DNA of 32,662 bases, from NCBI GenBank assembly GCA_021844425.1, contig JAKBTL010000110.1, positions 1 to 32,662 of the forward strand, read 5' to 3'. Shown here one piece after another: positions 1-32,662 of this stretch. Origin of the DNA: Actinomycetes bacterium. GTDB lineage: Bacteria > Actinomycetota > Acidimicrobiia > Acidimicrobiales > RAAP-2. The notes beneath the pieces were generated by a model. It made no database searches, was not told where the DNA came from, and worked only from the letters and a program-made list of their open reading frames with translations. The stretch's first letter is position 1; the number at the start of each line of letters is the position of its first letter. The translations under genes and the position numbers were made by a program.

Positions 1-1
1 C

Positions 2-1195
2 CTGAACCTCGCGTTCCGCGAGCCGCTCGTCGCCGACGCAGGCCCGCTGCCCGAGGGACGCCCCGGCGGCGCGCCGCAGCACCGCGTCGTGGCGCACGGC
101 GGGGTCGCCGAGCCGTGGAGCTCGCCCGCTGCCAACGGCGTCCTGGTGGCCGGCGCGGGGTGCGGACCGGCCGATGGCGTGCTCGCGCTCGCCGAGCACC
201 TCGGGTGGCCCGTCCTCGCAGACCCCCGCTCGGGATGCCGCGTGCCGCACCCCCACGTCGTCGCGGCGGCGGACGCGATCGCTCGTCGCGCACCGGCGCG
301 CCTGCGTCCCGAAGTCGTGGTGCAGCTCGGCGCGTCGTGGGCGTCGAAGGCGCTGCCGGCCTACCTCGCCGAAGCTGAGGTGGTCGCAGTGGACCCGTGG
401 TGGCGCTGGGACGACCCGGACCGGCGCGTGTCGGTCGTCCACCGCGTCGAGCCTGGGGCTTGGCTGGCTGCCGCGCGCGCGACCGTGCCGCAGCGACCCT
501 CGCCCGGATGGCTCGAAGGGTGGCAGGACGCCGAGCGGGCCGCACAGCAGACGATCGAGGCCCTCCTCCGCGGGGCCGAGCTGAGTGAGCCGCTCGTCGC
601 GCGCAGTGTGGCGCGCGACGTTCCCGAGGGCTCCGTCGTCGTCGTCTCCTCGTCCATGCCCGTGCGCGACCTCGAATGGTTCGCCCTGCCGCGCCCGGAC
701 CCCCCGAGGGTCCTGGCGAACCGCGGTGCGAACGGCATCGACGGCGTGTGCTCGACGGCGCTCGGAGCGGCCGCGGCCAAAGCGGGGCCGGTCGTCGCGC
801 TGGTGGGTGACCTCGCGTTCTTCCACGACCTGTCGTCGTTCGTCCGGTCGGCGGACGGGCCGGGTCCAGGCAGCTGCACCGTCGTCGTGGTCGACAACGG
901 CGGCGGCGGCATCTTCGAGCTCCTGCCCCAGCGAGCGCTGCTCGAGCGCAGGGAGCTCGAGCGGGTATTCGCGACCCCCCAGGTCCCCGACGTGGTGGAC
1001 GTGGCTGAGGGCCTCGGGCTCGAGACCGCGGACGTCGGCACGCCGGGAGAGCTGGGCGAGGCGGTGCTGGAGGCGACCCGGCGCGACGGCGTGACGATCG
1101 TGCGCGCACGCGTGCCCTCGCGCCAGTTGAACCGCGCGCTCCACGAGCGCCTGGACGCCGCGGTGGCCGGCGCGCTCGCCGACCTCGGGATCTGA
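2..1195 (+). CDS. menD: MenD, SEPHCHC synthase (5'-truncated by window edge)
   Basis: This is the C-terminal 397 residues of the thiamine-diphosphate enzyme that joins isochorismate and 2-oxoglutarate (with loss of CO2) in menaquinone synthesis; family members are about 550 residues, so the start lies upstream of the window. The frame is open from base 2, and the first residues LNLAFREPL match the MenD segment around HLNLPFREPL, so the gene is cut by the window rather than starting at the internal GTG at 89. Further family signatures are SSSMPVRDLEW followed by NRGANGIDG with STALG, and the ThDP/Mg region LVGDLAFFHDL (about 800-830) followed by VDNGGGGIFELLP (about 890-925). A 46-bp gap separates it from tyrS. 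The menD assignment is firm. Confidence 0.95.
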   Translation: MNLAFREPLVADAGPLPEGRPGGAPQHRVVAHGGVAEPWSSPAANGVLVAGAGCGPADGVLALAEHLGWPVLADPRSGCRVPHPHVVAAADAIARRAPARLRPEVVVQLGASWASKALPAYLAEAEVVAVDPWWRWDDPDRRVSVVHRVEPGAWLAAARATVPQRPSPGWLEGWQDAERAAQQTIEALLRGAELSEPLVARSVARDVPEGSVVVVSSSMPVRDLEWFALPRPDPPRVLANRGANGIDGVCSTALGAAAAKAGPVVALVGDLAFFHDLSSFVRSADGPGPGSCTVVVVDNGGGGIFELLPQRALLERRELERVFATPQVPDVVDVAEGLGLETADVGTPGELGEAVLEATRRDGVTIVRARVPSRQLNRALHERLDAAVAGALADLGI

Positions 1196-1241
1196 AGGCG
1201 CCTGGGGAGGACGGGCGGCGTCGTATGGCAGGCTTGAGCGG

Positions 1242-2510
1242 ATGCCGTCGCTCCCCGAGGATCTGCGCTTTCGGGGCCTGGTCCACCAGCTCACCGACGA
1301 GCGGCTGTTGGACCGCCTCGACCACGACCGGCTGACCTTCTACGTCGGCTTCGACCCGTCGTTCTCGAGCCTGCACATCGGCAGCCTGCTGCAGCTCGCC
1401 CTGCTCCGCCGCTTCCAGCGCGCAGGCCACCGCCCGATCGCGCTGGCCGGCGGCGGCACCGGCATGATCGGCGACCCCGGCGGCAGAACGGACGAACGGC
1501 ATCTGCTCACGAGAGAGCAGATCGCGGCGAACGTCGAGGGCATCCGTCCTCAGCTCGCCCGCTTCGTCGACCTGGCCGACGGCCTGCTCCTCGACAACGC
1601 GTCATGGCTCTCGGAGCTGTCGATGATCGGGTTCCTCCGCGACGTCGGCAAGCACGTGACCGTGAACCAGATGATGGCGAAGGAAGCGGTCCGCGCTCGT
1701 CTCGAACGTCCCGACCGGGGCATCTCCTACACCGAATTCAGCTACATGCTCCTGCAGGCCTACGACTTCCTACGGCTCCATCAGGACTACGGCTGCGAGC
1801 TGCAGGTCGGCGGGAGCGACCAGTGGGGGAACATCACGACGGGCGTGGAGCTCATCCGCAAGCTCTCCGGCAAGGTCGCGCACGGCATGACGACGCCGCT
1901 CGTGGTCAAGGCGGACGGGACGAAGTTCGGCAAGACGGCCTCGGGCGCTGTGTGGCTTGACGCCGGGCTCACGAGCCCCTTCCGCTTCTACCAGTTCCTG
2001 CTGCACACCGAGGACGCGGTAGTCGGCGCGTACCTTCGGTACTTCACCTTCCTCGACCACGGCGAGATCGCGGACCTCGACGCCCAGACCGCCGAGCACC
2101 CGCAGCGCCGCGTCGCGCAGCGTGCGCTCGCACACGAGGTGACCGTGCTTGTCCACGGCGCGGAGGAGACGTCGCGGGCAGAGCGCGCGTCTCGGGCGTT
2201 GTTCGGCGAGGAGATCGCCTCGCTCGACGAGCGTACGCTGCTCGACGTCGTCGGCGAGGCGCCCTCGAGCACCGTGGCGCGCGACGCGCTCGTGCGCGGC
2301 GAGATCACGGTCGTGGACGCATTGGCCTCCTCTGGGCTCGTCTCCTCGAGGGGCGAGGCGCGCCGGGCCATCGCGCAAGGGGGCGCGTACGTGAACAACC
2401 GGCGCGTCGAGGGCGAGGAGCGGGCGCTCGGACCCGACGACCTCCTCTGTGACCGCTACGTCGTGCTCAGACGAGGCCGACGCGACTACCACCTGCTCGT
2501 CGCGCGATGA
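1242..2510 (+). CDS. tyrS: Tyrosyl-tRNA synthetase
   Basis: Class I aminoacyl-tRNA synthetase that activates tyrosine and loads it on tRNA-Tyr in the cytoplasm. The 422-residue length is normal for the bacterial TyrRS. The HIGH signature appears as HIGS at residues 45-48 and the KMSKS loop as KFGKT at 228-232. The tyrosine-binding stretch YTEFSYMLLQAYDF and the GGSDQWGNI motif are intact. The last 70 or so residues form an S4 RNA-binding domain (SSGLVSSRGEARRAIAQGG, then VNNRRV). The ATG at 1242 is chosen because the family N-terminus begins just before the LVHQLTDE segment. There is no clear Shine-Dalgarno sequence; a weak CAGGCT box at 1229-1234 sits 7 nt before the start and resembles the leaderless promoters found elsewhere in this window. 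Confidence 0.97.
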   Translation: MPSLPEDLRFRGLVHQLTDERLLDRLDHDRLTFYVGFDPSFSSLHIGSLLQLALLRRFQRAGHRPIALAGGGTGMIGDPGGRTDERHLLTREQIAANVEGIRPQLARFVDLADGLLLDNASWLSELSMIGFLRDVGKHVTVNQMMAKEAVRARLERPDRGISYTEFSYMLLQAYDFLRLHQDYGCELQVGGSDQWGNITTGVELIRKLSGKVAHGMTTPLVVKADGTKFGKTASGAVWLDAGLTSPFRFYQFLLHTEDAVVGAYLRYFTFLDHGEIADLDAQTAEHPQRRVAQRALAHEVTVLVHGAEETSRAERASRALFGEEIASLDERTLLDVVGEAPSSTVARDALVRGEITVVDALASSGLVSSRGEARRAIAQGGAYVNNRRVEGEERALGPDDLLCDRYVVLRRGRRDYHLLVAR

Positions 2511-2529
2511 CCTGCGCCCGTCACGACCT

Positions 2530-3048
2530 GTGATCGCAAGGGCGTGGCTCTGGATCGGGGGGCTGGTGGTCGTGGCCGTGGGAGTCGTCGCCTTCGTCTC
2601 GCTCGGTCTCGGCGCGCCTGCGACCCCGCAGCAGAGGTTGAAGAGCTGGGTCGCCTCCACGGACCTCGGCCAGGGCGTCGGCACCCTCGAGGGGGACGCC
2701 GCCTCGGTGCGCAGGGAGCTCGCCACGCACCATGGCGTCGCCGCGGCGCACACGGTCTGCGCCGCCATGGCAAACGACGCGCAGACATACAACGACGACC
2801 TGCCCTCCCCGGACTCGAGGCTCACCCAGCTCCTCGCGCGCGCCTACGCGCTCGAGTACGACGCCGCGGAGTCGTGCTACCGGGCTTCGTCGCCGGGCTC
2901 TCGGCTCTTTGCGGTGTCCGCACGCGACGCCGGCCAGGCGGCCCGCCTGTTCCAGCAGGCGCTCCGCCGGGTTCGCCTGCTCACCGCCTCGAGCGTGCCG
3001 ACCACCACGACCACGGTCCCCGACCTCACAGGGACAGCGCTGTTTTGA
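2530..3048 (+). CDS. Hypothetical membrane-anchored protein
   Basis: I do not recognise a characterised family. From the GTG at 2530 the product has 172 residues: a short N-terminus, one hydrophobic segment at about residues 5-28 (WLWIGGLVVVAVGVVAFVSL), then a soluble, mostly helical-looking region with two cysteines (C77 and C116) that could form a disulfide if exported, and a threonine/proline tail (VPTTTTTVPDLTG). This fits a single-pass or signal-anchored protein facing outwards. The open frame continues upstream to an ATG at 2449 inside tyrS, but those extra residues are polar and low in homology-like character, and the hydrophobic segment sits naturally at the N-terminus from 2530, so the GTG is preferred. 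It follows tyrS by 19 bp and may be co-transcribed. Confidence 0.7.
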   Translation: MIARAWLWIGGLVVVAVGVVAFVSLGLGAPATPQQRLKSWVASTDLGQGVGTLEGDAASVRRELATHHGVAAAHTVCAAMANDAQTYNDDLPSPDSRLTQLLARAYALEYDAAESCYRASSPGSRLFAVSARDAGQAARLFQQALRRVRLLTASSVPTTTTTVPDLTGTALF

Positions 3049-3109
3049 CGCGGCGACTCTGCGCGACGCGGCGACTCTGCGCGACGGGGCGACTCTGCGC
3101 GACGGGGCG
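3047..3109. repeat. 18-bp tandem repeat, 3.5 copies
   Basis: The unit GACGCGGCGACTCTGCGC occurs at 3047-3064 and exactly again at 3065-3082; a third copy at 3083-3100 carries one or two substitutions (GACGGGGCG start) and a partial fourth copy runs to 3109. The array fills the whole gap between the stop codon at 3046-3048 and the GTG at 3113, so it forms the entire 5' leader of the flavin-reductase-like gene. The unit length is a multiple of three, so the downstream frame would read a six-residue DAATLR-type repeat if translation began further upstream. Confidence 0.9.
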
Positions 3110-3112
3110 CTC

Positions 3113-3637
3113 GTGACGCGCGCCCACGACGTGGACGATCGTCTCCGACGCCGGGTGCTGTGGGCCATGCCCAGCGGGCTGTACGTGGTGGGGAGCGCGG
3201 CGGGCGGCCGCGCGAACCTGATGACTGCCAACCTCGCGATCCAAGTCGCGACCGAGCCCAAGCTCGTCGCCGTCGCGGTCGACGCGACGTCGGTGACCCG
3301 AGCGCTCATCGTGGAGGGAGGGGGCTTCTCGCTGAGCCTCCTCGCACGAGAGGACCGCGCGGTCGTGCGGCGGTTCGTGAAGCCGGTGCCCGAGCAGGAG
3401 GTCGTGACCGAAGGAGGGGCGGTCGTGTCGATGCACGGGGAGCCGGTCGAGGCGCACGCGACCGGCTCCCCGGTGCTCGCACGTGCGGTGGCGTGGCTCG
3501 ACTGCGCGCTCTGGCATCGGCTCGAAGCGGGAAGCCACGACCTGTTCGTCGGGGAGGTCGTCGCGGTCGGCGGCCCATCGGAGGAGATGCCGCCTGTGCT
3601 GCGGATGGAGGACACCCGCATGAGCTACGGCGGCTGA
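3113..3637 (+). CDS. Flavin-reductase-like FMN-binding protein
   Basis: The 174-residue product resembles the flavin reductase-like split-barrel domain, the NAD(P)H:flavin oxidoreductase partner of two-component monooxygenases and related FMN proteins. Supporting segments are the N-terminal helix-strand AMPSGLYVVGS, the GRANLMTANLAIQVATEPKLVAVAV block that in this family lines the flavin site, a FSLSLLARED strand, and the late HDLFVGEVVAV strand. Substrate and physiological partner cannot be told from sequence, and no monooxygenase gene lies nearby. The start is set at the GTG at 3113, because residues further upstream would be encoded by the tandem repeat and by a frame inside the previous gene. 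It converges on the minus-strand gene ending at 3651 with a 13-bp gap. Confidence 0.8.
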   Translation: MTRAHDVDDRLRRRVLWAMPSGLYVVGSAAGGRANLMTANLAIQVATEPKLVAVAVDATSVTRALIVEGGGFSLSLLAREDRAVVRRFVKPVPEQEVVTEGGAVVSMHGEPVEAHATGSPVLARAVAWLDCALWHRLEAGSHDLFVGEVVAVGGPSEEMPPVLRMEDTRMSYGG

Positions 3638-3650
3638 GGGCGCGCCAGCG

Positions 3651-3863
3651 TCAGTGGGGCCGCAGGTCGACTCGCAGCGTCAGGATCCCGTCTTCGAACG
3701 TGGCCTCGGCGTCGCCGATCATGGCGAAGTCCATGTAGTCGAGCTGTGCCTGCTCCCTGAACCTCTGGCGCTCGGGGCCCTCCACGGGAGGAAGGCCTCG
3801 CTCCTTCACCGCCTGGGCCCGCATTCGGAACCGAGCGACCATTGCCTGAGGGTCGAAGTCCAC
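3651..3863 (-). CDS. Small conserved-looking protein, unknown function (70 aa)
   Basis: I do not recognise a named family. The product starts with GTG at 3863 (read on the minus strand) and has 70 residues without cysteine. It has an amphipathic, arginine/glutamate-rich first half (PQAMVARFRMRAQAVKERG), the stretch PPVEGPERQRFREQAQLDYM, then an acidic MIGDAEATFEDGILTLRVDL ending that reads like one or two beta strands. This composition and its own promoter-like box (TAAGCT at 3873-3878, 9 nt before the start) support a real gene. The opposite-strand open frame over the same interval looks like a high-GC shadow. It is flanked by the convergent flavin-reductase-like gene and by the divergent zinc-ribbon gene. 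Confidence 0.7.
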   Translation of the reverse strand: MDFDPQAMVARFRMRAQAVKERGLPPVEGPERQRFREQAQLDYMDFAMIGDAEATFEDGILTLRVDLRPH

Positions 3864-3872
3864 CGTCGTCGC

Positions 3873-3878
3873 AGCTTA
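3873..3878 (-). promoter_or_regulatory. Candidate -10 box, near-leaderless promoter of the 70-aa gene
   Basis: On the minus strand the hexamer TAAGCT ends 9 nt before the GTG start at 3863, so a transcript would begin within a few bases of the start codon. No -35 element is recognisable and no Shine-Dalgarno sequence fits. Confidence 0.45.
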
Positions 3879-3948
3879 TGGCGGGGGCGGCAGCGCACGC
3901 GCGCCGTCGGGAGGTGACCGGTGCGCCCCCGGTGAGCGGCTACACGAC

Positions 3949-3954
3949 TACAAT
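3949..3954 (+). promoter_or_regulatory. Candidate -10 box (TACAAT) upstream of the zinc-ribbon gene
   Basis: TACAAT is a strong actinobacterial -10 match in an otherwise very GC-rich stretch. A start 6-7 nt downstream (about 3961) would give a leader of about 115 nt before the GTG at 4077, and this leader begins exactly where the candidate structured RNA begins. No convincing -35 hexamer is present at 16-18 bp. Confidence 0.5.
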
Positions 3955-3960
3955 GGGCCC

Positions 3961-4030
3961 GAGGGCCGGGGACCCGCCGGCGAACGCGGCGGGCGGTGTT
4001 CGGCCAGGTCGTCTACATGGCCCCCGGCTC
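3961..4030 (+). promoter_or_regulatory. Candidate structured 5' leader RNA (three-way junction)
   Basis: Direct reading shows three nested pairings. P1 pairs 3963-3971 with 4022-4030 (GGGCCGGGG with CCCCGGCTC, nine pairs including one G-U). P2 is a perfect 7-bp hairpin, CCCGCCG at 3973-3979 with CGGCGGG at 3987-3993 and a 7-nt loop. P3 pairs GCCA at 4003-4006 with TGGC at 4018-4021. Only one base separates P1 and P2. The element would be the first 70 nt of a transcript from the TACAAT box. In DNA this GC-rich, chance pairing is common, and I cannot match it to a known riboswitch class. It could instead be only an mRNA leader with fortuitous folding. Confidence 0.35.
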
Positions 4031-4076
4031 GGTCGAGCAAGCGTCTCGGACCCGGGCGGGCAGCAAGGGAGTGGTC

Positions 4077-4286
4077 GTGAAGAAGGGACGCCATCGGCGA
4101 TTCGAAGAAGCGCGAAGCCTCAAACGTTCGGTCACCACCGCCGGGGAGCGGTGCCCCGAGTGCGGAGCCGAGCCCGAGGACGTGCACGCGTCGTGGTGCC
4201 TCGCCGAGGAGGACCAGTACGACCGCATACTCGGGTCGCTCGCGCCCTCGCACGAAGACCGGGAGCACGACCCGCTCGACGACTGA
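4077..4286 (+). CDS. Small zinc-ribbon-like protein (69 aa)
   Basis: I do not recognise a named family. From the GTG at 4077 the protein has 69 residues: a basic N-terminus (KKGRHRRFEEARSLKR), a CPEC knuckle (C26, C29) followed by H37 and C41 (HASWC), which together could bind one zinc ion, and an acidic C-terminal tail ending in DPLDD. Charge separation of this type suggests a nucleic-acid- or protein-binding adaptor, but this is inference. The start is chosen because AAGGGA at 4065-4070 lies 6 nt upstream; GTG at 4071 and a longer frame from 3996 are alternatives that would place the structured leader inside coding sequence. It converges on the cysteine-rich minus-strand gene with a 17-bp gap. 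Confidence 0.7.
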   Translation: MKKGRHRRFEEARSLKRSVTTAGERCPECGAEPEDVHASWCLAEEDQYDRILGSLAPSHEDREHDPLDD

Positions 4287-4303
4287 CGGCCAGAGCCGGC
4301 GCG

Positions 4304-5050
4304 TCAGCCGCGGCGGCGCACGGCAGGATGGGGGAGGGGCGTCCGTGCACCGCGGCGACGGTCCTCGAGGTACGCCGCCAGCGCACGCTGCACCTTCTTG
4401 CCCGTCATCTCGGCCAGCTCGTCGGCCAGCTCTTCGTACACCGGCTTCGTGCCGACGAACGCGTGGCGCTCTTCGGTGCACCACCACGCGAACTCCTGGC
4501 CGCCCGGGCCCCAGTGGCGCCGCTCCCACTGCCCGACGGTAGAGGTGACGTGCCCATCGTCGTCGACTCGGTCCTCGCGCCGAAGCGGCAGCTGCCAGCA
4601 GACCTCCGGCTTCAAGTCGAGCGGGCGCCGGCCGGTCGAGAGCGCGGCGTGGTGCAGCGCGCAGCCTGGGCCGTTGCGGAAGCCGGGGCGGTTGAGGAAG
4701 ATGCATGCCCCGTCGACGAGGCGGGTCACCGTCTCGCCCCTCTTCGTGGTGCGCGTGATCCCCTTGCGCATCGCACGGCGGCGGAACTGCCAGTCCTCGT
4801 CGCCGAGAGATTCGGCCGCCTTCTCCACGCGGCGGACGTCGTCGTCGTCGACGAAGTGCGCTCCATAGGAGCAGCAGCCCTGCATGAGCTCGGGAGCTGG
4901 ATCGGTGAGGACGCCCCGGCAGCCGCGGCCGTAGATGCACGTCCAGCTGCTCGAGAGGAAGGTGATGTCGAAGACCCAGGTGCGGTCCTCGTCGGGGTCG
5001 TCGAAGCTCACCCACTCGTGCGCCGGCACGGAGGGCCGGCCGGTCGCCAT
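4304..5050 (-). CDS. Cysteine-rich protein, YkgJ/DUF3109-like
   Basis: The 248-residue product carries eight cysteines (C38, C44, C59, C60, C116, C130, C151, C191). The arrangement C-x5-C...GCCSYG, then GACIFLN...GCALHHAAL and LKPEVCWQLPL, resembles cysteine-rich families thought to bind zinc or an iron-sulfur cluster (YkgJ-type and DUF3109-type proteins); the ALH...KP..C..PL segment is the most telling. No enzymatic role is known to me. The ATG at 5050 begins 6 nt after a TAGGGT box, consistent with a leaderless transcript. It is divergent from nfuA with only 28 bp between starts, so a link to iron-sulfur or metal handling is plausible but unproven. The C-terminal 20 residues are arginine/proline-rich and look disordered. 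Confidence 0.75.
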   Translation of the reverse strand: MATGRPSVPAHEWVSFDDPDEDRTWVFDITFLSSSWTCIYGRGCRGVLTDPAPELMQGCCSYGAHFVDDDDVRRVEKAAESLGDEDWQFRRRAMRKGITRTTKRGETVTRLVDGACIFLNRPGFRNGPGCALHHAALSTGRRPLDLKPEVCWQLPLRREDRVDDDGHVTSTVGQWERRHWGPGGQEFAWWCTEERHAFVGTKPVYEELADELAEMTGKKVQRALAAYLEDRRRGARTPLPHPAVRRRG

Positions 5051-5056
5051 GGCCCG

Positions 5057-5062
5057 ACCCTA
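5057..5062 (-). promoter_or_regulatory. Candidate -10 box, leaderless promoter of the cysteine-rich gene
   Basis: Read on the minus strand, TAGGGT ends 6 nt before the ATG at 5050, so transcription would start at or next to the A of the start codon. It lies back to back with the nfuA box at 5067-5072, four bases away. Confidence 0.5.
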
Positions 5063-5066
5063 GCCG

Positions 5067-5072
5067 TAGAAT
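5067..5072 (+). promoter_or_regulatory. Candidate -10 box, leaderless promoter of nfuA
   Basis: TAGAAT ends 6 nt before the nfuA ATG at 5079. No Shine-Dalgarno sequence is present in the 28-bp divergent gap, which supports a leaderless mRNA. A -35 hexamer for this promoter would fall inside the start region of the divergent gene. Confidence 0.55.
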
Positions 5073-5078
5073 GGCGCG

Positions 5079-5717
5079 ATGGCTCGAACCGCTGAACAGC
5101 TCGACGTCGTGACGATCACGCCTGAGGCGCGTGACGTGGTGCGCGAGGCGATGTCCCAGGAACCCGACCCGGATCGTCTGGCGCTCTGGCTGGAGGTGCG
5201 CGGAGTCCAGGATGCCCAGTTCGTCTACGACCTCTACTTCCAGGCGGCCGCGGACGCCGCCGAAGAGGACTCGGTGGTCGATGACGGCGAGATCACCGTC
5301 GTCGTCCCGGAGCCGAGCGTCGACCGCCTGCGCGGTGCTCGGCTCGAGTGGAGCAGCGAGGGGGAGGGCGGGCTCGTCCTCGTGAACCCCAATGCGCCGG
5401 AGCCCGAGGAGCTCGGGGTTCCTGCCGAGGTCATGGCGGCGGGGCTCGACGGCCCGCTCGGGAGCCGGGTCCGCGCCGTGCTGGACCAGGCGGTGAACCC
5501 CTCGATCGCCTCGCACGGCGGCCGGGCCGACCTGGTCGCGATCGACGAGAGCGGGGGCGTCGCGTACCTGCGGCTCTCGGGGGGCTGCCAGGGCTGCGCG
5601 ATGTCCCGGATGACGCTCACCCAGGGCATCGAGGCCGCGCTGCGCGAAGAGGTGCCCGAGCTCACGCGGGTGGTCGACGTCACGGACCACGCGGGCGGCG
5701 ACAACCCCTACTACTAG
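5079..5717 (+). CDS. nfuA: NfuA-type Fe-S carrier protein
   Basis: The protein carries and delivers iron-sulfur clusters to apo-enzymes. Its 212 residues have the two-part NfuA plan. Residues 1 to about 110 form a degenerate A-type (IscA/HesB-like) domain without any cysteine (ITPEARDVVREAM, then LALWLEVRG and the acidic DDGEITVVV strand). Residues about 125-205 form the Nfu domain, where C170 and C173 of GGCQGCAMS bind a bridging cluster, preceded by NPSIASHGGRADLVAID. Loss of cysteines in the first domain is normal for NfuA. The ATG at 5079 is preferred over the ATG at 5071, which lies inside the -10 box. The next gene starts 7 nt after the stop. Confidence 0.93.
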   Translation: MARTAEQLDVVTITPEARDVVREAMSQEPDPDRLALWLEVRGVQDAQFVYDLYFQAAADAAEEDSVVDDGEITVVVPEPSVDRLRGARLEWSSEGEGGLVLVNPNAPEPEELGVPAEVMAAGLDGPLGSRVRAVLDQAVNPSIASHGGRADLVAIDESGGVAYLRLSGGCQGCAMSRMTLTQGIEAALREEVPELTRVVDVTDHAGGDNPYY

Positions 5718-5724
5718 TCGAGCG

Positions 5725-6510
5725 ATGACGGCCTGGGGGGTGGTGGCCGCGTGCGGGATCGGCGGGGGGGTGGCCGGTCCGTTCCTCGACGTGCTCGCGC
5801 GGCGGGTCCGGCGCCCGGACGCCCAGGGCCTCGCGCCTGGCGCCTCGACGTCTCGAGCGGCTGCGCCTCCCGCTGCACCCGCCACCTCTGCACCCGCCAC
5901 CGCTTCGCTTGCCACTTCGGTTGCGCCAGCTGTCGCGCGGGCGTCGAGACGCGCAGCCGTCGGCGAAGGCGGGGGCGTGGCGGTCCTGACCGCGGTGCTC
6001 TGCGTGCTCGGCGCGCTCCGGCTCGGGGCCGTCCCCCAGCTGGCCGCGTACTGCCTTCTCACGGGTGCCCTCGTCGTGGTCTCCCTCACCGACCTGCGCA
6101 CCGGCCTCGTCCCACGGCGGATCGTCTACGCCGCCGGCGCGACCGTCGGGGTCGCGCTCCTCTGCGCGTCCGCGGCCGACGGCACGTGGCGCCCGATGCT
6201 CGACGCGCTGGTGGGGGCCGCGGCCGGGCTGGCGCTGCTCGGGGGCATCTGGCTGGCGTCGCCCAAGGCGATGGGCTTCGGCGACGTGAGGCTCGCGGGG
6301 CTCTGCGGCGGCGCGCTGGGCTGGTTCGGCCTGTCAGCGCTCTACGTCGGCTTCATGGCCGCCTTCGTGGCCGGGGCGATCGTGGGCCTGGTCATGCTGG
6401 TCGCGCGCGGCCGGCACCGGCTCCCGTTCGCGCCCGCGCTCGCGCTCGGCACGCTGTTCGGCGTGCTTTGGGGCACGTGGCTCGGGAACCTCTGGCTGCA
6501 GAGGTGGTAG
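5725..6510 (+). CDS. Prepilin peptidase, A24 family
   Basis: An integral membrane aspartic protease that cleaves the leader of type IV pilin-like proteins at the inner membrane face. The two catalytic aspartates are visible: D123 in SLTDLRTGLVPRR and D187 in GFGDVRLAG. Several hydrophobic segments follow the pattern of the family. The N-terminal part starts with a short hydrophobic helix (GVVAACGIGGGVAGPFLDVLARRV) but then runs into an alanine/threonine/proline-rich linker at about residues 35-75, encoded in part by a 15-nt period repeat, where longer prepilin peptidases have a cysteine-bearing N-methyltransferase domain. Methylation activity is therefore doubtful. A prepilin peptidase also lies in the mycobacterial aroC region, which supports the call. 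No pilin genes are in the window. Confidence 0.88.
   Translation: MTAWGVVAACGIGGGVAGPFLDVLARRVRRPDAQGLAPGASTSRAAAPPAAPATSAPATASLATSVAPAVARASRRAAVGEGGGVAVLTAVLCVLGALRLGAVPQLAAYCLLTGALVVVSLTDLRTGLVPRRIVYAAGATVGVALLCASAADGTWRPMLDALVGAAAGLALLGGIWLASPKAMGFGDVRLAGLCGGALGWFGLSALYVGFMAAFVAGAIVGLVMLVARGRHRLPFAPALALGTLFGVLWGTWLGNLWLQRW
5874..5901. repeat. 13-bp direct repeat (period 15) in the peptidase linker
   Basis: TGCACCCGCCACC occurs at 5874-5886 and again at 5889-5901. The 15-nt period keeps the frame and yields the repeated APATS / APATA residues of the low-complexity linker. Confidence 0.85.
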
Positions 6511-6551
6511 ACGCCGACCGCCGCCTCGCCGACTACCTTCGCTCGGCTCGG

Positions 6552-6557
6552 TAGCGT
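6552..6557 (+). promoter_or_regulatory. Candidate -10 box, leaderless promoter of aroC
   Basis: TAGCGT ends 6 nt before the aroC GTG at 6564. The 53-bp gap after the peptidase stop has no Shine-Dalgarno sequence at a usable distance, so a leaderless start of the aro operon is plausible. Confidence 0.45.
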
Positions 6558-6563
6558 GGTGCG

Positions 6564-7757
6564 GTGCTCCGCTTCCTGACCGCTGGAGAGTCGCATGGAA
6601 AGGCGCTCGTCGTCGTGATCGAGGGCCTTCCTGCTGGGCTGCGGGTGACCGTCGAGGACGTCGCCGCAGAGCTTCGGCGTCGACGCCTTGGCTTCGGCCG
6701 CGGGCCCAGGATGCGCTTCGAGGCGGACGCGGTGACCATCGTCGGTGGGGTCCGCCACGGCAGGACGCTCGGCTCGCCGGTCGCGATCGAGATCGGGAAC
6801 ACCGAGTGGGAGCGCAAGTGGACCGAGGAGATGTCCCCTGCGCCCGGTGCGCCCTCGAGGGTCCTCACCCAGCCCCGCCCCGGCCATGCCGATCTCGCGG
6901 GGATGCAGAAGTACGGCTTCGACGACGCGCGCGACGTGCTGGAGCGCGCGTCTGCACGCGAGACGGCGGCCCGGGTCGCGGCAGGGGCGCTCGCGAAGCT
7001 CCTGCTCGCCCGCCTGGGGATCCAGGTGCTGAGCCACGTCGTCCAGCTCGGCCCTGAGCGTGTGGCCGAGGCCACGCGGCCGGTTCCCGAGGACCTCGAC
7101 CGCATCGACGAGTCGCCTGTGCGGACGGCGGACCCCGAGGCCGAGGAGCGGATGGTGGCGGCGGTGAAGTCCGCGGCGAAGGACGGGGACTCGCTCGGCG
7201 GCGTGGCCGAGGTCCTCGCCTACGGGGTGCCGGTCGGGCTGGGTAGCTACGCGCAGTGGGACCGCCGGCTCGACGGGCTTCTCGCACAGGCGCTGATGAG
7301 CATCCAGGCCGTGAAGGCGGTCGAGATCGGTGACGGCTGGGAGGTCGCGGCGCGCCGCGGCTCGGCGGCCCACGATGCCATCCGCCCCGACCCCGGTGCC
7401 AAGGCCTCGGGCGGGTACAGCCGCCCGACGACGCGGGCGGGCGGCATCGAAGGAGGCATGTCGAACGGGGACCTCGTCGTCCTGCGCGCGGCGATGAAGC
7501 CGCTCGCGACGTTGAGCCGTCCGGTCATTGAGACCGTGGACGTGGCCACGAAGCAGCCGACCGTCAGCTTCAAGGAGCGCACCGACGTCACCTCGGTGCC
7601 CGCGATGGGGGTCGTCGCCGAGACGATGACCGCGCTCGTGCTCGCCGCTGAAGCGCTGCGGAAGTTCGGCGGTGACTCGGTCGCGGAGCTCGTCCGCAAT
7701 CGCGACGGCTACCTCGCGTCGCTCGGCGAGACGCTGTCCCCGCCCGAGCGAGGGTGA
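6564..7757 (+). CDS. aroC: Chorismate synthase
   Basis: Catalyses the last shikimate step, the anti-1,4-elimination of phosphate from EPSP to give chorismate, with reduced FMN. The 397-residue product starts at GTG with [14 protein letters not shown], the invariant N-terminal signature, where H11 is the conserved catalytic histidine. Other family blocks are [29 protein letters not shown], the late [11 protein letters not shown] loop and VPAMGVVAE near the C-terminus. Length and N-terminus agree with the family, so the start is secure. It is the first gene of a tightly packed aroC-aroK-aroB-aroQ set and overlaps aroK by 4 nt (GTGA). Chorismate feeds aromatic amino acids, folate and the menD pathway at the left edge of the window. 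Confidence 0.97.
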
Positions 7758-8326
7758 TCGTGCACGTGCTGCGACCTGCCCCGCGCCGGGTGCTCCTCGT
7801 CGGGATGATGGGAGCCGGCAAGACGACGGTGGGCAAGCTGCTCGCTCGCCGTCTGGGCTGGCGTTACGTCGACTCCGACGAGGCGGTCGAGGCCGCCACG
7901 GGCCGTACGGTGAAGGAGCTGTTCGAGGCCGGGGGGGAGAAGGCCTTCCGCCCGCTCGAGAGCGAGGCGCTCGCTGCAGCGCTCGACGACGACCGTCCCG
8001 CGGTCGTGTCCGTCGCCGGCGGAGCGGTGCTCGACCCTGCCAACCGTCAGCTCCTGCGCCGGGCCGGCATGGTGGTGTGGCTGCGGGCGAGCCCCGAGAC
8101 CCTGCTCGAGCGCGTGCGCGCGGACACGAGCACGGCGCAGGCGCGCCCGGGCGTCGTCGACCACCGCCCCCTCCTCGATCGCGACCCGGCGGGCACGATC
8201 GTCCGGCTCGAGCGCGAGCGCCGGCCGATCTACGAAGAGGTGGCCGACGTGGCGGTCGACGTCGACGAGATCGGGCCCGAGGCCGTTGCAGATCAGGTGC
8301 TCGAGCTGGTCCAGGTCAGCGCGTGA
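7754..8326 (+). CDS. aroK: Shikimate kinase
   Basis: Phosphorylates shikimate at the 3-hydroxyl with ATP. The 190-residue product has a Walker A loop at residues 17-25 (GMMGAGKTT), the shikimate-binding DSDEAVE after the first strand, the conserved [14 protein letters not shown] segment, and a lid stretch around HRPLLDRDP. The glycine triplet that normally binds shikimate reads AGG (SVAGGAVLD), a mild deviation. GTG at 7754 overlaps the aroC stop, giving translational coupling. The family is usually 165-190 residues, so the length fits with a short N-terminal extension. Confidence 0.95.
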
Positions 8327-8336
8327 GACGGCCGGC

Positions 8337-9431
8337 GTGATCACCGTCCCGGTCGTCCTGGGCGCCGGCGAGGCCGCCCGTACCGACGGGGAGGCAGGCG
8401 CGCGCGGCTACGACGTGCTGGTCGGCGACGGCGCATCGGCCCGCCTCGCCGACCTCGTCGCCCGCCGCGTGCCATCGGCGCGGCGCGCCGCGGTCGTGAC
8501 CGACGAGGCGGTCGCCGCCACCCCCTGGTTCGCCCGCATGGACCCTGGCCTGCCCTACGAGGTGCACGCCGTCGAGGCGGGAGAGCGCGCGAAGACGATG
8601 GCGAACGTGGAGTCCCTCTGTCGGGCGTTCGCTCTGAGCGGGCTGGCGCGCAGCGACGTGGTCGTCGCCGTGGGCGGCGGAGTGGTGAGCGACCTGGGGG
8701 GGTTCGCCGCTGCGGTGTACCACCGGGGGACGCCGTACTGCACGGTCGCGACGTCGCTCCTTGGCCAGGTGGACGCGGCCATCGGGGGGAAGACCGGCGT
8801 GAACCTCCCCGAGGGCAAGAACCTGGTGGGCGCGTTCTGGCAGCCGACGGGCGTCCTCTGCGACACCGCGCTGCTCGAGACCCTCCCTCGGCGCGAGTGG
8901 GCGTCGGGGCGCGGTGAGATGGCGAAGTACACGTTCCTCGGCGAGCCCGAGCTCCTGGAGCTCCCGTTCGAGGCCCAGGTCGGTCGCTGCGTCGCTCGCA
9001 AGGCCATGGTCGTCGCTGCCGACGAGCGCGAAACGGGGACGAGGGTGCTCTTGAACTACGGCCACACGCTCGCCCACGCGCTCGAGGCGGCGGCGCTGCG
9101 CTCTGGCGTCGACCTGCGTCACGGGGAGGCGGTCGCGCTGGGCCTCGTCTACGCCGCCGGGCTCGCTCGCCGGCTCGGCCGCATCGGAGACGACCGGGTG
9201 GCGCTCCACCACGAGGTGGTCAAGCGCTTCGGCCTCTCCGACCGGCTGCCCCCGGGGCTCGAGGGCATGGACCCCGAGGAGCTCCTCGCCTACATGGCTC
9301 GGGACAAGAAGGCCACGCACGACCTCTCCTTCGTCCTCGACGGGCCCCGCGGGGTGGAGCTGGTCCGCGGCGTCGCCGTGAAGGACGCGCTCGGCGCGCT
9401 CGAGGAGCTGGAGGATCCGTCGTGCACGTGA
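8337..9431 (+). CDS. aroB: 3-dehydroquinate synthase
   Basis: Converts DAHP to 3-dehydroquinate using NAD+ and a divalent metal. The 364-residue product contains the nucleotide-binding VVVAVGGGVVSDLGGFAAAV stretch, the block TSLLGQVDAAIGGKTGVNL followed by EGKNLVGAFWQP with its substrate-binding lysines, and the metal-binding NYGHTLAHALE and RHGEAVALGL motifs. The frame extends upstream to 8286 inside aroK, but the GTG at 8337, 10 nt after the aroK stop, puts the N-terminal strand (ITVPVVLG) where the family expects it. It overlaps aroQ by 10 nt. Confidence 0.95.
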   Translation: MITVPVVLGAGEAARTDGEAGARGYDVLVGDGASARLADLVARRVPSARRAAVVTDEAVAATPWFARMDPGLPYEVHAVEAGERAKTMANVESLCRAFALSGLARSDVVVAVGGGVVSDLGGFAAAVYHRGTPYCTVATSLLGQVDAAIGGKTGVNLPEGKNLVGAFWQPTGVLCDTALLETLPRREWASGRGEMAKYTFLGEPELLELPFEAQVGRCVARKAMVVAADERETGTRVLLNYGHTLAHALEAAALRSGVDLRHGEAVALGLVYAAGLARRLGRIGDDRVALHHEVVKRFGLSDRLPPGLEGMDPEELLAYMARDKKATHDLSFVLDGPRGVELVRGVAVKDALGALEELEDPSCT

Positions 9432-9889
9432 CCTTGCTGTCCGGCCCGAACCTCGACCTCCTCGGGCAGCGCGAGCCCGAGGTCTACGGCACCGACAGGC
9501 TCTCCGACCACGTGCGGCGCGCACGCGCGGTCGCCGAAGCCCACGGGTGGAGCCTCGAGCACGTGCAGACCAACGACGAGGGCGCGCTCGTCGACGCCGT
9601 CCACGACGCCCGCGGGCGGGCCGACGCGCTCGTGGTGAACGCCGGGGCGCTGACCCACACCAGCTGGTCACTGCACGACGCGCTCGCGGCGTTCGACGGG
9701 GTGGTGGTGGAGCTCCACCTCTCGAACCCTGCAGCGCGTGAGCCGTTCCGCCACATCTCGGTGGTGGCACCGGTCGCCGACGGGCTCGTGGCCGGCATGG
9801 GAGGGCTCGGCTACGAGCTCGCGATCGAGGCTGTCGTGCGCCTGGTCGCCGCACGCGTGCACGATGGAGCCGGGAAGGAGGAGCCATGA
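9422..9889 (+). CDS. aroQ: Type II 3-dehydroquinate dehydratase
   Basis: Dehydrates 3-dehydroquinate to 3-dehydroshikimate by the type II (trans) mechanism, as a dodecamer. The 155-residue length is typical. The N-terminal SGPNLDLLGQREPEVYG carries the catalytic arginine (R17) and tyrosine (Y22). VVNAGALTHTSWSL forms the substrate-binding strand, and ELHLSNPAAREPFRH holds the conserved histidines. The GTG at 9422 lies inside the end of aroB; the start is fixed by the conserved N-terminus. The stop overlaps the next ATG by 4 nt (ATGA). With aroB, aroK and aroC this gives four of the seven steps to chorismate; aroE, aroA and the DAHP synthase are elsewhere. Confidence 0.95.
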   Translation: MHVTLLSGPNLDLLGQREPEVYGTDRLSDHVRRARAVAEAHGWSLEHVQTNDEGALVDAVHDARGRADALVVNAGALTHTSWSLHDALAAFDGVVVELHLSNPAAREPFRHISVVAPVADGLVAGMGGLGYELAIEAVVRLVAARVHDGAGKEEP

Positions 9890-10971
9890 GCGTGTTGCAG
9901 GTGGGGCCGAGGACGGACCGGCTTCGAGGGCGCTTCGACGACGCGGGAGTCGACGCGCTCGTCGTCACCAACCTTGAGAATGTCCGCTACCTGACGGGCT
10001 TCACGGGATCTGCCGGCGTGCTCGCGCTGACTCGGTCGGGCGCGCTGCTCACCACCGACGGTCGCTACCGCACGCAGTCTGCCGAGGAGGTGGCCGCAGC
10101 TGGCGCCGCGGTCGAGATATTCGTCGGCGCGCTCGCCGCGCAGCGCGACGCCGTGAAGGCGTTCGTCTCCGACGCTGCGCACGTCGGCCTCGAGGCCGAC
10201 CACGTGAGCTGGAGCGACAGCCGGCTGTTCGGTGAGCTCGTCGGCGAGGTCGTGCCGACCACCGGGCTTGTCGAGGCGCTGCGCGAGATCAAAGACGAGG
10301 GCGAGATCGACCGCGTGGCGCGGGCGGCCGGCATCGCGGACGCCGCCTTGGGGGAGGTCCTGCCAATGCTGTCGAGCGGGGTGACGGAGGCGGAGCTCGC
10401 GCTCGCGCTCGACACCGCGATGCGCCGCAACGGGGCGGAGTCGCCGGCGTTCGAGACCATCGTCGCGTCGGGGCCGAGCTCCGCCAAGCCGCACCATCGC
10501 CCGACGCAGCGCAGCATCGGGCGCGGCGAACCGGTCGTGGTGGACTTCGGCGCGACGTTCGAGGGCTACCGCTCGGACATGACCCGCACGTTCTTCGCAG
10601 GGGGCGAGCCGGAGGGTGAGCTCGCGAAGGTGTACGCGGTCGTCCAAGACGCCCAGGCACGCGGGGTCGCAGCGGTCGCCCCCGGGGTCGGCTGCAAGGA
10701 GGTCGACGAGGTCTGCCGCAGCGTGATCGAAGACGCTGGCTGGGCGGACCGCTTCGAGCACGGCACCGGCCACGGCGTCGGCCTGGACATCCACGAGGCT
10801 CCGACCCTGAGCCCGCTCGGCACTGCTACCCTGGCTCCCGGCATGATCGTCACGGTCGAGCCCGGGGTGTACCTCCCGGGCATCGGCGGCGTCCGGATCG
10901 AGGACACCCTGGTGGTGACCGAGACCGGGAGCCGGGCCCTCACGACCTTCGTGAAGACCGCCGCGGCGTAG
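9886..10971 (+). CDS. pepQ: M24 family Xaa-Pro aminopeptidase/dipeptidase
   Basis: A cytoplasmic dinuclear metallopeptidase of the pita-bread fold that acts on Xaa-Pro peptides. The 361-residue product has an N-terminal creatinase-like domain (RFDDAGVDALVVTNLENVRYLTGFTGS, residues 10-40) and a catalytic domain with the metal ligands in order: the two aspartates of VVDFGATFEGYRSDMTRTF, the histidine in HGTGHGVGLDIHEAP, and the glutamates in VTVEPGVYLPG and GGVRIEDT. Whether it is an aminopeptidase P or a dipeptidase cannot be settled from sequence; the gene next to efp in mycobacteria is called pepQ, and I use that name tentatively. It overlaps aroQ by 4 nt, so it likely belongs to the aro transcript. 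Confidence 0.88.
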   Translation: MSVLQVGPRTDRLRGRFDDAGVDALVVTNLENVRYLTGFTGSAGVLALTRSGALLTTDGRYRTQSAEEVAAAGAAVEIFVGALAAQRDAVKAFVSDAAHVGLEADHVSWSDSRLFGELVGEVVPTTGLVEALREIKDEGEIDRVARAAGIADAALGEVLPMLSSGVTEAELALALDTAMRRNGAESPAFETIVASGPSSAKPHHRPTQRSIGRGEPVVVDFGATFEGYRSDMTRTFFAGGEPEGELAKVYAVVQDAQARGVAAVAPGVGCKEVDEVCRSVIEDAGWADRFEHGTGHGVGLDIHEAPTLSPLGTATLAPGMIVTVEPGVYLPGIGGVRIEDTLVVTETGSRALTTFVKTAAA

Positions 10972-11061
10972 GCAGGCGGCACCGGGGCTCCCGGCACCGC
11001 CACCTGCAGGCCCCAGCCGCCGGCCCACTCCAGCCACCGGCCAGCAGTCACCGGCCACCAG

Positions 11062-11117
11062 CCAGTCCAGCGACCAGTCCAGCCACCAGCCAGTCCAGCG
11101 ACCAGTCCAGCCACCAG
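11062..11117. repeat. Two perfect 28-bp tandem copies before efp
   Basis: Positions 11062-11089 and 11090-11117 are identical 28-nt units, each built from shorter CCAGTCCAGC(G/C)A-like subunits. Degenerate forms of the same subunit (CCACTCCAGCCACCGG and similar) continue upstream to about 11026. The second copy ends where the efp Shine-Dalgarno sequence (AGAGGAA, 11116-11122) begins. The unit is C-rich on the + strand and nearly free of T, so the mRNA leader should be poorly structured. Confidence 0.92.
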
Positions 11118-11124
11118 AGGAACG

Positions 11125-11685
11125 ATGCCCGTCTCCACCAACGACTTGAAGAACGGCATGACGCTCGACCTCGCCGAGGGCCTCTTCACCGTCGTCGAGT
11201 TCCAGCACGTGAAGCCCGGGAAGGGCGGCGCCTTCGTGCGCACCAAGCTGAAGAACCTTCGCACGGGCGCGGTCGTCGACAGGACCTACCGTGCCGACGA
11301 GAAGCTCGAGCAGGCCATCATCGACAAGCGGGAGATGCAGTTCCTCTACCGTGACGGAGAGGACTACGTCTTCATGGACTCGACGAGCTACGAGCAGCTC
11401 CAGGTGCCCCGCACGGCGCTCGGTGACGCCGCCAGCTACCTGAAGGAAGGCCATGCCGTCTACCTCCAGATGCACGGGAGCGACATCGTCGGGGTCGACC
11501 TGCCCGCGGCCGTCGAGCTGACCGTCGCAGAGACCGAGCCCGGCGTCCAGGGCGACCGCGTCTCGGGCGCCCGTAAGCCGGCGACGCTCGAGACCGGTCT
11601 CGTGGTCCAAGTCCCGCTCTTCGTCAACCCGGGCGACACCATCCGGGTGGACACCCGCACGGGGGAGTACCTGACCCGGGCCTGA
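11125..11685 (+). CDS. efp: Elongation factor P
   Basis: Binds between the P and E sites of the ribosome and relieves stalling at polyproline stretches. The 186-residue product has the expected three beta-barrel domains: a KOW-like domain I (STNDLKNGMTLDL, with the loop HVKPGKGGAF whose tip lysine is K33), domain II (about 65-125) and domain III ending in VPLFVNPGDTIRVDTRTGEYLTRA. The tip lysine is the residue modified in enterobacteria; in actinobacteria it is generally thought to work unmodified, and no modification gene is nearby. A good Shine-Dalgarno sequence (AGAGGAA) lies 2-3 nt before the ATG. It precedes nusB by 17 bp, the actinobacterial arrangement pepQ-efp-nusB. Confidence 0.97.
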   Translation: MPVSTNDLKNGMTLDLAEGLFTVVEFQHVKPGKGGAFVRTKLKNLRTGAVVDRTYRADEKLEQAIIDKREMQFLYRDGEDYVFMDSTSYEQLQVPRTALGDAASYLKEGHAVYLQMHGSDIVGVDLPAAVELTVAETEPGVQGDRVSGARKPATLETGLVVQVPLFVNPGDTIRVDTRTGEYLTRA

Positions 11686-11702
11686 GCCCGTGGTCAGAGA
11701 GC

Positions 11703-12101
11703 GTGGCAGCCGACGAGCCGACGCGTCACCAGTCGCGTGAGCGCGCCCTTGGCCTGCTCTACGAGGCGGAGATGAAGGGGGAGGCCCCGACGTCCGTGCT
11801 CGCCGCGCTCGCCGTGCCGGCCGACCCCTTCACTACCGAGCTCGTCGCCGCCGCCGAGCGCCACGGGGAGGAGGCCGACGCGCTGGTCGCCGACGCGTCG
11901 GTGGGGTGGCCTCTCGAGCGGATGGCGGTGGTCGACCGGCTGGTGCTCCGCATGGCCGTCGCCGAGCTGCTCGAGGCGCAGGGTCCTCCGACCCCTGTCG
12001 TCATCGACGAGGCGGTCGAGCTCGCGAAGACCTACTCCACCGAGGACTCGGGGGCATTCGTGAACGGCATCCTGCGCACCGTCGCCGCGAGGGTCCGCTA
12101 G
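11703..12101 (+). CDS. nusB: Transcription antitermination factor NusB
   Basis: Pairs with NusE (S10) on boxA RNA to support antitermination of rRNA transcription. The 132-residue all-helical product begins with the RNA-binding [17 protein letters not shown] segment (residues 8-25) and ends with the conserved [30 protein letters not shown] block, the best-conserved part of NusB. The GTG at 11703 gives a family-standard length. The TAG stop at 12099-12101 is the first half of a candidate -10 box for the pyr operon. Confidence 0.95.
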
Positions 12102-12104
12102 AGT
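12099..12104 (+). promoter_or_regulatory. Candidate -10 box of the pyr operon
   Basis: TAGAGT begins with the nusB stop codon TAG. Initiation about 7 nt downstream (near 12111) would give a leader of about 47 nt that contains the complete PyrR-binding hairpin. No clear -35 element is visible. Confidence 0.45.
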
Positions 12105-12114
12105 GCTGCGCTGA

Positions 12115-12145
12115 CCGTGAAGCGGGTCCGGCGAGGCCCGTACGG
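12115..12145 (+). promoter_or_regulatory. PyrR-binding hairpin (translational operator) of the pyr operon
   Basis: The sequence folds as a lower stem CCGT (12115-12118) with ACGG (12142-12145), a purine-rich internal loop GAAG (12119-12122), an upper stem CGGG (12123-12126) with CCCG (12137-12140), and an apical loop containing TCCGGCGAGG. The strand GGTCCGGCGAGGCC matches the known PyrR-binding consensus GUCCNGAGAGGC with one change (A to C). The Shine-Dalgarno sequence GAGAGGAGG (12145-12153) abuts the hairpin, so bound PyrR with UMP should block initiation at the pyrR GTG, as proposed for mycobacteria. No terminator/antiterminator pair is present, which argues against attenuation. Confidence 0.75.
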
Positions 12146-12157
12146 AGAGGAGGACCG

Positions 12158-12715
12158 GTGGCCGAACGCGAGCGCAGCCATACCCGCGGCGGCACCTTCG
12201 TTCCCCGGGCTCACGTCCTCTCTGCTGCAGACGTCCAGCGCGCGCTCATCCGGATGGCGCACGAGGTCGTGGAGCGCAACCGCGGCCTCGACGACGTGGT
12301 GCTCGTCGGCCTGCAGACCGGCGGCGTGCCCCTCGCACACCGGATGGCTGAGGCGCTCAAGGACGCCGAGCACGTCGAGGTGCCGGTGGGGACGCTCGAC
12401 GTCGCCTTCTACCGGGACGACATCGGCCTGCGCCCCGTGCTGCCCGAGGCGGTGACCGAGATCCCCGGGGACCTCACGGGCAAGGTCGTGGTCCTCGTCG
12501 ACGACGTCTTGTTCACCGGCCGCACGGTGCGGGCCGCGCTACACGCGCTGAGCGACTTCGGCCGGGCGCGCGCGGTGCAGCTGGCCGTGATGGTCGACCG
12601 GGGGCACCGAGAGCTCCCCATCAGGCCCGACTACGTCGGCAAGAACCTTCCGACGCGCAGGGCCGAGATGGTGGACGTCTCCGCGGACGGGGTGACCGTC
12701 GGGGTCCTCGGGTGA
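12158..12715 (+). CDS. pyrR: PyrR, pyr operon RNA-binding regulator / uracil phosphoribosyltransferase
   Basis: PyrR senses UMP against PRPP and binds pyr mRNA; many members also have uracil phosphoribosyltransferase activity. From the GTG at 12158 the product has 185 residues. The PRPP-binding loop is [19 protein letters not shown] (about residues 108-126); the N-terminal stretch [22 protein letters not shown] and the [13 protein letters not shown] loop are typical of PyrR. The Shine-Dalgarno sequence GAGAGGAGG ends 4 nt before the start. A longer frame continues upstream into nusB, but it would cross the RNA hairpin and lacks homology. The stop overlaps the pyrB GTG by 4 nt. Confidence 0.95.
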
Positions 12716-13626
12716 CACATCTGCTCTCGATCGCCGACCTCGGGCGAGAGGGCATCGAAGAAGTGCTCCGGGTCGCCGAGGCCTTCGCAGAGGTCGGCTC
12801 GCGCCCCGTCCGCAAGGTCCCGACGCTGCGCGGCAGGGCGATCGCGACGCTCTTCTTCGAGGACTCGACGCGCACCCGTCTGTCGTTCGAGACGGCGGCG
12901 AAGCGGCTGTCGGCGGACGTGCTCTCGTTCTCGGCGGCCTCTTCGTCGGTCAAGAAGGGGGAGTCGGTCCGCGACACCGTCGAGACGATCGAGGCGATGG
13001 GGATGGACGCGCTCGTGGTGCGCCACGCGTCTGCAGGAGTGCCCGTGCAGGTGAGCCGGTGGGTGAAGCGCTGCAAGGTGGTGAACGGCGGCGACGGGTG
13101 GCACGAGCACCCGACCCAGGCCCTGCTGGACTGCTTCACGGTGTGCCAGGCACGCGGCGCCATCGGCGGGCTGCGGGTCCTCGTCGTGGGCGACGTCCGT
13201 CACAGCCGCGTGGCCCGCTCGCAGGTCCTCGCCTACAGCGCGCTCGGGGCGTCGGTGACCCTCGTGGCACCCTCGAGCCTCCTTCCTCCTTCGCTCGAGG
13301 GGTGGCCGGTCGAGGTCGCAGACGACCTCGACGCCGCCCTCCCCGAGGCCGACGTGGTGTCGCTGCTGCGGCTCCAGGCCGAGCGCGGGAGCGGCGCCTT
13401 CGTCCCGAGCCTGCGCGAGTACACCGCGCGCTACGGGCTGACCGCGCGCAGGGCTGCGCTGCTCGCCCCCGGCGCGCTGGTCACCCATCCTGGCCCCATG
13501 ATCCGCGGCGTCGAGATCGCGAGCGACGTCGCCGACCTGCCCCAGGCGCTGGTCACCCGGCAGGTGGCCAACGGCGTGGCGGTCCGCATGGCGGTGCTGT
13601 TCCTCCTCCTCGGCGGTGCGATGTGA
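12712..13626 (+). CDS. pyrB: Aspartate carbamoyltransferase catalytic chain
   Basis: Transfers the carbamoyl group from carbamoyl phosphate to aspartate. The 304-residue product carries the carbamoyl-phosphate motif [19 protein letters not shown] (about residues 46-64), the lysine of SVKKGES in the mobile loop, VVRHASAG, and [11 protein letters not shown]. The C-terminal aspartate-binding domain contains the arginine of LLRLQAERG and the HPGP motif. No regulatory chain gene (pyrI) is present, as usual in Gram-positive bacteria. The start overlaps the pyrR stop and the stop overlaps the pyrC start, so the operon is translationally coupled. Confidence 0.97.
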
Positions 13627-14905
13627 GCCGAGCGCTCCTGCTGCGGGGGGCGGAGGTCGTCGACGCAGCGGGACGGCGCCGCGCCGACGTCGTCGTCGCC
13701 GACGGGGTCGTCCGTGCGGTCGGGCCTGACGTCGCGGGCGCGGCGCCCGCGCGCGCGCGGGTGCTCGACGCCTCGGGGTGCGTGCTGGCGCCCGGGCTGG
13801 TCGACCTCCACGCCCATCTCCGCCAGCCCGGCGCGGAGGAGTCCGAGACGGTGGAGACCGGCGGGCGGGCGGCTGCGCTTGGCGGGTACAGCGCGGTCGT
13901 CGCGATGCCGAACACCGATCCCCCCGTCGACTGCGCGGCGGTCGCCCGGGAGGTCCTCGCGCTCGGCAAGCGCTCGCCGGTCGAGGTGGCGGTGGCGGGT
14001 GCGATCACCGTGGGGCGGGCGGGGGAGCGGCTCGCGCCTATGGGCGAGCTCGCGGCGCTCGGGGTGCGCCTGTTCACCGACGACGGCGCCGGCGTCCAAG
14101 ACGGCGCCGTGATGCGCCGAGCGCTCGACTACGCGCGCGGCCTCGGCGTGACGCTCGCCCAGCACTGCGAGGACGCGCGCCTCGCCGGGCAAGGAGCGAT
14201 GCACGAGGGCGCGTGGTCGAGCCGGCTCGGGCTGCCGGGCGTGCCGGCCGCGGCGGAAGAGGCGATGGTCGCGCGCGACGTCGCGCTCGCGCGCCTCACG
14301 GGGGGCCGGCTCCACTTCCTGCACCTGTCGACCGCGGGCTCGGTCGAGCTGGTCCGGCGTGCCAAGGCCGAGGGCCTCCTGGTCACCGCAGAGGTGGCGC
14401 CCCACCACCTCGTGCTGACCGACGCCGCGTGCGCCGGGTACGACCCCACCTTCAAGGTGAGCCCGCCGCTGCGCGAGGACGAGGACCTCGTGCGGTTGCG
14501 CGCGGGGCTCGAAGACGGCACGATCGACGCGATCGCGACGGACCACGCCCCCCACGCCCCCGAGGCGAAGGACCTGCCGTTCGACGAGGCGCCTCCCGGG
14601 ATGCTCGGGCTCGAGACCGCGCTGGCGGTCGCGCTCTCGGTCCTCGGCCTCGAGCGCGCGCTCGCCTGCCTGAGCTGGCGCCCAGCCGCGATCGCCGGGC
14701 TCGCGCCGCGTCACGGCGGGCCGGTCGCCGAGGGCGCCGAGGCGAACCTCTGCGTCATCGACCCGTCGGCGACGTGGACGGTCGATCCGGCGCGCCTCGC
14801 GAGCCGCAGTCGCAACACCCCGTACGCGGGGTGGACGCTGACCGGGAGGGTCCGCCACACGATCGTGGCCGGCGACGCGGTCGTCGTCGACGGGGAGCTC
14901 GTCAG

Positions 14906-14909
<4 letters not shown>
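13623..14909 (+). CDS. pyrC: Dihydroorotase
   Basis: A zinc amidohydrolase that cyclises carbamoyl aspartate to dihydroorotate. The 428-residue product has the class I (PyrC/AllB-like) plan: the metal-binding [13 protein letters not shown] near residue 60, [20 protein letters not shown], a middle AQHCED motif, [28 protein letters not shown], and the catalytic [16 protein letters not shown] region. The start is the GTG at 13623, overlapping the pyrB stop; the long upstream frame in the same phase inside pyrB is a shadow. The stop is shared with the carA start (ATGA). Confidence 0.96.
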
Positions 14910-15972
<1,063 letters not shown>

Positions 15973-15973
<1 letters not shown>

Positions 15974-18900
15974 TGCCGCGGCGAGAGGACATCGCCTCGG
16001 TGCTCGTCATCGGCTCGGGGCCCATCGTGATCGGGCAGGCGTGCGAGTTCGACTACTCGGGGACCCAGGCCTGCCGAGTGCTGCGCGCCGAAGGGTACCG
16101 GGTGGTGCTGGCGAACTCGAACCCGGCGACGATCATGACCGACCCGCTGACCGCGGACAGTACCTACGTCGAGCCTCTCGACCCCGAGGTGCTCGAGGCG
16201 ATCATCGAGAAGGAGCGCCCCGACGCGTTGCTGCCGACGCTCGGTGGTCAGACCGCCTTGAACCTGACCATGGCGCTGCTCGAACGCGGCGCGCTCGACG
16301 GCGTCGAGGTGATCGGTGCGCGGCCCGAGGCGATCCGCACCGCAGAGGACCGGGACATGTTCCGCCGCGCGATGACCGAGATCGGCCTCGAGGTGCCGGC
16401 GAGCGGCTTCGCGCACTCGGTCGAAGAGGCGCTCGGCATCGCCGACGAGTTGGGCTACCCCGTCATGGTGCGCCCGAGCTTCATCCTCGGCGGGAAGGGC
16501 ACGGGGATCGCGCCCGCGCCCGACGTGCTCGTGGGCCTGGCGACCGACGGTCTCGACGCGAGCCCAGTCGGGGAGATCCTGGTCGAACGCTCGGTCGCGG
16601 GCTGGAAGGAGTACGAGCTCGAGGTCATGCGGGACCGGGCGGACAACTGCGTCGTGGTCTGCTCGATCGAGAACGTCGACCCGATGGGCGTCCACACCGG
16701 GGACTCGATCACCGTGGCGCCCGCCCAGACGCTCTCCGACGTGGAGTACCAGGCGATGCGGGACGACGCGTTCGCGTGCCTGCGGAGGGTGGGTGTGGAG
16801 ACCGGCGGCTCCAACGTGCAGTTCGCGGTCGACCCGGCGACCGGCAGGCGGCTCGTCATCGAGATGAACCCGAGGGTCTCGCGCTCGTCCGCGCTCGCGT
16901 CGAAGGCGACGGGCTTCCCGATCGCGAAGATCGCCGCGCGCCTTGCGGTGGGCTACACCCTCGACGAGATCCGCAACGACATCACGAGGGCGACGCCCGC
17001 CAGCTTCGAGCCGACGATCGACTACGTGGTCACGAAGATCCCGAGGTGGGCGTTCGAGAAGCTGCCCGGCGCCGACGCGAGGCTGGGCACCCGGATGCAG
17101 TCGGTGGGCGAGGTGATGGCCATCGGGCGCACGTTCTGCGAGTCCCTCCAAAAGGCGGTCCGCTCCCTCGAGCAGGGGCGCGGCGGGCTGAACGCCGACC
17201 CCCACGAGCGCGCCCTCGACGGGCTCTCCGACGACGAGCTGCTCGAGCGGCTCGCCGTCGCGACCCCCGAGCGGATCTTCGAGGTCGAGTGCGCGCTGCG
17301 CCGGGGCCTCGGCGTCGAGGCGGTCGCCGCGGCGAGCGGGATCGACCCGTGGTTCCTCGCCCAGATCACGCGGCTCGCCGAGGCTCGCCGCACGCTGCCG
17401 CGCACCTTGGAGGCGATGGACCGGCCCGCATGGCGGCGGATGAAGCAGCTCGGGTTCTCCGACGCGCAGCTCGCGTACCTCCTGGAACGCTCTGAGCCCG
17501 AGGTCCGTGCGGCACGGCTCGGAGCAGGGGTGGTCGCGACGTACAAGACCGTCGACACCTGCGGCGCTGAGTTCGAGGCGTTCACGCCGTACCACTACGC
17601 GACCTACGAGGATGAAGACGAGGTCCGACCCTCGGGCCGTGACCGGGTGGTCATCCTCGGGTCCGGTCCCAACCGCATCGGCCAGGGGATCGAGTTCGAC
17701 TACTGCTGCGTGCATGCCTCGACGGCGTTGCGCGCCGCCGGCTACGAGACCGTGATGGTGAACTGCAACCCCGAGACGGTGTCGACGGATTACGACACGT
17801 CCGACCGCCTCTACTTCGAGCCGCTCACCGCGGAGGACGTCGCGAACGTGGTCGACGCCGAGTCGCGTGCAGGCGGCCGCCTCGTCGGAGTGGTGGTGTC
17901 GCTCGGCGGGCAGACCCCGCTCAAGCTCTCCCACAGCCTGGCTCCCGAGCTCGTCCTCGGCACGAGCCCCGAGTCGATCGACCGCTCCGAAGACCGCAAG
18001 CACTGGAACGTGCTGTGCGAGGAGCTCGGCATCCCCCAGCCTGCCGGGGGGACGGCGAGCACGGTCGACGAGGCGCTCGGGGTCGCGCGCCGGGTCGGCT
18101 ACCCGGTGCTCGTGCGGCCGAGCTACGTGCTCGGGGGACGCGCGATGGAGATCGTGTTCGACGACGCGGAGCTCCGCCGGGTGATGTCGGGCCTCCGCCT
18201 CGAGCGCGAGGGCGGGGTCACGGCGGAGCGACCGGTGCTCGTCGACAGGTTCTTGGACGACGCGGTCGAGATCGACGTGGACGCGATCCGCGACAAGGCC
18301 GGCGAGGTGCTCGTCTGCGGGGTGATGGAGCACGTCGAGCAGGCCGGGGTCCACTCGGGGGACTCCGCGTGCGCGCTGCCGCCCCAATCGCTCTCGGCTG
18401 GCGTGCTCGACACGGTGGACCGCTACACCCGCGCGCTCTCCGACGCGCTGGGGGTCGAAGGCCTGCTCAACGTCCAGTACGCAGTGAAGGACGGCACCGT
18501 CTACGTGCTCGAGGCCAACCCCAGGGCGAGCCGCACGGTCCCGTTCGTGGCCAAGGCGACCGGCGTCCCCGTGGCCGCCCTCGCCGCTCGGGTGATGGTC
18601 GGCCAGACGCTCGAGGCGCTGCGCACCGAGGGGCTCTTGGAGGCGACGGGCGCGGTCGAGAGCCCCGGGCACGTGAGCGTGAAGGAGGCCGTGCTGCCCT
18701 TCGACCGGTTCCCCGGGGTCGACTCCCTCCTCGGTCCCGAGATGCGCTCGACCGGAGAGGTCATGGGCGTCGACGCGACGTTCGGGCTGGCGTTCGCGAA
18801 GAGCCAGGCCGCCGCCGGCACGCAGCTCCCGCGTGCGGGGACCGTCTTCCTCTCGCTCGCCGACCGCGACAAGCCGGGCGGGGTCGCCGTCGCCCGTGCG

Positions 18901-19254
18901 CTCGTCGACCTCGGCTTCACGATCGCTGCGACGCTCGGCACCGCCGGGTACCTGCGCGACCACGGGGTGGGCGTCGCCACGTTGGTGGCCAAGGTCGGGG
19001 AGGAGGGGGTCGCAGCGGACGCCGTGCAGCTGATCGCTGGGGGAGCGGTCCAGATGGTCGTCAACACGCCGCGGGGCCGCGGCTCGCGCGACGACGGCGT
19101 CCACATCCGCGCGGCCGCCGTCGCGCACCACGTGCCGTGCATCACGACGATCTCGGCGGCGCGGGCCGCGGTCACAGGCATCGCCGAGAGCGCGCGGCAC
19201 CCGCTCGTCGTGCGCAGCCTCCAGGAGCTCCACGGTGCCGCGGACGGCCGCTGA
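15973..19254 (+). CDS. carB: Carbamoyl phosphate synthetase large chain
   Basis: Makes carbamoyl phosphate from bicarbonate, ammonia and two ATP. The 1093-residue product shows the internal duplication of the family. The first half starts [21 protein letters not shown] and the second half at about residue 556 with [21 protein letters not shown]. Each half carries its ATP-grasp blocks ([15 protein letters not shown] and [16 protein letters not shown]) and its asparagine-bearing EMNPR or EANPR motif. The last 150 or so residues form the methylglyoxal-synthase-like regulatory domain ([20 protein letters not shown]), where UMP normally acts as inhibitor. GTG at 15973 overlaps the carA stop by one base; the conserved N-terminus supports it. 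An open frame of over 1000 codons on the opposite strand is a codon-bias shadow. Confidence 0.97.
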
Positions 19255-20164
19255 GCCCGGCGTGCTCGCGACCCGCGTCGGCGGGCTCGAGCTGGGCTCC
19301 GCGGTGATGACGGCGTCGGGGACCTCCGGGCACGGCGCGGAGCTCGCCGCCTACGGCCGGCTCGCCGACCTCGGCGCGGTGGTCGTGAAGTCCCTCGCGG
19401 CGTTCCCATGGCCGGGGAACGGCGGTCTGCGGGTGCACGGCGCTCCGTGTGGCTCGATGCTGAACCGTGTGGGGCTCCAGGGTCCCGGGGTCGCTGCATG
19501 GCGAGAGCAGGACCTGCCCCCGCTGCTTGCGTGCGGTGCGACGGTCGTCGCGAGCATCTGGGGCAGGAGCGCCGACGAGCTCGCCGCCGCGGCCGAGGCG
19601 CTCGCGGGCACCGACGGCGTGGCCGCCGTCGAGGTGAACATCAGCTGCCCGAACCTCTCGGGGCACGTGCTCGGCGGCTCCGCGAGGGCGACGGCGGAGG
19701 CGCTGGCGGCCGTCGCCGCGACGCTCGGTGGCGCCGGGGTTCCGCTGTGGGCCAAGCTCAGTCCCGCGGTGGCCGACATCTGCGAGATCGCCGGGGCAGC
19801 GCTCGGTGCCGGAGCCTCGGGGCTCACCCTGGTCAACACCTTGCCGGGGCTGTGGGTCGACGCCGAGGGCCGCGGGACGCCCTTCGCAGGCGGCCTGTCG
19901 GGGCCGGCGCTCCGTCCTGTCGCGCTGCGGGCCGTCCACGACTGCCGCCGCGCCTTTTCCGACGCGCCGATCGTGGGTGTCGGAGGGGTCGCGACGGGCA
20001 CGGACGCAGTGGAGCTCCTCCGTGCGGGCGCCGACGCGGTCCAGGTCGGCACCGCGACGTTCGCCGATCCGCGGGCGCCATGGCGCGTGCAGGAGGAGCT
20101 CGAGCGCTGGTGCGCGCGTCACGCGACGACGGTCGAGGAGGTGCGCGGTGCCGCCCGCCGCTGA
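19235..20164 (+). CDS. pyrD: Dihydroorotate dehydrogenase, class 1
   Basis: Oxidises dihydroorotate to orotate on FMN. The 309-residue product is of class 1: the catalytic base is a cysteine, C138 in [12 protein letters not shown], where class 2 enzymes have serine, and there is no N-terminal membrane-binding helix. Other matches are [44 protein letters not shown] and [16 protein letters not shown] followed by VQVGTATF, the phosphate-binding end of the barrel. The pattern is closest to class 1B, which works with the Fe-S/FAD subunit PyrK, but no pyrK is in the window. It overlaps carB by 20 nt and pyrF by 17 nt. Confidence 0.93.
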
Positions 20165-21020
20165 GCCCGCCTTCGGCGAGCGCGTCCGGTCCGCCGTGGC
20201 GGAGCTGGGCCCCTTGTGCGTCGGCATCGACCCCTCGCCCGCCCTGCTCGGCCTTTTCGGCCTGCCGGACGCGCCGGACGGCCTGCGCGCGTTCTCCGAG
20301 ATCTGCGTCGAGGCGCTGCACGGGGTCGTCGCGGTCGTGAAGCCCCAGGTCGCGTTCTTCGAGCGGCACGGTGCGGCGGGCATGTCGGCGTTCGAAGCGA
20401 CCGTCGCGCTCGGGCAAGCGGCGGGGATGCTCGTCGTCGCGGACGCCAAACGCGGCGACGTGGGCAGCACCACTGAGGCGTACGCGGACGCATGGTTCCG
20501 CGGGCCGCTGGCTGCCGACGCTCTGACGGCGACGCCGTACCTCGGCGCAGGCGCGCTCTTCCCGATGGTGCGTGCGGCGCGTGCGACCGGCCGGGGGCTC
20601 TTCGTGGTGGTCACGAGCTCGAACCCCGAGGGTCGGGAGGTCCAAGAGGCGCTGTGCCGCGACGGCAGCAGCGTCGAGCAGGCGATGGTGCGCACGATCG
20701 CCCGCTGGAACGTCGAGGAGGCGGACGAGGCGGGCGAGGCGGGCATGGGCGGCCCCGGGCGCCTCGGGGCGGTCGGGGCGGTCGTCGGCGCCACCGGCGG
20801 CGCCCCACCCGATGGCCTCGACGGCCTTGCCGGGGTGGTGCTCGCGCCAGGCCTCGGCGCGCAGGGTGCCACGGTCGCAGACGTGGCGCGTCGTTTCGCT
20901 GCCTGCGCACGAGGCAGCGTGCTGCCCGTCGCGGCACGGGCGGTGCTCGGCCAGGGTCCCGTGGGCGTGCGCGCCGCGGCGGAGCGGCTGAAAGACGAGC
21001 TCGCTGCCGCGCTCGCCTGA
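20148..21020 (+). CDS. pyrF: Orotidine 5'-phosphate decarboxylase (group 2)
   Basis: Decarboxylates OMP to UMP, the last step of the pathway. The 290-residue product is the long type 2 form. The active-site motif DAKRGD includes K101 and D104, and the early VGIDPSP and VVKPQVAFFE segments bind substrate. VVGATGGAPP and the late VLAPGLGAQGATV loop bind phosphate. A glycine/alanine/glutamate-rich insertion (DEAGEAGMGGPGR) sits just before the VVGAT strand and looks like low-complexity expansion. The GTG at 20148 is preferred because the conserved N-terminus (FGERVRSAVAELGPLCVGID) follows directly. pyrE, needed just before this step, is not in the operon. Confidence 0.95.
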   Translation: MPPAAEPAFGERVRSAVAELGPLCVGIDPSPALLGLFGLPDAPDGLRAFSEICVEALHGVVAVVKPQVAFFERHGAAGMSAFEATVALGQAAGMLVVADAKRGDVGSTTEAYADAWFRGPLAADALTATPYLGAGALFPMVRAARATGRGLFVVVTSSNPEGREVQEALCRDGSSVEQAMVRTIARWNVEEADEAGEAGMGGPGRLGAVGAVVGATGGAPPDGLDGLAGVVLAPGLGAQGATVADVARRFAACARGSVLPVAARAVLGQGPVGVRAAAERLKDELAAALA

Positions 21021-21030
21021 CCGGGGAGGC

Positions 21031-21036
21031 TACAGT
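21031..21036 (+). promoter_or_regulatory. Candidate -10 box, leaderless promoter of mihF
   Basis: TACAGT ends 7 nt before the ATG at 21044, which would place the transcription start on the A of the start codon. The gap after pyrF is 23 bp. A GGGGAGG stretch (21023-21029) lies upstream of the box, too far (14 nt) to be an ideal Shine-Dalgarno sequence but possibly usable on read-through mRNA. Confidence 0.5.
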
Positions 21037-21043
21037 CGGGTCC

Positions 21044-21364
21044 ATGCCGCAACCTCCCGCACTCACCGCCGAGCAGCGTCAAGCTGCGCTCGAGAAGGCC
21101 GCCAAGGTGCGACGTCAACGCGCAGAGGTGAAGGAGAGGCTCAAGATGGGCGCCCTCACCCTCGCCGAGCTCTTGGATCAGGCGGAGTCCGACGAGACCG
21201 TTGGGAAGATGAAGGTGGTGTCCGTGCTCGAGTCCCTCCCCGGGCTCGGCAAGGTGAAGGCCCGCAGGCTGATGGCCGCGGTCGGCATCGCCGAGAGCCG
21301 CAGGCTGCAGGGCCTGGGCACGAAGCAGCGGGCCGACCTCCTCGAGCAGACCGCCTCGCGCTGA
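21044..21364 (+). CDS. mihF: Actinobacterial integration host factor MihF
   Basis: A small nucleoid-associated DNA-binding protein, unrelated to the enterobacterial IHF despite its name. The 106-residue product has a charged N-terminal helix (LTAEQRQAALEKAAKVRRQRAEVKERLK) and a helix-two-turn-helix region in its C-terminal half (VSVLESLPGLGKVKARRLMAAVGIAESRRLQGLG). Length matches the short form known from actinomycetes. Position between pyrF and gmk is the conserved actinobacterial location. The ATG at 21044 is preferred over longer upstream frames in pyrF, which have no homology. Its stop overlaps the presumed CTG start of gmk. Confidence 0.93.
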   Translation: MPQPPALTAEQRQAALEKAAKVRRQRAEVKERLKMGALTLAELLDQAESDETVGKMKVVSVLESLPGLGKVKARRLMAAVGIAESRRLQGLGTKQRADLLEQTASR

Positions 21365-21915
21365 CGGTCTTCGTCCTGATCGGCCCGGGAGGCGCAGGTA
21401 AGGGCACCGTCGCGTCTGCGCTCTCCACTCGCGTGCCGCACCTGTGGCTCAGCCGCTCCTGGACGACCCGGGCGCGGCGACCGGGGGAGGCGGAGGACGC
21501 CTACGTGTGGGTGAGCCCTGCGGAGTTTCGCCGGCGGGTCGCCGATGGCGGGTTCCTCGAATGGGCCGAGTACCTCGGCAACCTCTACGGAACGCCGGTG
21601 CCGGACCCGCCTCCCGGCAGCGACGTCCTTCTCGAGATCGACCTCCAGGGGGCCGAGCAGGTCCTCGCCGCCTGCCCCGGGGCGGTGGTCGTCCTGCTGC
21701 TGCCGCCCTCCGAAGAGGTCCAACGCGCGCGGCTCGTCGCCCGCGGCGATCCTGCCGAGCACGTCACGAGGCGGCTCGACAAGGGTCGTGAGGAGGTGGA
21801 GCGCGGCCGGGAGCTCGCGCGCCACGTCGTCGTGAACGCCGACCTGCAACAGGCCGTCGACGAGCTGGCCGCTATAGTGGCTGAGACCCGCGGAAAGGAC
21901 GTCGATGGTTCGTAG
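21361..21915 (+). CDS. gmk: Guanylate kinase, apparently starting with CTG
   Basis: Phosphorylates GMP to GDP with ATP. Reading from CTG at 21361 gives 184 residues with the P-loop GPGGAGKGT at about residues 9-17, the GMP-binding SRSWTTRARRPGEAED, EFRRRVADGGFLEWAEYLGNLYGTP, EIDLQGAEQV and a lid-like RLVARGDPAEHVTRRL. The first ATG/GTG in frame is at 21433, which would delete the P-loop and half the first strand and cannot yield an active kinase. CTG 21361-21363 overlaps the mihF TGA stop as CTGA, the same geometry as the ATGA and GTGA overlaps elsewhere here. The start is therefore inferred, the gene itself is secure. The stop overlaps rpoZ by 11 nt. Confidence 0.9.
   Translation: MTVFVLIGPGGAGKGTVASALSTRVPHLWLSRSWTTRARRPGEAEDAYVWVSPAEFRRRVADGGFLEWAEYLGNLYGTPVPDPPPGSDVLLEIDLQGAEQVLAACPGAVVVLLLPPSEEVQRARLVARGDPAEHVTRRLDKGREEVERGRELARHVVVNADLQQAVDELAAIVAETRGKDVDGS
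21873..21878 (+). promoter_or_regulatory. Candidate -10 box of rpoZ inside gmk
   Basis: TATAGT is a near-consensus -10 hexamer in a GC-rich coding region and lies 26 nt before the rpoZ ATG. A transcript starting near 21885 would keep the rpoZ Shine-Dalgarno sequence (GGAAAGGA, 21892-21899). It could allow rpoZ, coaBC and metK to be expressed independently of gmk. Confidence 0.45.
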
Positions 21916-22261
21916 CACCCTGATGGACCCGCCGATCGAGCAGCTCCTCGACAAGGTGGACTCGAAGTTCACCCTCGTCGTGCTCGGCGCGCTGCGGGCC
22001 CGTCAGATCAACTCCTACTACAACAGCCTCGGCGAGGGCCTCGGCCGGATCGTCCCTCCGCAGGTCACGTCGGTGTCGGGCAAGCCGCTGTCGATCGCCT
22101 TCGAGGAGATCGCTGCGGACAAGGTCGCCTACGAGCGCGCGCTCGACGAGGAGGAGCACGCCGAGGATCGGGCGAGGGATGAGGCGATGGAGGCTGCGCT
22201 GGCCGGCGGCGCGTTCGGGGAGGATCCTGCCGTCGTCGACGAAGGCCCGACGGCGAGCTAG
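21905..22261 (+). CDS. rpoZ: RNA polymerase omega subunit
   Basis: Helps fold and stabilise the beta' subunit. The 118-residue product has the conserved N-terminal DPPIEQLLDKVDSKFTLVVLGALRARQINSYY core and the SGKPLSIAFEEIAADKVAYER segment, followed by an acidic, probably disordered tail of about 35 residues. The length is a little above the mycobacterial form. A strong Shine-Dalgarno sequence (GGAAAGGA) lies 5 nt before the ATG, unusual in this window where most starts rely on coupling. A 54-bp gap with a small hairpin (22264-22278) leads to coaBC. Confidence 0.95.
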   Translation: MVRSTLMDPPIEQLLDKVDSKFTLVVLGALRARQINSYYNSLGEGLGRIVPPQVTSVSGKPLSIAFEEIAADKVAYERALDEEEHAEDRARDEAMEAALAGGAFGEDPAVVDEGPTAS

Positions 22262-22315
22262 GCGCGAGCCGGGCTCGCCGTCGCTCCTCTCCGTCGACAC
22301 GCTCGGAGCGTCCCG

Positions 22316-23533
22316 GTGCGGATCGTCCTCGGTGTCTCCGGCGGCATCGCCGCGTACAAGGCGGTGGAGGTGTGCCGGCGCCTCGTCGACGCCGGCCACG
22401 AGGTCACCGCGGTGCTCACCGACGCAGCGCGACGTTTCGTCGGCGAGGCGACGTTCTCCGCGCTGGCCACCCATCCTGTGCCAGAAGGGCTCTGGCAGCG
22501 CTGGGAGGGCGGGATCGCGCACACCCGTCTCGGCCAGCGCGCAGACCTCGTGGTGGTGGCGCCGGCCACCGCCGATCTCCTCGCGCGCTACGCCGCAGGC
22601 ATGGCCGACGACCTGCTCAGCGCGACGCTGCTCGCCACGCGAGCTCCCGTGGTGGTGTGCCCCGCGATGCACACCGAGATGTGGGAGCACCCTGCAGTCG
22701 CCGAGAACCTCGCGACGCTGTGTCGGCGCGGCGTGCACGTGGTCCCGCCCGGGTCGGGAAGGCTCGCCGGGGGCGACGAGGGCGTCGGCCGCATGGCCGA
22801 GCCTGCGACGATCGTGGCGGCGGCGCTCGCCTTGTCTGCCCGGCACGGCGACCTGGGCGGGACGCAGGTCGTCGTGAGCGCGGGGGGGACGCGCGAGGCG
22901 ATCGACCCCGTGCGCGTGATCACGAACCGCTCGTCGGGGAAGCAGGGCCACGCGATCGCCGAGGCGGCCGCGGCGCGCGGCGCACGGGTCACCCTCGTGA
23001 CGTCGTCCGCGTTGGAGCCCCCCGCCGGCGTCGAGGTCGTGCACGTGGAGTCCGCAGCGGACATGCACGCCGCGATCGCAGCTGCTGCGCCGAGCGCGGA
23101 TGTGGTGGTGATGGCCGCGGCGGTTGCGGACTGGAGACCCAAGGCGCCAGCCGCGCAGAAGACGCACGGGCTTCCCGAGCTCGTCTTGGAGCCGACGCCG
23201 GACATCTTGGCTGACCTCGCCTCGGCGCGCCGGCCCGGCCAGGTCCTGGTCGGCTTCGCGGCAGAGACCGAGGACGTCGTCGCCCGAGCTCGGCGGAAGC
23301 TGGAGCGCAAGGGGGTGGACCTCGTCGTGGTGAACGACGTGTCGGCGCCCGGCGCCGGCTTCGACCACGACACGAACGAGGTGACCATCCTGGGCGCGGA
23401 CGGGTACGTTGCAGCTGTGCCGCTCACGAGCAAGCGGCAGGTGGCCGACGCGATCTTGGACCAGGTGGTCGCACGGCTCCGGCGAGGCACGACAGGCTCG
23501 AACGATTCGAAGAGGGACACGAAAGAGGGCTGA
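22316..23533 (+). CDS. coaBC: Bifunctional phosphopantothenoylcysteine synthetase/decarboxylase
   Basis: Joins cysteine to 4'-phosphopantothenate and decarboxylates the product in coenzyme A synthesis. The 405-residue product begins with the flavin-dependent CoaC domain ([20 protein letters not shown] type start, [21 protein letters not shown], and the substrate clamp [13 protein letters not shown], with histidine where many relatives have asparagine). From about residue 185 the CoaB domain follows ([46 protein letters not shown] and the NDVS motif near residue 340). It starts with GTG at 22316 and its TGA shares one base with the metK ATG. Confidence 0.96.
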
Positions 23534-24723
23534 TGAGAACCACCTTCACGTCGGAGTCGGTCACCGAGGGACACCCCGACAAGATCGCTGACCAGATCTC
23601 CGATGCGGTGCTCGACGCGTTGTTGGAGAAGGACCCGATGAGCCGGGTGGCGTGCGAGACGCTGGTCACGACTGGGCTCGTGGTGGTCGCGGGCGAGGTC
23701 ACCACCCAGACGTACGCCGACATCCCGACGATTGTGCGCCAGGTCATCACGGAGATCGGCTACGACAACGACGCGTACGGGTTCAACGGGCACACCTGCG
23801 GCGTGATGGTGGCGCTCGACGGCCAGTCGCCCGACATCGCCCGCGGTGTCGACGCCGCCTTCGAGCTACGCAGCGGCACGGGCGGCGAGGACCAGCTGAA
23901 CGCCCAGGGGGCCGGGGACCAAGGGATGATGTTCGGCTACGCCTGCGACGAGACGCCGGACCTCATGCCGATGACCATCTGGCTCGCGCACCGCCTGTCG
24001 CAGCGCCTCTCCCAGGTCCGCCGCGTGGGGGTGCTGCCCTACCTGCGGCCGGACGGCAAGACGCAGGTGAGCGTCGTCTACGACAAGGGCCGACCGGTCG
24101 CCGTCGACACGGTGCTCCTCTCGACCCAGCACCAGCCGGGCATCGACGTGGAGACGCTCTTGCTCCCCGACCTGCGCGAGCACGTCGTGCACCCGCTCCT
24201 TCCGAAGGACCTCGACACCCAGGGCATGAAGCTGCTCGCCAACCCCACCGGGCGATTCGAGGTCGGCGGCCCGCATGCGGACACTGGGCTCACCGGCCGC
24301 AAGATCATCGTCGACACCTACGGCGGCATGGCGCGCCACGGCGGGGGGGCGTTCTCGGGGAAGGACCCCTCCAAGGTCGACCGCTCCGCGGCGTACGCGG
24401 CTCGCTGGGTCGCCAAGCACGTGGTCGCCGCGGGGGCGGCCCGGCGCTGCGAGCTGCAGGTCGCCTACGCGATCGGCGTCGCGCGCCCGGTGTCGCTGTC
24501 GCTCGAGACCTTCGGCACCGAGACGGTCGATCCCGAGCGGATCGTCGCCGCGATCGGCGAGCTCTTCGACCTGCGGCCCGCGGCGATCATCCGCGACCTC
24601 GACCTGCGGCGCCCGATCTACCGTCGCACCGCCAGCTACGGGCACTTCGGCCGCAACGACAAGGAGTTCACCTGGGAGCAGACGCCGAAGGTGGACGACC
24701 TCCGCCGCGTGCTGGGCCTCTGA
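23533..24723 (+). CDS. metK: S-adenosylmethionine synthetase
   Basis: Makes S-adenosylmethionine from methionine and ATP. The 396-residue product shows all family signatures: [23 protein letters not shown] at the N-terminus, the [12 protein letters not shown] hexapeptide region, the KTQVSVVYD strand and the glycine-rich P-loop [22 protein letters not shown]. The length is normal. GAAAGAGGG ends about 3 nt before the ATG, and the start shares a base with the coaBC stop. There is no SAM riboswitch, because there is no room upstream. The terminal TGA is overlapped by the presumed CTG start of priA. Confidence 0.97.
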
Positions 24724-26462
24724 TCGTCAGGGTCGTCCCAGACGTGCCGGCGGTGAGCCGCCGGCGGTTCGACTACGCGGTCCCCGAGCGCTGGCGGGCC
24801 GACGTGCGAGCCGGCACGCGGGTGCGCGTGCCCTTCCACGGACGGCGGGTCGGGGCGTGGGTCGTCGAGTGCGAGGTGACGCCGCCTTCGGGCGTCGTGG
24901 TGCGCGAGCTGACGGGGGTCTCGGGTTGGGGCCCCCCGCCGGCGGTCCTCGAGCTCGCCGAGTGGGGCGCGTGGCGCTGGGCGATACCGCTCGCCACCCT
25001 CCTTCGGGTGGCCTCGCCCGAGCGCAACGTCCGGACGCTCCCCGAGCTCGCCGAGGGTGCCGCGCGGCCCGGGGGCGGCGGGGGTCCCCGAATCGCCGAG
25101 CGGCCCGCGCGCCCCGGGGGCGGCGGGGGGACGCTCCCTGCCGGGGTGTCGCTGCGGCGCCTCCCCCCCGCCGAGGATCTCCTGGGCGCGGTCTTGGAGG
25201 TGGTCGCCTCCTCGGAGAGGAGCGGCACGAGCGCGCTCGTCCTCGTCCCGAGCAGGGGGTGGGCCGAGCGGCTCGCGGCAAGGCTCCGGGCAAGAGGCGT
25301 CGACGTCGCGTCGAGCTGGGCAGAGGCCGCCGCCGGCTGGCCGGTCGTGGTCGGGTCGAGAGCGGCCGCATGGGCGCCGGTGCCGCGGCTGGGTGCCGCG
25401 GTGGTGCTCGACGCGCACGACTACGAGGACCGCTACGACGCATCGGAGGTGGTCGCCGAGCGGGCGCGGCGCGCCGGCGCGCCATGCCTTCTGGTCTCTG
25501 CGTGCCCGACGGCCGTGCAGCGCGTGCGCTACGGCCCCCCCGAGGTGCCCGAGCGCGCCGCAGAGCGCGCAGGGTGGCCCGCGCTGCGTGTGGTGGACCG
25601 CCGTGGCTCCGACCCTCGCACGGGGCTCCTCTCCGAGGAGCTTGTCCAGCTCGCCCGCCGGGTCCTTTCGCTCGGCGAGCAGCTCGTCTGCGTGCTCAAT
25701 CGCACGGGGCGGGCGCGCCTGAGCGCCTGTGCGAGCTGCGGCGCGCTGGTGCGCTGCACGGTCTGCGGGCGGGCGGTCGAGTCGACCGGCACGGTGCTGC
25801 GCTGCAGGGGGTGCGCCGCGGAGCGTCCCGTCGTGTGCGCTGAGTGCGGGTCGCTGCGCATGAAGGTGCTGCGCCAGGGGGTCGCACGGGTGCGCGAGGA
25901 GCTCGAAGCGCTCCTCGGGGTCCGGGTCGGGGAGGTGTCGGGGCGTGCAGGCGACGAGCCGGTGCCCGACGACACGGTCCTGGTCGGGACCGAGGCGGTG
26001 CTGCACAGGGTCCGCCATGCGGGCGCGGTCGCCTTCTTGGACTTCGACCAGCACCTGTGCGCCCCGCGGTTTTCCGCGGGCGAGCAGGCGCTCGCGCTGC
26101 TCGTGCGCGCCGGGCGTCTGGTCGGCGGCCGCGACCTAGGCGCGCGGCGCCGCTCGGGGGTCGGCCCGGGCGTCGTGATGGTCCAGACCAGGTTGCCGGA
26201 CCACGACGTGCTGCGTGCCGCCGTGGCAGGCGATCCCGGCCTCTTCACAGAGCTCGAGCTGCGCAAGGAGCTCCGCCTGCCTCCCTTCAGCGCGCTCGCG
26301 ACGCTGAAGGTCGACGCGATGCCCGTGCTCGAAGGCGAGCGCGTGGAGATGTCGCCGCTCGGCGCGGGCCGCTGGCTCGTGCGCGCGCCCGACCACCGGA
26401 CGCTGTGCGACGCGATCGCGAAGGTGCACGGAGGGGCCAGGGTGGACCCCCTCGACGTCTAA
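24720..26462 (+). CDS. priA: PriA-like primosome protein without helicase motifs; probable CTG start
   Basis: Homologue of the replication restart protein. The 580-residue product keeps the N-terminal DNA-binding part ([36 protein letters not shown]) and a zinc-binding region at about 25,728-25,860 with four CxxC pairs (CASC, CTVC, CRGC, CAEC), followed by the FDQHL and [20 protein letters not shown] segments. It has no Walker A GxGKT and the DEEH box reads DAHDYED, so helicase activity is unlikely; this is known for actinobacterial PriA. The family's first strand lies before the first GTG (24744), so the CTG at 24720, overlapping the metK stop as CTGA, is the likely start. A glycine-rich repeat lies at 25068-25129. 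Confidence 0.88.
25068..25129. repeat. 17-bp G-rich direct repeat (period 45) inside priA
   Basis: CCCGGGGGCGGCGGGGG occurs at 25068-25084 and identically at 25113-25129. The 45-nt period keeps the frame and gives two RPGGGGG blocks in a linker between the N-terminal domain and the degenerate ATPase core. Confidence 0.88.
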
Positions 26463-26465
26463 ACT
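26460..26465 (+). promoter_or_regulatory. Candidate -10 box, leaderless promoter of def
   Basis: TAAACT starts with the priA stop codon TAA (26460-26462) and ends 8 nt before the def GTG at 26474. No Shine-Dalgarno sequence fits that GTG, which supports a leaderless mRNA. Confidence 0.55.
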
Positions 26466-26473
26466 GCGACATC

Positions 26474-26959
26474 GTGCTCACGATCCGCCAGTACGGAGAC
26501 CCCGTGCTAAAGCAGGTGACGAAGGACGTCGAGGAGATCGACGGCAGCGTGGCGAAGCTCGTCGAGGACATGCTCGAGACCATGTACGCCGCGCCGGGCG
26601 TGGGCCTGGCGGCCAACCAGGTCGGCGTCCAGCGCCGCCTCTTCGTGTACGACATCGGGAACGGCCCCGAGGTGGTCATCAACCCGCGCATCACCGAGAC
26701 GTCGGGGGAGTGGGCCTTCGAGGAAGGGTGCCTGTCGGTGCCGGGGCTCAGCTGGACGATCGTCCGGCCGAACAAGGTGCACCTCGTCGGGCTCGACCTC
26801 GACGGCAGCGAGCTGTCCATCGACGCCGAGGAGTACCAGGGGCGGGTGTTCCAGCACGAGGTGGACCATCTCGACGGCACCCTGCTCATCGAGCGCCTCG
26901 ACGAGGACCAGCGGCGCCAGGCGCTCCAGGCCTTGCGCGCCCGGGTGCTCGCGCGCTGA
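26474..26959 (+). CDS. def: Peptide deformylase
   Basis: A metalloenzyme that removes the formyl group from nascent proteins. The 161-residue product contains the three family motifs: GVGLAANQVG (motif 1), EEGCLSVPG with metal ligand C86 (motif 2) and QHEVDHLDG with H128, E129 and H132 (motif 3). GTG at 26474 is the only start that gives the family N-terminus (LTIRQYGDPVLKQVTKDVEEID); the frame also continues upstream inside priA without homology. It is followed by fmt, which supplies the formylated initiator tRNA, so the pair works on opposite ends of the same cycle. Confidence 0.97.
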   Translation: MLTIRQYGDPVLKQVTKDVEEIDGSVAKLVEDMLETMYAAPGVGLAANQVGVQRRLFVYDIGNGPEVVINPRITETSGEWAFEEGCLSVPGLSWTIVRPNKVHLVGLDLDGSELSIDAEEYQGRVFQHEVDHLDGTLLIERLDEDQRRQALQALRARVLAR

Positions 26960-26987
26960 GCAGGGAGCGGCGGCCGCGGCCCGAAGC

Positions 26988-27854
26988 CTGGTCTATCTCG
27001 GCACGCCTGCGCTCGCGGTGACGCCGCTCGACGCGCTCGTCGAGGCGGGGCACGACGTGCGGCTCGTGGTGACCGGGCCGGACCGCCGGCGGGGGAGGGG
27101 GTCGGCGCGTACGCCGAGCCCGGTCAAGGCCGAGGCGCAGCGCCTCGGGCTGCGGGTGGCCCACGATCTCGACGCGGCGGTCGACGCTGGCGCAGAGCTC
27201 GGCGTCGTCGTCGCGTACGGCCGCATCGTGCCCGGACGGATCTTGGAGCAGCTGCCGATGGTGAACCTCCACTTCTCGCTGCTCCCTCGCTGGCGCGGGG
27301 CCGCGCCCGTCGAACGGGCGATCCTCGCCGGCGACGTGGCGACCGGGGTCTGCGTGATGGCTCTCGAGCGCGACCTGGACACCGGGCCGCTGTACGCGTG
27401 CGAGGAGGTGGCGATCGAGCCTGGCGAGCACCTGGAGGCGTTGCGGGGCCGCCTCGTCGCCGCAGGGACGCGGCTCCTCCTCGACGTGCTCGCGGGCCCG
27501 CTTCCCGAGCCAGAGCCCCAGCACGGGGAGCCGACGTACGCGGAGAAGCTCGACTCTGCGGAGCTGCGCCTCACATGGGCGCGGTCCGCGTCCGAGCTCG
27601 AGCGGGTCGTCCGCCTCGACCGTGCGTGGACGACGTGGAGGGGCAGGCGGCTGCTCGTCCTCGACGCGGAGCCCGTCGGGGCGCCGGCGGACCGAGCGGC
27701 GCCGCCCGGCACGCTCGTGGGCGACGTCGTCGTCACCGGCGCAGGCGGCCTGCGGTTGCGGCGGGTGCAGCCGGAGGGGCGCCCTGCGATGCTGGCCTCC
27801 GAGTGGCTGCGCGGCGCGCGCCCGCTCCCCGGCGAGCGGGCCGGCGGACCCTAG
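26988..27854 (+). CDS. fmt: Methionyl-tRNA formyltransferase, start unclear (possibly CTG)
   Basis: Transfers a formyl group from 10-formyl-THF to Met-tRNA-fMet. The catalytic core is intact: TGPDRRRGRG, SPVKAEAQRLGL, VVVAYGRIVP, the NLHFSLLPRWRGAAPVERAIL block with the folate-site asparagine and histidine, and GVCVMALERDLDTGPL. A C-terminal OB-like domain follows (YAEKLDSAELRLTW onwards). The family N-terminus (VYLGTP) is encoded at 26991-27008, before the first in-frame GTG at 27018, and no ATG, GTG or TTG precedes it in the gap after def. I place the start at CTG 26988, giving 288 residues, but this is inference. The stop TAG is part of the candidate rpe promoter. Confidence 0.88.
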   Translation: MVYLGTPALAVTPLDALVEAGHDVRLVVTGPDRRRGRGSARTPSPVKAEAQRLGLRVAHDLDAAVDAGAELGVVVAYGRIVPGRILEQLPMVNLHFSLLPRWRGAAPVERAILAGDVATGVCVMALERDLDTGPLYACEEVAIEPGEHLEALRGRLVAAGTRLLLDVLAGPLPEPEPQHGEPTYAEKLDSAELRLTWARSASELERVVRLDRAWTTWRGRRLLVLDAEPVGAPADRAAPPGTLVGDVVVTGAGGLRLRRVQPEGRPAMLASEWLRGARPLPGERAGGP

Positions 27855-27857
27855 GCT
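27852..27857 (+). promoter_or_regulatory. Candidate -10 box, leaderless promoter of rpe
   Basis: TAGGCT starts with the fmt stop codon TAG (27852-27854) and ends 8 nt before the rpe ATG at 27866. There is no Shine-Dalgarno sequence in the 11-bp gap. Confidence 0.5.
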
Positions 27858-27865
27858 GGCCCCCG

Positions 27866-28564
27866 ATGGCACGGGACCCCGGGACGCCGGGCGCGTTGAA
27901 GATGGCACCGTCGCTGCTCTCCGCGGACTTCGGCGTCCTCGCCGAGGCGGTCGGCGAGGTGGCCAACGTCGCCGACTGGCTCCACGTCGACGTCATGGAC
28001 GCGCACTTCGTGCCGAACCTGACGGTCGGCCCGCCGGTGGTGGCCTCGCTGCGCAGGCACTCCGGCCTCTACTTCGACTGCCACCTCATGATGACGGACC
28101 CCGGGGACTACCTCGAGGCCTTCCGGGACGCGGGCGCCGACGGTTGTACGGTCCACGTCGAGGTCGGACGGACCGGCGAGCTCCTCGACGAGTGCCACGC
28201 GCTGGGCCTGCGCGCGGGGCTGGCGGCGAACCCCGACACCCCGTTCGAAGCCGTCGAGCCGTACCTCGACAAGGTGGACCTGGTGCTGTGCATGACCGTG
28301 TTCCCTGGGTTCGGCGGGCAGGCGTTCATGGCAGAGGTGCTCCCGAAGGTGAGGGAGGTGCGGCGCCGGCTCGACGAGCGCGGCCTCGCGGTGGACCTCG
28401 AGGTGGACGGCGGCGTCGACCGGGACACCGCGCCGAGGGCGGCCGCGGCCGGGGCGAACGTGTTCGTCGCAGGCTCGGCGATCTTCGGGTCTGAGCGCCC
28501 GTGGGACGCCACCGAGGAGATCCGTGCCGCCGCGCAGCGCGCGTCCGGCGCTCGGCGCCGCTGA
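27866..28564 (+). CDS. rpe: Ribulose-phosphate 3-epimerase
   Basis: Interconverts ribulose 5-phosphate and xylulose 5-phosphate, a TIM-barrel metalloenzyme of the pentose phosphate pathway; ribulose 5-phosphate is also the precursor used by ribBA downstream. The 232-residue product shows the family blocks APSLLSADFGVL, HVDVMDAHFVPNLTVGPPVV, FDCHLMMTDPGDYL, CMTVFPGFGGQAFM and LEVDGGVDRDTAP with the VFVAGSAIFG phosphate site. The ATG at 27866 gives about 13 residues before the first strand. A 115-bp gap separates it from ribD. Confidence 0.96.
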   Translation: MARDPGTPGALKMAPSLLSADFGVLAEAVGEVANVADWLHVDVMDAHFVPNLTVGPPVVASLRRHSGLYFDCHLMMTDPGDYLEAFRDAGADGCTVHVEVGRTGELLDECHALGLRAGLAANPDTPFEAVEPYLDKVDLVLCMTVFPGFGGQAFMAEVLPKVREVRRRLDERGLAVDLEVDGGVDRDTAPRAAAAGANVFVAGSAIFGSERPWDATEEIRAAAQRASGARRR

Positions 28565-28627
28565 GCAGGCTGTGCAGGCGGGGCCCCGGCGTCATGTCCC
28601 AGCAGCGAGGGGGTGCCGCGGGACCGG

Positions 28628-28633
28628 TAGGAT
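28628..28633 (+). promoter_or_regulatory. Candidate -10 box of the rib operon
   Basis: TAGGAT lies in the 115-bp gap between rpe and ribD. A transcript starting near 28640 would have a leader of about 40 nt ending in the GGAGG Shine-Dalgarno sequence at 28671-28675. No FMN riboswitch is recognisable and the leader is too short to hold one. Confidence 0.4.
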
Positions 28634-28679
28634 CGCAGGCCACGACAGCGAGCGCGCAGTGCGAGAACCTGGAGGCGAC

Positions 28680-29732
28680 GTGCAGCCGACGATGACCGGG
28701 GCGCCCGGCACGGCGGAGGACGAGCAGGAGTGGGACGAGCGGCACATGGCCCAGGCGGTCGCCGCCGCGCACTCCGCACGCCTCCGCGCGTCGCCCAACC
28801 CGTGGGTGGGCGCGGTTCTCGTGACCGGTGCGGCCACGTACCAGGCGGCCACGGCGCCGCCCGGAGGGCCGCACGCAGAGGTCTGCGTCCTGCGGCTGGC
28901 TGCCGATGCCGGCGACGCCGCGGCTGGCTCGACCTTGTACACCACGCTCGAGCCCTGCGCCCATTTCGGGCGGACGCCGCCGTGCGTGGACGCGATCGTC
29001 GCCGCGGGCGTGCGGCGCGTGGTCGTCGCTCTCGTGGATCCCGACCCCCTCGTCGCCGGGAGGGGCGTCGAGACGCTGCGTCGCGCCGGCGTGGAGGTGT
29101 CGATCGGGACGCTCTCCGACGCCGTGGAGCGACAGCTCGCGCCCTACCTGAAGCACCGCCGGACCGGCCGGCCGTGGGTGGTGCTGAAGCTTGCCGCGAC
29201 CATGGACGGGAGGACCGCGGCGCCCGACGCGTCGAGCCGCTGGATCACCGGCGCCGCGGCGCGCCGCGACGTGCACGAGCTGCGGGCGGCGTCGGACGCG
29301 GTCCTCGTCGGCGCCGGGACCGTGCGAGCCGACGACCCCGAGCTCACCGTGCGCCACGCCTGGAGCGCCGCGGGCGAGGTCAGACAGCCGATGCGGGTCG
29401 TGCTCGGCCGGGCTCCTGAGGGCGCGAAGGTGCTCCCTGCCCTCGAGCTGGCCGGGAACCTCGAAGACGTGCTCGAGCACTTGGGCGGCCTCGGGGTGCT
29501 GCAGCTGCTCGTGGAGGGCGGCGCGAAGGTCGCCCACGACCTCCACGCGGCAGGGCTGGTCGACCGCTACGTGCTCTATCTCGCCCCTGCGCTCTTCGGC
29601 GGCGACGACGCGCGCCCGCTGTTCGACGGCCCCGGGGCCCCCTCCATCGAAGAGGTGTGGCGCGGCCAGATCGTGTCGGTCGAGCAGCTCGGCGCGGACC
29701 TGCGCGTCGAGCTCGAGCCCGTGGGAGCGTGA
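28680..29732 (+). CDS. ribD: Bifunctional riboflavin deaminase/reductase RibD
   Basis: Carries out the second and third steps of riboflavin synthesis: deamination of the pyrimidine product of GTP and reduction of its ribose chain with NADPH. The 350-residue product has an N-terminal zinc deaminase domain (ligand H65 and base E67 in HAEV; C93 and C102 in [11 protein letters not shown]) and a C-terminal reductase domain ([37 protein letters not shown], and [12 protein letters not shown]). The GTG at 28680 is preferred because GGAGG lies 4 nt upstream; ATG at 28692 is the alternative and would remove four residues. It is followed by ribBA after 4 nt. Confidence 0.95.
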
Positions 29733-29736
29733 GACG

Positions 29737-30978
29737 ATGTCGTTCTCGGCGATAGAAGAGGCGGTCGACGCGATCGGTCGGCTAGGGATGGTCGTGGTCG
29801 TCGACGACCAGGACAGGGAGAACGAAGGGGACCTGGTCATGGCCGCGGAGGCCGCGTCGCCAGAGACCATCGCGTTCTATCTCGCGTACACCTCCGGGGT
29901 CATCTGCGTGCCGGTGACCCCCGAGCGCGCAGACGAGCTGGAGCTCCCGCTCATGGTGAGCGAGAACACCGAGTCGCAGCGGACCGCGTTCACCGTCAGC
30001 GTCGACGCGCGGGGCACGACGACGACCGGCATCTCGGCGGCCGACCGCGCCGCCACGATCAGGGCGCTCATCGACCCCGCGACGCGCCCTTCGGACCTCA
30101 ACCGCCCGGGCCACATCTTCCCGCTGCGCTACCGGACCGGCGGTGTGCTCAAACGCGGGGGGCACACCGAGGCGACGGTCGACCTGGCCCGAGCTGCAGG
30201 GCTCACTCCGGCGGGGGTGCTCTGCGAGATCGTGACCGAGGACAAGTCGTCGATGGCGCGCCTCGACGAGCTCGAGCGCTTCGCCCAGCGCCACGGGCTC
30301 CCCCTCATCTCGATCGCGGACCTGATCCGCTGGCGGCGCCGGACCGAGAAGCTCGTCCGCCAGGTCGCCGAGGCGCGGATCCCGACCGGCGCAGGCGACT
30401 GGCGCGCCGTCGTCTACGAGTCCGTGCTCGACGGCGACCAGCACCTCGCGTTCGTGAAGGGAGAGGTGGGCCCGGACCTGCTCGTGCGCGTCCACTCCGA
30501 GTGCCTGACCGGTGACGTGTTCGGCTCGTTGCGCTGCGACTGCGGCCCGCAGCTCCACGCGGCGATGGAGCGCATCGAGCAGGAGGGCCGCGGGGTTGTC
30601 GTGTACCTGCGCGGCCACGAGGGCCGCGGCATCGGCCTCGCCCACAAGATCCGCGCCTACCGCCTCCAGGAGGAGGGTCACGACACGGTGGACGCCAACC
30701 TCGCGCTGGGCCTGCCCGTCGACTCGCGCGAGTACGGCATCGGCTCCCAGATCCTCGTCGACCTCGGCGTGACGACCATGCGGCTCATGACCAACAACCC
30801 GGCGAAGTACGGCGGCATCGAGGGGTTCGGTCTCGAGATCGTCGGCCGCGTGCCGCTGCAGGCGGAGCCGAACCCCGAGAACCTCGCGTACCTGCGGACC
30901 AAGCGTGAGCGCTTGGGCCACCTGATCGACGGCCTCGATGCCGGCGACCTCGACACCGGCGACCTCGAGGCGCGCTGA
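29737..30978 (+). CDS. ribBA: Bifunctional DHBP synthase / GTP cyclohydrolase II
   Basis: Supplies both precursors of lumazine: 3,4-dihydroxybutanone 4-phosphate from ribulose 5-phosphate and the pyrimidine from GTP. The 413-residue product has the RibB domain at about residues 1-205 ([18 protein letters not shown] with acidic metal ligands, [23 protein letters not shown]) and the RibA domain at about 206-413. The zinc cysteines are C256, C267 and C269 in [15 protein letters not shown], and the GTP-site segment [19 protein letters not shown] and YGIGSQIL are intact. ATG at 29737 follows the ribD stop by 4 nt. Next is ribH, with 5 nt between. Confidence 0.97.
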
Positions 30979-30983
30979 GCTCC

Positions 30984-31541
30984 ATGGGTGGGGAGACCGG
31001 CACCGAGCTGCCTGCGGCCGCGCTCGAGGGGCTCGAACGGCGCGTGGGGCGCTTGCTCGCGGTGGGCCCGGTCGTCGGCTCCGGCGCCTCCGTCCGGGGT
31101 CAGGGGCTCGGCGGCGGCCTCAGGGTGGGGGTCGCGTGCTCGAGGTTCAACGGCGCTCTCACGTTGCGGCTCCTCGAAGGTGCCCTCGAGGCGCTCGACG
31201 AGTGCGGCGTCGACCGCTCCGACGTGACCGTGGCGTGGGCGCCTGGCGCCTTCGAGCTGCCGCTCGTCGCGCGTGCCCTCGTCGCGCGCGGCGTCGACGC
31301 GGTGGTCTGCCTCGGCGCGGTCGTGCGCGGGGAGACCGGCCACTACGAGCTCGTGGCCGGCGAGTGCGCAGGCGGCATCCAGCGCGTCCAGCTCGACACC
31401 GGCGTGCCCGTCGCGTTCGGCGTGCTCACGACCGAGGACACTGGCCAGGCGTTCGCGCGCTCGACGCCCGGCGAGGCGAACAAGGGCCGGGAGGCCGCCG
31501 CAACGGCGGTCGAGATGGCGCGTCTGCTCCAGGCGGTCTGA
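30984..31541 (+). CDS. ribH: Lumazine synthase with N-terminal extension
   Basis: Condenses the pyrimidine and the butanone phosphate to 6,7-dimethyl-8-ribityllumazine, usually as an icosahedral 60-mer or a pentamer. The core starts at about residue 45 (GLRVGVACSRFNGALTLRLLEGA) and includes VAWAPGAFELPLVARAL, LGAVVRGETGHYELVAGE with the catalytic histidine, and VAFGVLTTEDTGQAFAR followed by NKGREAAATAVEM. From ATG 30984 there are about 45 extra N-terminal residues, longer than most relatives; GTG at 31047 would give a shorter extension. No Shine-Dalgarno sequence decides between them. No riboflavin synthase gene (ribE) is present in this cluster. Confidence 0.93.
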   Translation: MGGETGTELPAAALEGLERRVGRLLAVGPVVGSGASVRGQGLGGGLRVGVACSRFNGALTLRLLEGALEALDECGVDRSDVTVAWAPGAFELPLVARALVARGVDAVVCLGAVVRGETGHYELVAGECAGGIQRVQLDTGVPVAFGVLTTEDTGQAFARSTPGEANKGREAAATAVEMARLLQAV

Positions 31542-31545
31542 CGGC

Positions 31546-32442
31546 GTGCTGCGCATCGTCCTTCCGAAAGGGTCGCTCGAACGGGCGACGCTCGAGCTCT
31601 TCGAGGCGGCCGACCTCGCCGTGGCACGGGGGTCCGACGTCGACTACCGGGGATCGATCTGCGACCCTCGGGTGAGCGAGGTCCGGATCCTGCGCCCCCA
31701 GGAGATCCCCGTCTACGTGTCCGAGGGGCTCTTCGACCTCGGGATCACTGGGCGCGACTGGATCGAGGAGCGGGGAGTGGACGTCGTCTCGCTCGGGGAG
31801 CTCGCCTACTCCAAGGCGACGGCCAACCCGATCCGGGTGGTGCTCGCCGTCGCAGAGGACTCAGCGTGCAAGAGCCTGGCGGACCTGGCGGGCAGCGTCG
31901 GCGCCGAAGGGCGACGTCTCCGGGTGAGCACGGAGTACCCGCAGCTCACCTCCCGGGTGCTCGCCGCGCACGGGATCGACGCGGAGATCTCCGTCTCCTA
32001 CGGCGCGACCGAGGCGAAGGTGCCCGACATCGCCGACTGCGTCGTCGAGATCACCGAGACCGGCAGGGCGCTGCGCGCCGCGGGCCTGCGCGTCGTCGAG
32101 ACGCTCCTCGTGTCGCGCACCGAGCTCGTCGCCAACCCGAAGGCCGCTCGAGACCCGGTGAAGCGCCACGCCATGAACCAGCTCCACACCCTCCTCGTCG
32201 GCGCCCTCGAGGCGCGCCAGAAGGTGCTGGTCAAGCTGAACGTCCCGCCCGGCCGCCTCGACGCCGTCGTTGCCGTGCTGCCGTCGATGCGCGCGCCGAC
32301 CGTCTCGGAGCTGTCGGGCGGCCGCGGCTTCGCGCTCGAGACCGTCGTCGCCAAGTCGGACATCAACACGCTCATCCCGGCGCTCAAGGACGAGGGAGCG
32401 ACCGACATCTTGGAGCTGGCGCTGTCCAAGATCGTGCACTGA
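31546..32442 (+). CDS. hisG: ATP phosphoribosyltransferase, long form
   Basis: First and feedback-controlled step of histidine synthesis, joining ATP and PRPP. The 298-residue product is the long form: a catalytic pair of domains (RIVLPKGSLERATLELFEAADL at the start, LRPQEIPVYVSEGLFDLGITG, and the late CVVEITETGRALRAAGLRVVE before the PRPP site) plus a C-terminal ACT-like regulatory domain of about 80 residues (VLVKLNVPPGRLDAVVAVLP onwards) that binds histidine. It therefore does not need HisZ. GTG at 31546 lies 4 nt after the ribH stop. hisE, often next to hisG in actinomycetes, is not here. Confidence 0.96.
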   Translation: MLRIVLPKGSLERATLELFEAADLAVARGSDVDYRGSICDPRVSEVRILRPQEIPVYVSEGLFDLGITGRDWIEERGVDVVSLGELAYSKATANPIRVVLAVAEDSACKSLADLAGSVGAEGRRLRVSTEYPQLTSRVLAAHGIDAEISVSYGATEAKVPDIADCVVEITETGRALRAAGLRVVETLLVSRTELVANPKAARDPVKRHAMNQLHTLLVGALEARQKVLVKLNVPPGRLDAVVAVLPSMRAPTVSELSGGRGFALETVVAKSDINTLIPALKDEGATDILELALSKIVH

Positions 32443-32446
32443 CGGC

Positions 32447-32659
32447 GTGCGCGGGTCGCTCCATCTCGGCGTCGTGTCGGCGTTCGACGACGCACGCGGG
32501 CTCGGGACGGTGACCGACGACGCCGCCAGCGCGTGGCCGTTCCACTGCACCGAGATCGCGGACGGCACGCGCAGCGTCGACGTCGGCAGGCGCGTCGCCT
32601 TCGACGTGGTAGCCGGCCACCTCGGCCGCATGGAGGCGGTCCGGGTGACCAAGCTCTAG
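32447..32659 (+). CDS. Small cold-shock-domain-like protein, divergent
   Basis: The 70-residue product resembles a single cold-shock domain, an OB-fold RNA/DNA-binding module: LGVVSAFDDARGLGTVTDD takes the place of the first strands and RNP1, WPFHCTEIADG that of RNP2, and VGRRVAFDVVAGHLGRMEAVRV the last strands. The aromatic residues that stack on nucleotides in CspA-type proteins are mostly absent (RGLGTV instead of KGFGFI; WPFHCTEI instead of VFVHFSAI), so classical single-strand binding may be weak. The GTG at 32447 is 4 nt after the hisG stop. A longer frame starts inside hisG but those residues are a shadow. A link to histidine synthesis is not evident. Confidence 0.75.
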   Translation: MRGSLHLGVVSAFDDARGLGTVTDDAASAWPFHCTEIADGTRSVDVGRRVAFDVVAGHLGRMEAVRVTKL

Positions 32660-32662
32660 CGG

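Follow-up and report, generated by a model that had tools for sequence, protein, structure and literature searches.

Leaderless promoters of Actinobacteria, as described in the sections of two studies on which we draw here, carry a TANNNT element about 12 bp upstream of the start codon and no conserved -35 (PMC3160421; PMC3898074), and the lack of a conserved -35 is described for M. tuberculosis in particular (PMC3898074). The same portion of the M. tuberculosis work describes close juxtaposition of divergent promoters as common, and includes prpD/Rv1129c, a divergent pair in which both genes are leaderless (PMC3898074). In E. coli, the bidirectional promoters defined by Warman et al. use a shared, symmetric -10 and fall into 18-, 10- and 23-bp classes, 18 bp being the commonest start-to-start distance; the excerpts of that paper used here exclude separate divergent promoters from the bidirectional class (PMC12825309).

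The window, by which we mean the whole 32,662-nt stretch of DNA analysed, is contig C60 of a 138-contig, 3.0-Mb genome and has a GC content of about 73%. It contains two divergent genes, one for a cysteine-rich protein of 248 aa (4304-5050, minus strand) and one for an nfuA-like Fe-S carrier of 212 aa (5079-5717, plus strand), separated by an intergenic gap of 28 bp (5051-5078). The predicted -10 of the cysteine-rich gene, TAGGGT (5057-5062, minus strand), lies 6 nt upstream of its ATG (5050-5048), and the predicted -10 of nfuA, TAGAAT (5067-5072, plus strand), lies 6 nt upstream of the ATG at 5079-5081; only a 4-bp spacer (5063-5066) separates the two boxes. The initial annotation had described these boxes, start codons, box separation and gap, and re-reading the sequence found all of them exact. 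An in-frame TAG opens each box and rules out an upstream start for either protein.

The nfuA product combines a degenerate A-type N-terminal domain with a C-terminal NifU domain containing CxxC. The NifU domain scores 78 bits, above its cut-off of 27, and the whole product scores 102.4 bits against TIGR03341 (the NfuA equivalog), below the curated cut-off of 269.35. Its named relatives come from Acidimicrobiaceae/Acidimicrobiales and from unclassified Actinomycetes MAGs, the nearest being 92% identical. Close downstream are genes for a prepilin-peptidase-like protein (A24), chorismate synthase and shikimate kinase (5725-8326, plus strand), which likely form one operon with nfuA, read from the nfuA promoter. 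Within this run a TANNNT-N6-GTG match at 6552-6566 (plus strand), directly before chorismate synthase (6564), is a possible internal leaderless promoter. On the other side, a small gene (3996-4286, plus strand) is convergent to the cysteine gene. Judging from its C-terminal end, it resembles the small genes, marked by a KKGRHRRFEEAR...CPEC motif, that adjoin the cysteine gene at four loci in relatives (L183, L185, L188 and L196).

We then compared the boxes with chance expectation. TANNNT-N6-RTG occurs five times in the window against 1.62 expected, a count reached in 0 of 100 shuffles; the N7 form is not enriched there (1 against 1.36 expected). In a 300-kb sample of the host genome, comprising 181 crude gene calls, TANNNT was found 12 times at 6 nt and 12 times at 7 nt upstream of candidate starts, while the majority of other spacings gave about 1 and spacings of 9, 10 and 12 nt gave 8, 4 and 4. 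The peaks at 6 and 7 nt indicate that leaderless promoters are a feature of the host genome. The two-sided pattern CAY-N6-ANNNTA-N0-30-TANNNT-N6-RTG, searched across the whole genome, occurs in two places, as does a reversed-pattern control, and we therefore reject a genome-wide class of two-box promoters. The case for paired promoters thus comes from conservation, the bare pattern alone being not above chance. The other two-box match in the genome (G000:C87:2945-2998; around 1501-1554 of L204) is a palindrome, TATCAGTCACTGATA, immediately upstream of a short antitoxin-like gene that is followed by a toxin-like gene (MazF-type by eye).

Among 100 relatives, the cysteine gene is present in 89 and an nfuA match in all 100. 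When equal freedom of start choice was allowed at every spacing, TANNNT stood 6, 7 or 8 nt before an in-frame start in 30, 21 and 21 of 99 distinct homologues of the cysteine gene and in 61, 45 and 6 of 119 distinct homologues of nfuA; for both genes, other spacings gave 0-7 each. Across 82 distinct divergent pairs, TANNNT stands before both genes in 63, before nfuA alone in 17, before the cysteine gene alone in one and before neither in one. The 73 distinct pairs with a gap below 200 bp, a count that sets aside L090 (broken reading frame) and keeps eight rows with inserts apart, comprise 61 with separate boxes, 10 with a shared -10 and two with no box on the cysteine side. The middle letters of the boxes differ freely (TAGGGT, TATCGT, TATGGT and TAAGGT on the cysteine side; TAGAAT, TACAAT, TAAGAT and TAGGAT on the nfuA side) and the T, A and T are invariant, which is the signature of a -10 element. 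The spacing peaks in the genome and in the homologues together give good support to the earlier proposal of leaderless promoters on both sides.

The initial annotation had also placed the upstream contacts of each promoter inside the opposite gene. This is correct by geometry, and a -35-like hexamer, TCGCCA (5044-5049, plus strand), does lie there, 17 bp upstream of the nfuA -10, where it overlaps the cysteine gene's start codon, but it is not conserved. A -35 hexamer showed no peak at the 17-bp spacing in any spacing class of the relatives, and we reject TCGCCA, which the relatives do not keep, as the -35 of nfuA; it is probably coincidental. No Shine-Dalgarno-like motif is kept in the clade that shares the tight packing, as judged by eye from the gap sequences. 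Both genes thus show the sequence attributes of leaderless genes: TANNNT 6-7 nt upstream of the start and neither a conserved -35 nor, by eye, a Shine-Dalgarno motif.

The distance between the boxes varies widely across the family. In all 12 genomes of the genus that have the pair, and in G019 from a neighbouring genus, the boxes are 4-10 bp apart (4 bp in the window, 5 bp in 11 rows and 10 bp in one), and the TANNNT of the cysteine gene is kept in all 13. These 13 rows form one clade with an SH-aLRT value of 99 in a quick tree, made without bootstrap, that used 68 of the 82 rows. Elsewhere in the family the boxes lie 26-36 bp apart at 38 loci (exactly 30 bp at 19 of them) and 46-108 bp apart at 10 loci; inserts of 1.1-2.3 kb part the two genes, as at L026, L069, L070 and L188, and in some genomes the genes are on different contigs. 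The initial annotation had named a long gap or non-adjacency in related genomes as evidence against its proposal, and the relatives do contain such cases, with distances to 108 bp and kilobase-scale inserts. Tight packing is therefore a local variation on a known theme and is not general in the family. No shared operator was seen in the spacer: at the 38 loci of 26-36 bp, its sequence is close to random, with a mean pairwise identity of 0.526 against 0.472 for shuffled sequences. At these loci (for example L060, L076 and L163) spacer length is conserved and sequence is not. In the 19 loci of exactly 30 bp, an ACC stands 5-3 bases upstream of the nfuA -10, with A and the first C in 19/19 and the second C in 17/19.

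All 10 shared -10 loci, nine from three genera (g4, g15 and g21) plus L106, have a gap of exactly 18 bp. The common box is TATGAT with the reverse reading CATCAT (TAACAT/TATGTT in L106), 6-7 nt from either start codon; the GTG starts of this class were picked with the box in view, and are in frame and open. In a 96-row nfuA tree (quick search, no bootstrap), in which other Acidimicrobiales served as outer rows, all 54 separate-box rows fall into one clade with a support of 100, and none of the shared -10 loci fall within it. The tight-packing rows require two changes in this nfuA-only tree, against one in the other tree. Since the outer rows are other Acidimicrobiales, the shared -10 appears to be the older state and the split form the newer, a polarity that depends on the root being placed outside the 54-row clade. 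Because the separate-box rows form a single clade, we favour reading the two boxes of the window as a bidirectional promoter that was once shared and has since split. On the lineage leading to this clade an ancestral single bidirectional -10 would have given way to two separate -10 boxes, and after the split the distance between them may have drifted, to 4-10 bp here and to about 30 bp or more elsewhere.

Some family genomes carry a second nfuA that faces away from an ATP-grasp gene, and downstream of the latter lies a radical-SAM gene that matches NF040546 (CUAEP/CCAEP-tail). NF040546 matches are found in 39 of the 100 relatives, above the cut-off in 20, and in the window's own genome there are none; a few of the radical-SAM matches contain an in-frame TGA, as a selenoprotein form would. 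Among 24 distinct loci pairing this second nfuA with the ATP-grasp gene, the ATP-grasp start lies 5 nt from an nfuA-directed TANNNT in 18 and at 4, 6 and 7 nt in one each, the remaining three having no such match. We therefore favour a leaderless ATP-grasp transcript made from the same -10 as that of nfuA. In three sister families (G087, G090 and G092) an operon of ATP-grasp, radical-SAM and cysteine genes is divergent from nfuA. The module of nfuA facing ATP-grasp (LAL_C2) and CUAEP-tail radical-SAM genes, in some cases with the cysteine gene, is seen with a conserved shared -10 at L183, L185 and L186 and at L213-L230.

The cysteine protein itself has eight cysteines that are invariant in 86 of 86 homologues and are also kept in nine diverged paralogues. 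We rejected selenocysteine in the one-stop paralogues (nine loci), where the only in-alignment stops are those at query residues 231 and 236, beyond the last of the eight cysteines, and every cysteine is kept. Its sole Pfam relative is DUF3109, which it matches weakly, with 17.3 bits against a gathering cut-off of 33.5; among aligned homologues, 23 of 34 match DUF3109 at E<=0.01, the best at 1.5e-05. An AlphaFold model of moderate confidence has a mean pLDDT of 79.9, and searches of the PDB found no match, the best structural hit having an E of 0.35 and the single sequence hit an E of 0.36. The protein probably binds metal or an Fe-S cluster. Literature searches for CUAEP and for DUF3109 found no papers.

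Within the family (G000-G060, 61 genomes), the cysteine gene is present in 56 genomes and absent from five. It is divergent from nfuA on one contig in 48 of the 56, at less than 200 bp in 45, and unlinked in eight; these counts were made by hand, and contig breaks may account for part of the unlinked eight. Of the order's 39 genomes outside the family (G061-G099), most carry the cysteine gene, and only in G080 is it directly beside nfuA. The functional link between the two proteins that the initial annotation had suggested thus receives moderate support, from the conserved divergent linkage and from the gene order of nfuA facing ATP-grasp, radical-SAM and cysteine genes in the sister families. 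Both proteins probably have roles in a related process linked to Fe-S clusters or metals, and this would account for their lasting adjacency; we hypothesize that the association of the cysteine gene with nfuA and a radical-SAM operon reflects an Fe-S carrier adjoining its client genes. A fuller history is more tentative, and we regard it as somewhat less than an even prospect: in this actinobacterial order a single bidirectional -10, lying at its tightest between start codons 18 bp apart, would have split once into two leaderless -10 boxes, their distance coming to rest near 5 or near 30 bp, and would all along have tied the Fe-S carrier to a putative client module made up of the eight-cysteine protein and, in the sister families, ATP-grasp and CUAEP-type radical-SAM proteins.

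Taking the sequence evidence as a whole, we consider it fairly likely that the window holds two separate, housekeeping-type (SigA-like) -10-only promoters set back to back and derived from a split shared -10, which would be nearly independent at low activity and would serve proteins of related roles. Each transcript would start at, or 1-2 bases from, its start codon (5050 and 5079), so that both mRNAs are predicted to be leaderless. An RNA polymerase footprint spans roughly -55 to +20, so two polymerases are predicted not to fit the gap together; this steric exclusion follows from geometry, as their footprints would overlap almost completely. At ordinary low activity both genes would probably be expressed nearly independently, and real interference would be expected only if one side were strongly activated. 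It is unlikely that the packing was selected as a true switch, with a polymerase on one side blocking the other and making expression of nfuA and the cysteine gene mutually exclusive, as the initial annotation had allowed. Boxes 4 bp apart within a 28-bp gap fit such a switch, as do the 4-10 bp distances kept in 13/13 clade rows, and E. coli bidirectional promoters can compete once one side is activated, according to the parts of the E. coli study cited here (PMC12825309). However, these two genes also occur with boxes as much as 108 bp apart and with inserts of 1.1-2.3 kb between them, and we see no activator site, for which 4 bp between the boxes would leave no room. Furthermore, in those parts of the study, none of the five E. 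coli promoters tested was active enough at basal level for competition to arise (PMC12825309). The same exclusion would hold for the 30-bp and shared forms, and given the lack of basal competition in E. coli, mutual exclusion is physically sound and, as a functional switch, hypothetical.

The remaining explanations we judge improbable. In one, the nfuA box TAGAATG, read in reverse, would act as a single -10 for both genes and give the cysteine mRNA an 11-nt leader. This architecture exists at the 10 shared loci of the same pair and in the nfuA2/ATP-grasp arrangement, and every TANNNT read in reverse gives xANNNT, but throughout the separate-box clade the cysteine start keeps 6-8 nt from its own TANNNT however far away the nfuA box lies, leaving this reading a slim chance. 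Equally slim is the chance of incidental boxes, with transcription of at least one gene beginning farther upstream, within the neighbouring gene, and its mRNA being translated with a leader. The failure of the pattern alone to exceed the genome control would be expected of incidental boxes; conservation of T, A and T at fixed spacing over dozens of diverged gaps would not, nor would the lack of a kept Shine-Dalgarno-like motif noted by eye.

Two back-to-back leaderless promoters are the preferred reading. Compared with the bidirectional promoters of Warman et al., as set out in the excerpts used here, the starts are likewise too close for two polymerases, and loci of the relatives show the 18-bp shared -10; in the window, in contrast, there is no overlap between the -10 boxes, and the 29 bp between the predicted starts matches none of the 18-, 10- and 23-bp classes (PMC12825309). 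The shared -10 form is seen at 10 loci of relatives and not in the window. The locus highlights an uncharacterised eight-cysteine protein that travels with an Fe-S carrier, and the pair, whose promoter spacing runs from shared through abutting and 30 bp to longer, offers a natural series for the rules of polymerase competition outside E. coli. Set beside the actinobacterial leaderless promoters, in the portions of those studies cited above, the promoters here are of the same kind, with TANNNT, no -35 and no predicted leader, and here two stand back to back (PMC3160421; PMC3898074). Closely set divergent leaderless promoters are already known, and this locus is another instance of them, accompanied by an evolutionary series of the same pair.
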